Source: Streptomyces sp. NBC_01803 | GTDB taxonomy: Bacteria > Actinomycetota > Actinomycetes > Streptomycetales > Streptomycetaceae | Direction of reading: 5' to 3' | Assembly (NCBI RefSeq): GCF_035917415.1 | Contig: NZ_CP109073.1 | Span: 4,076,501 to 4,140,500, forward strand | Length of the DNA stretch: 64,000 nucleotides | Translations under genes and position numbers: made by a program | Shown: piece by piece, positions 1-64,000 of the stretch | Layout of the letters: every line of letters begins with the position of its first letter | Position numbering within the stretch: the stretch's first letter is position 1 | Notes under the pieces: generated by a model | Databases searched by the model: none | Told to the model about the DNA's origin: nothing | What the model saw: only the letters and a program-made list of their open reading frames with translations

Positions 1-254
1 GCGCCGTCCGGCAGCGCGCCGGGGGACATCTGGGCGTCGCCCTGCGCCGGATCGGGTGGCTCGCAGGCCGACCAGTCGAGATCCTGCCCGGTGAGGGAGC
101 CGGGGAGGTCGGAGGTGTCGGTCGGGCCCGATCCGGCGGCGGCCGGTGCCGATCCGACCGGGTCCGACGGGGAGCAGGAGACCGCCGTCAGCAGGGCCGC
201 GGCGGCGAGGAGGCACGGCGCGAGCACGGGCCTGGGCGGTCGGACTCGGGTCAT
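1..254 (-). CDS. Secreted lipoprotein, probable alpha/beta hydrolase (5' end only)
   Basis: The gene starts at an ATG at 254 on the minus strand and leaves the window at position 1, so only about 84 codons are seen. The N-terminus is a lipoprotein signal peptide: arginines at residues 3, 5 and 8, a hydrophobic stretch at 15-26, and a lipobox ending LTAVSC with Cys27 as the likely lipidated residue. A low-complexity Ala/Gly/Pro/Ser linker follows, then LDWSACEPPDP. A Trp and Cys at this place are typical of the secreted tripeptidyl-aminopeptidase-like alpha/beta hydrolases of streptomycetes. No catalytic residues are inside the window, so the hydrolase call rests on this N-terminal resemblance alone. 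It lies 75 bp downstream of modB on the same strand, where modC would be expected, but its signal peptide shows it is not an ABC ATPase. Confidence 0.6.
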   Translation of the reverse strand, partial: MTRVRPPRPVLAPCLLAAAALLTAVSCSPSDPVGSAPAAAGSGPTDTSDLPGSLTGQDLDWSACEPPDPAQGDAQMSPGALPDG

Positions 255-329
255 GGCGAGGGCTCCCATCGTTCGCTCCGACAGGCTCATCGTCGGCCGA
301 CCGGGTGCCCCGCCGCACCCGGGGCCCGG

Positions 330-1124
330 TCAGTCGGGTGATGAGCGCGGCGGCCCCAGCCAGCGCCCGCGCAGCGCGAACAGCACGGCGGCGGCGATCA
401 TCAGCAGCAGCAGCGAGACGGCGGTGGCGCCCGCCGGGTCGTCCTGGAGGAGCAGATAGACCTTCAGCGGCAGGGTCTGCGTGGTGCCCGGCAGGTTCCC
501 CGCGAAGGTGATCGTCGCGCCGAACTCGCCCAGCGCCCGCGCCCAGCACAGCGCCGCGCCCGCCGCCAGGGCCGGGCCCGTCATGGGCAGCGTCACCAGG
601 CGCAGGGTGCGCAGCGGGCCCGCGCCCATGGTGGCGGCGGCCTCTTCGAAGTGCGGGTCGAGGCCGGTCAGCGCGCCTTCGAGGCTGACCACCAGGAACG
701 GCATGGAGACGAAGACGGCGGCGACGACCGCGCCCGCCGTGGAGAAGGGCAGCGTGATGCCCAGCGCTTCGAGCGGACCGCCGAGCAGGCCGCGCCGCCC
801 CAGGCCCTGGAGCAGCGCGACGCCCGCGACCGTGGGCGGCAGCACCATGGGCAGGATCACCAGGCAGCGCACGAGGGTGCGCCCGGGGAAGTCGGCGCGG
901 GCCAGCAGCCAGGCCAGCGGCACGCCGAGCGCCAGCGAGATCAGCAACGCCCAGCCGGACACCAGCAGCGACAGGCCGAGCGCCTCGGTGACGGCGGGCG
1001 CGGTCAGCCGGTCCGCCAGGTCCGACCAGGGCGCGTCGGCCGCGATGCCGAGCAGCGGGACGAGGAGGAAGGCGACGGCGAGCAGGGCGGGGAGCGCCAG
1101 GAGCAGGGGCGGGCGGCGGTTCAC
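330..1124 (-). CDS. modB: Molybdate ABC transporter permease ModB
   Basis: This is the integral membrane subunit of a molybdate/tungstate importer. The 264-residue protein has a hydrophobic helix at residues 6-28, several further helices, and the permease EAA loop at about 160-180 (EEAAATMGAGPLRTLRLVTL), which docks with the ABC ATPase. Length and motif fit ModB of the CysTW/ModB permease family. It starts 13 bp after the stop of modA and is the third gene of the regulator-modA-modB operon. No ATPase gene (modC) follows; the next gene downstream encodes a secreted hydrolase. The permease must therefore use an ATPase encoded elsewhere, or modC has been lost or moved. Confidence 0.9.
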   Translation of the reverse strand: MNRRPPLLLALPALLAVAFLLVPLLGIAADAPWSDLADRLTAPAVTEALGLSLLVSGWALLISLALGVPLAWLLARADFPGRTLVRCLVILPMVLPPTVAGVALLQGLGRRGLLGGPLEALGITLPFSTAGAVVAAVFVSMPFLVVSLEGALTGLDPHFEEAAATMGAGPLRTLRLVTLPMTGPALAAGAALCWARALGEFGATITFAGNLPGTTQTLPLKVYLLLQDDPAGATAVSLLLLMIAAAVLFALRGRWLGPPRSSPD

Positions 1125-1137
1125 GGTCGTCGGCCGC

Positions 1138-1923
1138 CTATGGGGCGCGGAAGCCCGCGTCGGTGAGCAGGGCCTCCGCCTCGGGGGTGGTGAGCCAGTC
1201 GACGAACTCCTGGGCCTGGTCGGCGTGGTCGGAGCCGTTCAGGGCGGCGGCCGGGTACTCGGCGGTGACGTTCTGCCCGGCCGGGATGGGGACGGCCCGC
1301 ACGGCGTCGCCCGCGGCGGTGGCGTCGGTGACGTAGACCAGGCCGGCGTCCGCCTCGCCCAGCTGCACCTTGCCGAGGACGGCGCGGACGTTCGGCTCCT
1401 GGGAGTCGGGGGTGACGTCGAGGCCCTGGGCGTCGAGGATCTGCTGCCCGTAGCGGCCGGCGGGAACCTCGGGCGCGGCGAGCACCAGGCGGAGCGCGGG
1501 GTCGGCGAGGTCGGCGAGGTCGGCGACGTCCGCCGGGTTGTCCGGCGGGGTGACGATGACCAGCTCGTTGCGGGCGATGACCGCCGGCTCGCCGGTCTCG
1601 CCCGCGACGTCCGCCATGGTCCGGGCGTCGGCGGTGACCAGGACATCGGCGGGGGCGCCCTGGGTGACCTGGGCGGCCAGCTCCTGGGAGCCGGCGAAGG
1701 AGAACCGGACGGTGACGCCGGGGTGGGCGTCCTCGTAGACCTCGCCCGCCCGGGTGAAGACGTCGGTGAGGGAGGTGGCGGCCAGCACGGTGAGCGTGGC
1801 GCTGTCACCGCCGTCACCGTCGCCCGAGCCGCCCGTGTCGCCCGAGCCGCCGCAGGCGACCGCCAGCGGGAGCAGCAGCGCGGCGACCAGGAATCGGGGC
1901 GCGGTGGAAGGGGCCGGGCTCAT
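1138..1923 (-). CDS. modA: Molybdate-binding lipoprotein ModA
   Basis: This is the extracytoplasmic solute-binding protein of the molybdate importer. The 261-residue product opens with a lipoprotein signal peptide whose lipobox ends LAVAC (Cys24), followed by a Gly/Asp/Ser-rich spacer and the ModA fold. The text LTVLAATSLTDVFTRAGEVY begins the binding domain, with serines and threonines early in the domain as expected for oxyanion ligands. The C-terminal part (DWLTTPEAEALLTDAGFRAP) matches the usual ModA ending. The start lies 3 bp after the stop of the upstream TOBE regulator and modB follows 13 bp later, so the three genes are probably co-transcribed. Binding of tungstate or another oxyanion cannot be excluded from sequence. 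Confidence 0.92.
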   Translation of the reverse strand: MSPAPSTAPRFLVAALLLPLAVACGGSGDTGGSGDGDGGDSATLTVLAATSLTDVFTRAGEVYEDAHPGVTVRFSFAGSQELAAQVTQGAPADVLVTADARTMADVAGETGEPAVIARNELVIVTPPDNPADVADLADLADPALRLVLAAPEVPAGRYGQQILDAQGLDVTPDSQEPNVRAVLGKVQLGEADAGLVYVTDATAAGDAVRAVPIPAGQNVTAEYPAAALNGSDHADQAQEFVDWLTTPEAEALLTDAGFRAP

Positions 1924-1926
1924 GTC

Positions 1927-2334
1927 TCACGTCCTGTCGATGTGCACACTGGTGGCCTTCACCCGGGCCACGGCCTCCACGCCGACCGCCAGACCGAGCT
2001 CCTCCACGGCCTCCCGGGTCAGCAGCGAGACCAGGCGGTGCGGCCCGGCCTGGATCTCGACCTGGGCCGCGACGTCGCCCAGCCGGACGGCCGTGATGAT
2101 GCCGGGGAAGGCGTTGCGGGCGCTGGTGTACGGCTCGCCGCCCGGCTCGGCGGCACCGCTCGGCGCCTCCGCCGCCAGCGTCACCGCGAACGCCGCGAGG
2201 TCCCGGCCGTCGATCAGCCGCTTGCCCGCCTCGTCCCGCCGCGTGGGCAGCCGGCCCGCGTCGGCCCAGCGGCGCACCGTGTCCGGACTGACGCCGAGCA
2301 GCCTGGCCGCCCGCCCTATGCTGTAAGACCGCAT
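1927..2334 (-). CDS. Molybdate-responsive HTH-TOBE regulator
   Basis: This 135-residue protein joins an N-terminal MerR-like helix-turn-helix (residues 2-50; SIGRAARLLGVSPDTVRRW) to a single C-terminal TOBE/Mop domain (about 65-130) that binds molybdate. Such HTH-TOBE proteins sit at the head of mod operons in actinobacteria and act as the local counterpart of ModE, although this architecture is smaller than E. coli ModE, which carries two TOBE units. It is the first gene of the minus-strand operon with modA 3 bp downstream. The likely role is molybdate-dependent control of its own operon, or cytoplasmic molybdate storage; the sequence does not separate these. Confidence 0.85.
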   Translation of the reverse strand: MRSYSIGRAARLLGVSPDTVRRWADAGRLPTRRDEAGKRLIDGRDLAAFAVTLAAEAPSGAAEPGGEPYTSARNAFPGIITAVRLGDVAAQVEIQAGPHRLVSLLTREAVEELGLAVGVEAVARVKATSVHIDRT

Positions 2335-2412
2335 GTGCGGGACATTATGCGCCAGGGGGCCGCAGACGCAAGGGCGTTCCCTCCTGGGGGCTCGCAGACG
2401 CGGCCCGTGGGG

Positions 2413-5202
2413 TCAGAGTTGTTCCTTGCGGGTGAGGTGGGTGAACGCCAGCCAGCCGGGCAGCACCGGCAGCCAGAAGGTCATCAGCCGGAACAGCAGC
2501 ACCGCGCCCAGCGCCGCGCTGGACGGCACGCCGAACGCGGACAGGCCCGTGCTCAGCGTCAGCTCGATCGCGCCGATGCCGCCCGGGGTGGGCACCGCCG
2601 AGCCCAGCGCGTTCCCCGCGAGGAAGACGACGGCGATCGTCGCGTAGTTCATCTCCTCGCCGAACGCGCGCAGCGAGGCGTCCAGGCACATCACGAACGC
2701 CAGCGTCATCAGCAGCATGCCGCCGATGCCGCTGAGCAGCTTCCTCGGCTCCTGCACCACGTCCAGCATGCGCGGCACGACCCCCGCGAAGAGGGTGCGG
2801 ACCCGCTCCGAGATGGCCTTGCGCAGGCTGGGCACGGCGGTGACGATCAGCACCCCGACCGCGACCGTCAGCAGGCCCGCGATGACCGTGCGGGACGGGG
2901 AGAGCGTGGGCGTGTGCTCGGTGCCGGTGAGGTAGCCGAACGACAGCAGCAGGATGATGTGGCTGCCGAGCCCGAAGAGCTGGGAGGCGCCGACGCTGGC
3001 GACCGCGTGGCCGGGGCGAAGGCCCTGGCGCTGCAGATAGCGGGCGTTGAGCGCGACGCCGCCGATCGCGGCGGGCGCGACCAGCTTGACGAACGAGCCG
3101 GCGAGCTGCGCCAGCACCGTGCGCGGATAGCTGACCTTCTCCGGCACGAAGCCCAGCAGGCTCAGCGCCGCCGCGAAGTACGTCAGCGCGGAGAAGCCGG
3201 CCGCGATGAGCACCCAGCCCCAGTTCGCGTCGTCCCAGACCCGCTGGAACTCCGGGTTGATCAGCTGCGAGGTCAGGATGTACGCGGCGAACGCGGCGGC
3301 GACCAGGCTGAGCAGCGTGCGTGGCTTGATGCGCTCGATGCGCGCCGGCTCTATGGCCGCCTGCGGCCTGATCAGCAGCACCTGCCGGCGGATGAGCGAG
3401 AGCAGGTCGGGCTCCCTGGCGTTCTCCAGGGCGACCTCCATGACCTGCTTCTCCGCCTGCTTGGCCGCCTTCATCGTCCTGCGGTCCGCGTTCTCCGGCA
3501 GGCTGCCGCGCGCCTCGCGGTACGCGTCCGTCGCGTCCAGCACCGCCTGCCGCTCGCGTTGGGCGCGCTCCCGGGCGAGCTGGCGCAGCGCGGCCCTGGT
3601 GTGGCGGCTGAGCGCGATCGGCTGGAGCAGCGGCAGGCTGTCGGCCACTGTGTCCGGGCCCAGCACGGACACGGCCGCCGCCGCCGCCCGCTCGGCTCCG
3701 GCCCGCAGGCCGAAGGTGGTCAGGAGCTGCGCCACGTCCATCCGCAGCGACAGATCCCCGGCCGCGATCTCGCCGCCGCGCAGATCGGTGAGGAAGACGG
3801 TGCCGGCCCGGTCCACCAGCAGCGAACTGCCGTCCAGCCGGCGGTGCGCGATCCGGCGCGACTGGAGGGCGGCCACCTGGCCCCAGGCGGCCTCCATCAG
3901 CTCGTCGGTGATCTCGTCGTCCGGCAGGGTGTCCAGGCGCCGGCCGCCGGTGTGCTCGTAGACCAGCATCACCGCGTCCGGGCCCAACTCGGAGGTGGCG
4001 ATCAGCTTGGGCGCGTTCGCCCCGGCGGCGATGGCCGCGTACGCCAGCAGCGCCTCCTGCTCCAGCGCCTGGCGCAGCGAGGGCAGGCTCCGGCGGTGGG
4101 CGACGCCGCGCAGCGCCAGGCGGCGCCAGGCGCGGTAGAAGAAGCCGCGCGCCTGCTGCGCGCGGTCCACCACGGTCACGTCCAGGGGCGGCCCGGACTC
4201 CAGCGTGACCAGGTAGCGGCGGGTCGGCTCGGCGGCCCGCTCGTTGCGGGCCTGGCGCTCGGCCTCGTCCGGCTCCTCGGCGCGCAGCGCGCTCGCCGGG
4301 CGGAAGCCGACGCGGCGCAGCCCGGCGAGGAGCTGCTGCCCGGTGGGGCGGACGTTGGGCGAGCCGACCGCGTACAGCGTGCCGTAGGCGATGGTCCAGC
4401 CGATGAGGACGGTGACGACGATCGAGAACGGGGTGGTGTAGCCGGCCACCAGCACCGCCAGCGCGTCCAGCAGCAGCACCGACCACATCGCCAGCCGCCA
4501 GCGCGGCCGGTGGGTCATGCCGACGGCCGTGGCGTAGGCGATGACCGGCGCCAGATATCCGTGCACCGGCTCCGTCAGGCCGCCGCCCGGGGCGTCCCTG
4601 GTCAGCGCGTTCTGCACGGACTCCGGGGACATGCGGGCGACCCAGAGGCTGAAGGAGAGCGAGACACCGTGCGCCAGCACCGCCGCGAGCACGCCGTCGG
4701 CGATCCGCAGCCCGTCCCGTTTCACCAGCCGCTGGATGGCGAACGCCACCGGGACGACCAGGACGGCGACGCTGGAGGCGAAGCCGGCGAAGCTGATCAG
4801 GAGCGACGGGGCCTGCCCCGCGCCCTTGTCGACGTCCTGCTCGATGCCCTCGGTGGTGCCGATCGCGAAGGTGGCCAGGGCGAGCACGATGCCGATGCCG
4901 GCCAGCCCCAGCAGGACGCGCAGCAGATCGGCGGGGCGGTGGACGCGGGCGGCGAGGATCGGCTCGTCCACGGCCAGGCGCCCGGACCGGTGCGCGAGCT
5001 CGGCCGGATGGTCGGCGGGGGCCAGTGCCGGTGCGGATGCCGACGCGGGTTCCCCTGCCATCGCCGTCTCGGTCGATGCTGACGACGCCACCGGTGGCCC
5101 GTCGTCCGCCGGCCGTGCCCCTGGCGCGGCCGGACCGCTGTCCGGCCCGCTCTCCGGACGGTCCTCCGGCCGCTGTGTCCGCTCTTCTTCGCCCCGTATC
5201 AC
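2413..5202 (-). CDS. Kinase-like / lysylphosphatidylglycerol synthetase-type flippase membrane protein
   Basis: The product is about 929 residues from a GTG at 5202, which has AGGGAA seven bases upstream; in-frame alternatives exist at 5277 and at an internal ATG. Residues 1-90 are hydrophilic and Pro/Ala/Glu-rich. Six or so membrane helices follow (about 94-290). The middle, about 380-500, resembles an AarF/RIO-type kinase fold, with a catalytic-loop-like IAHRRLDGSSLLVDR near residue 446 and VFLTDLRGG in the place of DFG. The C-terminal third (about 600-929) is the multi-helix lysylphosphatidylglycerol synthase/flippase region, with the conserved VPTPGGIGAIE motif of the DUF2156-less MprF/AglD family. 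The aminoacyl-transfer domain of true MprF is absent, so lipid flipping or translocation is more likely than lysylation. It is divergent from the ATL gene. Family assignment is confident; substrate is unknown. Confidence 0.85.
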   Translation of the reverse strand: MIRGEEERTQRPEDRPESGPDSGPAAPGARPADDGPPVASSASTETAMAGEPASASAPALAPADHPAELAHRSGRLAVDEPILAARVHRPADLLRVLLGLAGIGIVLALATFAIGTTEGIEQDVDKGAGQAPSLLISFAGFASSVAVLVVPVAFAIQRLVKRDGLRIADGVLAAVLAHGVSLSFSLWVARMSPESVQNALTRDAPGGGLTEPVHGYLAPVIAYATAVGMTHRPRWRLAMWSVLLLDALAVLVAGYTTPFSIVVTVLIGWTIAYGTLYAVGSPNVRPTGQQLLAGLRRVGFRPASALRAEEPDEAERQARNERAAEPTRRYLVTLESGPPLDVTVVDRAQQARGFFYRAWRRLALRGVAHRRSLPSLRQALEQEALLAYAAIAAGANAPKLIATSELGPDAVMLVYEHTGGRRLDTLPDDEITDELMEAAWGQVAALQSRRIAHRRLDGSSLLVDRAGTVFLTDLRGGEIAAGDLSLRMDVAQLLTTFGLRAGAERAAAAAVSVLGPDTVADSLPLLQPIALSRHTRAALRQLARERAQRERQAVLDATDAYREARGSLPENADRRTMKAAKQAEKQVMEVALENAREPDLLSLIRRQVLLIRPQAAIEPARIERIKPRTLLSLVAAAFAAYILTSQLINPEFQRVWDDANWGWVLIAAGFSALTYFAAALSLLGFVPEKVSYPRTVLAQLAGSFVKLVAPAAIGGVALNARYLQRQGLRPGHAVASVGASQLFGLGSHIILLLSFGYLTGTEHTPTLSPSRTVIAGLLTVAVGVLIVTAVPSLRKAISERVRTLFAGVVPRMLDVVQEPRKLLSGIGGMLLMTLAFVMCLDASLRAFGEEMNYATIAVVFLAGNALGSAVPTPGGIGAIELTLSTGLSAFGVPSSAALGAVLLFRLMTFWLPVLPGWLAFTHLTRKEQL

Positions 5203-5327
5203 CGGCCGCTTCCCTGCGCTTCTCCTCGTGCTGGAACTGCCGACCAGCTCCCCCCGACGGTGCGACGATAGTGGCATGTGAGCCATCCGCCGAGGGCGCG
5301 TCCGTGACATACGGCACCATGGGCGCC

Positions 5328-5657
5328 ATGGCAGGACCCACCCACAGCCTTCCCGAATACGCCGATCGAGTTCTGACGGCAGCCGAAGTGATTCCGCCCG
5401 GACGGGTGTTGACGTACGGGGACATCGCCCGGCGCCTCGGCGAGGGTGGCCCCCGGCAGGTGGGCCGGGTGATGGCGCTGTACGGCGCGGCCGTGCCGTG
5501 GTGGCGCGTGGTGCGCGCCGACGGGCGGCTGCTGCCGGGGCACGAGCGACGCGCGCTGGAGCGGTACCGCGCCGAGGGCACCCCGCTGCGCGACGGGACG
5601 GCCCCCGGCGACATGCCCCGCCTCGACCTCCGGCGCGCCCGGTGGGACGGCGGCTGA
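5328..5657 (+). CDS. Alkyltransferase-like protein (ATL), MGMT fold without catalytic cysteine
   Basis: This small protein (109 residues from ATG 5328; alternative starts at 5319 and GTG 5304) has the DNA-binding domain of O6-alkylguanine-DNA alkyltransferases. The usual PCHR active site is replaced by PWWRVVR at about residues 50-56, so the acceptor Cys is Trp. This is the defining feature of ATL proteins, which bind O6-alkylguanine and flag it for nucleotide excision repair without repairing it. RVLTYGDIARRLGEGGPRQV and the C-terminal LLPGHERRALERYRAEG match the family. It lies just upstream of adnA in a region full of DNA repair genes, and diverges from the flippase-like gene. Confidence 0.88.
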   Translation: MAGPTHSLPEYADRVLTAAEVIPPGRVLTYGDIARRLGEGGPRQVGRVMALYGAAVPWWRVVRADGRLLPGHERRALERYRAEGTPLRDGTAPGDMPRLDLRRARWDGG

Positions 5658-5800
5658 ACGGCTGCGGCTCACAGACACCAGCTTCCGTCATGGCCCGACC
5701 GGACAGGCGGCGGACCGTCCGTCCGGGGTACGGCTGGGAAACGCTGCGCCCCGGGAGCCGACTGGCGTAGCGTCTCCTCCGATGTCCCCGAGAATCCGCG

Positions 5801-8800
5801 ATGCACGTGAACCTCTCCGTCCCGTCCACTGACCGGCGGCCCGCCCCGGGAGCGTACCGACTGGTGCGTGCCCCGCTCACCGACGCGCGCACTGTGGCAA
5901 TGGACGCAAGCCAGCGCGCCGTGGTTGACCACCCGGGCGGACCGTTGCTCGTGCTCGCGGGGCCGGGCACCGGCAAGACCACCACGCTGGTGGAGGCGTG
6001 CGCCCGCCGGGTGGCGGACGGCGCAGACCCCGACCGGACGCTGGTGCTCACCTTCAGCCGCAAGGCCGCCGCCGAGCTGCGGGACCGGCTGACGGCCCGG
6101 CTCGGGGGGCTGTCGCCGCAGGCGACCACGTTCCACTCCTTCGCCTACGGCTTCCTCCGCGCCCACCAGGACCGGGAGTTGTTCGCCGAGCCGCTGCGGC
6201 TGCTGTCCGGGCCCGAGCAGGATCTCTACCTGCGGGAGCTGCTGGCCGGCCACCGCGAGCTGGAGCGCGAGGGACGGGGCCTGCGCTGGCCCGAGGAGCT
6301 GCGCGCCTGCCTGACCACCCGCGGCTTCGCCGACGAGCTGCGGGCCGTTCTCGCGCGCAGCCGCGAACTGGGCCTGGAGCCGGGCACCCTGGCCGACTTC
6401 GCCCGCCGCACCGGGCGCGCGGACTGGGAGGCCGCCGCCCACTTCCTCGCCGAATACCTCGACGTCACCCGGGCGCAGGGCGTGCTCGACTACACCGAGC
6501 TGGTGCGCGGCGCGGCCCGGCTGGCGGCGGAGCCGGGGCCGGCCGCCGCCGTACGCGCCCGGTACGACGCGGTGTTCGTCGACGAGTACCAGGACACCGA
6601 CCCGGCGCAGGTCGCGCTGCTGCGGGCGCTGGCCGGGGACGGCCGCGACCTGATGGTCTTCGGCGATCCCGACCAGTCCATCTACGCCTTCCGCGGCGCC
6701 GACGTGGGCGGCATCCTCGGCTTCCCCGACGCCTTCCGCACGGCGGCCGGTGACCCGGCGCCCGTCGCCGTCCTCACCACCAACAGGCGCAGCGGCGCCG
6801 CGCTGCTGGCCGCCACCCGGCTGCTCACCCAGCGCATGCCGCTGGCCCGGCTGCCCGCCGACGCGGTCCGCCGCCACCGGGCGCTCGCGGCCGAGGCCGA
6901 GGGCGGCCGGGTCGAGGTGTTCACCTACCCCACCCCGGGCGCCGAGCTGGAGAACATCGCGGACCTGCTGCGCCGGGCCCACCTGGAGGACGGCGTGCCC
7001 TGGGGCGAGATGGCGGTCCTGGTGCGCGCCGGCAGCCTGTTCATCCCCGGCGTGCGCCGGGCGCTCACCTCGGCCGGGGTCCCGCTGGAGGTGGACGGCG
7101 ACGACCTGCCGCTGCGCCGGGAGCCGGCCGTCGCGCCGCTGCTGACGGCCCTGCGCGTGGTGGCCGAGCCGGGCGGCGTGCCGGACCCGGAGACCGCGGT
7201 CCGGCTGCTCACCTCGCCGCTGGGCGGCATGGACGCCGCCGACCTGCGCCGCCTCGGGCGCGCCCTGCGGAACGAGGAGCGCGCGGCGGGCGTCACCGTG
7301 CCCCGCCCCTCGGACGAGCTGATCGCCTCGGCGCTGGCCGAGCCCGAGCGGCTGGTCACGCACGACCCGGTGTACGCGGCGGGCGCGCAGCGGCTCGGGC
7401 TGCTGCTGCGCAAGGCGCGCGAGCTGCTGACCGGCGGCGGCAGCGCCGAGGAGGCGCTGTGGCTGCTGTGGGACGGCACCACGTGGCCGCGGCGGCTGGA
7501 GCGCGCCGCCCGGCGCGGCGGCGCGGCGGGCCGCAACGCCGACCGCGACCTGGACGCGATCTGCGCGCTGTTCGAGGTGGCGGCGCGGGCGGAGGAACGC
7601 ATCGGCGGGCGGGGAGCGCTGATCTTCCTGGAGGAGCTGGGAGCGCACGACATCGCGGCCGACACGCTCGCCGCGCGCGCCGTGCGCCCCGACGCCGTAC
7701 GGCTGATGACCGCCCACCGCGCCAAGGGCCTGGAGTGGTCCCTGGTGGTGGTCGCCGGCGTGCAGGAGGGGCTCTGGCCCGACCTGCGCCGCCGGGGCTC
7801 GCTGCTGGAGGCGGACCGCATCGGCCGCGACGGGCTGGCCGAGCCGCTGAGCCCGGCCGCGCTGCTGACCGAGGAGCGGCGGCTGTTCTACGTCGCCGCC
7901 ACCCGCGCGAAGCGGCGGCTGGTCGTCACGGCGGTGAGCGGCGCGGACGACGGCGACCAGCCGTCGCGGTTCCTGCGCGAACTCGGCGTGGAGCCGGTGG
8001 CGGTGAGCAGCCGGCCGCGCCGGCCGCTCGCGCTGGCGGCGCTGATCGCCGAGCTGCGCGCCACCACGGTCGACCCGGGCGCCTCGCCCGCGCTGCGCCG
8101 GGCCGCGGCCCGGCGGCTGGCCGACCTCGCCGCGCTGCGCGACGACGACGGCTACGCGCTGGCGCCCGCCGCCCACCCCGAACGCTGGTGGGGACTGCGC
8201 GAGCCGACCCGTTCCGACGCGCCGCTGCGCGACCCCGGGGCGCCGGTCATTCTGTCCGGCAGCGCGCTGGACCAGCTCGTCAACACCTGCTCGCTCCAGT
8301 GGTTCCTCGGCCGTGAGGTGCACGCCGACGCGCCGGCCACGACGGCGCAGGGCTTCGGCAACGTGCTGCACGTGCTCGCCGACGAGGTCGCCTCCGGCAC
8401 CGCCCCGGCCGACCTGGCGGTGCTGATGGAGCGCCTGGACACAGTCTGGGACTCGCTCGCCTTCGAGGCGCCCTGGCAGTCGCGGAGGGAACAGGCGGAG
8501 GCGCGGGCGGCGCTGGAGCGATTCCTGCGCTGGCACGTGCTCCAGCAGGCGAACGGCCGCGAACCGGCCGCCAGCGAGGCCGAGTTCGACATCACCCTGG
8601 AGGCCGGCGAGCACCAGGTCCGCATCCGCGGCGTGCTGGACCGTGTCGAGCGGGACGCCGAGGGCCGGGCGTACGTCGTGGACTTCAAGACGGGCCGGAC
8701 CAAGCCGACGCGCGAGGAGGTGGAACGGCATCCGCAGCTCGCCGTCTACCAGCTCGCCGTCCGGCACGGCGAGGCCGCCGCCGAGGTGGCGGGCGCGGAG

Positions 8801-9040
8801 CTGGTTCACCTGCGTCAGGGCGCGCTCAAACGGGACGGCGGCGACGTGCTCCCCACCGTCCAGCGCCAGGAGCCGCTGACCCGCGAACCGGGCGACGACT
8901 GGGTCGGCGACCTGCTGGCCCGGGCGGCGGGCCGCGTCCTGGACGAACGCTTCACGGCCTCCACCGGCCGGCACTGCGGCTCCTGCGCCTTCCACGGCAC
9001 CTGCAGCGCCCGCCCGGAGGGCCGTCACGCGGTGGACTGA
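5801..9040 (+). CDS. adnA: AdnA: Fe-S helicase-nuclease subunit of the AdnAB end-resection complex
   Basis: This 1079-residue UvrD-family motor fused to a RecB-type nuclease is the first subunit of AdnAB, which resects double-strand breaks in actinobacteria. Walker A is GPGTGKTT (54-61), motif II VDEYQDTDP is near 260, QSIYAFRGAD follows, and motif V-like MTAHRAKGLEW is near 637. The C-terminal nuclease has GVLDRVE and VVDFKTG near 960, then QLAVYQLAV. Four cysteines (830, 1059, 1062, 1068; C-x2-C-x5-C at the end) form the [4Fe-4S] staple of AddB/AdnA-type nucleases. Gene order adnA-adnB-nudC-mycoredoxin-uvrD2 matches Mycobacterium Rv3202c-Rv3198c, which supports naming this one AdnA. A possible -10 (TAGCGT) lies at 5767-5772. 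The stop is followed within 8 bp by an 11-bp tandem repeat array. Confidence 0.92.
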   Translation: MHVNLSVPSTDRRPAPGAYRLVRAPLTDARTVAMDASQRAVVDHPGGPLLVLAGPGTGKTTTLVEACARRVADGADPDRTLVLTFSRKAAAELRDRLTARLGGLSPQATTFHSFAYGFLRAHQDRELFAEPLRLLSGPEQDLYLRELLAGHRELEREGRGLRWPEELRACLTTRGFADELRAVLARSRELGLEPGTLADFARRTGRADWEAAAHFLAEYLDVTRAQGVLDYTELVRGAARLAAEPGPAAAVRARYDAVFVDEYQDTDPAQVALLRALAGDGRDLMVFGDPDQSIYAFRGADVGGILGFPDAFRTAAGDPAPVAVLTTNRRSGAALLAATRLLTQRMPLARLPADAVRRHRALAAEAEGGRVEVFTYPTPGAELENIADLLRRAHLEDGVPWGEMAVLVRAGSLFIPGVRRALTSAGVPLEVDGDDLPLRREPAVAPLLTALRVVAEPGGVPDPETAVRLLTSPLGGMDAADLRRLGRALRNEERAAGVTVPRPSDELIASALAEPERLVTHDPVYAAGAQRLGLLLRKARELLTGGGSAEEALWLLWDGTTWPRRLERAARRGGAAGRNADRDLDAICALFEVAARAEERIGGRGALIFLEELGAHDIAADTLAARAVRPDAVRLMTAHRAKGLEWSLVVVAGVQEGLWPDLRRRGSLLEADRIGRDGLAEPLSPAALLTEERRLFYVAATRAKRRLVVTAVSGADDGDQPSRFLRELGVEPVAVSSRPRRPLALAALIAELRATTVDPGASPALRRAAARRLADLAALRDDDGYALAPAAHPERWWGLREPTRSDAPLRDPGAPVILSGSALDQLVNTCSLQWFLGREVHADAPATTAQGFGNVLHVLADEVASGTAPADLAVLMERLDTVWDSLAFEAPWQSRREQAEARAALERFLRWHVLQQANGREPAASEAEFDITLEAGEHQVRIRGVLDRVERDAEGRAYVVDFKTGRTKPTREEVERHPQLAVYQLAVRHGEAAAEVAGAELVHLRQGALKRDGGDVLPTVQRQEPLTREPGDDWVGDLLARAAGRVLDERFTASTGRHCGSCAFHGTCSARPEGRHAVD

Positions 9041-9047
9041 CCTCTGA

Positions 9048-9393
9048 CCGTCGCGCCCGCCGTCGCGCGGCCGTCGCGCCGCTGACCCGGCGCTGTCCCG
9101 GCGCCGTCGCGCCGCCGTCGCGCGGCCGTCGCGCTGCCGTCGCGCGCCCGCCGTCCCGGCGCTGTCCCGGCGCCGTCGCGCTGCCGTCGCGCGGCCGTCG
9201 CGCGGCCGTCCCACCGCTGTCCTGCCGCCGTCCCGGCGCTGTCCCGGCGCCGTCGCGCTGCCGTCGCGCTGCCGTCGCGCCCGCCGTCCCACCGCTGTCC
9301 TGCCGCCGTCCCGGCGCCGTCGCGCGGCCGTCGCGCCCGCCGTCCCACCGCTGTCCTGCCGCCGTCCCGGTGCCGTCGCGCGGCCGACCCGCC
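9048..9393. repeat. 11-bp tandem repeat array (minisatellite, about 31 units)
   Basis: Starting 8 bp after the adnA stop, the sequence can be cut almost entirely into 11-mers of the form CYGTCnCnnYG: for example CCGTCGCGCGG at 9060, CCGTCGCGCTG at 9126, CCGTCCCGGCG at 9151 and CTGTCCCGGCG at 9162. A few units have 12 or 14 bp through an added C or GCC (9048, 9137, 9272, 9328). A three-unit composite, CCGTCCCACCG then CTGTCCTGCCG then CCGTCCCGG(C/T)G, recurs at 9206, 9284 and 9340, so the array has grown by duplication of larger blocks. There are no unique spacers and no palindromic repeat, so it is not a CRISPR. The last recognisable unit is degenerate and ends near 9393. Confidence 0.93.
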
Positions 9394-9856
9394 CGAGCCG
9401 AGTGCCGATCCGGCATCCCGGGGCGTGCGACGCCGTGGTGACACCGCGCCTTCCGGCGGCCCCCGGGTCGGTCCGGTGCCGGGCACGTGGGAGCGGCCCC
9501 CGGACCTCGGGGGACACGGGCGTGCCCTCGGACACGATGCGGCCGGCGGGCGCGGGCCATGGGCGCCGTCGCGTCGTGGTCGCGGAGGGCGGGGAGCCCG
9601 GACGTAAGGGCGTAAGGCGTAAGGACGGTGAGGCCCGAAGAGGGGCCCGGGCGCGGAGGAGAGCGCGGCCGGCCGCCGCTCGATCGGTCGGGTGACGCGC
9701 CCGCCGGGGGCCCGGGGACGGCCCGGCCACGAGGCTGGCCCGCCGACGCCGTCACGCCGACGCCGTCACGCCGACGCCGGCGCACCCGTGTGCCGCGACA
9801 GGGCCGTTCGGCGTGGGGCGCGCGGGCGGTGGGGCGTGGGTGTCCGACCCGGCGGC

Positions 9857-9862
9857 TAGTCT
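9857..9862 (+). promoter_or_regulatory. Probable -10 element of adnB (leaderless)
   Basis: TAGTCT lies 7 bp before the GTG at 9870. Spacing like this between a TAnnnT hexamer and a start codon is characteristic of leaderless transcripts in actinobacteria, and no Shine-Dalgarno sequence precedes the GTG. It supports 9870 as the true adnB start. Confidence 0.5.
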
Positions 9863-9869
9863 CACTCGG

Positions 9870-12800
9870 GTGCCCGCTCGACTCAGCCGTCCCGAGGAGC
9901 TCAGGGAGCTGCTCGGGATCCCGTTCACTCCGGAGCAGTTGGCGTGTATCACCGCGCCGCCCGCTCCGCAGGCGATCGTGGCCGGGGCCGGGTCGGGGAA
10001 GACCACCGTCATGGCGGCCCGCGTCGTGTGGCTCACCGGCACCGGGCAGGCCGCGCCGGAGCAGGTGCTCGGGCTCACGTTCACCAACAAGGCCGCGGGC
10101 GAGCTTTCGGAGCGCGTGCGCAAGGCCCTGGCCCGGGCGGGGGTCGACGGGTCCGAGGACGGCGAGCCGCAGATCTCCACCTACCACTCCTTCGCCGGGC
10201 GGCTGCTCGCCGAGCACGGGCTGCGGCTCGGCGTCGAGCCCGCCGCGCGGCTGCTGGCCGACGCCGGGCGCTTCCAGCTCGCCGCCGAGGTGCTGCGGGC
10301 CGCGCCCGCCGACTTCGAGCCGCCGAGCGCCTCGTTCACCACGCTCGTCACCGATCTCATCGCGCTCGACGGCGAGCTGGCCGAGCACTTGGTCACCCCC
10401 GAGCGGCTGCGCGCTTTCGACGCCGGACTCCTGGCCGAGCTGGAGCACGCCGCCCTGACCAACGCCGACCTCCGCCTCATCCCCGAAGCCGCCCGCGGCC
10501 GGGGCCAGTTGCTCACGCTGGTCGAGGAGTACCGGGCCCGCAAGCGCGGCCGGGACCTGGTCGACTTCGGCGACCAGATGTCCCTGGCCGCCACCCTGGC
10601 CCGCGACATCCCCGAGGTCGGCCGGGCGCTGCGCGAGCAGTTCACCGTCGTCCTGCTCGACGAGTACCAGGACACCTCCGTGGCCCAGCGGGTTCTGCTC
10701 GCCGGGCTGTTCGGCGGCGGCACCGGGCACGCCGTGACCGCCGTGGGCGACCCCTGCCAGGCCATCTACGGTTGGCGCGGCGCCTCGGTGGCCAACCTGG
10801 ACGACTTCCCCGAGCACTTCCCGCACCGCGACGGCACCCCGGCCCGGCGTGACAGCCTCAGCGAGAACCGCCGCAGCGGCGGCCGGCTCCTCGCCCTGGC
10901 CAACGAACTGGCCGCCCCGCTCCGCGAGCGCCACCCGGCCGTCGTGCCGCTCCGCCCCGCCGAGGGCGCCGAGCTGGCCGGGCGGGTGCGCTGCGCCCTG
11001 CTGCCCACCCACGCCGAGGAGCTGGAGTGGCTGGCCGACTCCGTCGCCCACCTCGTCGGCACCGGCACCCCGCCCGGCGAGATCGCCGTCCTGTGTCGCA
11101 CGGCGGGCGACTTCCCCGAGATCCAGCGCGCGCTGGTCGCCCGTGACGTGCCGGTCGAGGTCGTCGGCCTGTCCGGGCTGCTGCATCTGCCGGAGGTGGC
11201 CGACCTCGTCGCCGTCTGCCAGGTGCTGGCCGACCCCACGGCCAACGCCGCCCTCGTCCGGCTGCTCGCCGGACCGCGCTGGCGGATCGGCCCGCGCGAT
11301 CTGGCCCTGCTCGGCCGCCGCGCCCGCCTGCTGGTGCGCCGCGCCGATCCGGCCGAGGGCACGGAGCCGCTGGCCGCCGCCGTCGAGGGCACCGACCCGG
11401 CCGAGATCACCTCGCTGGCGGACGCGCTGGACACGTTCGTCGAGGGCGGCGGGGGCGAGCCGGACGACGGCCTGCCGTTCTCGGCGGCGGCGCGGGTGCG
11501 GTTCGCGCACCTGGCCGCCGAGATCCGCGAGCTGCGGCGTGCGCTCGGCGATCCGCTGATGGACGTGCTGCACCGGGTGCTGGCCGCCACCGGCCTGGAG
11601 GTGGAGCTGTCCGCGTCGCCGCGGGCGCTGGCCGCCAGGCGGCGCGAGACGCTGAGCGCGTTCCTCGACGTGGCCGCCGGCTTCGCGGCCGGGCGGGCCG
11701 GCACGGCCGTGGACGGTGAGGCGACGCTGCCGGCGTTCCTCGCGTTCCTGCGCGCCGCCGCTCAGTACGACCGGGGCCTGGACGGCTCGCTGCCCGGCGG
11801 CGAGAACACGGTGAAGGTGCTGACCGCCCACAAGGCCAAGGGGCTGGAGTGGGACGTGGTGGTGGTGCCGGGGCTGTGCGCAGACTCCTTCCCCGCCAAG
11901 GGCTCCCGCGACTCCTGGCTGCGGCACGCCAGGGCGCTGCCGCGGTCGCTGCGCGGCGACGCCGGGACGCTGCCCGGCATCGAGGAGTGGACGGCGGCGG
12001 CGTACAAGGAGCACGTCGCGGCCGTGACCGGCCACCAGCGGCTGGAGGAGCTGCGGCTCGGCTATGTGACGTTCACCCGGCCGCGTTCGCTGCTGTTCGG
12101 CTCCGGGCACTGGTGGGGGCCGAGTCAGAAGAAGCGGCGCGGCCCGTCGCCGTTCCTGGAGGCGCTGCGCGCCCACTGCGAGGCCGACCCGGCGCACGGC
12201 GAGGTCGAGCGGTGGGCCGAGGCGCCGGGCGACGACGAGGAGAACCCGGCGCTGGCCGGCGCGCGGGAGCACTCCTGGCCGCTGCCGCTGGACGAGGTGG
12301 CGCTGGCCCGCCGCCGGGAGGCCGCGGCCGCGGTGCTGGCGCGGCTGCGGGGCGTCGTGCCGTCGCCCCGGGAGGAGGCCGTGGACGCCGCGGCCGTCGC
12401 ACAGGATGTCGCACAGGCCGTCGCACAGGACGTCGCGGATGTCGGGGATCTCACACTCACCCCGGAGGAGCAGCGGGCGGTGGCCTCCTGGGACCGGGAC
12501 CTGACCGCGCTGGCGGGCGAGCTGCGGCAGGCCAGGGCGGCGGTCCGGGATGTCGAGCTGCCACTCTCGCTGTCCGCCTCGCAGGTGCAGCGCCTCGCCG
12601 CCGATCCGGAGGGTTTCGCCCGCGAGCTGGCCCGCCCCATGCCGCGCCCCCCGCAGCCGGCCGCGCGGCGCGGAACGCGCTTCCACGCCTGGGTCGAGTC
12701 GCGGTTCGAGGCGCTGCCGCTGCCCATGCTGGGTCTGGACGAGCTGCCGGGCGGCGATCCGAAGGAGGACGCCGAGATCCGCGACGAGCGTGAACTCGCC

Positions 12801-13172
12801 GCGTTGAAGGAGGCGTTCAGCCGCACGCCGTACGCGACACGGACGCCGTACCGGGTGGAGGCGCCGTTCCGCGTCCAGCTCGCCGGGCGCGTGATCCGGG
12901 GCCGCATCGACGCCGTGTACCGGACGGCCACCGGTGGCTTCGACATCATCGACTGGAAGACCGCCCGCCGCCAGGACGCCGATCCGCTCCAGCTGGCGAT
13001 CTACCGGGTGGCGTGGGCGGAGCGGCACGGCCTGCCGCTGTCGGCGGTGAGCGCGGCGTTCCTCTACGTCCGCAGCGGCGAGCTCGTCCGCCCCACGGTG
13101 CTGCCCGGACGGCGCGGTCTGGAGCGTCTGCTGCTGGGGGAGGACTCCTGGGAGCCGAACGACCCCGGTTAG
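9870..13172 (+). CDS. adnB: AdnB: helicase-nuclease subunit of the AdnAB complex
   Basis: This is the second AdnAB subunit, about 1100 residues from GTG 9870 (an upstream in-frame ATG at 9813 would add 19 poorly conserved residues). Walker A is GAGSGKTT (39-46), motif II LLDEYQDTSV is near 262, QAIYGWRGASVANLDDFP follows, and LTAHKAKGLEWDVVVVPG is near 650. The C-terminal RecB-type nuclease shows RGRIDAVYR, GFDIIDWKTARR near 1027 and QLAIYRVAWAE. Unlike AdnA, it has no C-terminal cysteine cluster. Residues 843-860 are an Ala/Val/Gln/Asp repeat encoded by a 15-bp direct repeat. nudC starts 10 bp after the stop, so the two are probably co-transcribed. AdnB is the main translocating motor in mycobacterial AdnAB. 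Confidence 0.92.
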   Translation: MPARLSRPEELRELLGIPFTPEQLACITAPPAPQAIVAGAGSGKTTVMAARVVWLTGTGQAAPEQVLGLTFTNKAAGELSERVRKALARAGVDGSEDGEPQISTYHSFAGRLLAEHGLRLGVEPAARLLADAGRFQLAAEVLRAAPADFEPPSASFTTLVTDLIALDGELAEHLVTPERLRAFDAGLLAELEHAALTNADLRLIPEAARGRGQLLTLVEEYRARKRGRDLVDFGDQMSLAATLARDIPEVGRALREQFTVVLLDEYQDTSVAQRVLLAGLFGGGTGHAVTAVGDPCQAIYGWRGASVANLDDFPEHFPHRDGTPARRDSLSENRRSGGRLLALANELAAPLRERHPAVVPLRPAEGAELAGRVRCALLPTHAEELEWLADSVAHLVGTGTPPGEIAVLCRTAGDFPEIQRALVARDVPVEVVGLSGLLHLPEVADLVAVCQVLADPTANAALVRLLAGPRWRIGPRDLALLGRRARLLVRRADPAEGTEPLAAAVEGTDPAEITSLADALDTFVEGGGGEPDDGLPFSAAARVRFAHLAAEIRELRRALGDPLMDVLHRVLAATGLEVELSASPRALAARRRETLSAFLDVAAGFAAGRAGTAVDGEATLPAFLAFLRAAAQYDRGLDGSLPGGENTVKVLTAHKAKGLEWDVVVVPGLCADSFPAKGSRDSWLRHARALPRSLRGDAGTLPGIEEWTAAAYKEHVAAVTGHQRLEELRLGYVTFTRPRSLLFGSGHWWGPSQKKRRGPSPFLEALRAHCEADPAHGEVERWAEAPGDDEENPALAGAREHSWPLPLDEVALARRREAAAAVLARLRGVVPSPREEAVDAAAVAQDVAQAVAQDVADVGDLTLTPEEQRAVASWDRDLTALAGELRQARAAVRDVELPLSLSASQVQRLAADPEGFARELARPMPRPPQPAARRGTRFHAWVESRFEALPLPMLGLDELPGGDPKEDAEIRDERELAALKEAFSRTPYATRTPYRVEAPFRVQLAGRVIRGRIDAVYRTATGGFDIIDWKTARRQDADPLQLAIYRVAWAERHGLPLSAVSAAFLYVRSGELVRPTVLPGRRGLERLLLGEDSWEPNDPG
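12396..12442 (+). repeat. 15-bp in-frame direct repeat inside adnB
   Basis: GTCGCACAGGaygTC-type units recur three times and encode a run of VAQ(D/A) residues at about 843-857 of AdnB. The repeat keeps the reading frame and lies in the linker between the motor and nuclease domains, so it is likely a tolerated length polymorphism. Confidence 0.7.
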
Positions 13173-13182
13173 GCTCTTACCC

Positions 13183-14130
13183 ATGCGTCCCACCCCGGCA
13201 TCCTCGGACAACGCCGTCCAGCCGATCCCGCTCACCGGCACCGGTGGCATCGACCGTGGCGCGGGTCACCGTCTCGACGAGGCGTGGCTGGCGGCGGCGT
13301 GGAGCCATCCGACGACCCGGGTGTTCGTGGTCTCGGGCGGCCAGGCGCTGATCGAGGAGACCGACGGCGGCCGGACCGAGCTGGTCATGATGCCGTCGTT
13401 CGAGGCGCCGCTGACCGAGGCCCACCGGTACTTCCTGGGCACGGACCCCGACGGGGTGCGGTATTTCGCGCTGCAGAAGGACAGCCTGCCGGGGCGGATG
13501 GACGACGTGGCCAGGCCCGCCGGGCTGCGGGAGGCGGCGGCGCTGCTGTCGGAGCGGGACAACGAGCTGCTGGTGCACGCCGTCGCCCTGGAGAACTGGC
13601 AGCGGCTGCACCGGTTCTGCTCGCGCTGCGGCGAGCGGACGGTGATCGCGGCGGCCGGACACATCCGGCGCTGCCAGGCGTGCGGCGCGGAGCACTACCC
13701 GCGCACCGACCCGGCGGTGATCATGCTGGTCGTGGACGAGGACGACCGGGCGCTGCTCGGGCGGCAGGTGCACTGGCCCAAGGGGCTCTTCTCCACCCTC
13801 GCGGGATTCGTGGAGCCGGGTGAGTCGATAGAGCAGGCGGTGATCCGTGAGGTCGCCGAGGAGGTCGGTGTCACGGTCGGCGAGGTCGCCTATGTCACCA
13901 GCCAGCCGTGGCCTTTCCCGTCCAGTCTGATGCTGGGCTTCGTGGCGCGCGCCACCACCACCGAACTGCGGGCGGACGGCGACGAGATCGAGGAGGCCCG
14001 CTGGTTCTCCCGGGACGACCTGCGGGCGGCGGTGGAGTCCGGCGAGGTGCTGGCGCCCTCGGGGATCTCCATCGCCGCCCACCTGGTCGAGCAGTGGTAC
14101 GGCAAGCCGCTGGGGCCCACGGCCTGGTGA
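13183..14130 (+). CDS. nudC: NAD+ diphosphatase / RNA decapping Nudix hydrolase NudC
   Basis: The 315-residue protein hydrolyses NAD(H) to NMN(H) and AMP, and NudC enzymes also remove NAD caps from RNA. A zinc ribbon starts near residue 145 (FCSRCGER, then RRCQACGAEHYPR). The Nudix box follows at about 207-229 (GFVEPGESIEQAVIREVAEE) with the glutamates intact. The NADH-specific SQPWPFPSSLMLG motif is about 15 residues after it and separates NudC from other Nudix enzymes. The ATG lies 10 bp after adnB. In mycobacteria the same gene (Rv3199c) follows the AdnAB locus. Confidence 0.95.
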   Translation: MRPTPASSDNAVQPIPLTGTGGIDRGAGHRLDEAWLAAAWSHPTTRVFVVSGGQALIEETDGGRTELVMMPSFEAPLTEAHRYFLGTDPDGVRYFALQKDSLPGRMDDVARPAGLREAAALLSERDNELLVHAVALENWQRLHRFCSRCGERTVIAAAGHIRRCQACGAEHYPRTDPAVIMLVVDEDDRALLGRQVHWPKGLFSTLAGFVEPGESIEQAVIREVAEEVGVTVGEVAYVTSQPWPFPSSLMLGFVARATTTELRADGDEIEEARWFSRDDLRAAVESGEVLAPSGISIAAHLVEQWYGKPLGPTAW

Positions 14131-14172
14131 CCGCGTGCCCGCTCGCGTCCGCCGCGCCCGCGGCGGCCCGGC

Positions 14173-14430
14173 TCAGGCGGCCAGCGCCCGCTTGACGTCG
14201 ATCAGCGACGGGTTGGTCATGGTGACCTCGCCCGCGCCGCTGCCGGGGGCGATGACGACCGTGGGCACCGTGCGGTTGCCGTTGTTCGCCTTCTCCACCA
14301 GGGCGATGGCCGTCGGGTCCTGCTCGATGTCGATCTCCGTGTAGGTGATGCCCTCACGCTCGAACTGGCTCTTGAGCCGGCGGCAGTAGCCACACCAGGT
14401 CGTGCTGTACATCGTCACGGTGCCCTGCAT
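14173..14430 (-). CDS. mrx1: Mycoredoxin Mrx1 (mycothiol-dependent glutaredoxin)
   Basis: This 85-residue thioredoxin-fold protein reduces mycothiol mixed disulfides in actinobacteria. The active site is WCGYC (Cys13 and Cys16), and the cis-Pro motif is NRTVPTVVI. I place the start at ATG 14430 because AGGAG lies 9 bp before it; an in-frame ATG at 14448 would add six residues including that ribosome-binding site. It is convergent with nudC and divergent from uvrD2. The mycobacterial counterpart, Rv3198A, occupies the same place between nudC and uvrD2. Confidence 0.92.
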   Translation of the reverse strand: MQGTVTMYSTTWCGYCRRLKSQFEREGITYTEIDIEQDPTAIALVEKANNGNRTVPTVVIAPGSGAGEVTMTNPSLIDVKRALAA

Positions 14431-14592
14431 CGTCCCGCGCTCCTTCATGTCGTCCGTGTCGTCCGAGTCGTTGACGCCGGGGCGTCCTCGCTCAGTCCCG
14501 CGTCAGCAGAACACGCGGCGCGGTATGAGTAATCCCGCCCGGCTGTGGACGACCCGACCCACCCGGCTTCCGGGACCTGGCAGCATGGCCGG

Positions 14593-16809
14593 GTGACATC
14601 AGTAACGCGGCCCACTCCGTTCCCACCCGTGCCGGACTCGGCGGACGCCGTGCTGGAAGGGCTCGACCCCGAGCAGCGCGCCGTGGCCACCACCCTGCGC
14701 GGGCCGGTGTGCGTGCTGGCCGGCGCCGGGACGGGCAAGACGCGCGCCATCACGCACCGGATCGCGTACGGCGTGCTGGCCGGGGTGTTCCAGCCGGCCA
14801 CGGTGCTGGCCGTCACGTTCACGCAGCGGGCGGCGGGGGAGATGCGCGGCCGGCTGCGGCAGCTCGGCGCGGGCGGGGTGCAGACCCGGACGTTCCACTC
14901 GGCGGCGCTGCGGCAGCTGCACTATTTCTGGCCCAAGGCGGTGGGCGGTGAGCCGCCCCGGCTGCTGGAGCGCAAGGTCACGCTGGTCGCGGAGGCCGCC
15001 GCGCGCAGCCGCATCCGGCTGGAGCGGCTGGAGCTGCGGGATGTCACGGGCGAGATCGAGTGGGCCAAGGTGACGCAGACCACGCCGGAGGACTATCCGG
15101 CGGCGCTCGCCAAGTCCGGCCGCGAGGCGCCGCGCGACCCGGCCGAGACCCGCCGGATCTACGCGACGTACGAGCAGCTCAAGCAGGACCGGGGGGCGAT
15201 CGACTTCGAGGACGTGCTGCTGCTGACCGTCGGCATCCTCCAGGACCGGTCGGACATCGCCGAGACGGTCCGCCGCCAGTACCAGCACTTCACCGTCGAC
15301 GAGTATCAGGACGTCAGCCCGCTCCAGCAGCGGCTGCTGGACTTGTGGCTGGGCGAGCGGGACAGCCTGTGCGTGGTGGGCGACGCCAGCCAGACGATCT
15401 ACTCGTTCACCGGGGCCACCCCCGACCACCTGCTGAACTTCCGGGCCAGGCACCCGGAGGCGACGCTCGTCAAGCTCGTGCGGGACTACCGCTCGACGCC
15501 GCAGGTCGTCCACCTGGCCAACGGTCTGCTGGCGCAGGCGCGCGGCCGGGCCGCCGAGCACCGGCTGGAGCTGGTCTCGCAGCGGCCGGCCGGGCCCGAG
15601 CCGGACTTCTCCGAGCACGCGGACGAGCCGGCGGAGGCCGAGGCCACCGCGCGGCGGATCCGGGAGTTGCTCACGCCGGTGGCGGAGGGCGGCGCGGGCG
15701 TCCCGGCCAGCGAGATCGCCGTGCTGTACCGGGTGAACGCGCAGTCGGAGATCTACGAGCAGGCGCTCGCCGACGCCGGGGTGCCCTATCAGCTGCGCGG
15801 AGCCGAGCGGTTCTTCGAGCGGCCGGAGATCCGGCAAGCCGGGCTGGCGCTGCGCGGCGCGGCCAGGGCCGGGGGGAACGACAGCGCGCTCCTGGACGCC
15901 GACGGCCTGGCCGGGCAGGTGGGCGCGGTGCTCGGCAGCACGGGCTGGACGCCGGAGCCGCCCGCGGGGTCGGGCGCGGTGCGGGACCGGTGGGAGTCGC
16001 TGCGGGCGCTGGTGCGGCTCGCGGAGGACTTCCAGCGGGCCACCCCGGACGCGACGCTGGCCGCCTTCGTGGCCGAGCTGGAGGAGCGGGCCGCCGCCCA
16101 GCACGCGCCGACCGTCGAGGGCGTCACCCTGGCCTCGCTGCACACCGCCAAGGGCCTGGAGTGGGACGCGGTGTTCCTGGTCGGGCTGACCGACGGCATG
16201 CTGCCGATCACCTATGCCAAGACGCCCGAGCAGGTGGAGGAGGAGCGTCGGCTGCTGTATGTGGGCGTCACCCGCGCGCGGTCGTATCTGATGCTGTCGT
16301 GGGCGCTGGCGCGTTCGCCGGGCGGCCGGGCCGGGCGGCGGCCCAGCCGCTTCCTGGACGGGCTGCGGCCGGGATCCGGCCCGGCCGGATCCCGGGCCGC
16401 GGGCGGCGGCGGGAGCGTCGAGCGCGGCGGCGGGTCCCGGGGGCGCAAGCCGCGCGGGCCGGTGCCGTGCCGGGTGTGCGGGCGGACGCTGACCGAGGCG
16501 GCCGAGATCAAGCTGCGGCGCTGCGCGGACTGCCCGTCGGCGATGGACGAGGAGCTGTACGAGCGGCTGCGCGAGTGGCGCGTGGAGCGGGCCAAGGAGC
16601 TGGGCAGACCGGCCTACGCGGTGTTCACCGATGTGACGCTGATGGCCATCGCGGAAAACATGCCCGGCGGCGAGGGTGAGTTGGCCGGGATCTCAGGTGT
16701 GGGGCCGCACAAGCTGCGGCAGTTCGGCGCCGATGTGCTGGCCCTGTGCGCCGGCGAGCCGGTCCCGGCGGCCGACTCCCAACTCCCGGAAGTTTCCCCG
16801 GAAAAATAG
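14593..16809 (+). CDS. uvrD2: ATP-dependent DNA helicase UvrD2
   Basis: This SF1A 3'-5' helicase is 738 residues from GTG 14593; an in-frame ATG at 14545 would add 16 residues. Walker A is GAGTGKT (44-50), motif II is VDEYQDVSPLQ near 236, and ASLHTAKGLEWDAVFLVG is near 514. The C-terminal third is what makes it UvrD2 rather than UvrD1: a tetracysteine motif (CRVCG near 626, CADC near 645) followed by an HRDC domain at about 660-730 ending in SGVGPHKLRQFG. UvrD2 is essential in mycobacteria. The last codons overlap the whiB7 promoter: its TAG stop lies inside the AT-rich element upstream of the -35. Confidence 0.94.
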   Translation: MTSVTRPTPFPPVPDSADAVLEGLDPEQRAVATTLRGPVCVLAGAGTGKTRAITHRIAYGVLAGVFQPATVLAVTFTQRAAGEMRGRLRQLGAGGVQTRTFHSAALRQLHYFWPKAVGGEPPRLLERKVTLVAEAAARSRIRLERLELRDVTGEIEWAKVTQTTPEDYPAALAKSGREAPRDPAETRRIYATYEQLKQDRGAIDFEDVLLLTVGILQDRSDIAETVRRQYQHFTVDEYQDVSPLQQRLLDLWLGERDSLCVVGDASQTIYSFTGATPDHLLNFRARHPEATLVKLVRDYRSTPQVVHLANGLLAQARGRAAEHRLELVSQRPAGPEPDFSEHADEPAEAEATARRIRELLTPVAEGGAGVPASEIAVLYRVNAQSEIYEQALADAGVPYQLRGAERFFERPEIRQAGLALRGAARAGGNDSALLDADGLAGQVGAVLGSTGWTPEPPAGSGAVRDRWESLRALVRLAEDFQRATPDATLAAFVAELEERAAAQHAPTVEGVTLASLHTAKGLEWDAVFLVGLTDGMLPITYAKTPEQVEEERRLLYVGVTRARSYLMLSWALARSPGGRAGRRPSRFLDGLRPGSGPAGSRAAGGGGSVERGGGSRGRKPRGPVPCRVCGRTLTEAAEIKLRRCADCPSAMDEELYERLREWRVERAKELGRPAYAVFTDVTLMAIAENMPGGEGELAGISGVGPHKLRQFGADVLALCAGEPVPAADSQLPEVSPEK

Positions 16810-16840
16810 TTTGCGCGTGCCGGAGACCACCGCATAGCGT
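16802..16840 (+). promoter_or_regulatory. whiB7/wblC promoter with AT-rich WhiB7-type activator element
   Basis: A -35-like TTGCGC (16811-16816) and a -10 TAGCGT (16835-16840) are separated by 18 bp. The run AAAAAT at 16802-16807 lies three bases upstream of the -35. In mycobacteria and Streptomyces, WhiB7/WblC activates its own promoter by touching a short AT-rich element at just this place through its AT-hook. The element stands out in this very GC-rich sequence, and overlaps the uvrD2 stop codon. Confidence 0.65.
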
Positions 16841-16955
16841 TCTGCACATGGCGCCGGGGAGGGTTCCCCTTCCCTCGGAGCCATGCTGTACTGATGTGTA
16901 CTACTTGGGCAGGAGAATTCCTTCCCACCGAGACACCGTAGAGGAGGCGAGACCC

Positions 16956-17276
16956 GTGGCCATTTTCATCATGAGCAAACTGACCGGCCTTGGGTCCGTC
17001 AGCCTCTGCATGCCCGGTGGCGTTCGCCTGTCGGGCACCGGTGTGTCCGGTGCCACGGCCGCGCGCCCGGCGACCCTCGCGACGCGCGAGGCGTCCGTCA
17101 GCGAGCGACCGACGCAGGCGCCCACGGCAGCGGTAGTGGCAGCGGCACCCAGCGGTGCCTATGTCCCCGTCACCAATGTCGCCGGCGCCGGCCACCAGAT
17201 CTTTGGACAGCAGAAGACGCAGCTTCACACGATGTGGGCCCTCCGCGGGCTCAATCCCCGGAGTGATCCAGCCTGA
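16956..17276 (+). CDS. Leader ORF (uORF) of whiB7/wblC
   Basis: A GTG at 16956 with a near-perfect GAGGAGG eight bases upstream opens a 106-codon frame that ends 27 bp before the attenuator hairpin. The product starts VAIFIMSKLTGLGSVSLCMP, then becomes Ala/Thr/Pro/Val-rich, and ends LRGLNPRSDPA; it matches no enzyme family that I know. An in-frame ATG upstream (16848) lacks a good ribosome-binding site. whiB7-type genes in actinobacteria carry translated leaders whose ribosome stalling in the presence of antibiotics prevents formation of the terminator. Position, strong ribosome-binding site and the hairpin that follows support this role; whether the peptide sequence itself matters is unknown. 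Confidence 0.75.
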   Translation: MAIFIMSKLTGLGSVSLCMPGGVRLSGTGVSGATAARPATLATREASVSERPTQAPTAAVVAAAPSGAYVPVTNVAGAGHQIFGQQKTQLHTMWALRGLNPRSDPA

Positions 17277-17302
17277 TCGGCGAGATCAGGTCGGCACCTT
17301 CC

Positions 17303-17346
17303 AGGGCCGCGGAACCCACACAGGGATCCGCGGCCCTTCTGTTTTT
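17303..17346 (+). terminator. Intrinsic terminator/attenuator in the whiB7 leader
   Basis: AGGGCCGCGGA (17303-17313) pairs perfectly with TCCGCGGCCCT (17327-17337), leaving a 13-nt loop, and is followed by TCTGTTTTTG. This is the best U-tract terminator in the window. It lies between the leader ORF and whiB7, so by default it should stop transcription before the regulator gene. It fits ribosome-mediated attenuation released by translation inhibitors. Confidence 0.9.
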
Positions 17347-17403
17347 GCCAGCCAGCCGGCCACCAGCCGGGCAGACCGACAACCACGACACGAGGACCAG
17401 ACC

Positions 17404-17754
17404 ATGCCACTCGCGCCGTATGCCCGACCCGACCTGACCTCACCACCGGATCCGGAGAATTCTGTGACCCCGCTGTTCACGCTGAACGAGCTCGACGAGG
17501 CCATCGAGCAGCTCGACGATCGCGTGCCCTGCCGTTCCTACGACCCCGAGGTGTTCTTCGCCGAATCGCCCGAGGACGTCGAATACGCCAAGTCCCTCTG
17601 CGGCGCCTGTCCGCTCCGTGAGGCGTGCCTCGCCGGCGCCAAGGACCGCCGCGAGCCATGGGGCGTCTGGGGCGGCGAGCTGTTCGTCCAGGGCGTCGTC
17701 GTGCCGCGCAAGCGCCCGCGTGGCCGTCCCCGCAAGAACCCGGTCACGGCATGA
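17404..17754 (+). CDS. wblC: WhiB-family redox/antibiotic-response regulator WhiB7 (WblC)
   Basis: The product is 116 residues. Four cysteines that bind a [4Fe-4S] cluster are at 43, 66, 69 and 75 (C...CGAC-x5-C). The WhiB turn GVWGG is at 87-91, and the AT-hook RGRPRK at 106-111 marks the WhiB7 subclass. WhiB7/WblC binds the primary sigma factor and activates intrinsic antibiotic-resistance genes after ribosome-targeting drugs. It is preceded by an autoregulation-type promoter, a leader ORF and an attenuator, and its TGA stop overlaps the ATG of the next gene. A GTG at 17463 is a possible shorter start, but the ATG with GAGGA upstream is preferred. Confidence 0.95.
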   Translation: MPLAPYARPDLTSPPDPENSVTPLFTLNELDEAIEQLDDRVPCRSYDPEVFFAESPEDVEYAKSLCGACPLREACLAGAKDRREPWGVWGGELFVQGVVVPRKRPRGRPRKNPVTA

Positions 17755-18071
17755 ACATCCTCGGCACCATCGGACGGCCGACGGCACACGGCCCGCGACA
17801 AGACCCGGACATGACGAACCATCAGGACTTCACCCCGGCGCCGGCCCACCGGCCGCGCCAGGAACAGAACAGGACCAGAAAGTTGCAACTCATCCCAGAA
17901 GCCTTGGCCCGTTCCCATATGGAACGGGTTCAGGAAGCCGAATCCCAACGCCTCGCCGGTCGGCTCGCCCGGGCCCGCCGCCTGGATCGCAAGTCCCGTC
18001 GGCTCCAGGCCCGGGCGGAGCGCGCCTCGCGCCTCGCCCGCCGGGCCCTGGCCCAGGCGGTCATGCAGTAG
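17751..18071 (+). CDS. Small basic protein translationally coupled to whiB7
   Basis: The ATG at 17751 overlaps the whiB7 stop (ATGA), implying coupled translation and shared antibiotic-responsive control. The 106-residue product has an extended polar N-terminal half rich in Pro, Arg and Gln, and a C-terminal half (about 50-106) that is a strongly basic amphipathic helix of Arg, Ala, Leu and Glu, such as RRLDRKSRRLQARAERASRL. No domain is recognised. A basic helical protein co-expressed with WblC could bind RNA or ribosomes, but this is speculation. A second in-frame ATG at 17812 would give a shorter form. Confidence 0.7.
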   Translation: MNILGTIGRPTAHGPRQDPDMTNHQDFTPAPAHRPRQEQNRTRKLQLIPEALARSHMERVQEAESQRLAGRLARARRLDRKSRRLQARAERASRLARRALAQAVMQ

Positions 18072-18152
18072 CCCTCCGGGCACCGCCCGGGGACCACCAC
18101 CCCACCGCGGCACACCCCACAGGCCGGCCGGCCTGGGCCGGGAATCCCCGGC

Positions 18153-19514
18153 TCAGGCCGGCCGTCGGCTGTCGTCCTCCACCCCGTCCGCGAACCCGGG
18201 CAGTCCGCGGACCATCTCCTCCCGCATCCGCACCCGGGCGCCGAGCTGACACAGCACCCCGGTGGTGCTGAGCGTCACCCGGTGGATCAGCAGATAGGAC
18301 GGCGGGAGGTTGAGCCGGCGACCCAACTGGTGGGCGGCGGACCGGGGATCGGCCACCCGCGCGGCCTGCTGGCGCAGCCAGTCGCGGGTGTAGTGGAACT
18401 CGGGCACCCGCACCGGCTCGATGATCGGGGTCAGATAGTCCAGCACGGCCTCCGGGTCGAGCTCGATGTCGGGCTTCACGAAGCCCTCGGCGGCCAAGTG
18501 GTCGTAGACCTCGTCGGCCTGTCCGTCCAGCGTCAGCCGCAGCGCCCGGCCGATGACGGGCGGCAGCCCGCCCGGCAGCCGGTTGACCGCGCCGAAGTCC
18601 AGCACGCCCAGCCGCCACCGCGACGCCGGCTCGTCCCCGACGGGGATCAGCCGGAAGTTCCCCGGGTGGGCGTCGGCGTGGAGCAGCCCGGTTCTCGCCG
18701 TGCCGGAGAAGAGGAAGCGGGCCAGCAGCTGCCCGGCCCGGTCCCGCTCCTCCTGGGCGCCGTCGTTGATGACCCGCGACAGCGGCACGCCCTCCAGCCA
18801 CTCGGTGATCAGCACCTGGTCGCCCTGCCAGACGACCTCCGGCACCTTCACCCACGACTCGTCGCGGAACGCCTCGGCGTACGTCCGCTGGGACTCCGCC
18901 TCCAGCCGGTAGTCCAGCTCCTCGGCGACCCGCTCGCGCATCTCCTCTATCAGCGGCTTGATGTCCATGCCCGGTATGAGGGGGCCGAGCAGCCTGGCGA
19001 ACCGGCCGAGCTGGGTCAGGTCGGACAGCAGCGCCTCGCCCGCGCCCGGGTACTGGATCTTGACGGCGACCTCGCGCCCGTCGTGCCACACCGCCCGGTG
19101 CACCTGTCCTATGGACGCCGCCGCCGCCGGCTTCTCGTCGAACTCCCGGAACCGGTCGCGCCAGTCGGCGCCCAGCCGCTCGGCCAGCGCCGCGCGCACC
19201 GTGGCCGCCGGCAGCGGCGGCGCCGCGTCCTGGAGCTTGGTCAGCGCCGCCCGGTACGGCGCGGCCACGGCCTCCGGCAGGGCCGACTCGAAGACCGACA
19301 GGGCCTGGCCGAACTTCATGGCGCCGCCCTTGAGCTCGCCGAGCACCGAGAAGAGCTGCTGGGCGGTGCGCTGTTGCAGCTCGCTGCTCACCAGCTCGGC
19401 CGAGCGCCCGCCGATGCGCTTGCCCAGACTCCAGGTGGCCCGGCCGGCGAAACTCAGTGGCAGAGTCGCGAGCTTCGCGGTCCTGGTCACCGCCTTGCGG
19501 GGCAGGTCAGACAT
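18153..19514 (-). CDS. ABC1/AarF (UbiB-like) atypical kinase
   Basis: This 453-residue protein shows the full set of ABC1/UbiB motifs: KFGQ (67-70) of the KxGQ helix, AAAASIGQVHRA near 130-141 (the A-rich loop), VAVKIQYPG with Lys152, the hinge LITEWLEG, the catalytic-loop-like LLHADAHPGNF, and LDFGAVNRL. UbiB-type proteins are ATPases linked to lipid or quinone metabolism in other bacteria; in actinobacteria the substrate is unknown. The start ATG 19514 has GGAGGGG eight bases upstream. The mycobacterial counterpart next to whiB7 is Rv3197. It converges on the small gene downstream of whiB7. Confidence 0.9.
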   Translation of the reverse strand: MSDLPRKAVTRTAKLATLPLSFAGRATWSLGKRIGGRSAELVSSELQQRTAQQLFSVLGELKGGAMKFGQALSVFESALPEAVAAPYRAALTKLQDAAPPLPAATVRAALAERLGADWRDRFREFDEKPAAAASIGQVHRAVWHDGREVAVKIQYPGAGEALLSDLTQLGRFARLLGPLIPGMDIKPLIEEMRERVAEELDYRLEAESQRTYAEAFRDESWVKVPEVVWQGDQVLITEWLEGVPLSRVINDGAQEERDRAGQLLARFLFSGTARTGLLHADAHPGNFRLIPVGDEPASRWRLGVLDFGAVNRLPGGLPPVIGRALRLTLDGQADEVYDHLAAEGFVKPDIELDPEAVLDYLTPIIEPVRVPEFHYTRDWLRQQAARVADPRSAAHQLGRRLNLPPSYLLIHRVTLSTTGVLCQLGARVRMREEMVRGLPGFADGVEDDSRRPA

Positions 19515-19615
19515 ATCGTCCCCTCCAACTCCCATACAGTGCCCCGAGACCACCTCGTGCGCCGTGGTGTGCGGATGCACGGCTTCAGCTCGTACCTCTT
19601 CATTGTGGACCCCGC

Positions 19616-20689
19616 CTACGGCGACCGGGCGGTCCGGGCGGCGTCGGCCGCACCGCAGGAGCACTCCGGGTGCGGCTCGATCGTCTGACTCGTCACGGCC
19701 AGACCGGGCAGCGTCAACTCCGTGCGGATGCTGGGGGAGCGCGCCGCGGAGCCGTCCAGGAAGGCCAGCGCCGCGCAGGCCGTCAGCCCGGCGACCGCCG
19801 TGGCCAGCGCGCCGTCGCAGGCGGGAACGCCCGGCCGCCGGCCGTTGCGCCACTGGGCCACCAGCAGCGGCCAGGACGGCTCGCGCTGGGCGCGGGCCCG
19901 CAGCAGGCAGCCGGCACAGCCGGTCGCCCCGGGCCAGACCAGTGGTCCGACGAAGCCGGTCGCCTCCACGACGCCCGCGTACAGATGAGGGGTGCCGGCC
20001 GCGATGACCTCCTCGGCCGCGGCGGGGTCCGGAGCGTACGCGGCGAGTCCGTCGCGGGGCGCGAAGATCACCAGCAGCGGACCGTCCGGCTCCTCGGGCG
20101 GCGGCTTGCCGTGCCAGGGCCGGGCCGCGCGCACCAGGCCGTCGCCCGCCGTCGCCCGCCGCTCCCCGACGTGCTCCGGCCGCAGTCCGCCGGGCACCGT
20201 GTCCTGCGGCTCGACCCGGCCGCCGTCCACCATGTCGACCCGCCCCACCCCGGCGTGCGCGAGGGTCGCCGCGACGGCGGCGCCGACCCGGCCCGCGCCC
20301 CGCACCTGCACCCGGGCCCGGCGTCGGTCCGTCAGCCGGCGCAGCCCGTGTCCCGGCGCGGGATGCAGCAGGGACAGCGTCGCCAGATCGGGCCGCAGCC
20401 CGTCGGTGATCTGGGCGGCCGCCTCCCGGTCGGCGGTCGCGTCGTCCAGCACGCCGGCCGCCGCCAGCCGGCCGGCCAGCCGGTCCGCCGCTTCCCGGCC
20501 GAGCCCGAGCGTCGTGGCGGCGTCCCGCAGCACGGGCAGTCCCCGGGTGCCGTCGAGAAGGGAGAGGAAGCTCTCCGTCGCGCTGTCCAACGGGCCGAAG
20601 AGGACGGAGTGCGCGGGCGTCACGCCGTAGCGGACGGTCTGCCGGTCGCGCCAGCCGCGGCGCAGCGAGGGCTTGATCATCGGATGCAT
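19616..20689 (-). CDS. Lone ThiF/E1-like adenylyltransferase-fold protein
   Basis: The 357-residue protein has a Rossmann nucleotide-binding core starting near residue 125 (VQVRGAGRVGAAVAATLAHA, with G-x-G-x-x-G), followed by an acidic strand end (VDMVDGGRVEPQD) as in ThiF/MoeB/E1 enzymes. Cysteines GCAGC in the second half and CSCG near the C-terminus could hold zinc as in E1-type enzymes. The N-terminal 110 residues look like a separate winged-helix or peptide-recognition segment. No ubiquitin-like protein or TOMM cyclodehydratase gene is adjacent. The start is uncertain: ATG 20689 is used, and a GTG at 20737 and ATG 20680 are also in frame. It shares its strand with aarF, 101 bp upstream of it. 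Confidence 0.72.
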   Translation of the reverse strand: MHPMIKPSLRRGWRDRQTVRYGVTPAHSVLFGPLDSATESFLSLLDGTRGLPVLRDAATTLGLGREAADRLAGRLAAAGVLDDATADREAAAQITDGLRPDLATLSLLHPAPGHGLRRLTDRRRARVQVRGAGRVGAAVAATLAHAGVGRVDMVDGGRVEPQDTVPGGLRPEHVGERRATAGDGLVRAARPWHGKPPPEEPDGPLLVIFAPRDGLAAYAPDPAAAEEVIAAGTPHLYAGVVEATGFVGPLVWPGATGCAGCLLRARAQREPSWPLLVAQWRNGRRPGVPACDGALATAVAGLTACAALAFLDGSAARSPSIRTELTLPGLAVTSQTIEPHPECSCGAADAARTARSP

Positions 20690-20863
20690 GGCGCCATGAT
20701 GGAACGGGATGGAGCGGTCGTGTGTGATGTTTTCCACAGGAAGCAGAGAAAGTCCTATAAATAGGGCGATCGGAAAGGGTGTTGTTTCCGCCTCCTGGCG
20801 TTACTCTCCGTCCGCTGTTCGGCAGGCGGGACATAGCAGGCCCCCACCGGGTAACGTCAAGGT

Positions 20864-21469
20864 GTGCCCGCCGATCCGCTGAACAGCGCCGGCCCGCCGC
20901 AGCGCATGCCCCCGGCGGGTCGGGTGATGCTGGACGGAGAGCGGCGCCACGAGCGCGTCGAGGTGCGCCGCAGCGCCCGCCGCAGACGCACCGTTTCCGC
21001 CTACCGCGAGGGTGACCGCACCATCGTGCTCATCCCGGCTCGGATGACGGCCGAGGAGGAGCGGCGCTGGGTGACGGTGATGCTGGACAAGCTGGCCGCC
21101 CAGGAAGAGCGCCGCATTCTCGGTGACGACGCGTTGGCCCACCGCGCGGCCGAGCTCTCCGAGCGATATCTCCAGGGGCGCGCGCGCCCCGACAGCGTGC
21201 GCTGGGTGACGAATCAGAACGCCCGCTGGGGCTCCTGCACGCCCGCGCTGGGCAGCATCCGCCTCTCGCACCGCCTCCAGGGCATGCCGGAGTACGTGAT
21301 CGACTACGTGCTGCTGCATGAGCTGGCCCACCTGCTCGTTCCCGGCCACGGCCCCGGCTTCTGGAAGCTGCTCGACTGCTATCCGCGCACCGAGCGGGCC
21401 CGGGGCTTCCTGGAGGGCGTGGTCGCCGCCGAGCGCCTGCCGTACATCCCCTGGCTGCGCACCGACTGA
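20864..21469 (+). CDS. YgjP-type (M48/SprT-like) zinc metallopeptidase
   Basis: The 201-residue protein is of the DUF45/YgjP family. Its zincin motif HELAH is at about 151-155, followed by the third ligand in GHGPGFWKLL, and VTNQNARWGSC near 121 is the conserved family signature. No signal peptide or membrane helix is seen, so it is probably cytoplasmic. A GTG at 20864 lies 6 bp after TAACGT, consistent with a leaderless start, and there is no ribosome-binding site. Its physiological substrate is not known. Confidence 0.85.
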   Translation: MPADPLNSAGPPQRMPPAGRVMLDGERRHERVEVRRSARRRRTVSAYREGDRTIVLIPARMTAEEERRWVTVMLDKLAAQEERRILGDDALAHRAAELSERYLQGRARPDSVRWVTNQNARWGSCTPALGSIRLSHRLQGMPEYVIDYVLLHELAHLLVPGHGPGFWKLLDCYPRTERARGFLEGVVAAERLPYIPWLRTD

Positions 21470-21565
21470 GCAACCGCTGGACATCCGGCCGTGCCTGTCG
21501 GTGCGAGCGGTTAGTCTGGCCCCGCCGAATGTTTGTCTTATCGGATGGGGGACGGACGTTTACGT

Positions 21566-23191
21566 ATGGTGACGCACTTCCAGCGGGGCCAGAAAACCAG
21601 GCTCAGCGAACTGACGCTGGGTACCGATCTGTATGTGGGTGTGCAGATCTCGGGCCCCGGATTGACCTTCGACATCAGTTGCTTCGGTCTTGACGCGGCC
21701 GAACGGCTCTCCGACGACCGTTACTTCATCTTCTACAACCAGCCGAAGTCGCCCGAGGAAGCCGTCCAGCTCCTCGGCGGGCAGGCCGGGGACACCGAGT
21801 CGTTCCGCGTGACCCTGGACCGGCTGCCCGATTCGATCAACCGGCTCGCCTTCACCGCGACGATCGACGGCGACGGCACCATGGCCCAGGCGGCCCCCGG
21901 CCATCTGCGCATCGTCGCGGGTGGTGAGGAGGTCGCGCGCTATGCCTTCGACGGCTCGGCCTTCACCACCGAACGCGCCGTCATGCTCGGCGACTTCTAC
22001 CGCAAGGACGGCTGGCGGTTCGCCGCGGTCGGGCAGGGCTTCGACGGCGGCCTCGCCGCGCTGCTGAAGCACTTCGGCGGCGAGGTGGAGGAAGAGGAGT
22101 CGGCTCCGGCGCCCGGGCCCGCCGCCACTCCCGGCTTCGCGCCCCCGCCGGGCGGCTCGGCCGGGCCGCCGGGCTTCGCGCCTCCGCCCGGCGGTGCCGC
22201 GCCTCCGCCGGCCCCGGCGCCTCCGCCGGCCCCCGCGCCCGCCCCGGCGCCTCCGCCGGCTCCCGCGCCGGCCGTGCCGCAGCCGGGCTTCCAGCAGCCC
22301 GGTTTCCCGCAGCCCGCGCCGACGCAGCCCTTCGCGGCCCCCGTGCCCGCTCCGGCCCCCGGCGGCTTCGCCGCCCCGCCGGCGCCGGCTCCCGCGCCGT
22401 ACGGGCAACCCCCGGCTCCGCAGCAGCCGTTCCCGCCGCAGCAGCCGTTCGCGCCCGGCGCCCCCGTGCCCGTGCCCGCCGCGCCGCAGGCGCCGGGCAT
22501 CCCGCAGCAGGCCGGGGCGGGCGCGGCCGGCGGCATGAACGCCGTGCTCAACAAGTACCGGGGCTCCGCCGACCGGCAGCGCTGGAGCCTGCAGAACCCG
22601 CAGCTCGTCCGCGCCGACCTCGGCCTCGACGGCCGCCCGGTCCTCGCCCGCCAAGGCAGCATGGTGCTGTACCAGGGCGACGTGGACTTCGGCTTCAAGG
22701 GCGCCGGCATCATGAACCGGGTCAAGTCCAAGCTGACCGGCGAGGGCCTGCCCTCCCTGATGCGCTGCACCGGCAACGGCCAGGTCTACCTGGCGGAGCA
22801 GGCCACCCGGCTGCACCCCGTCGAGCTCCAGGGCGACGCGCTGTGCGTGTCCGCGCAGCGTGTGCTCGCCTTCGACGAGTCCCTCGAATTCGACGTGCGT
22901 CGCATCGAGGGCCACGGCCTGCCGGGCGGGGTGCTGTTCGCCATGGAGTTCCGCGGCCACGGCACCCTCGTGCTCACCACCAAGGGCGAGCCGCTCGTCC
23001 TCCCGGTCACCCCCATGACCTTCGCCGATGCCAACGCCGTGATCGCCTGGTCCGCCGCGGCCCAGGTGCTCGTCGCCAGCCAGGTGCGGGTGCGCCGGCA
23101 CGCCTATCCGGGCCACACCGGCGAGACGACCCAGCTCCAGTTCCGCGGCGCCCCGGGGAATTTCGCCATCGTCCAGCCCTACGAGATCTGA
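21566..23191 (+). CDS. TerD-domain protein fused to an AIM24-type domain through a proline-rich linker
   Basis: The 541-residue protein (ATG 21566; an in-frame ATG at 21542 is possible) has three parts. Residues about 1-180 are a TerD/CABP domain with GTDLYVGVQISGPGLTFDIS and DDRYFIFYNQPKSPEE, where acidic residues usually bind Ca2+. Residues 185-320 are a linker dominated by Pro, Ala, Gly and Gln with repeated PAPAP and QPF elements. Residues 325-541 are an AIM24-like beta-sandwich (ARQGSMVLYQGDVDFGFKGA, LMRCTGNGQVYLAEQATRLH). It heads a three-gene run of AIM24 proteins with 10-15 bp gaps. TerD proteins are linked to tellurite and surface stress; the function of bacterial AIM24 proteins is unknown. 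Confidence 0.88.
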   Translation: MVTHFQRGQKTRLSELTLGTDLYVGVQISGPGLTFDISCFGLDAAERLSDDRYFIFYNQPKSPEEAVQLLGGQAGDTESFRVTLDRLPDSINRLAFTATIDGDGTMAQAAPGHLRIVAGGEEVARYAFDGSAFTTERAVMLGDFYRKDGWRFAAVGQGFDGGLAALLKHFGGEVEEEESAPAPGPAATPGFAPPPGGSAGPPGFAPPPGGAAPPPAPAPPPAPAPAPAPPPAPAPAVPQPGFQQPGFPQPAPTQPFAAPVPAPAPGGFAAPPAPAPAPYGQPPAPQQPFPPQQPFAPGAPVPVPAAPQAPGIPQQAGAGAAGGMNAVLNKYRGSADRQRWSLQNPQLVRADLGLDGRPVLARQGSMVLYQGDVDFGFKGAGIMNRVKSKLTGEGLPSLMRCTGNGQVYLAEQATRLHPVELQGDALCVSAQRVLAFDESLEFDVRRIEGHGLPGGVLFAMEFRGHGTLVLTTKGEPLVLPVTPMTFADANAVIAWSAAAQVLVASQVRVRRHAYPGHTGETTQLQFRGAPGNFAIVQPYEI

Positions 23192-23203
23192 CGGGAGCCC
23201 GTG

Positions 23204-23890
23204 ATGGATCAACGGATGATCGCCGGGTACGCCCCGGCCGCCCCCGCCGCCCGCATGGACAACCACGGCCCGGCCATGGCCAGGATCGCCATGCAGACGG
23301 GCAACGACCTGTTCGCCAGAGCCGGTTCGATGATCGCCTACGAGGGCTACATCCAGTACGAGTCGAACCCGACGGCGCTGCGCCAGGCGTTCGCCGGCCG
23401 CATGACCGGCGAGAGCGTCCCGCTGATGCGCTGCCACGGCGACGGCCTGCTCTATCTCGCCGACTACGGGGCCGACGTGGTCTGCCTCCCCCTCCAGAAC
23501 GAGAACATCTCGGTCAACGCCACCAACGTCCTCGCCTTCGACGCCCACCTCGAATGGGGCGTGCAGCGGGTGAAGGGCATCGCCAAGCTCGCCGGACAGG
23601 GCTTGTTCAACCTTGGTATATCCGGGACGGGCTGGGTCGCCATCACCAGCCGGGGCATGCCCATCGTCGTGGACTGCGGGCAGTCCGGGGAGACCTGTGT
23701 GGACCCCGACGCCCTGGTGGCCTGGTCCACCGGCCTGCGCGTGGAGGGCAAGCGCAGCTTCAAGGCGTCCTCGCTGGTCGGCCGGGGCAGCGGCGAGGCG
23801 TTCCAGCTGGCCTTCTCGGGCCAGGGGTTCGTGATCGTGCAGCCGAGCGAGGACAGCACCGACCGGCTCACTCAGGGCCAGCAGAACTGA
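23204..23890 (+). CDS. AIM24-family protein (second of the cluster)
   Basis: The 228-residue protein is a single AIM24/TRAP-like beta-sandwich domain: ARAGSMIAYEGYIQYESNPT, VPLMRCHGDGLLYLADYGAD and WGVQRVKGIAKLAGQGLF align with the C-terminal domain of the preceding gene. There is no signal peptide. ATG 23204 has GGGAG seven bases upstream, whereas the preceding GTG at 23201 does not have better spacing. It starts 12 bp after the TerD-AIM24 gene and 15 bp before the third AIM24 gene, so the three are surely one operon. AIM24 is needed for mitochondrial inner-membrane organisation in yeast; the bacterial role is not established. Confidence 0.88.
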   Translation: MDQRMIAGYAPAAPAARMDNHGPAMARIAMQTGNDLFARAGSMIAYEGYIQYESNPTALRQAFAGRMTGESVPLMRCHGDGLLYLADYGADVVCLPLQNENISVNATNVLAFDAHLEWGVQRVKGIAKLAGQGLFNLGISGTGWVAITSRGMPIVVDCGQSGETCVDPDALVAWSTGLRVEGKRSFKASSLVGRGSGEAFQLAFSGQGFVIVQPSEDSTDRLTQGQQN

Positions 23891-23905
23891 CGGGGGAGTG
23901 CCGGC

Positions 23906-24661
23906 ATGCAGAGTCCGATTTTCAACAACACCGTGACGCAGTCCCAGGACCGCTTCGCCCTCCAGGGTGAGCACATGCTGCGGGTGAATCTCAGCCGCGG
24001 CGAGGACGTGGTGGCCAGGGCCGGCAGCATGGTCGCCTACGACGGCATGATCGAGTTCGACCCCGAGTACCAGCCGCCGGGCCAGCGCCGCCGCCAGCAG
24101 GCCGCCGGCGAGGTGCTGCCGCTGATGCGCTGCTTCGGCCAGGGGGCGATCTACTTCGCCAACCTCGCGCAGAACGTGCATGTGCTCGATGTCGACCACG
24201 AGGGCCTGACCGTCGACAGCTCCTACGTCCTCGCGCTCGACGCCCACCTGCACTGGGACGTCGTCTCCGTCGAGAGCCAGTACGGCATTCCCGGCGTGGG
24301 CGCGTACAACCTCAACATCAGCGGGCAGGGCAAGGTGGCCATCACCACCTCGGGACGGCCCCTGGCACTGCGGGTCACGCCCGACCGCTATTGCAGCGCG
24401 GACGCGGACGCCGTGGTGGCCTGGTCCTCCTCGCTCCGGGTGCAGATGCAGGCCCAGACCAGCAGCAAGCCGATCTGGCGTCGGCGCGGCAACACGGGCG
24501 AGGGCTGGGAGCTGAACTTCATGGGCGACGGGCACGTCGTCGTCCAGCCCAGCGAGATGCTGCCGCCCACCCAGACGGCCGCGGGCGACCTGCTGCGCGG
24601 GCAGCTCCGGCCCGGGCAGGGCGCGCCGGGCCTCGGCCAGGGCGGCGCCTGGGGACGGTAG
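23906..24661 (+). CDS. AIM24-family protein (third of the cluster)
   Basis: The 251-residue protein carries an AIM24 domain (ARAGSMVAYDGMIEFDPEYQ, LPLMRCFGQGAIYFANLAQN, GIPGVGAYNLNISGQGKVAI), then a C-terminal tail of about 35 residues rich in Gly, Gln and Leu. GGGGGAG lies upstream of the ATG. It is the last gene of the TerD-AIM24 operon, and the next gene converges on it. The three AIM24 domains are clearly paralogous but differ in length and in their loops, so they may form a hetero-oligomer. Confidence 0.88.
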   Translation: MQSPIFNNTVTQSQDRFALQGEHMLRVNLSRGEDVVARAGSMVAYDGMIEFDPEYQPPGQRRRQQAAGEVLPLMRCFGQGAIYFANLAQNVHVLDVDHEGLTVDSSYVLALDAHLHWDVVSVESQYGIPGVGAYNLNISGQGKVAITTSGRPLALRVTPDRYCSADADAVVAWSSSLRVQMQAQTSSKPIWRRRGNTGEGWELNFMGDGHVVVQPSEMLPPTQTAAGDLLRGQLRPGQGAPGLGQGGAWGR

Positions 24662-24676
24662 CCCCGGACCGGAGGA

Positions 24677-25201
24677 TCAGAGCAGCGCGCGGGCGCGGGC
24701 CAGCAGGCGGACCACCGACGGGTCCGCCACCTCCGCCACCTCGTCGAAGGTGAACCAGCGCAGGTCGAGCGACTCGTCGCTGATCATCTCCGTCGCCCCG
24801 GGCGGCGCCAGCGCGGCGTACTGCACGTCCAGGTGCGTCGCGCACGGTGTGCTGTGCCGGTCGAGGACCACGGGCCGGGGCAGCAGCCGCAGCCCCTCGA
24901 TTCCCGACTCCTCGGTCGCCTCGCGCAGCGCCGCCGCGGCCAGCGAGGCGTCCGAGGGCTCGCAGTGCCCGCCGGTCTGGAGCCACCGCCCCAGCTTCGC
25001 GTGCAGGGTCAGCAGCGCCCGGCCGCGCGCCGGGTCCACCACGATGGCGCTCGCCGTGATGTGCCCGGCCGCGCACGCCTTCCACACGCCGTCGGCGTGC
25101 GCGGCGAGATGGGCCGCGTAGGCCCGCCGCAACTCGTCCTGCGCGGCGTCGGGCGCCGTCCACTCCCGCAGCACCCGCGCCGCGTCCCCGTGCAGACTCA
25201 C
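24677..25201 (-). CDS. Nudix hydrolase
   Basis: This 174-residue Nudix protein has the box GGHCEPSDASLAAAALREA followed by TEESGIEGL near residues 79-105. It starts at a GTG whose GTGA overlaps the TGA stop of the upstream zincin-like gene, indicating translational coupling. The substrate cannot be told from sequence: it lacks the NudC SQPWPFP motif. The order zincin-like protein then Nudix may be a conserved pair in streptomycetes. Confidence 0.85.
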   Translation of the reverse strand: MSLHGDAARVLREWTAPDAAQDELRRAYAAHLAAHADGVWKACAAGHITASAIVVDPARGRALLTLHAKLGRWLQTGGHCEPSDASLAAAALREATEESGIEGLRLLPRPVVLDRHSTPCATHLDVQYAALAPPGATEMISDESLDLRWFTFDEVAEVADPSVVRLLARARALL

Positions 25202-26598
25202 TCCTCCCGGCCGCCCTCGTCGTCCGTCTCGTCCTTGCGGTCCTTCTGGTTCGTCCCGTCCGTCCCGGTGTCCTCCACCGGGCCGTCGTCGAGCATCCGG
25301 TCCAGCTCCGAGAAGTCGAGCTGCTCGCGGTGGACGAAGCCGTCGGGGTCGTCCAGGTCCTCCGCGGTCGGCAGCATGTCCGGGTGCGCCCACAGGGCGT
25401 CCCGGCCCTGCGCGCCGCGCGCGTCCGTCAGCGACGCCCACAGCCGCGCCGCGTCCCGCAGCCGCCGGGGCCGCAGCTCAAGGCCGATCAGCGTGGCGAA
25501 CGTCTGCTCCGCCGGCCCGCCGGTCGCCCGGCGCCGCCGCAGCGTCTCCCGCAGCGCCGAGGCCGACGGCAGGTGGGGCTCGGCGGCGGCGTGCACCACC
25601 GCGTCGACCCAGCCCTCCACGAGCGCCAGCGCCGTCTCCAGCCGGGCCAGCGCCGCCTTCTGCTGCGGCGTGTCCTCCGGCTGGAACAGACCCTGCTGAA
25701 GCTTCTCCTGGAGCTCCTCGGGCCGCGACGGGTCGAGCTGCCCGACCAGGTCCTCCAGCTTCGCGGTGTCCACCTGGATGCCCCGGGCGTACCCGTCCAC
25801 CGCGCCGAACAGATGCGACCGCAGCCACGGCACGTGCGCGAACAGCCGCTGGTGCGCGGCCTCGCGCAGCGCCAGATACAGCCGCACCTCCTCCTGCGGG
25901 ATGCCGAGACCCACGCCGAACGCCGTCACGTTCTGCGGCAGCAGCGCCGCCTTGCCCGCCGGTCCCAGCGGCAGCCCGACGTCCGTCGACCCGACGACCT
26001 CGCCCGCGAGCACGCCCACGGCCTGCCCGATCTGGGTGCCGAACATGGCCCCGCCCATCGAGCGCATCATCCCGAGCAGCGGCCCGGCCATGGCCTGCAT
26101 CTCCTCGGGCAGCACATTCCCCATCGCCGCCCCGACCCGCTCCGCCACCGGGTCGACCAGCTCGCGCCACACCGGCAGCGTCGCCTCGACCCACTCGGCC
26201 CGGCTCCAGGCCACCGCCGTGCCCGCGCCCGAGGGCAGCGAGGTGACGCCGTCCAGCCACAGGTCGGCCAGCCGGACGGCCTCCTCGACCTGCGAGCGGT
26301 CGTGCGCGCCGACGCTGGCGTCCCGTGAGCCGTCCTGCGCGCCCCGCGCGACCGTCTGACGGGCCACCGTCTGGGCCAGCTCCCAGTTCACCGGGCCGCC
26401 CTCGTACGACAGCATCTGTCCGAGCTGCTGGAAGGCGGCGCCCAGATCCCGGGGGTTCATCCCGGCGGGGCCGCCCGGGCCGAAGCCGAACATGGCGGCC
26501 AGCGGGTTGTCCGCCGGCCCCTGACCGTCGTCCTTCTTGCCGGACTCGCCGTCGTCCGGCTCCTCCGGGAGACGGAATCCGAATGGGAAGTCACTCAC
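25198..26598 (-). CDS. Zincin-like metallopeptidase-fold protein (DUF2342/F420-biosynthesis-associated family)
   Basis: The 466-residue protein begins with an acidic Gly/Lys/Asp segment and a Gly/Phe/Pro-rich stretch, then has a mainly helical body. It belongs to the actinobacterial zincin-like family annotated as putative hydrolase or coenzyme-F420-associated. The expected active-site helix reads REAAHQRLFAHVPW, so the first His of HExxH is Arg while Glu and the second His remain. Members with this change may not be peptidases. It has no signal peptide. Its stop overlaps the Nudix GTG start. Function unknown. Confidence 0.82.
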   Translation of the reverse strand: MSDFPFGFRLPEEPDDGESGKKDDGQGPADNPLAAMFGFGPGGPAGMNPRDLGAAFQQLGQMLSYEGGPVNWELAQTVARQTVARGAQDGSRDASVGAHDRSQVEEAVRLADLWLDGVTSLPSGAGTAVAWSRAEWVEATLPVWRELVDPVAERVGAAMGNVLPEEMQAMAGPLLGMMRSMGGAMFGTQIGQAVGVLAGEVVGSTDVGLPLGPAGKAALLPQNVTAFGVGLGIPQEEVRLYLALREAAHQRLFAHVPWLRSHLFGAVDGYARGIQVDTAKLEDLVGQLDPSRPEELQEKLQQGLFQPEDTPQQKAALARLETALALVEGWVDAVVHAAAEPHLPSASALRETLRRRRATGGPAEQTFATLIGLELRPRRLRDAARLWASLTDARGAQGRDALWAHPDMLPTAEDLDDPDGFVHREQLDFSELDRMLDDGPVEDTGTDGTNQKDRKDETDDEGGREE

Positions 26599-26732
26599 GG
26601 GAATCCTCGGGTCTGTGTCGTGGGACGGGACCGACGTGTCTGCGAATCGCCGGTCCGTGCCTCCAGCCTAGACACCTCTCAGGCAGGATGGGCCTGCGCA
26701 CGTCGTACCGAAACAACCGCTGGAGAGGTCTT

Positions 26733-27893
26733 GTGAGTTCCCCGGAACCAGCCGTTCGCGCAGCGCGAAACGGCCCCGGCGCCCCGCTGACCGTCGCGGT
26801 CACCGGGGCGGCGACAGGGGTCGGAGCACTGCTCGTCGAGCGGCTGCTCGCCTCCGCCGACGTCAAACGGGTCCTCGGTCTCGACGAGCGCCTCGGCGAC
26901 GTCAAGGGCGCCGAGTGGCACACCCTCGACGTCCGCGACCCGGCCATCGCCGATCTCCTCCGCACCGCGGGCGCCGCCCGCGACGCCACGGCCCTGGACA
27001 GCCGCGACCGGGAGTCGTCGGGCCCGGTCGACGTGGTCGTCCACCTCGCTCTCGACCTGGATCTGGAGGCGGACCCGGCCGCCCGCACCGCGTACAACGT
27101 GCGCGGCGCCCAGACCGTCCTGACCGCCGCCGCGGCGGCGGGCGTCCGCCGGGTCGTGCTGTGCACCTCCGCCATGGTCTACGGCGCGCTGCCCGACAAC
27201 GCGGTGCCGCTCGCCGAGGACGCCGAGCTGCGGGCCACCGCCGATGCCACGTGCCTGGGCGATCTGCTGGAGATCGAACGCCTCGCCCGCCGCGCGCCGC
27301 GCGTCCACCCGGGCCTGAACGTCACGGTGCTCCGCCCGGCCGTCCTGGTCGGTGGCACCGACACCGCGCTCACCCGCTACTTCGAGTCCCCGCGGCTGCT
27401 GGTGGTCGCCGGCTCCCGGCCGCGCTGGCAGTTCTGTCACGTCGAGGACCTGGTCAGCGCGCTGGAGTTCGCCGCGCTCGAACTGGTCGACGGCGAGCTG
27501 GCGGTGGGCTGCGACGGCTGGCTGGAGCAGGAGGAGATCGAGGAGCTCTCCGGCATCCGCCGCATGGAGCTGCCGTCGTCCGTGGCGCTGGGCGCGGCGA
27601 CCAGGCTGCACCGGCTCGGCCTCACCCCGTCCCCGGCCGGCGACCTCGCGTACACGATGCACCCGTGGGTCGTCAGCGGCAGCAAGCTCTACGAGGCGGG
27701 CTGGCGCCCGCGCTGGAGCAACGAGGAGGTGCTGGCCGAGCTGCTCGCCGAGGTCGCCGGCCGGCACACCGTCGCCGGGCGCCGCCTCGGCCGCAAGGAC
27801 GCGGCGACGACGCTGGGCGCCGCGGGCGCCACCGTCGCCCTGGTGGGCACCGCGGCCCTGGTCCGGCGCGCCCGCCGGGCGCGCCGCAGGTGA
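26733..27893 (+). CDS. NAD-dependent epimerase/dehydratase (extended SDR)
   Basis: The 386-residue protein (GTG 26733 with GGAGAGG just upstream) has the SDR nucleotide-binding motif VTGAATGVG at about 23-31. Residues near 145-155 read STSAMVYGA-like (CTSAMVYGALPDN), with the Tyr of the active site but no canonical YxxxK pair clearly visible. The C-terminal 25 residues contain a hydrophobic segment (TTLGAAGATVALVGTAALVRR) that could be a membrane anchor. The substrate is unknown. It starts 134 bp from the divergent zincin-like gene and moaE follows 15 bp after its stop. Confidence 0.82.
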   Translation: MSSPEPAVRAARNGPGAPLTVAVTGAATGVGALLVERLLASADVKRVLGLDERLGDVKGAEWHTLDVRDPAIADLLRTAGAARDATALDSRDRESSGPVDVVVHLALDLDLEADPAARTAYNVRGAQTVLTAAAAAGVRRVVLCTSAMVYGALPDNAVPLAEDAELRATADATCLGDLLEIERLARRAPRVHPGLNVTVLRPAVLVGGTDTALTRYFESPRLLVVAGSRPRWQFCHVEDLVSALEFAALELVDGELAVGCDGWLEQEEIEELSGIRRMELPSSVALGAATRLHRLGLTPSPAGDLAYTMHPWVVSGSKLYEAGWRPRWSNEEVLAELLAEVAGRHTVAGRRLGRKDAATTLGAAGATVALVGTAALVRRARRARRR

Positions 27894-27908
27894 GAGAGGA
27901 TTGAGCGC

Positions 27909-28349
27909 ATGACGACCGACCCCATCAGGCTGCTGGCGATCCGGGACACCCCGCTCTCGGTGGACGAGGTCTTCGCGGCCGTGGGCGGCGCGGCGGCGGG
28001 CGGCACGACGCTGTTCGTCGGCACCGTCCGGGACCACGACGGCCACGCGGACGGCGCGGCCGTCACCTCATTGGCCTATGTGGCGCATCCCAGCGCGGAG
28101 GCCGAGTTGCGGCGGGTGGCGGAGGCGGTCGCGGCGGACTTCCCGGTGATCGCGCTGGCCGCCGCGCACCGCGTCGGCGACCTGGCCATCGGCGACCTGG
28201 CGGTGGTGGTCGCGGTGTCCTGCGCCCACCGCGGCGAGGCGTTCGCGGCCTCCCGCCGCCTGATCGACGACCTGAAACACCAGGTCCCGATCTGGAAACA
28301 CCAGACCTTCATGGACGGCACCCAGGAGTGGGTAGGGGCTTGCTCCTAG
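27909..28349 (+). CDS. moaE: Molybdopterin synthase catalytic subunit MoaE
   Basis: MoaE transfers sulfur from thiocarboxylated MoaD to precursor Z in molybdenum-cofactor synthesis. The 146-residue protein has the family motifs TTLFVGTVRDHD near 38-49, a central VGDLAIGD and the C-terminal LKHQVPIWKHQTFMDGTQEW, whose lysines are the catalytic ones. AGAGGA lies 11 bp before the ATG. No moaD or moaA is adjacent. The mod operon lies 25 kb away, so the two parts of molybdenum metabolism in this window are not physically linked. Confidence 0.93.
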   Translation: MTTDPIRLLAIRDTPLSVDEVFAAVGGAAAGGTTLFVGTVRDHDGHADGAAVTSLAYVAHPSAEAELRRVAEAVAADFPVIALAAAHRVGDLAIGDLAVVVAVSCAHRGEAFAASRRLIDDLKHQVPIWKHQTFMDGTQEWVGACS

Positions 28350-28534
28350 CTCCGCCCCCATCGAGGTGGCGCCCCTGGGGGTTCCCGGAGCCCGCCTCAG
28401 GTGTTCGCTGATCGGTCCGCGGCCGTTCGTGGGATCCTCGGAAAAAAGTTGGTCCGGACGGGCACTACTCCGGTTGCGTACCGCGTTTGACCAGCGGAGC
28501 GTTGGAGGTACGTCGCCGAGGTGGGAGGTAGGTC

Positions 28535-28708
28535 ATGTCGGTTCTCGTATGGCTGTTGATCCCCGTCGCCGGGGCCTTGGTGGCCGTGGTGTGGAGCATG
28601 TGGGCCACGCGCCGGGGCACCAATGCGGGCGGGGTCGCGGACGCCGCCGGCGTCCGGGGGTACGAAGCGTTCCGGGCCGCGATGGAACGGGCCCCGGCGG
28701 ACGGCTGA
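28535..28708 (+). CDS. Small single-pass membrane protein
   Basis: An ATG with GGGAGG eight bases upstream opens a 57-codon gene. Residues 3-24 form a hydrophobic helix (VLVWLLIPVAGALVAVVWSM), followed by a basic, polar tail with VRGYEAFRAAMERA. It ends 25 bp before the PDZ/Lon protease start. I do not know its function; the position suggests it may be a membrane partner of the protease. Confidence 0.72.
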   Translation: MSVLVWLLIPVAGALVAVVWSMWATRRGTNAGGVADAAGVRGYEAFRAAMERAPADG

Positions 28709-28733
28709 CAGTGCGGTCACGTACTGTCAAGTC

Positions 28734-29825
28734 ATGCCACGCCGGACCGCGACGCTGCTGACGTCGACTCTGCTGCTCATAGGGCTGCTCTGCGCGGGAC
28801 TCCTCATCGACGTGCCGTACGCCGAGATGTCGCCGGGACCCACGGTGAACACGCTGGGGGAGCACGACGGCGAGCCCGTGCTGAACATCGAGGGCGAGCA
28901 GACGTACGAGACGTCCGGCCACCTCAACATGACGACCGTGCGCGTCACCGGAGTGAACTACCGGATGAACCTGGTGGAGGCCGTCGCGGGCTGGCTCTCC
29001 GACGACCACGCCGTGGTGCCGCACGAGACGCTGTACCCGGAGGACGTCTCCGCCGACGAGGTGCAGGAGCAGAACGCCGAGGAGTTCAGCCGGTCGCAGG
29101 AGAGCGCCAAGGTCGCCGCCCTGCGCGAGCTGGGATACGAGGTGGAGGAGCAGACCATCGTCGCCGCGGTGGTCCGGGACAGCCCGGCCGAGGGCCGGCT
29201 GCACGCCGGCGACGCGATCGTCGCCGTGGACGGCACGAAGGTCACCGAGCCCGAGCAGGTCGCCGAGCTGGTGACCCAGCACGAGGCCGGCGAGGACGTC
29301 GTCTTCACGATCGTCCCCGCCGAGCAGGCGCAGGCCGCGCGGGAGAGCGGCGAGGACCTGCCGTCCGACACCGGGGACATCACCATCACCACCACCGAGG
29401 CGTCCGACGACCAGCGGGCCATCGTCGGGATACAGGCCGGGGTCAGCCACACGTTCCCGTTCCCGATAGACATCAAGCTGGCCGATGTCGGCGGCCCGAG
29501 CGCCGGGCTGATGTTCACCCTCGGACTGATGGACAAGCTCACGCCGGAGGATCTGACCGGCGGCGCCTTCGTGGCGGGCACCGGCACGATCGACGACGAG
29601 GGCGTGGTCGGCCCGATCGGCGGCGTGACGATGAAGACGATCGCGGCCAGGAACGTCGGCGCCGACTTCTTCCTGACCCCAGAGGACAACTGCGCGACGG
29701 CGGCCGAGAGCGTGCCGGACGGGCTGACCCTGGTGCGGGTCGGCACGTTGGACGACGCGCTGGCCGCGCTCGCCGACATCCGCGCGGAGAACACGGACGA
29801 GCTGTCGCTGTGCGAGACGGAGTAG
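28734..29825 (+). CDS. Membrane-anchored PDZ-Lon-like serine protease (YlbL family)
   Basis: This 363-residue protein starts with a membrane anchor (residues 7-27), has a PDZ domain around 140-205 (VVRDSPAEGRLHAGDAIVAV), and ends with a Lon-type (S16) catalytic domain. The nucleophile is in GGPSAGLMFTLGLMD near 253 and the general-base lysine in GGVTMKTIAA near 300, so the Ser-Lys dyad is intact. YlbL-type proteins are involved in membrane protein quality control in Gram-positives. ATG 28734 lies 6 bp after TACTGT, a leaderless arrangement. The mycobacterial counterpart is Rv3194c, next to the UPF0182 protein Rv3193c, as here. Confidence 0.92.
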   Translation: MPRRTATLLTSTLLLIGLLCAGLLIDVPYAEMSPGPTVNTLGEHDGEPVLNIEGEQTYETSGHLNMTTVRVTGVNYRMNLVEAVAGWLSDDHAVVPHETLYPEDVSADEVQEQNAEEFSRSQESAKVAALRELGYEVEEQTIVAAVVRDSPAEGRLHAGDAIVAVDGTKVTEPEQVAELVTQHEAGEDVVFTIVPAEQAQAARESGEDLPSDTGDITITTTEASDDQRAIVGIQAGVSHTFPFPIDIKLADVGGPSAGLMFTLGLMDKLTPEDLTGGAFVAGTGTIDDEGVVGPIGGVTMKTIAARNVGADFFLTPEDNCATAAESVPDGLTLVRVGTLDDALAALADIRAENTDELSLCETE

Positions 29826-29864
29826 CCGGGTAGCGGCCGGGTGGCCCCTCCCGGCCGCCCGGCG

Positions 29865-30428
29865 CTACCCCTCGAACGTCGCGGCGAGCGCCTCCGCCAG
29901 TCCCGGCACCAGCCCGGCACCGGTCAGGACCTCGGTCGTGGCGTCCTTCTCCCTCAGCCGGATGGCCGACTCGCGCCGTCCGTCCCGCAGGACCCCGACC
30001 GTCAGCCGCACCTCCTGCCGCTCCGGGTGCTCCGCGACCCACTTCGCCAGCTCCGGTCCCGGCAGGCCGTCGGGGATGGTGGCCTCGGCGGATGGCGGCA
30101 GCATCAGGCGCTCCACGGTCAGCGCGCAGCCCGCCACCGCGTCCGGCCAGGCGATCGTCGCGAGGAACTCGTCCAGGGGCAGCCCGTCGGGGAGTTCGTC
30201 CTGCTCCACCGGGGTCAGGCCGCTGTCGCCCTCGATCTCCAGCTGCTCGGCCAGCCCCGGCTCCTCGGCGCGCAGTCGCGCCGTGTCGACCAGGGCGAAA
30301 AGCTGTGCCGGGCGGTCCCAGCCGAGCCCGGCGGCGTATTCATCGATTTCGAGTACGGCCCTGGTCAGCGGCGGGGTGGCCGTCCGTGTCGGCTGGGGTA
30401 CGTCGGGGGGAGTGTTGTCCATGGGCAT
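29865..30428 (-). CDS. PPA1309-family hypothetical protein
   Basis: The 187-residue acidic protein matches the actinobacterial PPA1309 family of unknown function: VLEIDEYAAGLGWDRPAQLF near 28-47, then ALVDTARLRAEEP, and a C-terminal TGAGLVPGLAEALAATF. No membrane segments or catalytic motifs are seen. ATGs at 30428 and 30422 are both plausible starts. It converges on the PDZ protease and diverges from the UPF0182 gene. Confidence 0.82.
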   Translation of the reverse strand: MPMDNTPPDVPQPTRTATPPLTRAVLEIDEYAAGLGWDRPAQLFALVDTARLRAEEPGLAEQLEIEGDSGLTPVEQDELPDGLPLDEFLATIAWPDAVAGCALTVERLMLPPSAEATIPDGLPGPELAKWVAEHPERQEVRLTVGVLRDGRRESAIRLREKDATTEVLTGAGLVPGLAEALAATFEG

Positions 30429-30537
30429 ATCGTGCCGTCTCACACCCCGAAAACGGGAACCGAGTAAAGCTTGAGTAAGTTAGGCGGGTGGGCCGATTCC
30501 TGGCCTGCTTGGCTTACGAACACTGCGAATCGTTGAG

Positions 30538-33516
30538 GTGCGCGCGTTGGCTTTCCAGATGCCGGACCGGGGCTCGGGTCGCCCCAATGGTCCGAACGGG
30601 CCAAGAGGTCCCAGAGGTCCGGGCGGGCCGCGGTTCAGTGTCGGACGCCCGCCCAGAGGCGCCAAGTCCTTGTTGATCACGGCGGCGATTCTGGCCGGAC
30701 TGGCCATTCTCTTCGCGATGTTCGCCGGATTCTGGACCGACTGGCTGTGGTACCGCTCGGTCGATTACACGAGCGTGTACCGGACGGAGCTGGTGACGCG
30801 GGCCACCATGTTCGCCGTCTTCGGCTCCGTGATGACGCTCGCCGTCGGGTTCAACATCTGGCTGGCTCACCGGCTGCGTCCGCCGCTGAGCGCGATGTCG
30901 ATGGAGCAGCAGAACCTCGACCGGTACCGGATGAGCATCGCGCCGTACAAGCGCTGGGTGCTCGTCGCCGTCTCGCTCCTGATCGGCCTGATCGCGGGCG
31001 GCTCGGCCTCCGGCCAGTGGCGGACGTGGCTGGCGTGGGTGAACGGGACGTCGTTCGGGGTGAAGGACCCGCAGTTCGGGATGGATGTCGCGTTCTTCGC
31101 GTTCGATTACCCGTTCTACCGCTTCCTGCTCGGCTTCGGCTTCGCCGTCGTCGTCCTGTCCACGCTGGCCGCCGCGCTGACGCACTACCTGTACGGCGGC
31201 ATCCGGCTGACCACGCCCGGCAGCCGCATCACGCAGTCGGCCACCGGCCATCTGTCGGTGCTGCTGGGCCTGTTCGTGGCGCTGAAAGCCGTGGCGTACT
31301 GGTTCGACCGGTACGGACTGGCGCTCAAGAGCGGCGATTTCCGCAACGCCGAGGGCTGGACCGGCCTGCGGTACGTGGACGCGAACGCCTACCTTCCGGC
31401 CAAGTCGATCCTGACCATCATCGCGGCGATCTGCGCCGTGCTGTTCTTCGCCACGCTCTGGCGGCGCGGCTGGCAGCTCCCGGTGATCGGGCTCGGGCTC
31501 ATGGTGCTCTCGGCGGTGCTCATCGGCGGTGTCTACCCGGCGCTGGTGCAGCAGTTCCAGGTGCGGCCGAACGAGCAGGCCAAGGAGACCGAGTACATCC
31601 AGAAGCACATGGAGTCCACGAAGGACGCCTACGACATCGCGGACGCCCAGATCGAGGACTACTCGGGCACCAGCGAGGCGGAGCCGGAGACCCTGCGCGA
31701 CGCCGTGAACACCACGGCCAGCATCCGGCTGCTGGACCCGAGCGTGGTCTCGCCCGCGTTCCAGCAGATCCAGCAGGTGCGCGGGTACTACCAGTTCCCC
31801 GCCGCGCTGGATGTCGACCGGTATCCCACCGAGGACGGTGACCAGGACACCGTGGTCGGTCTGCGGGAGATGAACGTCAACGAGATCCCCGAGCGGAACT
31901 GGATCAACGAGCACTTCCGCTACACGCACGGCTTCGGCATGGTGGCCGCCAGCGGCACCGAAGTGGAGGACGGACAGCCGCTGTTCACCGAGCGGGACCT
32001 GCCACCGACAGGCGAGCTGGGCGACTACCAGGCGCGGATCTACTTCGGCGAGTACACCACGCAGTACTCGATCGTCGGCGGCCCGCAGCAGGAGATCGAC
32101 TACGCGGGCGAGGACGGCGAGGTCGAGTACAGCTACCAGGGCGACGCCGGCGTCAGCCTGGGGAACTGGTTCAACCGGGCCGCCTACGCGCTGACGATGG
32201 GCGAGCCGCAGATCCTGTACTCCGGGGCGATCGGTGCCGATTCGCGCATCCTGTACAACCGCACGCCCAAGGAGCGCGTCGAGGCCGTGGCCCCCTGGCT
32301 GACGATCGACGGCGACCCGTACCCCGCGGTGGTGGACGGCCGGATCCTGTGGATCGTGGACGCCTACACCACGACCAATGGCTATCCCTACGCGGCGCGG
32401 ACCACGCTGGGCGACGTCACCGAGACCTCCCTTACGGAGAACCAGGGCGAGGTCATCGCCCAGGAGAACCGGGTCAACTACATCCGGAACTCGGTGAAGG
32501 CGACCGTGGACGCCTACTCGGGCGAGATCGACCTCTACGAGTGGGACGAGGAAGACCCGGTGCTCAAGACCTGGCGCTCGGCGTTCCCCGACGTGATCCA
32601 GGACAAGGACCGGATCAGCGACGAGCTGATGGACCATCTGCGGTACCCGCAGGACCTGTTCAAGGTCCAGCGTGATCTCCTCCAGCGGTACCACGTGAAC
32701 AACGCGGCGCAGTTCTACAGCGGTTCGGAGCGCTGGGAGGTGCCGGACGACCCGACCCACCAGGGCCAGTCCGTCCCGCCGTACTACCTCAGCATGAAGA
32801 TGCCGGACCAGGACGGTCAGGTCTTCTCGCTGACCACGACGTTCACTCCGCTCAACCGAGATACGCTCTCCGCCTACATGGCGGTCGAGGCGGACGCCAG
32901 AAGCGAGGATTACGGCACGATGCGGATCCTCACGCTGCCGTCCACCACGACGGTGTGGGGTCCACAGCAGGTGCAGAGCCGGTTCAACTCCGATCCGGAC
33001 ATCGCCGAGTCCATCAACCTGCTGAGACGCGGCGACTCCGAGGTCGAGTACGGCAACCTGCTGACGGTCCCGCTGGAGGGCGGTCTGCTGTACGTCGAGC
33101 CGGTCTACGTCCTCGGTGCCGGTCAGGACTACCCGCTGCTGCAGCGCGTGCTGGTGGCCTACGGCGAACGCATCGTCTTCGAGGAGTCGCTCGACGAGGC
33201 GCTCGACGCCGTGTTCGAGGTGAGCGAGTCCGGCGAGGATCCGGGCGAGGAGGAACCACCGCCACCCGACGGGGGCGAGGACCCACCGGCGGGTGACCCC
33301 ACGCTCGAAGCGGCCGTCAACGACGCCCAGGAGGCGTGGCAGGACGGTCAGGACGCCCTCGCCGAGGGCGACTGGCAGGCGTACGGCGAGGCCCAGGCGC
33401 GGCTGGAGGAAGCGCTCAACCGCCTGGCCGAGCTGGAGGGTGACGGCGGTGACGGCGGTGACGGCGGTGACGCCGACGGCGGCGACGCCAACGACGGGGG
33501 GGACGGCGGCGCTTAG
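30538..33516 (+). CDS. UPF0182-family multi-pass membrane protein
   Basis: The 992-residue protein (GTG 30538; ATG 30559 is an alternative) opens with a Gly/Pro/Arg-rich cytoplasmic segment, then seven or so membrane helices up to about residue 340 ([30 protein letters not shown] is the family signature). A large extracytoplasmic domain of about 500 residues follows, with [20 protein letters not shown] and [12 protein letters not shown]. The tail from about 910 is low complexity, ending in repeats of Asp-Gly-Gly encoded by a 9-bp tandem repeat. UPF0182 is the Rv3193c family; its function is unknown. A strong terminator lies 33 bp after the stop. Confidence 0.92.
33444..33512 (+). repeat. 9-bp tandem repeat in the 3' end of the UPF0182 gene
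   Basis: GACGGCGGT-like units repeat about seven times with divergence and encode Asp-Gly-Gly runs at the extreme C-terminus. The frame is kept, so copy-number change would alter only the length of an acidic tail. Confidence 0.75.
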
Positions 33517-33548
33517 CGTCCCCGAACCCCGGCCGTTCGCACGGCGCT

Positions 33549-33598
33549 GACGAGGGGTCCGCGAGTCCGGGTGACTCGCGGACCCCTCGTCCCTTTTA
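33549..33598 (+). terminator. Strong intrinsic terminator after the UPF0182 gene
   Basis: A perfect 19-bp stem (33549-33567 with 33573-33591) and a 5-nt loop (CGGGT) is followed by CCTTTTATC. It marks the end of the UPF0182 transcript and isolates the downstream Sel1-repeat gene. Confidence 0.92.
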
Positions 33599-33756
33599 TC
33601 AACCTTGCGCAGGTGTTCGGCATTTGCCCGTGAGCGGGCGTTGACCTGCTGCGATGCGACGGGGTGTCATGCCCCTCGGAAGATCCCGGGGAAACCTGGC
33701 CCACGTCCGCCAGAACTGTGTTTGGGTGTATCCATATCGGGAAGTCGACAAACCGC

Positions 33757-33769
33757 TGAAGTTACTTCA
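33757..33769. promoter_or_regulatory. Perfect palindrome upstream of the Sel1-repeat gene
   Basis: TGAAGTTACTTCA is a 13-bp perfect inverted repeat in an AT-richer patch, 46 bp before the ATG. It is followed by GGTATACC (33778-33785), itself palindromic and a possible -10. It may be an operator, but I do not recognise the regulator. Confidence 0.4.
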
Positions 33770-33815
33770 TGGGCTGCGGTATACCAGGTGTACGCAGGTT
33801 TCAGGTGGTGCCACT

Positions 33816-35459
33816 ATGGACCTTATGGGGGACATGGCAAGGTTCGAGAGCAGTCGTGCGGCCGCGCGGGAGGGTGCGCGGCTGCTGCGTCTTGGCGATC
33901 TGGACCGCGCCGAGGCGCCGCTGCGCGCCGCCGCGTCCGACGGGGAGCGCTCCGCCGCCAACAACCTCGGGGTGTTGCTCCATCAGTCGGGCCGGGTCCA
34001 GGAAGCCTCGGAATGGTGGCGGATCGCCGCGGTCGCGGGTTCCGCCGCGGCGGCGCACGCGCTGGGCCGTCACCACCGTGAGCGCGGGGACGAGGTCGCC
34101 GCCGAGTACTGGCTGCGGCAGTCCGCCGAATCGGGCCACGCCTCCGGCGCCTACGCCCTGGCCGACCTGCTCGACCACCGCGGGGCCCCCGACGCCGAGC
34201 GGTGGTTCCGCTCGGCGGCCGAGCGCGGCCACCGCGAGGCGTCGTACCGGTACGCCTGTGTGCTGGCCCGGCAGGACGGCGCGGCGGCCGAGCCGTGGTT
34301 CCGGCAGGCCGCGGCCCGTGGGCACCGGCGCGCCGCGCTGCGGCTCGGCTCGCTGCTGGAGGAGCGCGGCGAGATGACCGAGGCCGGTCGCTGGTACGTG
34401 GAGGCGGCCGAGGCGGGCGAGGCGCGCGCCGCCAGCGCGCTCGGCTTCCTGCTGCGCGACGCGGGCGACGAGGTCGGCGCCGAGCGGTGGTGGCGCCGGG
34501 CGGCCCGCGACGACGACGGCCCGGCGGCCAACGCGCTGGGCGCGCTGCACGCCGAGCGCGGCGAGCGGCAGGAGGCGCGGCGCTGGTACCGCGCGGCGGT
34601 GGACGCCGGGGACGTCAACGGCGCGTTCAACCTCGCGCTGCTCAGCTCCGCGCAGGGCCGGATGGCGCAGGCCGAGCAGTGGTACCGGCACGCGGCGTAC
34701 GCCGGGCACCGGGAGGCGGCCAACGCGCTGGCCGTCCTGCTGCTCCAGCGCGGCGACGCGTCGGGGGCCGAGCCGTGGTTCTCGAAGGCCGCCGAGGCGG
34801 GCAGCGTGGACGCGGCGTTCAACCTGGGCATCCTGCACGCCGGGCGCGGTGAGGAGGAGCAGGCGCTGCACTGGTACGAGCAGGCCGCCGCCGCCGGGCA
34901 CGCCGAGGCGGCGCTTCAGATCGCCGTCGGCCTGCTGCGCAACGCGGCGTCCGAGGAGGACCAGGCGCGGGCCGAGGAGTGCCTGCGGCAGGCCGCCGAG
35001 GGCGGCAGCGTGGAGGGCGCGTTCCGGCTCGCCGTGCTGCTGGAGCGGCGCGACGGCCACGGGGCGGACCACGAGGGCTGGTACGCCCGAGCGGCCGACC
35101 AGGGGCACCGGCGCGCCCAGGTGCGCCTCGGCATGTGCGCGGCGGCGCGCGGCGACGTGGTGGAGGCGGCGCGCTGGTACCGCTCGGCGGCCGAGGCGGG
35201 CAGCAGCAACGGCGCGTTCAACCTCGGGCTGCTGCTGGCCCGGGAGGGCAGCGAGCCGGAGGCGGCGCTGTGGTGGACGCGGGCGGCCGAGGCCGGCCAC
35301 GGCCGGGCGGCGCTGCGGCTGGCGCTGCTGGCCTCGCGCCGGGGCGACCTGGCGGGCGGCGGCACGTGGTGCACCCGGGCGATGGAGCTCGGCCCCACGG
35401 AGGTCACCGAGCGCGCGGCCCGGTTGCGCGACGCCCTGCGTCAGGAGCTCACGGCCTAG
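33816..35459 (+). CDS. Sel1/TPR-repeat protein
   Basis: The 547-residue protein consists almost entirely of about 36-residue Sel1-like repeats, each with an (A/S)A-x-LG-x-L-x-x-x-RG(D/E)-x2-EA-x2-W(Y/F) pattern; AAEAGEARAASALGFLLRDA and AAVDAGDVNGAFNLALLSSA are examples. Such solenoids bind partner proteins and lack enzymatic activity. There is no signal peptide, so a cytoplasmic role is likely. ATG 33816 has AGGTGGTG upstream; ATG 33825 is an alternative. Partner unknown. Base composition and repetitive third-position GC are as in neighbouring genes. Confidence 0.85.
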   Translation: MDLMGDMARFESSRAAAREGARLLRLGDLDRAEAPLRAAASDGERSAANNLGVLLHQSGRVQEASEWWRIAAVAGSAAAAHALGRHHRERGDEVAAEYWLRQSAESGHASGAYALADLLDHRGAPDAERWFRSAAERGHREASYRYACVLARQDGAAAEPWFRQAAARGHRRAALRLGSLLEERGEMTEAGRWYVEAAEAGEARAASALGFLLRDAGDEVGAERWWRRAARDDDGPAANALGALHAERGERQEARRWYRAAVDAGDVNGAFNLALLSSAQGRMAQAEQWYRHAAYAGHREAANALAVLLLQRGDASGAEPWFSKAAEAGSVDAAFNLGILHAGRGEEEQALHWYEQAAAAGHAEAALQIAVGLLRNAASEEDQARAEECLRQAAEGGSVEGAFRLAVLLERRDGHGADHEGWYARAADQGHRRAQVRLGMCAAARGDVVEAARWYRSAAEAGSSNGAFNLGLLLAREGSEPEAALWWTRAAEAGHGRAALRLALLASRRGDLAGGGTWCTRAMELGPTEVTERAARLRDALRQELTA

Positions 35460-35510
35460 CCGCCGCCCACCGGTGGCCGGATCGCCGGCCTGACCGGCGA
35501 CGGCCGCCGG

Positions 35511-36128
35511 TCAGGCCGACGGCCCAGCCGCCGAGGCGAAGGCGCCCCGGGCCATCCGGTGGAGCAGCGCGGCGGTCGCGGCCCGGTCGGGGAGCGAGCT
35601 GGGGCGGAAGAGGTGCGGAGTGGAGTTGAGCAGGCCGAAGACGGCGTGCACGCAGGTGCGGGCATGGTCCTCGGGCAGCCGGACGTGCACCTTCCGCACC
35701 ACGTCCACCCACAGCTCCACGTACTGCCGCTGGAGCTGCCGCACCCGCTTGCGCTCCGTCTCGGGCAGCCGGTCCAGCTCCCGGTCGTGCAGCGTGATCA
35801 GCGCGCGGTCGTCCAGCGCGAAGTCGATGTGCCCGGCGATCAGGGAGTCCAGCGCCGCCTCGGCCGGGCTCCCGGTGGCGGCGGCCTCCTCGACGCGGCG
35901 GCGCCCGCCGTCCCACAGCCGGCTGCTGATCCCGACGAGCAGCTCGGTCAGCATCGCGTCCTTGCCCGTGAAGTGCCGGTAGAGCGCGGGACCACTGATG
36001 CCGACCGCGGCGCCTATCTCGTCCACGCCGACGCCGTGGAAGCCGCGTTCGGCGAAGAGCCGGGAGGCTTCCCGGAGGATCTGGTCCCGACGGGTCGAAG
36101 CCGGGCCGGCGGGCGAGGTGGTGGTCAT
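35511..36128 (-). CDS. TetR-family repressor of the leucine/isovalerate catabolic operon
   Basis: The 205-residue protein has an N-terminal TetR HTH (residues about 14-60; RRDQILREASRLFAERGFHG, then ISGPALYRHFTGKDAM) and a helical ligand-binding domain. It is divergent from the carboxyltransferase gene with only 48 bp between starts, and a palindrome (36151-36168) lies between them overlapping the -10 of the operon. By position it should repress the operon and itself, with an acyl-CoA intermediate as the likely inducer; the ligand is inferred, not seen. Confidence 0.88.
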   Translation of the reverse strand: MTTTSPAGPASTRRDQILREASRLFAERGFHGVGVDEIGAAVGISGPALYRHFTGKDAMLTELLVGISSRLWDGGRRRVEEAAATGSPAEAALDSLIAGHIDFALDDRALITLHDRELDRLPETERKRVRQLQRQYVELWVDVVRKVHVRLPEDHARTCVHAVFGLLNSTPHLFRPSSLPDRAATAALLHRMARGAFASAAGPSA

Positions 36129-36150
36129 GAGAACCCATTGTAGACACAGC

Positions 36151-36168
36151 GGTTAGCGAGCGTTAACC
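36151..36168. promoter_or_regulatory. Palindromic operator between TetR and the carboxylase operon
   Basis: GGTTAGCGAGCGTTAACC is a near-palindrome of the form GGTTArCGnnCGyTAACC. It overlaps TAACCT (36164-36169), a -10-like hexamer 7 bp before the carboxyltransferase ATG at 36177, so binding would block RNA polymerase. TTA-CG...CG-TAA cores are common TetR sites in actinobacteria. Confidence 0.7.
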
Positions 36169-36176
36169 TGTCAGGC

Positions 36177-37790
36177 ATGCGGCAGGCACCGACGCTGACC
36201 AGCACCGCCGACCCCACGTCCGACACCTTCCGGGCCAACGAGGCCGCGCACCGCGAGCTGGCGGCCCGGCTCCGGGAGAAGCTCGCCACCGCCCGCCTCG
36301 GCGGCGGGGAGCGCGCCCGCGCCCGGCACACCGCGCGCGGGAAGCTGCTGCCGCGCGACCGGGTGGACGCTCTCCTCGACCCCGGCTCGCCGTTCCTGGA
36401 GCTGGCCCCGCTCGCCGCCGACGGGATGTACGACGGCCAGGCCCCGGCGGCCGGCGTCATCGCCGGGATCGGCCGGGTGAGCGGGCGCGAGACGGTCGTC
36501 GTGGCGAACGACGCGACGGTCAAGGGCGGGACGTATTACCCGATGACCGTCAAGAAGCATCTGCGCGCCCAGGAGGTGGCGCTGGAGAACCGGCTGCCGT
36601 GCCTCTACCTGGTCGACTCGGGCGGCGCGTTCCTGCCGCTCCAGGACGAGGTCTTCCCCGACCGCGAGCACTTCGGCCGCATCTTCTACAACCAGGCGCG
36701 GATGTCCGCCGCGGGTATCCCGCAGATCGCCGCCGTCCTCGGCTCCTGCACGGCGGGCGGCGCGTATGTCCCGGCGATGAGCGACGAGGCGGTCATCGTG
36801 CGCGGCCAGGGCACGATCTTCCTCGGCGGCCCGCCGCTGGTGAAGGCCGCCACCGGCGAGGTCGTCACCGCCGAGGAGCTCGGCGGCGGCGAGGTCCACT
36901 CCCGGGTCTCCGGCGTCACCGACCACCTCGCCGAGGACGACGCGCACGCGCTCCGCGTCGTCCGCTCCATCGTCGCGACCCTGCCCGCGCGCGGTCCGCT
37001 GCCCTGGACCGTGCGGCCGGCCGAGGAGCCCGCTGTCGATCCGGCCGGGCTGTACGGCGTGGTCCCGGCCGACCCGCGGACCGCGTACGACGTGCGCGAG
37101 GTGATCGCCCGGGTGGTGGACGGCTCGCGCTTCCAGGAGTTCAAGGCCGAGTTCGGCACCACGCTGGTCACCGGCTTCGCCCACGTCCACGGTCACCCGG
37201 TCGGCATCGTGGCGAACAACGGCATCCTCTTCTCCGAATCCGCCCAGAAGGGCGCGCACTTCATCGAGCTGTGCGACCAGCGGGGCATCCCACTGCTCTT
37301 CCTCCAGAACATCTCGGGGTTCATGGTCGGCCGCGCCTACGAGGCGGGCGGCATCGCCAAGCACGGCGCCAAGATGGTGACGGCCGTGGCCTGCGCGCGG
37401 GTGCCCAAGCTGACCGTCGTCGTCGGCGGCTCCTACGGCGCGGGCAACTATTCGATGTGCGGCCGGGCGTACTCCCCGCGGTTCCTGTGGATGTGGCCCA
37501 ACGCCAAGATCTCCGTGATGGGCGGCGAGCAGGCCGCCGCCGTGCTCGCCACCGTCAAGCGCGACCAGCTCGCCGGGGACGAGGAATGGAGCGCGGCGGA
37601 CGAGGAGGCGTTCAAGGCGCCCATCCGCGCCCGCTACGAGGAGCAGGGCAGCGCTTACTACGCGACGGCCCGCCTCTGGGACGACGGCGTGATCGACCCG
37701 CTCGAAACGCGCGCCGTGCTGGGCCTGGCCCTGACGGCCTGTGCGAACGCGCCGCTGCCCGCCACGAGTTACGGCGTCTTCCGGATGTGA
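36177..37790 (+). CDS. Acyl-CoA carboxylase beta subunit (methylcrotonyl-CoA carboxylase carboxyltransferase)
   Basis: The 537-residue carboxyltransferase transfers CO2 from biotin to 3-methylcrotonyl-CoA. It has the crotonase-fold halves with [20 protein letters not shown] and [16 protein letters not shown] (N-domain oxyanion hole), and [20 protein letters not shown] and [20 protein letters not shown] (C-domain). These are closer to MccB than to propionyl-CoA carboxylase beta. The start is leaderless-like (ATG 7 bp after TAACCT). The neighbours (biotin carboxylase, HMG-CoA lyase, acyl-CoA dehydrogenase) make the leucine pathway the best assignment. Geranyl-CoA carboxylase is the main alternative, but its companion genes are absent. 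Confidence 0.9.
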
Positions 37791-37803
37791 GGGAGGGGAC
37801 CTG

Positions 37804-39810
37804 GTGAAGTCCGGGATGTTCGAGAGGGTGCTCGTCGCCAACCGCGGCGAGATCGCCGTCCGTGTCATCCGCACCCTGCGCCGCCTCGGCGTCGCCTCGG
37901 TCGCGGTCTACAGCGACGCCGACGCGGACGCCCGGCACGTGGCCGAGGCGGACGCCGCCGTGCGCATCGGCCCGGCCCCGGCCGCCGAGAGCTATCTGTC
38001 GGCCGAGCGGCTGCTGGCGGCGGCGGCCAGGACCGGCGCCCAGGCCGTGCACCCCGGCTACGGCTTCCTGGCCGAGAACGCCGCCTTCGCCCGCGCCGTC
38101 ACGGACGCGGGCCTGACGTTCATCGGCCCGCCCGCCGGGGCCATCGAGGTGATGGGCGACAAGATCCGCGCCAAGGAGACCGTCCGCGCCGCGGGCGTTC
38201 CCGTGGTGCCCGGGGCGCACGGGGACCGCCTGGCCGACGCCGCGCGGGCCATGGGCATGCCGGTGCTGCTGAAGCCGTCGGCGGGCGGCGGCGGCAAGGG
38301 CATGCGGCTGGTCCGCGACGCGGCCGGGCTGGACGAGCAGATCGCCGGCGCCCGCCGCGAGGCCCTGGCCTCCTTCGGCGACGACACGCTGCTGGTGGAG
38401 CGGTGGATCGACCGGCCCCGGCACATCGAGATCCAGATCCTGGCCGACGGCCACGGCACCGTCGTCCACCTCGGGGAGCGCGAGTGCTCCCTCCAGCGGC
38501 GGCACCAGAAGGTCGTCGAGGAGGCCCCGAGCCCGCTGCTCGACGCCGCCACCCGGGCCGCGATGGGCGCCGCCGCCGTGCGGGCGGCCCGGGCCTGCGG
38601 CTACCGGGGAGCGGGCACCGTGGAGTTCATCGTGCCGGGCGGCGACCGCGCCACGCACTACTTCATGGAGATGAACACCCGGCTCCAGGTCGAGCACCCG
38701 GTCACCGAGCTGATCACCGGTCTGGACCTGGTCGAGTGGCAGCTCCGGATCGCGGCGGGCGAGCCGTTGTCGTTCGGGCAGGACGACGTCACCGTCACCG
38801 GGCACGCCGTCGAGGCCAGGATCTGCGCCGAGACGGCACGGGTGGCCGAGGGGGGCGCGCGGGTCGACTTCCTGCCCTCGGCGGGCCCGGTGCTCCTGCT
38901 CCGCGAGCCGGCGGGCGAGGGCGTCCGGGTCGACTCGGGGCTGGCCGCCGGGACCGTGGTCTCCACGGCCTACGACCCGATGCTCGCCAAGATCGTCGCG
39001 CACGGCCCCGACCGGGCCACCGCGCTGCGCCGCCTGCGCGCCGCGCTGGCCCGCACCACCGTGCTCGGCGTCGACACCAACACCGGCTTCCTGCGCCGCC
39101 TGCTGGCCCACCCCGCCGTGGTCTCCGGCGACCTGGACACCGGCCTGATCGACGGCGTGGCCGCGTCGCTGGTGCCCGCCGGCGTCCCCGACGAGGTCTA
39201 CGCGGCGGCGGCGCTGCTGCGCCACGCCGCCCTGGCGCCGCGCCCGGACGCCGGCGGGTGGACCGACCCGTTCGGCGTGCCGTCCGGCTGGCGGCTGGGC
39301 GGCGAGCCCGTCTGGACCGAGCACCGGCTGCGGATTTCCGGCCAGGAGCCGGTGCGGGTCCTGGTGCGGCCCGGGGAGGTGCGCGTCGGGGACGGGGGGC
39401 CCGTTCCGGCCCGGCTGCTGGACGCCGCCGACGAGAACGGGGTGCGGATGGAGTACGCCGGGGCCACGCACGGCTTCGCCCACGCCGCCATCGGGGCGGG
39501 CCACTGGCTCGGCCGGGACGGCGACGCCTGGCACGTGCACGGCCACGACCCGGTCGCCGCCGCGGGCGGCGGCCAGACGGCGGGCACGGACACGCTCACG
39601 GCCCCGATGCCCGGCACGGTCACCGTCGTCAAAGCGGCCGAGGGGGACAAGGTGACGGCCGGTCAGAGCCTGCTGGTGGTCGAGGCGATGAAGATGGAGC
39701 ACGTCATCGCGGCCCCGCACGACGGGACCGTCACCGGGCTGGACGTGACGGTCGGCTCCACGGTCGCCATCGACCAAGTCCTCGTCCAGGTCACCCCCGA
39801 GGAGGCGTGA
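37804..39810 (+). CDS. Acyl-CoA carboxylase alpha subunit (biotin carboxylase and biotin carrier)
   Basis: The 668-residue protein joins an N-terminal biotin carboxylase (FERVLVANRGEIAVRVIRTL, ATP-grasp KPSAGGGGKGMRLVR near 160, EMNTRLQVEHPVTEL near 290) to a C-terminal biotin carrier domain with EAMKMEH near 627, whose second-last Lys is biotinylated. GTG 37804 is preceded by AGGGGA; ATG 37816 is also in frame. It starts 13 bp after the beta subunit and its TGA overlaps the ATG of HMG-CoA lyase (TGATG). It is the partner of the adjacent carboxyltransferase. Confidence 0.92.
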   Translation: MKSGMFERVLVANRGEIAVRVIRTLRRLGVASVAVYSDADADARHVAEADAAVRIGPAPAAESYLSAERLLAAAARTGAQAVHPGYGFLAENAAFARAVTDAGLTFIGPPAGAIEVMGDKIRAKETVRAAGVPVVPGAHGDRLADAARAMGMPVLLKPSAGGGGKGMRLVRDAAGLDEQIAGARREALASFGDDTLLVERWIDRPRHIEIQILADGHGTVVHLGERECSLQRRHQKVVEEAPSPLLDAATRAAMGAAAVRAARACGYRGAGTVEFIVPGGDRATHYFMEMNTRLQVEHPVTELITGLDLVEWQLRIAAGEPLSFGQDDVTVTGHAVEARICAETARVAEGGARVDFLPSAGPVLLLREPAGEGVRVDSGLAAGTVVSTAYDPMLAKIVAHGPDRATALRRLRAALARTTVLGVDTNTGFLRRLLAHPAVVSGDLDTGLIDGVAASLVPAGVPDEVYAAAALLRHAALAPRPDAGGWTDPFGVPSGWRLGGEPVWTEHRLRISGQEPVRVLVRPGEVRVGDGGPVPARLLDAADENGVRMEYAGATHGFAHAAIGAGHWLGRDGDAWHVHGHDPVAAAGGGQTAGTDTLTAPMPGTVTVVKAAEGDKVTAGQSLLVVEAMKMEHVIAAPHDGTVTGLDVTVGSTVAIDQVLVQVTPEEA

Positions 39811-40736
39811 TGGCTGTCCCCGACGGCTACCCGGCCCGGGTCCGTATCCATGAAGTCGGCCCGAGGGACGGCCTGCAGAACGAGCCGGAGGTCGTCCCGG
39901 TCGCCGTCAAGGCCGAGTTCGTCCACCGGCTCGCCGACGCCGGGCTCACCACCATCGAGGCGACCAGCTTCGTGCACCCCAAGTGGGTGCCCCAACTGGC
40001 GGACGCCGAGGAGCTGTTCCCCCTCCTGCGCGACCTCGACGGCGTCCGGCTGCCCGTCCTCGTCCCCAACGAGCGCGGCCTGGACCGCGCGTTGGCCCTC
40101 GGTGCCCGCGAGGTCGCCGTCTTCGCCAGCGCCACCGAATCGTTCGCCCGGGCCAACCTCAACCGCACGGTGGACGAGTCCCTGGTCATGTTCACCCCCG
40201 TGGTGGCGCGGGCGATCGACGCCGAGGTGCCCGTGCGCGGCTATCTGTCGATGTGCTTTGGCGACCCGTGGGAGGGTGAGGTGCCCGTGGCCCAGGTGGT
40301 TCGCGTCGCCCGCCGCCTGGTCGACCTCGGCTGCGCGGAGCTCAGCCTCGGCGACACCATCGGCGTCGCCACCCCCGGCCGGGTCACCGAGCTGCTCACC
40401 GCGCTCAACGAGGCCGGCGTCCCGGACGACCGGCTCGCCGTCCACTTCCACGACACCTACGGGCAGGCGCTCGCCAACACCCTGACCGCCCTCCGGCACG
40501 GCGTCACCACCGTCGACGCCTCGGCCGGCGGGCTGGGCGGCTGCCCGTTCGCCGGAAGCGCCACCGGCAACCTCGCGACCGAGGACCTGCTGTGGATGCT
40601 CGACGGCCTCGGCGTCGAGACCGGCGTCGACCTCGGTCGGCTCGTCGCCACCAGCCGCTGGCTGGCCGATCACCTCGGTCGGCCCAGCCCGTCCCGCACC
40701 GTGCGCGCACTCTCCCCATCCCCCACCCAGGAGTGA
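39810..40736 (+). CDS. hmgL: Hydroxymethylglutaryl-CoA lyase
   Basis: The 308-residue TIM-barrel lyase cleaves HMG-CoA to acetyl-CoA and acetoacetate, the last step of leucine degradation. Motifs include EVGPRDGLQNEP at 15-26, HPKWVPQLADAEEL, SLGDTIGVATPG, VHFHDTYGQ (metal-binding HxH) and the active-site Cys in GGLGGCPFAGSATGN near 240. The start overlaps the stop of the biotin carboxylase gene by one base. The acyl-CoA dehydrogenase starts 8 bp after the stop. Confidence 0.94.
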   Translation: MAVPDGYPARVRIHEVGPRDGLQNEPEVVPVAVKAEFVHRLADAGLTTIEATSFVHPKWVPQLADAEELFPLLRDLDGVRLPVLVPNERGLDRALALGAREVAVFASATESFARANLNRTVDESLVMFTPVVARAIDAEVPVRGYLSMCFGDPWEGEVPVAQVVRVARRLVDLGCAELSLGDTIGVATPGRVTELLTALNEAGVPDDRLAVHFHDTYGQALANTLTALRHGVTTVDASAGGLGGCPFAGSATGNLATEDLLWMLDGLGVETGVDLGRLVATSRWLADHLGRPSPSRTVRALSPSPTQE

Positions 40737-40744
40737 GGACTGAC

Positions 40745-41896
40745 GTGGACCACCGCCTGTCACCCGAGCACGAGGAGCTCCGCCGGACCGTCGAAGCCTT
40801 CGCGCACGACGTCGTCGCCCCCAGGATCGCCGAGCACTACGAGCGCCACACGTTCCCCTACGAGATCGTCCGGGAGATGGGGCAGATGGGCCTGTTCGGC
40901 CTGCCGTTCCCCGAGGAGTACGGCGGCATGGGCGGCGACTACCTCGCCCTGTGCCTCGTCCTGGAAGAGCTGGCCCGCGTCGACTCCTCCGTCGCCATCA
41001 CCCTGGAGGCGGGCGTCTCGCTGGGCGCCATGCCGATCCACCGCTTCGGCACCGAGGCGCAGAAGCGCGCGTGGCTGCCGCGCCTGTGCGCGGGCGAGAT
41101 CCTGGGCGCGTTCGGCCTGACCGAGCCCGGCTGTGGCTCGGACGCGGGCGGCACCCGCACCACGGCGGTCCGGGACGGTGACGCCTGGGTGATCAACGGC
41201 ACCAAGAGCTTCATCACCAACTCCGGGACCGACATCACCGGCTTCGTGACCGTCACCGCCGTCACCGGTCGCAAGCCGGACGGGGCGCCGCTGATCTCCA
41301 CGATCATCGTCCCGGCCGGCACGCCCGGCCTCACGGTGGCGCCGCCCTACTCCAAGGTCGGCTGGAACGCCTCGGACACCCACGAGCTGTCCTTCGCCGA
41401 CGTCCGCGTCCCCGCCACCAACCTGCTCGGCGAGGAGGGCCGCGGCTACGCCCAGTTCCTGAGCGTCCTGGACGAGGGCCGCATCGCGATCTCGGCGCTC
41501 TCCACGGGCCTGGCACAGGGCTGTGTGGACGAGTCCCTCGCCTACGCCCGCACCCGCACGGCCTTCGGCCGCCCGATCGGCGCCAACCAGGCCGTCCAGT
41601 TCAAGCTGGCCGACATGGAGGCCCGCGCCCACACGGCCCGCACCGCCTGGCGCGACGCGGCCTCCCGCCTGCTGGCGGGCGAGCCGTTCAAGAAGGCGGC
41701 GGCGATCGCGAAGCTCCACTCCTCCGACGTGGCGGTGACGAACGCCCGCGAGGCGACCCAGATCCACGGCGGCTACGGCTTCATGAACGAATACCCGGTG
41801 GCGAGGATGTGGCGCGACGCGAAGATCCTGGAGATCGGCGAGGGCACGAGCGAGGTCCAGCGCATGCTGATCGCCCGCGAGCTGAGCGTGGGGTGA
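40745..41896 (+). CDS. acdH: Acyl-CoA dehydrogenase (isovaleryl/isobutyryl type), AcdH
   Basis: The 383-residue flavoenzyme has the family signatures GAFGLTEPGCGSDAGGTRTT near 120 and QIHGGYGFMNEYPVARMWRD near 340. The catalytic Glu sits in EIGEGTSEVQR (SCAD-type place), whereas classical isovaleryl-CoA dehydrogenases place it in the G helix and have Ala or Gly here. It may therefore accept several branched or short acyl-CoAs. It is the last gene of the operon, reading in the same direction with an 8-bp gap, and supplies the first oxidation of the isovaleryl-CoA pathway. The GTG start has GAGTGAGGA upstream. Confidence 0.92.
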   Translation: MDHRLSPEHEELRRTVEAFAHDVVAPRIAEHYERHTFPYEIVREMGQMGLFGLPFPEEYGGMGGDYLALCLVLEELARVDSSVAITLEAGVSLGAMPIHRFGTEAQKRAWLPRLCAGEILGAFGLTEPGCGSDAGGTRTTAVRDGDAWVINGTKSFITNSGTDITGFVTVTAVTGRKPDGAPLISTIIVPAGTPGLTVAPPYSKVGWNASDTHELSFADVRVPATNLLGEEGRGYAQFLSVLDEGRIAISALSTGLAQGCVDESLAYARTRTAFGRPIGANQAVQFKLADMEARAHTARTAWRDAASRLLAGEPFKKAAAIAKLHSSDVAVTNAREATQIHGGYGFMNEYPVARMWRDAKILEIGEGTSEVQRMLIARELSVG

Positions 41897-41909
41897 CGCC
41901 GGCGCCCGC

Positions 41910-42487
41910 TCAGCCCGACGCGTTCTCCGGGTCCTGGGGGGCGGCGTCGCCGGCGGGGGGTAGGTCGCCGCGCTCCACGGGGCGCCGGGAGCCGGTCTCG
42001 GGGAGGATCTCGTCCAGCTCCGCGTCCGTCGCCGGGCGGGCCGATGTCAGGGCCGCCCGGAGCGTGTCCCGGTCCACCGTGGCGGCGTCCGCGTCGACCG
42101 TCACCGTGTGGCCGTCCTCCGCTCGCAGCCAGGCGTGCGTGCCGCCCGCCCGGTACCAGGCGTCGCCGTCCCGCTCGCAGCCGCACGCCGCCTCGTCGAC
42201 CGTCCCGCGGTCCACCACCAGATGGATCATCGCACCGGTCTCCGCCGAGACGTAGGTGCTCTGGTAGCCGTCCGCGCCCGAGGGGGCGACCGACTGCTCC
42301 GCGCGCTCGAAGCCGGGGACCTCGATGACGTACACGTGCTCCAGCACCGTCTCCAGGGCGGTCGCCCGCGCCGCCAGGCCGGGGCGGTCGGCCGCCGCCG
42401 AGTCGGTGGCCGTCTCCTCGCCGCAGGCCGTCAGGGTGGGGGCGCACAGCAGCGCGCCGAGCAGCAGGAGGGGGCGACCCGTTTCAT
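41910..42487 (-). pseudogene. Lipoprotein gene broken by a one-base deletion in a G-run
   Basis: From ATG 42487 the sequence reads MKRVAP and then runs into another frame. With one extra base in the G5 run at 42470-42474 it becomes MKRVAPLLLLGALLCAPTLTA, followed by CG: a complete lipoprotein signal peptide with a lipobox Cys. The rest of the frame is open to 41910 and reads on as EETATDSAAADRPGL, then VYVIEVPGFERAEQSVA. The mature domain of about 170 residues has acidic C-terminal linker sequence and no known fold. As it stands, translation would need a GTG at 42347, which would omit the signal peptide. Either the base was lost by sequencing error, or the gene is inactive or phase-variable. 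Confidence 0.75.
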
Positions 42488-42592
42488 GTGACCATCATCC
42501 GATAGCACTTCGAATGGCGGGGAACGACACGCCCGTGCCCGATATCGGGCAGGATTGTTGCGAAAAGCATCACGGCTCCGCAGTATCGAGGG

Positions 42593-42868
42593 GTGCTCGA
42601 ACGCCGTACGCCCCACGACGATCTCGTGGATCACCTGGTCCGCAGCACCCCGCTCGCTCGCGGGGAGGCCGCCCGGGTGGTCCTGGACGTTCTGGCGTAC
42701 TTCGACGAGACCGCCGAGGAGTTCGTCCGCAGGCGGCACCGGGAGCTGCGGGCCCGGGGGCTGACCAATGAGGCGATCTTCGGGCGGATCGCGGAGGAGC
42801 TGCCGCGCCGCGCGGTGGCGCCGCCGGGGCTGTCGCTGCGGCAGCTCCGGCGGATCGTGTACGGCTGA
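42593..42868 (+). CDS. Small hypothetical protein upstream of glmS
   Basis: The 91-residue protein from GTG 42593 is highly charged and helical (VDHLVRSTPLARGEAARVVL, then ETAEEFVRRRHRELRARGLT). Residues 60-91 look like a compact helical pair ending LSLRQLRRIVYG. There is no known domain. It precedes glmS by 35 bp on the same strand, and streptomycete genomes may keep it there, so co-transcription with glmS is plausible. The start may be leaderless: TATCGA lies about 8 bp upstream. Confidence 0.6.
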   Translation: MLERRTPHDDLVDHLVRSTPLARGEAARVVLDVLAYFDETAEEFVRRRHRELRARGLTNEAIFGRIAEELPRRAVAPPGLSLRQLRRIVYG

Positions 42869-42903
42869 GACACCTGACCAAGAGACCAGCAGGAGGAACG
42901 CCT

Positions 42904-44724
42904 ATGTGCGGGATCGTCGGATATATCGGGAAACGAGATGTGGCCCCCCTCCTCCTGGAGGGTCTCCAGCGGCTGGAGTACCGGGGCTACGACTCGGCCG
43001 GCATCGCCATCCACAGCAGCGGCAAGGGCGGCGGTCTGAAGACCGTGAAGAACGCCGGGCGTGTGCGGGACCTGGAGGGCAAGGTACCGGCCCGGTTCTC
43101 CGGCGGCTGCGGCATCGCGCACACCCGGTGGGCCACCCACGGCGTGCCCAACGACGTCAACGCCCACCCGCACCTGGACGGCCCGGGCAAGGTCGCCGTC
43201 GTGCACAACGGCATCATCGACAACTCCGCCGAACTGCGCGCCAAGCTCGCCGCCGACGGCGTGGAGCTGGCCTCCGACACCGACACCGAGGTCCTGGCCC
43301 ATCTGATCGGCCGCGCCCAGGCGCAGACGCTGGAGGAGAAGGTCCGCGAGGCGCTGCGGTACATCGAGGGCACCTACGGCATCGCCGTGCTGCACGCCGA
43401 CTTCCCCGACCGGATCGTGGTGGCCCGCAACGGCTCGCCCGTCGTGCTCGGCATCGGCGAGAAGGAGATGTTCGTCGCCTCCGACGTGGCCGCGCTCATC
43501 AGCCACACCCGCCAGGTGATCACCCTGGACGACGGCGAGATGGCCACCATCAAGGCCGACGACTACCGCACGTACACCACCGACGGCAGCCGCACCGCCG
43601 CCTCCCCGACCACCGTGGAGTGGGAGGCCGAGAGCTATGACATGGGCGGCCACGACACGTACATGCACAAGGAGATCGCCGAGCAGCCGGACGCCGTCGA
43701 CCGGGTGCTGCGCGGCCGGATCGACGACCGGTTCGCCACGGTCCGGCTCGGCGGGCTCAATCTCGACGCCCGCGCCGCGCGCGGCGTACGGCGGGTGAAG
43801 ATCCTCGGCTGCGGCTCGGCATACCACGCGGGTCTGATCGGGGCCCAGCTCATCGAGGAGCTGGCGCGCATCCCGGCCGACGCGGAGCCGGCCAGCGAGT
43901 TCCGCTACCGCAACGCCGTGGTGGACCCCGACACGCTCTATATCGCGGTCAGCCAGTCCGGTGAGACGTACGACACCCTGGCCGCCGTCCAGGAGCTCAA
44001 GCGCAAGGGCGCCATGGTGCTGGGCGTGGTGAACGTCGTCGGCTCCGCGATCGCCCGCGAGACGGACGGCGGCGTCTACGTCCACGCCGGGCCCGAGGTG
44101 TGCGTGGTGTCCACCAAGTGCTTCACCAACACGGCCGTCGCCTTCGCGCTGCTCGCGCTCCACCTCGGCCGCATCCGCGACCTGTCGGTGGCGGACGGCA
44201 AACGGATCATCGACGGCCTGCGCAAGCTGCCCGAGCAGATCGCGGAGATCCTCCGGGACGAGGACCGCATCGCGAAGGTGGCGGCCGGGTTCGCCGAGTC
44301 GAAGAGCATGATGTTCGTCGGCCGGGTGCGCGGCTTCCCGGTGGCCAAGGAGGCGTCCCTGAAGCTGAAGGAGGTCTCCTACATCCACGCCGAGGCGTAC
44401 CCGGCCTCCGAGCTCAAGCACGGCCCGCTGGCGCTGATCGAGCCCGCCGTGCCGACGGTGGCGATCATGCCGACCGACGAGCTGCTGGAGAAGAACCGCG
44501 CCACGCTGGAGGAGATCAAGGCCCGCTCGGGCCGCATCCTGGCCGTGGCGCACGAGGAGCAGCCGAAGGCCGACGACACCATCGTGGTGCCGCGCAACGA
44601 GCCCGAGCTGGACCCGGTGCTGATGGGCATCCCGCTGCAGCTGCTCGCCTACCACACGGCCCTGGCCCTCGGCCGGGACATCGACAAGCCGCGCAACCTG
44701 GCGAAGTCCGTCACCGTGGAGTGA
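42904..44724 (+). CDS. glmS: Glutamine-fructose-6-phosphate aminotransferase GlmS
   Basis: GlmS makes glucosamine-6-phosphate for cell-wall precursors. The 606-residue protein starts MCGIVGYIGKRDVAPLL with Cys2 as the glutaminase nucleophile, followed by RLEYRGYDSAGIAI. The glutaminase domain runs to about 240. Two SIS isomerase domains follow (VSQSGETYDTLAAVQELK near 345; HAEAYPASELKHGPLALIEP near 505), and the C-terminus DKPRNLAKSVTVE is canonical. AGGAGGAACGCCT directly precedes the ATG. There is no glmS ribozyme-like leader, as expected in actinobacteria. A long GC hairpin lies just after the stop. Confidence 0.97.
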   Translation: MCGIVGYIGKRDVAPLLLEGLQRLEYRGYDSAGIAIHSSGKGGGLKTVKNAGRVRDLEGKVPARFSGGCGIAHTRWATHGVPNDVNAHPHLDGPGKVAVVHNGIIDNSAELRAKLAADGVELASDTDTEVLAHLIGRAQAQTLEEKVREALRYIEGTYGIAVLHADFPDRIVVARNGSPVVLGIGEKEMFVASDVAALISHTRQVITLDDGEMATIKADDYRTYTTDGSRTAASPTTVEWEAESYDMGGHDTYMHKEIAEQPDAVDRVLRGRIDDRFATVRLGGLNLDARAARGVRRVKILGCGSAYHAGLIGAQLIEELARIPADAEPASEFRYRNAVVDPDTLYIAVSQSGETYDTLAAVQELKRKGAMVLGVVNVVGSAIARETDGGVYVHAGPEVCVVSTKCFTNTAVAFALLALHLGRIRDLSVADGKRIIDGLRKLPEQIAEILRDEDRIAKVAAGFAESKSMMFVGRVRGFPVAKEASLKLKEVSYIHAEAYPASELKHGPLALIEPAVPTVAIMPTDELLEKNRATLEEIKARSGRILAVAHEEQPKADDTIVVPRNEPELDPVLMGIPLQLLAYHTALALGRDIDKPRNLAKSVTVE

Positions 44725-44734
44725 GACGACACGC

Positions 44735-44781
44735 GGCGGCCCCCGGAGTGCGTGCCACCATACGCACCCCCGGGGGCCGCC
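44735..44781 (+). terminator. Long hairpin downstream of glmS
   Basis: GGCGGCCCCCGG (44735-44746) pairs with CCGGGGGCCGCC (44770-44781), and an inner GTGCGT pairs with ACGCAC. There is no U-tract, which is common for GC-rich actinobacterial terminators. It probably ends the glmS message. Confidence 0.75.
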
Positions 44782-44992
44782 ATGTGCGCCGGCGTCGCCC
44801 ATTACGCCGGCGGGGAGAAGCCGTCGACGGGTCCGTCACCTCCCGCCGAGCGGCTCAAGCTCAGTCGATGTCCCCTTTATGCCCATCACAAACGCACAAT
44901 CCACCCCTGGCGGGGGACGAATTTGGTGAATACCCGGTGAGCTGCGGTTCCGTCACGGAATTGGGGGCGCCCGTGGCGCCCGCGGCGGCCCG

Positions 44993-45514
44993 TCAGGGGA
45001 TGACGATCACCGGGCGCTGGGCCCGGCGCGCCAGCCGGCCCGAGACCGAGCCGAAGAGACGGCCCAGCAGCCCGTGCGTGGCGCCCACGACGATGGCGTC
45101 CGCCGAGTACTCCCGGCCGACCTCCTCCAGCTCGTGGCAGATGTCCCCGCCGCGCTCCAGCAGCACCCAGGGCACGTCCGACAGGTGTTCCGCGCACGAC
45201 AGCTCCAGCCCCAGCACCTCGGTGCTGTGGTCGGGCACGTCGACCAGCGCGGGCGGCTCGCAGCCGGCCCAGACGGTGGTGGGTAGGCGGTTGGCCACAT
45301 GGACGATGATCAGACCGGAGCGGGACCGCCGGGCCATCCCCACGGCGTAGGCCAGCGCCCGCTCGCTCGACATCGATCCGTCGAAGCCGACGACGACACC
45401 GTGCTGGAAGGCCGGGTCGCGCGATGTCCGCACGTCCTCCGCCGGGTCGGGCGGGGAGGTGGGGTCGGCGACCGGCCTGCGATCCGCTGGTTCGGGAAAC
45501 TCGTATCCAGCCAT
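44993..45514 (-). CDS. Universal stress protein (UspA family)
   Basis: This 173-residue protein has a Usp domain at about 38-173: VVVGFDGSMSSERALAYAVG at the start and the ATP-binding G-x2-G-x9-G(S) pattern GATHGLLGRLFGSVSGRLAR near the end. The N-terminal 35 residues are an acidic Pro-rich extension. It is transcribed away from adpA, across a 746-bp gap. Usp proteins of this type bind ATP and are induced by stress or starvation. Confidence 0.92.
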   Translation of the reverse strand: MAGYEFPEPADRRPVADPTSPPDPAEDVRTSRDPAFQHGVVVGFDGSMSSERALAYAVGMARRSRSGLIIVHVANRLPTTVWAGCEPPALVDVPDHSTEVLGLELSCAEHLSDVPWVLLERGGDICHELEEVGREYSADAIVVGATHGLLGRLFGSVSGRLARRAQRPVIVIP

Positions 45515-46260
45515 CGGAGCCTCAGCGGTGGGTCGGCGAGGAAACCTCGTGAATGTGTCGGTGATGGAGGTGACTCACGGAGAAGCGGAGAAGATCCCTC
45601 ACTCTTCCCGTGGTGACACTTCCAGGGTACGGCGTCAGGCGGCTGGTTCCCAAGGGTGGAGCGGTGCGACCCCCGGGGCCGAGCGTTGGCGCCGTGACCG
45701 AGCAGCATGCCCTACGGGCGCCGGGCCGCGCAATGCTTTCGGACACATCCCGATACGGCCGCCTCCGGAGCGTGACCGGCCCCCGGGCCGCCGTGCGCCC
45801 GGGATTCCGGCACGGTCCGCGCCCCGCCGCCGAACAGCGGCGGCTCGCTGAGGGTGGCCGGGGAACTACAGCACCGCTCACCGCCGAAAGCCCCGGCGTA
45901 CGCCCCGCTCGCGGTCGGACAGTCGTGCTGACGGCTTTTATTTTCAGCCAACTTCCCCACAGCTGAACCACCTTGCCCACCCGCCCCCACAACACCTTTC
46001 GCAGGCCCGGGCGGTGTGCCGGCGCCGGTCCCGGGGGCCATCGGCGACGAGTGCCGAGGTGAGGCCCACTTCCCCCAACTGCTCGTCCATGTAACGCTTC
46101 CTGATCGAATGCTTCACGCCACGTTGTCATGTCGACTTAGCGCTGAGTGGTGAACTTGTCCCGCCAACCTCAACCGACACAGTAGATTCGATCTTGGCAA
46201 TGACGTCGGGGGAAACGTGGCAGGACCGAGAGGATGCGACGACCGAGGGAACTGAGGAGC
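45515..46260. other. Long regulatory region between usp and adpA
   Basis: I find no supported gene in these 746 bp; open frames on both strands are low-complexity and have no motif. The region has a lower-GC patch around 45925-45960 (GACGGCTTTTATTTTCAG) and an AT-richer part at 46090-46200, with TAGATT at 46183-46188 as a possible -10. Because adpA of streptomycetes is controlled through a large upstream region (gamma-butyrolactone-receptor repressors, autorepression), most of this interval is probably adpA control sequence and 5' leader. Confidence 0.5.
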
Positions 46261-47367
46261 ATGAACCAGGACCCAACGCACGGCCCCGAGCCCGCCGTCA
46301 AGCTGGCTGCCCGCCGCCGCCGCGAAGTCGTCGCGGTGGTGCTGTTCAGCGGCAGTCCCATGTTCGAAAGCTCCATCCCGCTGTCCGTCTTCGGCGTCGA
46401 TCGCCAGGATGCCGGGGTGCCGCGTTACCGGTTGCTCGCCTGCGCCGGAGAGGAAGGACCGCTGCGCACCACGGGCGGTCTCGAACTGCGTGCCCCCTAC
46501 GGCCTCACCGCCGTGGCCAGGGCCGGCACCGTCATCGTCCCGGCGTGGCGGTCCATCACGGGCCCGCCGCCGGCCCCCGCGCTCGCGGCGCTGCGCCGCG
46601 CGCACACCGAGGGGGCCCGGATCGTCGGGCTGTGCACGGGGGCCTTCGCGCTGGGCGCCGCCGGGCTGCTCGACGGGCGCCCCGCGACGACCCACTGGAT
46701 GTACGCCCCGACGCTCGCCAAGCGCTACCCGTCGGTCCACGTGGACCCCAGGGAGCTCTATGTGGACGACGGCGACATCCTGACCTCGGCCGGTACCGCG
46801 GCCGGGATCGATCTCTGTCTGCACATCGTCCGCACCGACCACGGTCCGGAGGCCGCCGCCGCGCTGGCCCGTCGGCTGGTGCTGCCGCCTCGCCGGGGCA
46901 CCGGCACCGAGGCGACCCCGCACCGGCATCTCGACCGGTCTTTACCAGAGGACATCGGAGCCGACCCGCTGGCCGAGGTCGTCGCCTGGGCACTGGAGCA
47001 CCTGCACGAGCAGTTCGACGTCGAAACCCTGGCCGCGCGGGCCTACATGAGCCGCCGCACCTTCGACCGCCGGTTCCGGGCGCTGACCGGGAGCGCGCCC
47101 CTGCAGTGGCTGATCACCCAGCGGGTGCTCCAGGCGCAGCGGCTGCTGGAGGTCTCGGACTACTCGGTGGACGAGGTCGCGGGCCGCTGCGGCTTCCGCT
47201 CGCCAGTGGCCCTGCGCGGCCACTTCCGGCGGCAGCTCGGCGCCTCGCCGGCCGCCTACCGGGCCGCGTACCGGGCGCGTCAGCAGGACACGGCGGAGCG
47301 CGGCAAGCCGGTGGGTGACGGCTTCTCGCCCCGCCTGCCCGGCCAGCGCGGGCGGCCCGCGGGGTGA
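46261..47367 (+). CDS. adpA: AdpA, AraC/XylS-family master regulator of development
   Basis: The 368-residue protein has an N-terminal DJ-1/PfpI-like dimerisation domain (RREVVAVVLFSGSPMFESSI, then VPAWRSITGPPPAP and GARIVGLCTGAFALGAAGLL) and a C-terminal double HTH (LAARAYMSRRTFDRRFRALT; VDEVAGRCGFRSPVALRGHF). Its sequence closely follows the AdpA of S. griseus and S. coelicolor as I recall them, including the conserved SLPEDIGADPLAEVVAWALE segment. A TTA leucine codon (46942-46944) falls in that segment, between the two domains. GAGGAGC precedes the ATG. AdpA governs aerial growth and secondary metabolism. orn follows 46 bp later, as in other Streptomyces. Confidence 0.96.
   Translation: MNQDPTHGPEPAVKLAARRRREVVAVVLFSGSPMFESSIPLSVFGVDRQDAGVPRYRLLACAGEEGPLRTTGGLELRAPYGLTAVARAGTVIVPAWRSITGPPPAPALAALRRAHTEGARIVGLCTGAFALGAAGLLDGRPATTHWMYAPTLAKRYPSVHVDPRELYVDDGDILTSAGTAAGIDLCLHIVRTDHGPEAAAALARRLVLPPRRGTGTEATPHRHLDRSLPEDIGADPLAEVVAWALEHLHEQFDVETLAARAYMSRRTFDRRFRALTGSAPLQWLITQRVLQAQRLLEVSDYSVDEVAGRCGFRSPVALRGHFRRQLGASPAAYRAAYRARQQDTAERGKPVGDGFSPRLPGQRGRPAG
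46942..46944 (+). promoter_or_regulatory. TTA leucine codon in adpA (bldA-dependent translation)
   Basis: The Leu of DRSLPEDIG is encoded by TTA, the only one I noticed in adpA. In Streptomyces this codon is read only by the bldA tRNA, which makes adpA translation a developmental switch. Its place between the two domains matches the known position in other adpA genes. Confidence 0.85.
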
Positions 47368-47413
47368 GCGACGCTCGCGGGCCGGTCGGGTCCCGCAACG
47401 TAAGGTTGTTCGC

Positions 47414-48010
47414 ATGAACGACCGCATGGTGTGGATCGACTGCGAGATGACCGGGCTCTCGCTGGCCGACGACGCGCTCATCGAGGTGGCCGCGCTGGTG
47501 ACCGACTCCGAGCTGAACGTGCTCGGCGAGGGGGTGGACGTGGTGATTCGCCCCCCGGAGGGCGCGCTCGCGTCCATGCCGGAGGTGGTGCGCGCCATGC
47601 ACACCGCCTCCGGGCTCCTGGACGAGCTGGCGGGCGGCACCACCCTGGCCGACGCCGAGCGGCTGGTCCTTGACTACGTGCGCGAGCACGCGCCGGAGGC
47701 GGGGAAGACGCCGCTGTGCGGGAACACGATCGGGACCGACCGCGGCTTCCTCGCCCGGGACATGCCGCGGCTGGAGTCGCACCTGCACTACCGCGTGATC
47801 GACGTCTCCTCGGTGAAGGAGCTGGTCCGCCGCTGGTATCCGCGGGTCTACTTCAACAGCCCGGAGAAGAGCGGGAACCACCGGGCGCTGGCGGACATCA
47901 AGGAGTCCATCGCCGAGCTCCGGTACTACCGCGAGGCGATCTTCGTGCCGCAGCCGGGCCCCGACTCGGACGCCGCCAAACGGATCGCCGCCCAGCACGT
48001 GGTGCGCTGA
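47414..48010 (+). CDS. orn: Oligoribonuclease Orn
   Basis: The 198-residue DEDDh exonuclease degrades 2-5-nt RNA and pGpG. Exo I is MVWIDCEMTGL (5-15), Exo II is TPLCGNTIGTDRGFL near 100, and Exo III is SGNHRALADI near 157 with the catalytic His. ATG 47414 lies 7 bp after TAAGGT, a leaderless arrangement. Orn lies next to adpA in streptomycetes and was shown to affect growth and development in S. griseus and S. coelicolor. Confidence 0.95.
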   Translation: MNDRMVWIDCEMTGLSLADDALIEVAALVTDSELNVLGEGVDVVIRPPEGALASMPEVVRAMHTASGLLDELAGGTTLADAERLVLDYVREHAPEAGKTPLCGNTIGTDRGFLARDMPRLESHLHYRVIDVSSVKELVRRWYPRVYFNSPEKSGNHRALADIKESIAELRYYREAIFVPQPGPDSDAAKRIAAQHVVR

Positions 48011-48043
48011 GAAACCGTGGCACCGGCGGGCTCGGGGAGGCTG

Positions 48044-48049
48044 TACACT
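48044..48049 (+). promoter_or_regulatory. -10 element of the tRNA-His promoter
   Basis: TACACT lies about 50 bp before the tRNA-His gene and is the best -10 match in the interval after orn. The matching -35 is not clear. Confidence 0.4.
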
Positions 48050-48098
48050 CATAACCCGACCGGTGCGGAAAGGTCTCTTCCCGCGCGTGGCGGTCATG

Positions 48099-48174
48099 GT
48101 GGGTGTAGCTCAGTTGGTAGAGCACCTGGTTGTGGTCCAGGTGGCCGCGGGTTCAAGTCCCGTCACTCACCCCA
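48099..48174 (+). tRNA. tRNA-His (GTG anticodon)
   Basis: The 76 bases fold into a full cloverleaf: acceptor GTGGGTG with CACTCAC (one G-T pair), D arm GCTC/GAGC, anticodon stem CCTGG/CCAGG with loop TTGTGGT (anticodon GTG), and T arm GCGGG TTCAAGT CCCGT. G at 48098 is the extra G-1 and faces discriminator C (48171), as required for histidine identity. CCA is encoded (48172-48174). Confidence 0.96.
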
Positions 48175-48181
48175 GGTCATG

Positions 48182-48217
48182 AAGGGCCCGGCCCGCGTCC
48201 GACGCGGCCGGGCCTTT
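48182..48217 (+). terminator. Terminator of tRNA-His
   Basis: GGCCCGGCCCGCG pairs with CGCGGCCGGGCC (one bulged C) around TCCGA, followed by TTTCG. It begins about 10 bp after the tRNA. Confidence 0.75.
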
Positions 48218-48262
48218 CGCCGCTTCCGGCGCCACGGTGCCGCGGCGCACGGCGGCACGGGC

Positions 48263-48568
48263 TCAGGCCGCCGGGCCGCGCCTCAACTCCGGGATCAGCC
48301 GCTTGCGCACATAACTCCGCACGCCGCCGAACCCGATGCGGCCGTGGATCACCGCCGCGCCCGCCGCGCGGGCCAGCCCGGCCAGGCGCTCGCGGCTCAC
48401 CGGGCCCACGCCGCCGCCGATCACCAGTGCCGTGACGCCGCCGGCCGCCAGCAGTCGGGCGGCGTCCTCGTCGGCCGTGACACCCGCCGCCGCGAAGCCC
48501 TCGCCCCGCAGGGCGGTGGCGGCCTTGTCCACCACGCGCCGTCTGCGGCCGATGATCAGGACCGACAC
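48263..48568 (-). CDS. Small hypothetical protein with Rossmann-like pattern
   Basis: The 101-residue protein from GTG 48568 (GGGGG five bases upstream) begins VSVLIIGRRRRVVDKAATAL and has VTALVIGGGVGPVSRERLAG and AAGAAVIHGRIGFGGVRSYV, alternating strands and helices typical of a nucleotide-binding alpha/beta fold. It resembles flavodoxin- or response-regulator-like domains without a clear family. The longer upstream frame lacks support. It lies between tRNA-His and the amidase, on the opposite strand. Confidence 0.6.
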   Translation of the reverse strand: MSVLIIGRRRRVVDKAATALRGEGFAAAGVTADEDAARLLAAGGVTALVIGGGVGPVSRERLAGLARAAGAAVIHGRIGFGGVRSYVRKRLIPELRRGPAA

Positions 48569-48767
48569 GGGAACCCCCTGCTCGACGATCACGGGCCGAG
48601 GCGCCGGCCCTCTCCTCTCCCTGCCCAACAGGCGCGGGCGCAACCGGCGGAACACGCCGGTTCGCGCGCCGCCGCGCTGGCGGGACCGGTACGACACCGT
48701 CAATAGCCTGTTATTTCCGTCAAGTTGGGCACGGAGTGCCACTCTCCGTGGCAATCTGGTTACAGCG

Positions 48768-48788
48768 TCCGGGGCGCCCTGCCCCGGA
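48768..48788 (+). promoter_or_regulatory. Hairpin directly before the amidase ribosome-binding site
   Basis: TCCGGGGC and GCCCCGGA form a perfect 8-bp stem with loop GCCCT, ending four bases before AAGGGGG. A second inverted repeat (ACGGAG...CTCCGT, 48731-48749) lies upstream. The hairpins could modulate translation or be a transcription terminator from an upstream promoter. Confidence 0.4.
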
Positions 48789-48804
48789 GCGAAGGGGGAT
48801 GGCT

Positions 48805-49767
48805 ATGGCTACTCCGCTCTCCGCCGACACTCTGCTGAAAGCTCTGAAGGACGAGGGCGTCAAGGTCGTCGAGTACAAGTCGTGGCGGACGAACAACCGT
48901 AATCACAAGGGGCCGTGGGGGCCGGTGAACGGTGTGATGATCCATCACACCGTCACCACCGGGACCGACGCGACGGTCGAGCTGTGCTACGTGGGCCGCT
49001 CGGACCTGCCGGGGCCGCTGTGCCACGGTGTCGTCGCCAAGTCCGGCACCGTCTACCTGGTCGGTCACGGCCGGGCCAACCACGCGGGCTCGGGCGACGG
49101 CGACGTGCTCGCCGCCGTCATCGCCGAGAAGGCGCTGCCCGCCGACAACGAGACCGACACCGACGGCAACATCCACTTCTACGGGTTCGAGTGCGTCAAC
49201 CTCGGCGACAACAAGGACCCCTGGCCCCCGGAGCAGGTGGAGGCCATCGTGCGCGCCTCCGCGGCGCTCTGCCGGGCGCACGGCTGGGGCAAGGGCGGGG
49301 ACACCTCGGTCATCGGCCACCTGGAGTGGCAGCCGGGGAAGATCGACCCGCGCGGCCCCGGCATCTCGATGGGCGACGTGCGCAAGCGCGTGGCCGAGCG
49401 GCTCAAGCATGCCGCCGGCTGGAATCCGGAGGAGGAGGACGACATGGCCGTGTCCGACGACGACATCGAGAAGATCGCGACCGCCGCCGCGCGGAAGGTC
49501 GCGCTCTACAAGGACACCCGGCTGGACAGCAGGGACGCCCGCCAGATGTGGGACGACGCCTCGTCGCCGCACCACACCTGGCAGTTCAAGGGCGACGGCG
49601 CCACCAAGGACGCCTGGGGCTACCTGACCGCCCTGGTCGCCGAGGTGACGGCGCTGCGCGCCACCGTGGCGGAGCTGGCCGGCACTCTGGCGGCCGGCGA
49701 CCCGAGCGTGGACGCCGATGCCCTGGTGGCCCGCATAGAACAGGCGATCACACAATCGGGGAATTGA
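48805..49767 (+). CDS. N-acetylmuramoyl-L-alanine amidase (amidase-2/PGRP), phage-endolysin-like
   Basis: This 320-residue protein starts at ATG 48805 (AAGGGGG six bases upstream). The amidase-2 domain spans about 30-200: GVMIHHTVTTG with the first zinc His, HFYGFECVNLGD, and GHLEWQPGKIDPRGPGI with the second zinc His and the conserved Lys. The C-terminal part (about 215-320) is helical, with DDIEKIATAAARKVALYKDT and a heptad-like VAEVTALRATVAELAGTL. No signal peptide or membrane segment is present. Domain order and cytoplasmic form match actinophage endolysins, so it may be a domesticated prophage lysin. No holin or other phage gene is nearby. Confidence 0.85.
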   Translation: MATPLSADTLLKALKDEGVKVVEYKSWRTNNRNHKGPWGPVNGVMIHHTVTTGTDATVELCYVGRSDLPGPLCHGVVAKSGTVYLVGHGRANHAGSGDGDVLAAVIAEKALPADNETDTDGNIHFYGFECVNLGDNKDPWPPEQVEAIVRASAALCRAHGWGKGGDTSVIGHLEWQPGKIDPRGPGISMGDVRKRVAERLKHAAGWNPEEEDDMAVSDDDIEKIATAAARKVALYKDTRLDSRDARQMWDDASSPHHTWQFKGDGATKDAWGYLTALVAEVTALRATVAELAGTLAAGDPSVDADALVARIEQAITQSGN

Positions 49768-49805
49768 CCCCACGCCTACCGGCGGACCCGTAAAATCGGC
49801 CCGCT

Positions 49806-50519
49806 ATGGACATCGCTGACATCGACGAGCTGTGGAACCGGGTGACCGGCACGCAGCCGGAGCCCGAGCTCTGGCTGATCCTCGTGACCGCCGCTCTCGC
49901 CCTCGCGGCGGTCACGCCGTTCGGCGTCTGGCGCCTGTCCCGGAACACGATCACGATCGCGCACGAGGGCGGCCACGGGCTGGTGGCCCTGCTGACCGGC
50001 CGGCGGCTGGAGGGCATACGCCTGCACTCCGACACCTCCGGTCTGACCGTCTCCCGTGGCAAGCCCTCCGGGTTCGGCATGATCCTCACCGCCGCCGCCG
50101 GGTACACCGCGCCCTCGCTGCTCGGGCTCGGCGGCGCGGCGCTCCTCTCCCAGGGGCGCATCACCGCCCTGCTGTGGGGGGCCACCGGCCTCCTGCTCGC
50201 GCTGCTCGTGATGGTCCGCAACGCCTACGGCATGCTGACCGTGCTCCTCACCGGGGCCGCGTTCCTCCTGGTGTCCTGGCTCACCGAGCCGGACGTGCAG
50301 GCGGGATTCGCCTACCTGGTGGTCTGGTTCCTGCTGCTGGGCGGGGTCCGGCCGGTGTTCGAGCTCCAGACCAAACGCCGGCGCGGCGCGGCCCGGGACT
50401 CCGACGCCGACCAGCTGTCCCGGCTCACGCACGTGCCCGCCCCGATGTGGTTCTTCTTCTTCCACGCCGTCACCCTGACCTCCCTGATCGGCGGCGGCCG
50501 ATGGCTGTTCGGCATGTGA
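49806..50519 (+). CDS. M50B-like membrane zinc metallopeptidase
   Basis: The 237-residue protein has about six membrane helices. The zinc motif HEGGH is at about 57-61 (TITIAHEGGHGLVALLTGRR), followed by the M50 family pattern of helices. No PDZ domain is present. This family of small M50-like proteins is widespread in actinobacteria with unknown substrates. It precedes aroA by 41 bp on the same strand. Confidence 0.85.
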   Translation: MDIADIDELWNRVTGTQPEPELWLILVTAALALAAVTPFGVWRLSRNTITIAHEGGHGLVALLTGRRLEGIRLHSDTSGLTVSRGKPSGFGMILTAAAGYTAPSLLGLGGAALLSQGRITALLWGATGLLLALLVMVRNAYGMLTVLLTGAAFLLVSWLTEPDVQAGFAYLVVWFLLLGGVRPVFELQTKRRRGAARDSDADQLSRLTHVPAPMWFFFFHAVTLTSLIGGGRWLFGM

Positions 50520-50560
50520 TCCGGGTGGTCACGGTGCGTCGCGCACTAGAGTGAGTGTTT

Positions 50561-51910
50561 ATGACCGACCACAGTGAAACCCTCGCGCTCTGGCCCGCGC
50601 CGCTCGCCTCCGGCGCGGTCGCCGCGACCGTCACGGTGCCCGGATCCAAGTCGGTCACCAATCGGGCCCTGATCCTCGCCGCGCTCGCCGCCGACCCCGG
50701 CTGGCTGCGCCGGCCACTGCGCTCCCGGGACACCCTCCTGATGGCCGACGCGCTGCGTTCGCTCGGCATCGGCATCGAGGAGACCGTCTCGTCCAGCTCC
50801 GCCGTCTCCGGGCTGCCGCGCGGCCGCGGCGAGTCCTGGCGCGTGATCCCGGCCATGCCCCAGGCGCCGGCCGCCGTCGACGTGGGGAACGCGGGCACCG
50901 TCATGCGCTTCCTGCCGCCGCTCGCCGCGCTCGCCGAGGGGCCGGTCCGCTTCGACGGCGACCCGCGCTCCCACGAGCGCCCGCTGGGCGGCCTGATCGC
51001 GGCCCTGCGGGCCCTCGGCGCCCGTGTCGAGGACGACGGGCGCGGCGCGCTGCCCATGACCGTGCACGGCGTCGGGTCGCTCGACGGCGGTTATGTGGAG
51101 GTCGACGCCTCGACCTCCTCGCAGTTCATCAGCGCCCTGCTGCTCTCCGCGCCCCGGTACAACCAGGGCATCGAGGTCCGCCACACCGGCCGGGTCCTGC
51201 CGTCCATGCCCCATATCCGCATGACCGTGGACATGCTGCGCAAGGCGGGCGCCCAGGTGGACTCCCCGGACTCCGGCGGCGAGCCCAACGTGTGGCGGGT
51301 GACCCCGGGCGCGCTGCTCGGACGCGACCTCGTGGTCGAGCCCGACCTGTCCAACGCGCAGCCGTTCCTGGCCGCCGCTCTGGTCACCGGCGGCACGGTG
51401 ACCATCCCGGACTGGCCACGGCGGACCACGCAGCCCGGTGACGCGCTGCGCCGGATCTTCACCGAGATGGGGGGCCGCTGCACCCTGGACGATCGGGGCC
51501 TGACGTTCAGTGGCACCGGGCGGGTGCGGGGCATCGACGCCGACCTCAGCGAGGTCGGGGAGCTGACCCCGGGGATCGCGGCCGTCGCCGCGCTGGCCGA
51601 TTCGGAGTCGGTGCTGCGCGGCGTCGCGCACCTGCGGCTGCACGAGACGGACCGGCTCGCCGCGCTCACCAAGGAGATCAACTCGCTGGGCGGCGACGTC
51701 ACCGAGACCTCCGACGGCCTGCGCATCCGGCCGCGCCCGCTGCACGGCGGCGTCTTCCACACCTATGAGGACCACCGGCTCGCCACCGCGGGCGCGATCA
51801 TCGGCCTGCTGGTGAAGGACGTCGAGATCGAGGACATCGCCACCACCGGCAAGACGATGCCCGATTTCCCCGATCTGTGGCACCGGATGCTCTCGGGAGA
51901 GAGTGACTAG
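50561..51910 (+). CDS. aroA: 3-phosphoshikimate 1-carboxyvinyltransferase (EPSP synthase) AroA
   Basis: AroA makes EPSP from shikimate-3-phosphate and PEP. The 449-residue protein has VPGSKSVTNRALILAALA at the N-terminus, DVGNAGTVMRFLPPLAAL near 107, GDPRSHERPLGGLIAALRAL, DASTSSQFISALLL, and HLRLHETDRLAALTKEINSL near 348. It starts at ATG 50561, 8 bp after TAGAGT (leaderless-like; an in-frame GTG six bases upstream is less likely). Its stop overlaps the rsgA start. Confidence 0.96.
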   Translation: MTDHSETLALWPAPLASGAVAATVTVPGSKSVTNRALILAALAADPGWLRRPLRSRDTLLMADALRSLGIGIEETVSSSSAVSGLPRGRGESWRVIPAMPQAPAAVDVGNAGTVMRFLPPLAALAEGPVRFDGDPRSHERPLGGLIAALRALGARVEDDGRGALPMTVHGVGSLDGGYVEVDASTSSQFISALLLSAPRYNQGIEVRHTGRVLPSMPHIRMTVDMLRKAGAQVDSPDSGGEPNVWRVTPGALLGRDLVVEPDLSNAQPFLAAALVTGGTVTIPDWPRRTTQPGDALRRIFTEMGGRCTLDDRGLTFSGTGRVRGIDADLSEVGELTPGIAAVAALADSESVLRGVAHLRLHETDRLAALTKEINSLGGDVTETSDGLRIRPRPLHGGVFHTYEDHRLATAGAIIGLLVKDVEIEDIATTGKTMPDFPDLWHRMLSGESD

Positions 51911-52928
51911 GGCCCGCGCCGCCATGCGCCGGTACGGGAAGAACATCGACGAGGACGACATCCGGTTCCGTCCCAGCCGCCGGGGCACCCGGCCGCGCAC
52001 CAACCGGCGTCCGGCCCACGAGGACGCGGCCGAGGGCTTCGTCCTGACCGTGGACCGGGGCCGGATCACCTGCCTGGTCGAGGACCGCACGGTCACCGCG
52101 ATGAAGGCGCGCGAACTGGGCCGCAAGGGGGTCGTGGTCGGCGACCGGGTGGCCATTGTCGGGGACATGTCGGGCGCCAAGGACACCCTGGCGCGGATCG
52201 TGCGGGTCGAGGAGCGCCGCTCCGCGCTGCGCCGGACGGCGGACGACGACGACCCGTTCGAGCGGGTGGTCGTCGCCAACGCCGACCAGCTCGCCGTCGT
52301 CACCGCCCTCGCCGACCCCGAGCCGAGGCCGCGGCTGATCGACCGCTGCCTGGTCGCGGCGTTCGACGCCGGACTCGATCCGCTGCTGATCCTCACCAAA
52401 TCCGACCTGGCCCCGGCCGGGCCGCTGCTGGAGACCTACGCGCCGCTCGGCATCCAGCATGTGGTGACCACCCGTGAGGAGTTCGACGAGGAGGCCGTGG
52501 GCCGGGTGCGGGAGCTGCTGACCGGGCACGTCACGGCGTTCGTCGGGCACAGCGGGGTGGGCAAGACGACGCTGGTCAACGCGCTGGTGCCGGAGCGGCA
52601 GCGAGCCACGGGCGAGGTGAACGCCGTCACCGGCCGGGGCCGGCACACCACCGTCTCGGCGCTCGCCCTGCCGCTGCCGGACGATTCGGGCTGGGTGATC
52701 GACACGCCCGGCGTGCGGTCGTTCGGTCTGCATCACGTCGACCCCTCGCGGGTCATCCTCGCCTTCCCCGACCTTGAGCCGGGCACGGAGAACTGCCCGC
52801 GCGCGTGCAGTCATGACGAGCCGGAGTGCGCGCTGGACGCCTGGGTGGTCGCCGGCCACGCGGACCCGGCCCGGCTGTACTCCCTGCGCCGCCTGCTGGC
52901 CACCCGCGAGCGGCGCGAGGGGGACTAG
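51903..52928 (+). CDS. rsgA: Ribosome small subunit-dependent GTPase RsgA
   Basis: RsgA assists 30S maturation. The 341-residue protein (GTG 51903 overlapping aroA; ATG 51924 MRRYGKNIDEDD is a likely alternative) has an OB-fold domain (about 40-100) and a circularly permuted GTPase. G4 TKSD (near 165) precedes G1 GHSGVGKTTL (near 214) and G3 DTPG (near 263). The C-terminal zinc finger is CPRACSHDEPEC near 300. Overlap with aroA indicates coupled expression. Confidence 0.95.
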   Translation: MTRARAAMRRYGKNIDEDDIRFRPSRRGTRPRTNRRPAHEDAAEGFVLTVDRGRITCLVEDRTVTAMKARELGRKGVVVGDRVAIVGDMSGAKDTLARIVRVEERRSALRRTADDDDPFERVVVANADQLAVVTALADPEPRPRLIDRCLVAAFDAGLDPLLILTKSDLAPAGPLLETYAPLGIQHVVTTREEFDEEAVGRVRELLTGHVTAFVGHSGVGKTTLVNALVPERQRATGEVNAVTGRGRHTTVSALALPLPDDSGWVIDTPGVRSFGLHHVDPSRVILAFPDLEPGTENCPRACSHDEPECALDAWVVAGHADPARLYSLRRLLATRERREGD

Positions 52929-52962
52929 GGAGCGAGGGGCTGGCGCGCGGCGGTCGCCCGGA

Positions 52963-53553
52963 TCAGCGGCCCCCGGGGGCCGGGGCGACGAGGTGGGAGA
53001 CGGCGAGGCGGATCGCCGTCTCGCAGCGGTGAGGGAGACCGGCCGCCTCGGCCGGCGGGGTCCGGCGGGCCAGGGCGCGCACGGCCCGGTCGCGCAGCTC
53101 CGCGATCAGCGCGCCCGGTCCCCAGGCGGACCGCGGCAGCCGGGCGCCCGGGCAGCCCACGAGGGCGCCGTGGACCAGGACGTCCGCGTGGGCGGCGCGC
53201 ACGATCCAGTCCGTCGTCCCGGCCAGGATCGCGGCGGGCGTGCGGTGCTCGTCGGCGCAGAACGAGCCGAACTCGTCGAGTAGCGCGGTGACCTGACGCT
53301 CCGCCAGCGCGGAGCCGAGGCCGGCCTTGTCACCGAACTCGTTGTAGAGCGTCTGCCGGGACACTCCGGCGTCGGTGGCGATCTCGACCATCCTGACCAT
53401 CGGCCAGGGACGCCGTTCGAGAGCGTCCCTGGCGGCTCGCAACAGGGACTCGCGCGCGGTGGGCAACGTCGCGTCCTCGCCTTCGAAGGGCGGCTCCGAC
53501 TGGTGCGGGACAGGATTGACGCGAGGGGCGGGAGGTGTCAAGACGTCCGGCAT
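52963..53553 (-). CDS. TetR-family regulator
   Basis: The 196-residue protein has a TetR HTH at about 37-80 ([20 protein letters not shown], then [20 protein letters not shown]) and a helical C-terminal domain. ATG 53553 has GGAGGA upstream at about nine bases. It diverges from hisN with 36 bp between starts, so it may control hisN or itself. The N-terminal 30 residues are an extra Pro-rich extension. The ligand is unknown. Confidence 0.85.
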
Positions 53554-53589
53554 CCGGGGCGGTCCTCCGGTGGCCGCATACTGTGGGGC

Positions 53590-54384
53590 ATGTCCGATTA
53601 CCACGATGATCTGCGCCTCGCGCACGTCCTGGCCGACGCCGCCGACGCCGCGACGATGGAGCGGTTCAAGTCCCTTGATCTGAAGGTCGAGACGAAGCCG
53701 GACATGACACCGGTCAGCGAGGCGGACCGGGGCGCCGAGGAGCTGATCCGGGGCGTTCTCCAGCGTGCCCGGCCACGGGACGCGGTGCTGGGCGAGGAGT
53801 TCGGGAGCGTCGGGCAGGGGCCGCGCCGCTGGATCGTGGACCCGATCGACGGCACCAAGAACTATGTGCGCGGCGTGCCGGTGTGGGCCACGCTGATCGC
53901 GCTGATGGAGCGGGGCGAGGGCGGCGACCGGCCGGTGGTGGGGGTGGTCTCGGCACCGGCGCTCCAGCGCCGCTGGTGGGCCGCGCTGGGCGGCGGCGCG
54001 TACACGGGCCGGAGCCTGACGTCGGCGACACGGCTGCGGGTGTCGGGGGTGTCACGGCTGGCGGACGCCTCATTCTCGTACTCGTCGCTGTCGGGCTGGG
54101 AGGAACGCGATCGGCTGGGCGGGTTCCTGGAGCTGACGCGGGCCTGCTGGCGGACGCGGGCGTACGGCGACTTCTGGTCCTACATGATGGTCGCCGAGGG
54201 GGCGGTGGACATCTGCGCCGAGCCGGAGCTGTCGCTGTGGGACATGGCGGCGTGCGCGATCGTGGTGCGGGAGGCGGGCGGCCGGTTCACCGGGCTGGAC
54301 GGACGGGACACCCCGCTCGGCGGAGACGCCGCGGCGTCCAACGGGCTCCTGCACGGAGAACTGCTGGGGTACCTGGGCTCCTGA
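53590..54384 (+). CDS. hisN: Histidinol-phosphate phosphatase HisN (inositol monophosphatase family)
   Basis: The 264-residue protein has IMPase motifs: GEEFG near 70, [20 protein letters not shown] near 83-102 (DPIDGT metal site) and [18 protein letters not shown] near 215. It matches the actinobacterial HisN group, which supplies the phosphatase of histidine synthesis missing from HisB in these bacteria. Other IMPase substrates remain possible. The ATG lies 5 bp after TACTGT, a leaderless arrangement. Confidence 0.9.
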
Positions 54385-54572
54385 CCGCCTCCCGGTTTTC
54401 CGCGGTACAGACCCTTGTTGGGGCGGTGGCGACGTGTGAGCATGAGAATCCCCCCCACTTGTGGCCTTGTGAATCCCTTCGCGAGTGCCACCCGCTTCTC
54501 CCTTTTCCTCCGGATTTCTCCGCTCCACCCCCAACCCTCACCCCCCTTCTCATGGCAGGAGGTGGCTCATCC

Positions 54573-54959
54573 ATGCTGGTCCGCGACGCGATGAGCACCG
54601 TCGTCCTCACCATTGGCCCGACTCACACACTCCGTCAGGCGGCCCGTCTGATGTCGGCCCGCCGGGTCGGCGCGGCGGTCGTGCTCGACCCCGAGACCTC
54701 AGGCGTGGGAATCCTCACCGAACGCGATGTCCTCGCCTCGGTCGGCCGGGGCCAGGACCCCGACCGCGAGCGGGCGGGCGCGCACACGACGACCGATGTG
54801 GTCTTCGCCGCCCCGCAGTGGACGCTCGCCGACGCGGCGTCCGCGATGGCGCAGGGCGGCTTCCGGCATCTGATCGTCCTCGACGCGAACGAGCCGATCG
54901 GCATCGTCTCGGTGCGCGACATCATCAACTGCTGGACCCCGGTGGTCGGCAGGGCCTGA
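54573..54959 (+). CDS. Two-CBS-domain protein
   Basis: The 128-residue protein is two CBS domains: residues 1-57 (VRDAMSTVVLTIGPTHTLRQ, VGILTERDVLASV) and 65-128 (DVVFAAPQWTLADAASAMAQ, IGIVSVRDIINCW). Such pairs bind adenine nucleotides. ATG 54573 is preceded by GGAGGTGG at ideal distance. The 188 bp upstream contain a pyrimidine-rich tract (about 54450-54550) and no gene. Partner unknown. Confidence 0.9.
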   Translation: MLVRDAMSTVVLTIGPTHTLRQAARLMSARRVGAAVVLDPETSGVGILTERDVLASVGRGQDPDRERAGAHTTTDVVFAAPQWTLADAASAMAQGGFRHLIVLDANEPIGIVSVRDIINCWTPVVGRA

Positions 54960-54992
54960 GCGACCCGAACAGCCCGGAGCGCCCCGCACAGT

Positions 54993-55031
54993 CCGGAGCG
55001 GCCGGAGCCTCAGGGCGTCCGGCCGCTCCGG
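54993..55031. terminator. Bidirectional terminator between the CBS gene and katA
   Basis: CCGGAGCGGCCGGA (54993-55006) pairs perfectly with TCCGGCCGCTCCGG (55018-55031). The two genes converge on this hairpin. Confidence 0.85.
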
Positions 55032-55062
55032 GGTATTACGGCAAGCGGCGATATGCGAGATA

Positions 55063-56526
55063 TCAGCCGCGGAGGGCCTGGACCGCGGCCGTGAGCCGCT
55101 TGCCGTAGTCCTCGTCCGCCTCGCGGAAGTTCTCCACGGCCCGCTCGGCGATGTCGTCACGGGAGACCTTCGCGATGAAACCCGCGAGATTCTCGATCAG
55201 ACGGTCCTTCTCCTCGTCCGTCATCAGTCGGTACAAGTACCCCGCCTGGACGAAGTCATTGTCCTCGGTGTGCGAGGGAGCCTCGTGGTCGCCCGTGTAC
55301 CCGGTGACGGGGACCGCCTCCCACAGCGGGCGGTCGGTCTGGACCGGGCCGCCGAAGCTGTTCGGCTCGTAGTTCTTCGCGCCGCCGTGACGGCCGTCGT
55401 AGGACAAGCCGTCGCGGCCGTTGGTGCGGGCCTCGGTGGCGTGCGGCCGGTTCACCGGGAGGTGGTCGGCGTTGATGCCCACGCGGTACCGGTGGGCGTC
55501 ACCGTAGGCGAACAGGCGGCCCTGGAGCATCTTGTCGGGCGAGGGGCCGATGCCCGGCACGAAGTGGTGCGGGGAGAAGATCGACTGCTCGACCTCGGCG
55601 AAGATGTTCTCCGGGTTCCGGTTGAGCTCCAGCTTGCCGATGGTGATCGGCGGGTAGTCCGCGTGCGGCCAGACCTTGGTCAGGTCGAACGGGTTGAACC
55701 GGTAGCTCGCGGCCTCGGCCGCGGGCATGATCTGCACCTGCACGGTCCAGGACGGGAACTCGCCGTTCTCGATGGAGACGCGCAGGTCCCGCTGGTGGCT
55801 GTCGGGATCCGTGCCGGCCAGGACGTTGGCTTCCTCGGTCGTGAGGTTCTTGATGCCCTGGTCGGTCTTGAAGTGGTACTTGACCCAGAACGCCTCGCCG
55901 GCCTCGTTGGTCCACTGGAAGGTGTGCGAGCCGTACCCGTTCATGTGGCGGTAGGACGCGGGGATGCCGCGGTCACCGAACAGCCAGGTCACCTGGTGCG
56001 TCGACTCGGGGGACAGACCCCAGAAGTCCCATACGTTGTCCGCCTCCTGGGAGCCGGTGTACGGGTCGCGCTTCTGCGTGTGGATGAAGTCCGGGAACTT
56101 GATCGCGTCCTTGATGAAGAAGACGGGCGTGTTATTGCCGACCAGGTCGTAATTGCCCTCTTCGGTGTAGAACTTGATCGCGAAACCGCGCGGGTCGCGC
56201 ACGGCGTCGGCCGCTCCCAGATTCCCCGCGACGGTGGAGAAGCGGAGGAAGACCTCGGTCTGCTTGCCGACCTCGGACAGGAACTTCGCCCGGGTGTACC
56301 GCGACACGTCGGCGGTGAGGGTGAACGTGCCATACGCGCCGGCGCCGCGGGCATGCACGATCCGCTCCGGGATCCGCTCGCGGTTGAAGTGGGCCAGCTT
56401 CTCGATCAGGAGCTGGTCCTGGATCAGCACGGGGCCGCCGACGCCGGCCGACTGGCTGTTCTGATTGTCGGCAACCGGGGCGCCGGACTCCGTGGTGAGC
56501 GGTCCCGCCGCGATCTGGTCGGTCAT
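55063..56526 (-). CDS. katA: Monofunctional heme catalase KatA
   Basis: The 487-residue clade-3 catalase breaks down H2O2. Active-site motifs are [20 protein letters not shown] (about 48-67, catalytic His), [20 protein letters not shown] with catalytic Asn region VGNNTPVFF near 130, and the proximal heme Tyr in [12 protein letters not shown] near 337. It is divergent from the Fur-family gene catR, with a perfect inverted repeat between them, the arrangement of the S. coelicolor CatR-CatA system. Confidence 0.96.
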
Positions 56527-56604
56527 CTGCCTGTCACGCCTTTCAGGTGTTCAGCTGATCTGTGCTGCTCAGGCCCTTGGCCGTCGCATGGTCCAGATCC
56601 TATA

Positions 56605-56619
56605 TTGGACTATGTCCAA
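56605..56619. promoter_or_regulatory. CatR/PerR-type operator between katA and catR
   Basis: TTGGACTATGTCCAA is a perfect inverted repeat with a 3-bp centre, in an AT-rich patch. It is the obvious target for the Fur-family repressor CatR and lies between the divergent promoters. Confidence 0.75.
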
Positions 56620-56684
56620 GTCAAGACGGCTCCTCGATCCGTACACGGTCGGGTCAAGGTTCGTCCCGCGTTAGGGTGGATGGC

Positions 56685-57137
56685 ATGAGTGACCTGCTTC
56701 AGCGACTCCGGGACCGCGGCTGGCGACTCACCGCCCAGCGGCGCGTCATCGCCGAGGTGCTGGATGGTGAGCATGTCCACTTCACCGCGGACGAGGTGCA
56801 CGCGCTGGCCGTCGAGCGGCTGCCCGAGATCTCCCGTGCCTCCGTCTACAACACGCTGGGCGAGCTGGTCGCGCTCGGCGAGGTCCTGGAGGTCACCACG
56901 GACGGCCGGGCCAAGCGGTACGACCCGAACGCGCACCACCCGCACCAGCATCTGGTCTGCTCCGGCTGCGGCCTGATGCGGGACGTGCGGATCACCTCCG
57001 ACCCGCTGTCCGCGCTGCCCGCCGAGGAGCGGTTCGGCTTCTCGGTCTCGGACGTGGCCGTGACGTACTACGGGCGCTGCCCCGACTGCGTCGCCGTCGT
57101 CGCCGTCGCCGCGGTGACCTCCGCCGGGCGTGGCTGA
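56685..57137 (+). CDS. catR: CatR, Fur/PerR-family peroxide-sensing repressor
   Basis: The 150-residue Fur-family protein has a winged helix (RLTAQRRVIAEVLDGEHVHF, RASVYNTLGELVALGE), the metal-binding HHPHQHLVC segment near 91, and two Cys pairs (CSGCG near 98; CPDC near 136) that hold structural zinc. It represses the divergent catalase gene in related species and is released by H2O2. ATG 56685 lies 7 bp after TAGGGT (leaderless-like). Assignment as CatR rather than Fur or Zur rests on the katA linkage. Confidence 0.92.
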   Translation: MSDLLQRLRDRGWRLTAQRRVIAEVLDGEHVHFTADEVHALAVERLPEISRASVYNTLGELVALGEVLEVTTDGRAKRYDPNAHHPHQHLVCSGCGLMRDVRITSDPLSALPAEERFGFSVSDVAVTYYGRCPDCVAVVAVAAVTSAGRG

Positions 57138-57145
57138 CCGCCGAT

Positions 57146-57175
57146 TTGCACGCGGCCTCCGGGTGGCGCTAGGGT
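57146..57175 (+). promoter_or_regulatory. Promoter of the initiator tRNA
   Basis: TTGCAC (57146-57151) and TAGGGT (57170-57175) are 18 bp apart and end 13 bp before the tRNA. This is a near-consensus housekeeping promoter. Confidence 0.75.
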
Positions 57176-57188
57176 AAAGACATCACGA

Positions 57189-57262
57189 CGCGGGGTGGAG
57201 CAGCTCGGTAGCTCGCTGGGCTCATAACCCAGAGGTCGCAGGTTCAAATCCTGTCCCCGCTA
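57189..57262 (+). tRNA. Initiator tRNA-fMet (CAT anticodon)
   Basis: The gene has a full cloverleaf with anticodon CAT in CTCATAA. The anticodon stem has the three G-C pairs (GGG/CCC) required for initiation, and C1 faces T72, a mismatch typical of initiators. The T arm is GCAGG TTCAAAT CCTGT. CCA is not encoded; CTG follows the discriminator A. Confidence 0.95.
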
Positions 57263-57269
57263 CTGAACC

Positions 57270-57303
57270 GGAAGCCCGGATCCTGACCAGGATCCGGGCT
57301 TCC
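57270..57303 (+). terminator. Terminator of tRNA-fMet
   Basis: A perfect 15-bp stem (57270-57284 with 57289-57303) with loop GACC follows the tRNA by 7 bp. There is no U-tract. It is directly followed by four 8-bp repeats (TCCGCGCG, the last TCCGTGCG) at 57301-57332. Confidence 0.85.
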
Positions 57304-57332
57304 GCGCGTCCGCGCGTCCGCGCGTCCGTGCG
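57301..57332 (+). repeat. 8-bp tandem repeat before tesB
   Basis: Four consecutive units, TCCGCGCG three times then TCCGTGCG, lie between the tRNA terminator and the tesB start. They may be a slippage product. Confidence 0.7.
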
Positions 57333-57346
57333 CGAGAATCACCGGT

Positions 57347-58237
57347 ATGGACGCCACTCTTCAGTACTTGCTCGACCTGCTGGATCTGGAACGGATCGAA
57401 CGGGACATCTTCCGGGGCGGCAGTCACGCTTCCGTCATCCCCCGGGTCTTCGGCGGGCAGGTCGCCGCACAGGCCCTCGTCGCCGCCTGCCGCACCGCGC
57501 CGGAGGACCGGCTGCCGCATTCCCTGCACTCGTACTTCCTGCGCTCCGGCGACCCCGGCTCGCCCATCGTCTACACGGTGGACCGCATCCGCGACGGCCG
57601 CTCGTTCACCACCCGCCGGGTGGTGGCCGTGCAGCACGGGCAGCCGATCTTCCACCTGTCGGCGTCCTTCCAGGTGGCCGAGGAGGGACTGGAGCACCAG
57701 GACCCGATGCCGTCGGCGCCGGACCCGGAGACGCTGCCGCCCGCCGAGGAGCTGCTGCCGCGTTACGCGGACCTCTTCTTCGACCGAGGCGCGATGGAGC
57801 TGCTGCTCCAGGCGAGACGGGCGATCGACCTGCGGTACGTCGCGGAGCCGCCGTTCGCCACGGCGGGGGAGCCGCGCGAGGCGCGGGCGCAGGTGTGGTT
57901 CCGGATCAACGGCAAGCTCGACGGGGACCGCGACGACCCGGTGGCGCACCTGTGCCTGGGGACGTACGTCTCGGACATGACGCTGCTGGACTCCGTGCTG
58001 CTCGCGCACGGGCGCGGCGGCTGGATGACGGGCGACATCGTGGGCGCGAGCCTGGACCACGCGATGTGGTTCCACCGGCCGTTCCGGGCGGACGAGTGGC
58101 TGCTGTACGACACGGATTCCCCGACCTCCCAGGGCGGCCGGGGCCTGGCGCACGGCCGGATCTTCACGCGGGACGGCCGGCTGGCGGTCTCGGTGATACA
58201 GGAGGGCCTGATGCGGGTCCCGCGCGCCCGGGCGTGA
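57347..58237 (+). CDS. tesB: Acyl-CoA thioesterase II (TesB family)
   Basis: The 296-residue double-hotdog thioesterase has the family motifs VFGGQVAAQALVAACRTAPE, LHSYFLRSGDPGSPIVYTVD and DGRSFTTRRVVAVQHGQPIF in the first half. The second half has SLDHAMWFHRPFRADEWLLY with the catalytic Asp, and SPTSQGGRGLAHGRIF with Ser/Thr and Gln of the catalytic triad. It hydrolyses medium- and long-chain acyl-CoAs in E. coli. It stands alone between the tRNA and a convergent acetyltransferase gene. Confidence 0.94.
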   Translation: MDATLQYLLDLLDLERIERDIFRGGSHASVIPRVFGGQVAAQALVAACRTAPEDRLPHSLHSYFLRSGDPGSPIVYTVDRIRDGRSFTTRRVVAVQHGQPIFHLSASFQVAEEGLEHQDPMPSAPDPETLPPAEELLPRYADLFFDRGAMELLLQARRAIDLRYVAEPPFATAGEPREARAQVWFRINGKLDGDRDDPVAHLCLGTYVSDMTLLDSVLLAHGRGGWMTGDIVGASLDHAMWFHRPFRADEWLLYDTDSPTSQGGRGLAHGRIFTRDGRLAVSVIQEGLMRVPRARA

Positions 58238-58258
58238 GCCCGGGCGCACCCGCTCCGT

Positions 58259-59101
58259 TCAGCGCGGCGGTGCGCGGCGGGCCCACGTCGTCCACAGGGG
58301 GCGGTAGCCGTGGTGGTGCCAGAACGGCGCGGAGACCGGGCTCAGGGCCGCGTAGTGGAGCATCGTTCGCGTGCAGCCCGCTTCCGCCAGGGCCGTGTGG
58401 GCGGTGTGGGCCAGGGCCGTGCCGATGCCCTCGCCGCGGTGCGGGGCGGCGACCATCAGGGACGTCAGGTAGCCCATGCCGCCGAGGAGCCGTGTCTCCC
58501 GCGCCGGGTCGTCCACGGCCAGCAGGCCGACCACCTCGCGGCGGATCTCCGCGACCCAGACGAGGGTGGTGGCCAGCCGCTGCCCGATGTTCCGTGCCGA
58601 CGAGGCGCGGATCGCGCAGGAGCCGAACTGCGCGTCCCAGCGCAGCCCGTCCAGCCACAGCCGGGCCGCCCACTCCGCGTCGGGTGTCTCCAGCGGCCGG
58701 ATCAGCGCCCGGGGGCAGGGACCCGGCCTGGGCGCTCGGTGGGCGGCCGGGCGGACGGCCGCGATCCGCTTCGGGATCATGCCGTGGGCCAGCAGCACCG
58801 GGGTCAGCGCGACATCGCGGCTCGGCCGGGTGAGCACCGCCTCGGCGTCCGCGCCGCGCGGCCAGCGCGGCATCGCCCGTTCCCACGCCGTCAGCAGCCG
58901 GTCCAGGGCGGCGGGCCGGTCGGGGCCGGTGAGGTGGGCGTGCAGCCGGTGCACGTCGGCCGCGTTCCAGCTCGCGTCGAACGACTCCGGGTCGGGCCGG
59001 TGACGGCGGTACAGGCCCTCGGCGCCCGGCACGGACAGGGGTACGTCGCCCGGCACGGGCTCCGGCAGGGGCCGGTCCGGGCTGGTGGCCCGGGGCCTCA
59101 C
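58259..59101 (-). CDS. GNAT-family acetyltransferase
   Basis: The 280-residue protein starts at GTG 59101, overlapping the stop of the phosphatase-like gene (GTGA). The C-terminal half is a GNAT fold with YLTSLMVAAPHRGEGIGTAL (acetyl-CoA loop R-G-E-G-I-G) and MLHYAALSPVSAPFWHHHGY. The N-terminal half (about 1-130) is a separate region that I do not recognise, rich in Asp, Pro and Arg. Substrate unknown. Coupling to the phosphatase suggests a shared pathway. Confidence 0.85.
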   Translation of the reverse strand: MRPRATSPDRPLPEPVPGDVPLSVPGAEGLYRRHRPDPESFDASWNAADVHRLHAHLTGPDRPAALDRLLTAWERAMPRWPRGADAEAVLTRPSRDVALTPVLLAHGMIPKRIAAVRPAAHRAPRPGPCPRALIRPLETPDAEWAARLWLDGLRWDAQFGSCAIRASSARNIGQRLATTLVWVAEIRREVVGLLAVDDPARETRLLGGMGYLTSLMVAAPHRGEGIGTALAHTAHTALAEAGCTRTMLHYAALSPVSAPFWHHHGYRPLWTTWARRAPPR

Positions 59102-59892
59102 TCCTGGGCCAGCCCGGCGGCGTCCAGCAGGTAGGCGGTCAGCGGCTCGTAGTACCGAGGATTCGCGACGTGGTCGTCCAACGGCACGCACACCGACAGC
59201 GTGCCCTCGGCCTCGGCGAGGAAGAGGGCCGGGTCGTTGCAGTCCGCGTAGCCGATGGTGTCGATGCCCTGCCGCGCCGCGCGGCCCGCCCAGCCGTGGT
59301 CGGCGATCACCAGGTCGGGCAGTGCCTCGCCCGCCAGCGGCAGGGCGTCGAGGATCTCGGCCATGGGCTGCGGGGAGTGCGTGTGCCACAGCGTCGCGCC
59401 CCGCTCGTACATCGCCACGCCCGCCATCTGGGCGACGACGCCCTCGTCGGCCGTCAGCCCGATCGGCACGCGGACCAGGTCGCAGCCGGCGGCCTCCAGG
59501 GCGGCGGCGGTGCGGGCGTGCACGTCGAGCAGCCCGCCCGGGTGGCCGGTGGCGACCAGCACCCGCTGTCCGGCCTCCACGGCCTTGCGCAGCAGCGTCG
59601 CCGCCCGGTGCAGCCCGTCGACGGTGAGCTCCGGGTCGATGGTGTCCTGGCCCTGCCGGTGCCCCGGGTCCTCGTCCACGCCGCAGCGCTCGGCCATCAC
59701 GGCCAGCACGTCCTGTTCGTCGGTCCACCGGTCGCCGAATTCGAGGCCGAGCCAGAAATACCGGTTGCCGTTCGCCAGCTCCCGGTAATGGGAGAGGTTG
59801 TTCTCGCGCGGGGTCGCCACGTCGCCCGCGATGCGGGTGCTTATCAGATGGTCGATCAGTTCCGCTCTGGATGGGACGGCGGTCGTCGGCAT
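59098..59892 (-). CDS. Putative phosphatase-family protein
   Basis: The 264-residue protein matches an actinobacterial family annotated as phosphatase: VLVATGHPGGLLDVHARTAA near 115, TLWHTHSPQPMAEILDAL and DLVIADHGWAGRAARQGIDT, then YADCNDPALFLAEAEGTL. Conserved His and Asp residues suggest a metal-dependent hydrolase fold, but activity is inferred only from family naming. The next gene (GNAT) overlaps its stop. The start at 59892 has no strong ribosome-binding site. Confidence 0.72.
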   Translation of the reverse strand: MPTTAVPSRAELIDHLISTRIAGDVATPRENNLSHYRELANGNRYFWLGLEFGDRWTDEQDVLAVMAERCGVDEDPGHRQGQDTIDPELTVDGLHRAATLLRKAVEAGQRVLVATGHPGGLLDVHARTAAALEAAGCDLVRVPIGLTADEGVVAQMAGVAMYERGATLWHTHSPQPMAEILDALPLAGEALPDLVIADHGWAGRAARQGIDTIGYADCNDPALFLAEAEGTLSVCVPLDDHVANPRYYEPLTAYLLDAAGLAQE

Positions 59893-60281
59893 ACGGCCAG
59901 TATCGCCCCGATGACCTGGTTACGGCGGGGAAGTGCCCGAGCTGTGATCTCGGCGGGCGCCGGTCCCCGGTGGGCCGGGACGACGCCCGCCGTGACCAGG
60001 GCCGTGGCGACCGGGCCGGCGGCCAGGACCAGCGCGGCGGCGGCCGGAAAGAGCGTGGTGTACCGGGTGCCGACGTGGCGCGGGTGTACGTGTGGCACCC
60101 CGAGGGTGATCCGGTGAACGGCGACCGGGCCGGTGACGGCGGCGGCGCGGCCGGCGTCGCGTTCTGCGGCGACGCCGGCCACCCCGACAACGGCCGGACC
60201 GACCATCCCCGGTGCCCGCGCGGCCTGTTCTTCACCGAACGCGGCGGGGAATCTCCACGAGGGGATGTCCCCGCCTGCGTC
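59893..60281. other. Gene-poor interval between the phosphatase-like and VOC genes
   Basis: These 389 bp lie upstream of the phosphatase-like gene and downstream of the VOC gene, both read on the minus strand. Frames are open on both strands; one minus-strand frame contains a stretch that could be a membrane helix (LFPAAAALVLAAGPVATALV). None has a family match or a ribosome-binding site, and codon choice does not favour one strand. I call no gene. It should contain the promoter of the phosphatase/GNAT pair near 59900. Confidence 0.4.
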
Positions 60282-60650
60282 TCAGGATTCCTGGAGGACC
60301 GAGAGATAGTTCCCCGCCGGGTCGCGGAACCAGGCGATCGGTGGGCCGCCGTGACCTCGGTGGATGCCCTTCTCGTCGGCGCCCTCGTAGCGTTCGAGGA
60401 CCACGCCGCGCTCCGTGAGCCGGTCGACGGCCAATTCGATGTCGTCCACCGGGAAGTTGAGCAGGGTGCAGGTGGGCGGGGTGTGGTCCGGCTTGGGGTA
60501 GATCAGGTGGTCGCGGTCTCCCGCGAGGCGCAGGATGAGCAGCCCGTTCTCCTCGGAGACGTCGATGTCGAGGGTCTCGCCGTAGAACCGCTTGGCCGCC
60601 CGGATGTCGTCCACGGAGAATCCGCTGAACGCCTTGGTGTTCTTGAACAC
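60282..60650 (-). CDS. VOC/glyoxalase-fold protein
   Basis: The 122-residue protein has the vicinal-oxygen-chelate beta-alpha-beta repeats: FSGFSVDDIRAAKRFYGETL at the start, and PPIAWFRDPAGNYLSVLQ at the end, the usual C-terminal signature. The usual metal-binding residues are only partly present. Such proteins include bleomycin-type resistance proteins and dioxygenases; no function can be chosen. GGAATGACCC precedes the ATG. Confidence 0.88.
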   Translation of the reverse strand: MFKNTKAFSGFSVDDIRAAKRFYGETLDIDVSEENGLLILRLAGDRDHLIYPKPDHTPPTCTLLNFPVDDIELAVDRLTERGVVLERYEGADEKGIHRGHGGPPIAWFRDPAGNYLSVLQES

Positions 60651-60771
60651 GGGTCATTCCTTTCGGTAGGGACGGAGACTGAGACCCGGGCGCGCGGCGG
60701 AACTCATCGGAACCCGCGGCGGTCGCCGGACGTGTACCTGGGTGGCGGATACGAGTGAGGTGGGTGGGCGA

Positions 60772-61221
60772 ATGCTCGCGGAAGCGTGGACGGCGCTGGC
60801 GGCGGCGGGTGGTACGGCCGTGGTGCAGGCGGCGGGGACCGACGCGTGGGCCGGGTTCAGGGCCCGGGTGGCCGGGTGGTTCGGGCGCGGCGACGAGGCG
60901 CGGGAGCGGGCCGAGCTGGAGCGGCTGGAGCGGACGGCCGCCGCGCTGGCGGACGGGGCCGGGGGCGACTTGGTCCGGATCGAGCAGCAGACGGCCTGGC
61001 GCACCCGGTTCGAGACGCTGTTCGAGAGTGTGGCCGACGAGCGCGAACGGGAGGCGCTCGCCGACCGGTTGCGGGATCTGCTGCGGGAGGGGGCGGCGGA
61101 CGGGCTCGTGGTGGGCGGCGACATGACGATCCGCGCCGACCGCGGCTCGATCGCCGCCGCCGTGATCCACGGTGGTGTCCGCATCGACAACACCCGCCGC
61201 CCGGACGCCCCGGCGGACTGA
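60772..61221 (+). CDS. Small conserved actinobacterial protein with C-terminal Gly/Val/Ile motif
   Basis: The 149-residue protein from ATG 60772 (GGTGGGTGGG upstream; GTG 60742 in frame) starts MLAEAWTALAAAGGTAVVQA and has AGTDAWAGFRARVAGWFGRG, then a long charged helix (RAELERLERTAAALA). The last 35 residues form a beta-rich motif: DMTIRADRGSIAAAVIHGGV, then RIDNTRRPDAP. This pattern, short helix-rich body plus glycine-rich terminal motif, recurs in many Streptomyces proteins of unknown function and recalls short amyloid-signalling tails, but I only infer this. No partner gene is adjacent. Confidence 0.7.
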   Translation: MLAEAWTALAAAGGTAVVQAAGTDAWAGFRARVAGWFGRGDEARERAELERLERTAAALADGAGGDLVRIEQQTAWRTRFETLFESVADEREREALADRLRDLLREGAADGLVVGGDMTIRADRGSIAAAVIHGGVRIDNTRRPDAPAD

Positions 61222-61672
61222 TCCGGGCGGCCGGCGGCGGTCACGATCCGGCTGAGCACGCGGGCGTCGTTCAGGCAGTTCCGCGAGAGGGTCTTGCGGC
61301 CGGAAGCCACGGGCGTCGTCGTCCTCGTGTGTGAGGACGGGCCCGCGCGGAGCGGCGGCCTGTCCGGGGCGGTGGGGACACCCGGACGGCCCTGGGCCGG
61401 GAGGAGGAGGACTCAGACCGGGGTCGGGCGCCCGCGCCGCGGACGACGGGTCCGGAGCGGGCTCCAGCCGCCGGTCGGCGCCAAGGCGCTCGAACCGCCG
61501 ATCAGGATCTGCTGGAAACCCATGGCCCGGACCGTGGGCGGGCTCCCGCGCGGGCCGCACATGATTTTTCCGGTGGCGGACGGCCTTTCACAGTGTTGCG
61601 GTGGGATGAAACGCGCACGCCCAGACGTTGGCTAGCGATGGCGGCGGCACGACGAGGAGCGGGAGGCGTTCT
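61222..61672. other. Intergenic region before the ABC exporter
   Basis: 451 bp without a supported gene. A plus-strand frame contains ASFRQFRERVLRPEATGVVV, which vaguely recalls membrane transporter N-termini, but it degrades into Arg/Gly/Pro-rich text with no helix pattern. An AT-richer patch (61561-61600) before the ABC gene may hold its promoter. Confidence 0.4.
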
Positions 61673-64000
61673 GTGGTGGGACAGGCGGCGCGAGACGGTG
61701 GTTGGATACGGCGGCTGACCGGCTACTGCTGGCGGTACCGCCGCAACCTGCTCCTCTCGATCGGTGCCTCGCTCGTCGGCATGGGTGTCATGGGCCTGAT
61801 GCCGCTGATCGTCAAGGTCGTCATCGACGACGTCGTGATCGGTGAGAAGGGCGGCCTCGGGCTCTGGATCGGGCTGCTGATCGCGGCGGCTGTCGTCGTG
61901 TACGCGCTCACGTTCATCCGCCGCTACTACGGGGGCCGGCTCGGCATCGACGTGCAGCACGACCTGCGGACCGAGATGTTCCGCACCATCACCCGCCTCG
62001 ACGGGCGGCGGCAGGACCAGCTCAGCACCGGGCAGGTCGTCGGGCGGGCGACGAGCGACCTCCAGCTCATCCAGGGGCTGCTCTTCATGATGCCGATGAC
62101 CATCGGCAACCTGATGCTCTTCGTCGTCTCGCTCGTGGTGATGGCGGTGCTGTCGCCGCCGCTCACGCTGGTCGCGCTGGCCGTGGCGCCGGCCCTCTGG
62201 TTCGTCGCCGACCGCAGCCGCACCCGGCTCTTCCCCGCCACCTGGGTCGCGCAGAACCAGGCGGGCGCCGTCGCGAGCGTCGTGGACGGCGCGATCACCG
62301 GCGTGCGCGTCGTGAAGGGCTTCGGGCAGGAGGAGCAGGAGACCGGCAAGCTGCGCGCGGCCGGGCGGCGGCTGTTCGGTGCCCGGATGCGGACCGTGCG
62401 GCTGTCGGCCCGCTACACGCCCGTGCTCCAGGCCGTGCCCTCCCTGGGGCAGGTCGCGATGCTGGCGCTCGGCGGCTGGATGGCCACCCGGGGGCAGATC
62501 ACGCTCGGCACCTTCGTGGCGTTCTCCACCTACCTCGCCCAGCTCGTCGGCCCGGTCCGGATGCTCACCGTCATCCTCACCGTGGGGCAGCAGGCCCGCG
62601 CGGGCGTCGAGCGGGTGCTCGAACTCATCGACACCGAGCCCGAGATACGCGAGGCCCCGGACGCGCACGCGCTGCCCGCCGACGCCCCGGCCACCGTCGA
62701 GTTCGACCGGGTCAGCTTCGGGTACGGCGCGGGCCGGCCCGTGCTGCGGGAGCTGTCGCTGCGCATCGACCCGGGCGAGACCCTGGCCGTGGTGGGCACC
62801 TCGGGCAGCGGCAAGTCCACCGTCTCGCTGCTGCTGCCGCGCTTCTACGATCCGGACGGTGGTGCCGTCCGGATCGGCGGCGAGGACGTGCGGACGCTGA
62901 CGTACGACTCGCTGCGGTCCGCGATCGGGCTGGTGCCCGAGGACAGCTTCCTCTTCTCCGACACCATCCGCGCCAACCTGGCCTACGGGCACCCCGAGGC
63001 GACCGAGGAGCGCGTCCGGGCCGCCGCGCGGGCGGCGCAGGCCGACGGGTTCATCAGCGACCTGCCCGCCGGCTACGACACCGTGATCGGGGAGCAGGGC
63101 CTCACCCTCTCCGGCGGGCAGCGGCAGCGCGTCGCCCTGGCCCGCGCGATCCTCACCGACCCCCGGCTGCTGATCCTGGACGACGCGACCTCGGCCGTGG
63201 ACGCGCGGGTCGAGCACGAGATCCACGGCGCGCTGCGGTCGGTGATGGCCGGGCGGACCACGCTGCTGATCGCCCACCGGCAGTCGACGCTCCAGCTCGC
63301 GGACCGGATCGCCGTGCTGGACGCCGGGCGGCTGGTGGACACCGGCACGCACGAGGAGCTGGTGGCGCGCTGCGAGCCGTACCGGCGGCTGCTGGCCGAT
63401 CCGGGTGAGTTGGGCGGGGTCGAGCGGGACCCGGCCGGGCTCGCGGCGGACGAGGACGCGCGCGGCGACGCGCACGGGGCCGAGGACGACGACGCGGCCG
63501 GGCTGTGGGGCGTGGGAGAGGGGGAAGGCGAAGAAGGGGAAGAAGGCGAAGAAGGGGAGAAAGAGGAGAAAGAGGAGAAAGAGGACCCGGCGGCGGGCGC
63601 CACGCCCGAGCTGCTGGCGCGGGTCGCCGCGCTGCCGCCGGCGGACGACGCGCCGGACGTGGACGAGGAACGGGCCGCCCGCCCCGAGACCAGCTACGGG
63701 CTGCGCCGGCTGCTCGGCGGGCTGCGCCGGCCATTGCTGCTGGCGCTGCTGCTGGTCGTGGCGGACGCGGTGGCCTCGCTCCTGCTGCCGGTCCTGATCC
63801 GGCACGGCATCGACCAGGGCGTGCAGCGCGACGCGCTGGGCGCGGTGTGGGTGGCGTCCGGGCTGGCGCTGGCCGTGGTGCTGACGCAGTGGGCCGCGCA
63901 GTACGGCGCGATCCGGGCGGTGGGCCGGACGGGCGAACGGGCGCTGTACTCGCTGCGCGTGAAGATCTTCGCCCACCTCCAGCGGCTGGGCCTGGACTAC
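61673..64000 (+). CDS. Fused ABC exporter (two half-transporters in one chain), 3' end missing
   Basis: The gene starts at GTG 61673 (GGGAGG six bases upstream) and runs off the window after 776 codons. The first half-transporter has six membrane helices (about 18-310) and an ATPase: Walker A GTSGSGKST near 375, Q-loop GLVPEDSFLFSDTI, signature LSGGQRQRVALARAI near 480, Walker B LLILDDATSA and H-loop LLIAHRQST. A linker of about 60 residues follows with a long Glu/Gly/Lys-rich tract near 613-640. A second transmembrane domain starts near 675 (LLLALLLVVADAVASLLLPV). This is the fused-heterodimer layout of multidrug or lipid exporters. Substrate unknown. Confidence 0.92.
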   Translation, partial: MVGQAARDGGWIRRLTGYCWRYRRNLLLSIGASLVGMGVMGLMPLIVKVVIDDVVIGEKGGLGLWIGLLIAAAVVVYALTFIRRYYGGRLGIDVQHDLRTEMFRTITRLDGRRQDQLSTGQVVGRATSDLQLIQGLLFMMPMTIGNLMLFVVSLVVMAVLSPPLTLVALAVAPALWFVADRSRTRLFPATWVAQNQAGAVASVVDGAITGVRVVKGFGQEEQETGKLRAAGRRLFGARMRTVRLSARYTPVLQAVPSLGQVAMLALGGWMATRGQITLGTFVAFSTYLAQLVGPVRMLTVILTVGQQARAGVERVLELIDTEPEIREAPDAHALPADAPATVEFDRVSFGYGAGRPVLRELSLRIDPGETLAVVGTSGSGKSTVSLLLPRFYDPDGGAVRIGGEDVRTLTYDSLRSAIGLVPEDSFLFSDTIRANLAYGHPEATEERVRAAARAAQADGFISDLPAGYDTVIGEQGLTLSGGQRQRVALARAILTDPRLLILDDATSAVDARVEHEIHGALRSVMAGRTTLLIAHRQSTLQLADRIAVLDAGRLVDTGTHEELVARCEPYRRLLADPGELGGVERDPAGLAADEDARGDAHGAEDDDAAGLWGVGEGEGEEGEEGEEGEKEEKEEKEDPAAGATPELLARVAALPPADDAPDVDEERAARPETSYGLRRLLGGLRRPLLLALLLVVADAVASLLLPVLIRHGIDQGVQRDALGAVWVASGLALAVVLTQWAAQYGAIRAVGRTGERALYSLRVKIFAHLQRLGLDY
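63505..63590 (+). repeat. Purine-rich GAA/GAG microsatellite in the ABC exporter linker
   Basis: An almost unbroken purine run (GAAGG, GAAGAA, GAGGAGAAAGAGG elements) encodes a Glu/Gly/Lys tract of about 28 residues between the first ATPase and the second membrane domain. Low GC and homopurine bias stand out against the surrounding sequence. The frame is kept. Confidence 0.85.

Follow-up and report, generated by a model that had tools for sequence, protein, structure and literature searches.

A lineage-specific, most likely neutral 11-bp minisatellite in the enlarged adnA–adnB spacer of a Streptomyces strain, and a damage-type promoter sequence in front of adnB

Three kinds of described element can be set beside the locus analysed here. 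Intergenic minisatellites and VNTR loci, as presented in PMC6749651, resemble our array in being non-coding head-to-tail repeats with indel units and block duplications that occur in one lineage and are missing from its sister; they differ in that VNTR loci are defined by copy-number variation between strains, whereas our array is known from one genome and has unusually many copies for the part of that genome we sampled. RecA-NDp/PafBC promoters (described in PMC8151990, PMC8223512 and PMC5087735) resemble the sequence in front of adnB, which has the same TGTC–N12–TASNNT spacing and a repair gene downstream, but the likeness concerns the flank of the array and not the array itself, holds at the level of sequence, and involves a TGTCCG box in our case. 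For mycobacteria, PMC8151990 gives the motif as TGTCGG–N10–TA–N3–T, with TGTCAG and TGTCAC as variants for M. tuberculosis (TGTCCG is not among the three forms given there), and reports that AdnAB is raised by PafBC. Such promoters are said to reach other actinobacteria (PMC8223512), and in Streptomyces one precedes SCO6735 (PMC5087735). Finally, the sites of SARP/AfsR regulators (PMC10936776) and of PhoP (the PHO box) share the 11-bp repeat spacing, but consist of a few repeats near a −10 element, whereas our array has 31 units, lies far from the promoter sequence and is without the known cores.

By the window we mean the whole 64,000-nucleotide stretch of Streptomyces sp. NBC_01803 that was analysed (genome of 5.85 Mb in a single contig; the closest named relative by AdnB is Streptomyces radicis, with 83% identity). 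It carries adnA at 5801–9040 and adnB at 9870–13172, both on the forward strand. The Streptomyces adnAB locus was reportedly dealt with in a study from 2014. Pfam places a UvrD helicase domain and a PD-(D/E)XK nuclease domain in each product, the nuclease domain of AdnB (E 1.7e-12) being weaker than that of AdnA, and two adjacent subunits which each combine a UvrD-type motor with such a nuclease are what is expected of an AdnAB helicase–nuclease. These domains back the first-pass annotation, made from the letters alone, which had described a minisatellite wedged between the two AdnAB subunits. We placed the start of adnB at the GTG at 9870, which is kept among relatives and lies 7 nt past the −10 element in a leaderless layout, and set aside the longest-ORF start at 9813. 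Upstream of adnA, an ORF at 5025–5657 has an O6-methylguanine methyltransferase DNA-binding domain.

The spacer between the two genes is 829 bp long, gene-free and 82% GC, and opens with an 11-bp minisatellite at 9048–9393 (forward strand) which was recognised by unit anchoring, Tandem Repeats Finder and lag-11 identity. Delimiting units by the anchor C[CT]G[TA]C gives 31 of them, beginning 8 bases after the adnA stop at 9040, just as had been claimed; 26 are 11 bp long and, besides the three 12-bp units and one 14-bp unit that agree with the indels noted earlier, the last unit measures 10 bp. Tandem Repeats Finder reports the array both at 9048–9386 with a period of 11 (30.3 copies) and at 9048–9395 with a period of 56 (6.2 copies). 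The lag-11 identity is 0.74 compared to 0.396 (sd 0.024, maximum 0.48) in 2000 mononucleotide shuffles, so that this is a head-to-tail repeat of a short unit well beyond chance, and no other 346-bp stretch of the window is as strongly periodic, the runner-up reaching 0.54 over lags of 2 to 59. Twelve distinct unit forms occur in the array, and in the 26 units of 11 bp columns 1, 3, 5 and 11 are invariant and column 4 varies once, which could reflect constraint or merely a recent spread.

The array also contains larger duplications of 56 and 77/78 bp, with identities of 94–100%. The youngest-looking of these is a 56-bp block at 9284–9339 which is followed directly by its second copy at 9340–9395 (94.6% identity over 56 bp, both on the forward strand), and 55-bp stretches starting at 9151 and 9228, at a spacing of 77, are 94.5% identical. 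The three-unit composite previously pointed out at 9206, 9284 and 9340 is present as a 33-bp sequence, the copy at 9284 being 100% and that at 9340 97% identical to the one at 9206. This pattern suggests repeated block duplication together with small slippage events, with slippage or unequal exchange as the probable mechanism. A coding repeat was rejected, as a period of 11 is not divisible by three and the 10-, 12- and 14-bp units break the frame; several frames are open across the spacer, which is expected at 82% GC. The earlier suggestion that a unit close to one helical turn would phase a protein or bend on one face of the DNA does not carry over to the array as a whole, since on a 10.5-bp helix the 31 units accumulate a drift of about 15 bp, and one-face phasing would be kept over no more than about ten units, barring a local helix with close to 11 bp per turn. 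The copy number might be an assembly error, given that such repeats are error-prone and that one assembly was examined, but the genome is assembled as one contig and the 12 distinct unit forms provide anchors for reads, and we regard such an error as very improbable.

We then compared the spacer with that of relatives, measuring from the adnA stop to the adnB start in the window, L017–L087 and L142–L170 (98 entries with 95 distinct start regions; L075, L082 and L153 were left out because the end of adnA was not found). The closest sister, G137, in which the ends of AdnA and AdnB are 94% and 92% identical to those in the window, has a spacer of 56 bp, and the spacers of the near relatives G136, G361, G202, G053, G172, G287 and S. 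radicis are 102, 69, 56, 81, 68, 80 and 100 bp long, respectively. The array is absent from adnA–adnB in all eight of these genomes, the outcome which had been named in advance as speaking against it, and its absence from the sister and seven other near relatives means that it is not a conserved element. Small repeats of other kinds were seen in some of these spacers, with 2.2 copies of an 11–12-bp repeat of different sequence in G287 (score 45) and a 14-bp repeat immediately behind the adnA stop in S. radicis. Outside Streptomyces and Streptacidiphilus, adnA and adnB overlap or are at most 20 bp apart in 15 of the 16 start regions, and 88 bp apart in L041 (these starts were extrapolated from the alignment).

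Spacers of at least 820 bp were found in eleven entries besides the window. Eight of them were read for ORFs (the remaining three are L157, L158 and L165), and each of the eight has a putative lipoprotein ORF between adnA and adnB (L027, L031, L033, L034, L047, L048, L049 and L052), with probably two such ORFs in each of the two longest, L047 and L048. The one lipoprotein examined had no Pfam match. That the window spacer holds a relic of such a gene was set aside, as none of the four longest frames in its six-frame translation is an ORF of this kind.

The array accounts for 346 of the 773 extra bp of the window spacer. For the spacer DNA behind it (447 bp, 9394–9840, forward strand), a comparison with eight genomes gave no long match other than the sequence itself; seven of the eight have partial matches, none longer than 130 bp, and the sister G137 has none, and we did not retain the idea that the spacer had been copied from elsewhere. 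It includes a second small tandem repeat at 9741–9779 (forward strand) of 2.8 copies of a 14-bp unit with 100% matches according to Tandem Repeats Finder.

In order to place the array among repeats of its kind, we ran Tandem Repeats Finder on 60 distinct gene-free spacers, the window included, after trimming the last 36 bp (apart from L041, all of them have the adnB promoter sequence described below). Arrays with a score of at least 50 were found in 9/60 spacers, whereas 200 dinucleotide shuffles gave 0.67 such spacers on average and never more than 3, and the units in the other eight array-bearing spacers are 8 to 39 bp long and unrelated. The weaker of these arrays score 59–109 and, as the shuffles reached a score of 113 once, they are not individually beyond chance, though their number is. 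None of the other spacers in this set has a repeat that comes near the window array in size. Of the 147 arrays with a score of at least 50 in 400 kb sampled from the window genome, 32 have periods not divisible by three (seven of these score at least 100), and an array of 30 copies was not encountered; repeats of this kind are common there, while the copy number of this one is not.

The possibility that the array was scattered at random through the genome had also been raised as an argument against it, and this was not what we found: a three-unit pattern searched in the window genome with up to two mismatches gave 20 forward and no reverse matches, all 20 at adnA–adnB, compared to three for the reversed pattern, and on this basis a dispersed repeat family was rejected for this genome. 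Thirteen other places matched by BLAST had, at the matched site, repeats with a period divisible by three or GC-rich DNA without an array (a further one, L010, is the array itself, shifted). A large 15-bp array of 36 copies with similar CCGTCG-type units lies at L002:1081–1640 in the same genome, and its period suggests a coding repeat. Across the genus, 42/392 genomes had a three-unit match with at most one mismatch compared to 25/392 for the reversed control (counted by eye). A search for the same 11-mer array between adnA and adnB of other strains had been proposed, and none of the 20 genus loci fetched (of about 3 kb or less each) holds adnA or adnB; the longest 11-bp array among them has 9.7 copies (L190, genome G155). 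Among the eight near relatives, short three-unit matches lie elsewhere in the genomes of two, G172 and G287.

The more useful outcome of our analysis lies at the other end of the spacer, where a damage-type promoter sequence precedes adnB at the same position across Streptomyces and was not found at adnA. In the window this PafBC/RecA-NDp-type sequence is at 9841–9862 (forward strand), with a TGTCCG box at 9841–9846, N10 and a TAGTCT −10 element at 9857–9862, and so combines the TGTC box, fixed spacing and TAnnnT of the class, while the TGTCRG form of the box is not present; the site escapes the strict pattern and is found once C is allowed. Upstream of adnB we found TGTC–N12–TASNNT followed by 5–8 nt (7 in 51/79) to the start codon. 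The −10 element and start occur in 79 of the 95 distinct start regions, with TGTC exactly 16 nt before the −10 in 77/79 and TGTC[AG]G in 72/79. These 79 regions belong to genomes of the window's genus, to records of Streptomyces and Streptacidiphilus, and to one record labelled Streptosporangium nondiastaticum (L058), and the 16 regions without this −10 and start are from seven genomes of other families, one Kitasatospora, four Corynebacterium and four MAGs.

As the −10 class was picked after the sequences had been seen, controls matter. None of 39 adnA starts has TGTCnG–N10–TAnnnT–N5..9–NTG within 150 bp (nine of this set belong to neither Streptomyces nor Streptacidiphilus, and several of the starts were extrapolated), and the strict TGTC[AG]G form is found in 0/29 within 1.5 kb upstream of adnA. 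We conclude that adnB, unlike adnA, has its own leaderless damage-type promoter sequence across Streptomyces, which is predicted to act as a promoter. We found no account of an adnB promoter in Streptomyces in open-licence full texts, and claim no priority.

A functional role for the array has to be weighed against this background. The 11-bp units might be bound by a regulator of the OmpR/SARP type or by a nucleoid protein, the array then serving as a bend or a decoy, with the spacing matching that of SARP direct repeats at 11 or 22 bp (PMC10936776). However, SARP repeats lie 8 bp from the −10 according to the same source and the end of our array is 447 bp from the adnB box, the array contains no PHO-box units and no TCGAG cores (0 of each), and it is not kept in relatives. 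It thus has neither the known core nor the closeness to a −10 element of SARP/PhoP operator arrays; an operator was rejected because the known cores are missing, and a protein-binding array of any of these kinds seems highly unlikely. A structured RNA was also rejected, as each of 100 shuffles gives a more stable fold than the RNA of the array does (z +2.59). A consensus scan of the array for terminators and sigma-70 promoters found none, a weak test as none are expected in shuffles of such GC-rich DNA.

Alternatively, the GC-rich untranslated spacer could serve as an expression insulator that shields adnB from transcription running on from adnA, with Rho-dependent termination as one conceivable means, leaving AdnB in this species to be made mainly from its own damage promoter. 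The length, GC content and lack of genes of the spacer are in keeping with this, as is the conserved promoter sequence before adnB with none at adnA (0/39), but the array makes up less than half of the extra DNA, relatives with spacers of 30–100 bp keep the same promoter, and the TGTCCG box departs from the common TGTC[AG]G form, which argues against a stronger dependence on this promoter; we therefore judge an insulator to be unlikely. It is quite unlikely, too, that the two subunits of this obligate helicase–nuclease pair are uncoupled throughout Streptomyces by a conserved PafBC-type promoter that raises AdnB alone, with the 829-bp spacer completing the uncoupling here and an AdnA to AdnB ratio that is set by damage and could drift with the length of the array.

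We consider it probable that the array is a lineage-specific and neutral minisatellite in an unconstrained spacer. In favour of this are its absence in relatives, the unrelated repeats in other spacers, the block duplications, the restriction to one locus, the lack of RNA stability and the commonness of the repeat kind, as well as a downstream promoter sequence that is kept while the spacer upstream of it changes; against it are its size, the largest among the repeats of the 60 spacers, and the lack of another 30-copy array in the 400-kb sample. The first-pass annotation had left it undecided whether the array alters adnB expression, forms a structure or is a neutral product of slippage, and the evidence favours the last of these and does not support the functional readings. 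It had also found the array striking next to a helicase–nuclease that resects breaks, yet nothing beyond position links it to resection by AdnAB. The array is ordinary though large, and should not be taken as part of the AdnAB machine.

A neutral origin could have come about as follows. In Streptomyces, the tight adnA–adnB junction of most of the other actinobacteria examined is opened and adnB has its own leaderless damage-type promoter sequence in front of it. The DNA from the adnA stop to this promoter would be free to change. In the lineage of the window the spacer may then have grown from the order of 50–100 bp to 829 bp (the direction of change is our reading of the comparison), in part through expansion of the 11-bp repeat by slippage, which would have left the 10-, 12- and 14-bp units, and further through duplication of the multi-unit blocks of 56 and 77/78 bp.

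The promoter sequence of adnB does not stand alone. In the window genome, TTGTCRGTG–N8–TASNNT with at most one mismatch has 32 sites compared to one for the reversed pattern, and these include sites upstream of recA, uvrB, uvrC, xseA, radA and recD2 (30 of the 32 were fetched and inspected, and one lies at window position 21496). Ten genes chosen by eye as repair genes were run against NCBIfam, while other motif sites precede other kinds of gene or no clear gene; recA, thyX, xseA, uvrB, radA, recD2 and uvrC pass their cut-offs, the RarA-like ATPase fails, and the two without a match at 1e-40 are an O6-methylguanine methyltransferase and a PD-(D/E)XK nuclease according to Pfam. A candidate regulator is also present, as a WYL gene matches the PafBC structure 6sj9 (E 7.1e-46) and a second WYL domain follows about 1 kb on. 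Exact motif sites occur in 40 of 41 genomes (the window's own, 24 of the genus, 15 of the order and one of the class), with four reversed-control sites in all of them together. According to a 2022 study of Streptomyces venezuelae, a first search pointed to the PafBC motif not being conserved there, and it is still to be shown whether Streptomyces has a damage response independent of LexA/RecA (PMC9380542); our motif counts make the question of such a response directly testable.

Several further observations were made along the way. One genome of the same order, G033, has 76 exact motif sites, most of them near-identical (TTGTCGGTGGYGGCRTCTAGCAT), compared to 2 to 37 in the genus and order genomes having any, and the sites in G033 are those of a dispersed promoter-bearing repeat family. 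The motif at 21496–21517 in the window precedes a gene at 21533–23002 with TerD and AIM24 domains, and a PemK/MazF-like gene at L252:1531–1977 has a damage-type motif directly upstream, 7 nt from its start. Outside the window, a 379-bp stretch at L125:2577–2955 (G000:C1:4055076–4055454) is 100% identical to the part of adnB at 12640–13018. This copy is inverted, lies about 34 kb from its source and sits inside a 491-bp insertion where the sister G137 has 8 bp; for the remaining 106 bp of the insertion the genome offers no second match. The sequence has the look of a recent event in which a break was repaired by templated insertion. Near this copy in the same genome is a distant relative of the spacer lipoprotein (28% identity, E 9e-17).
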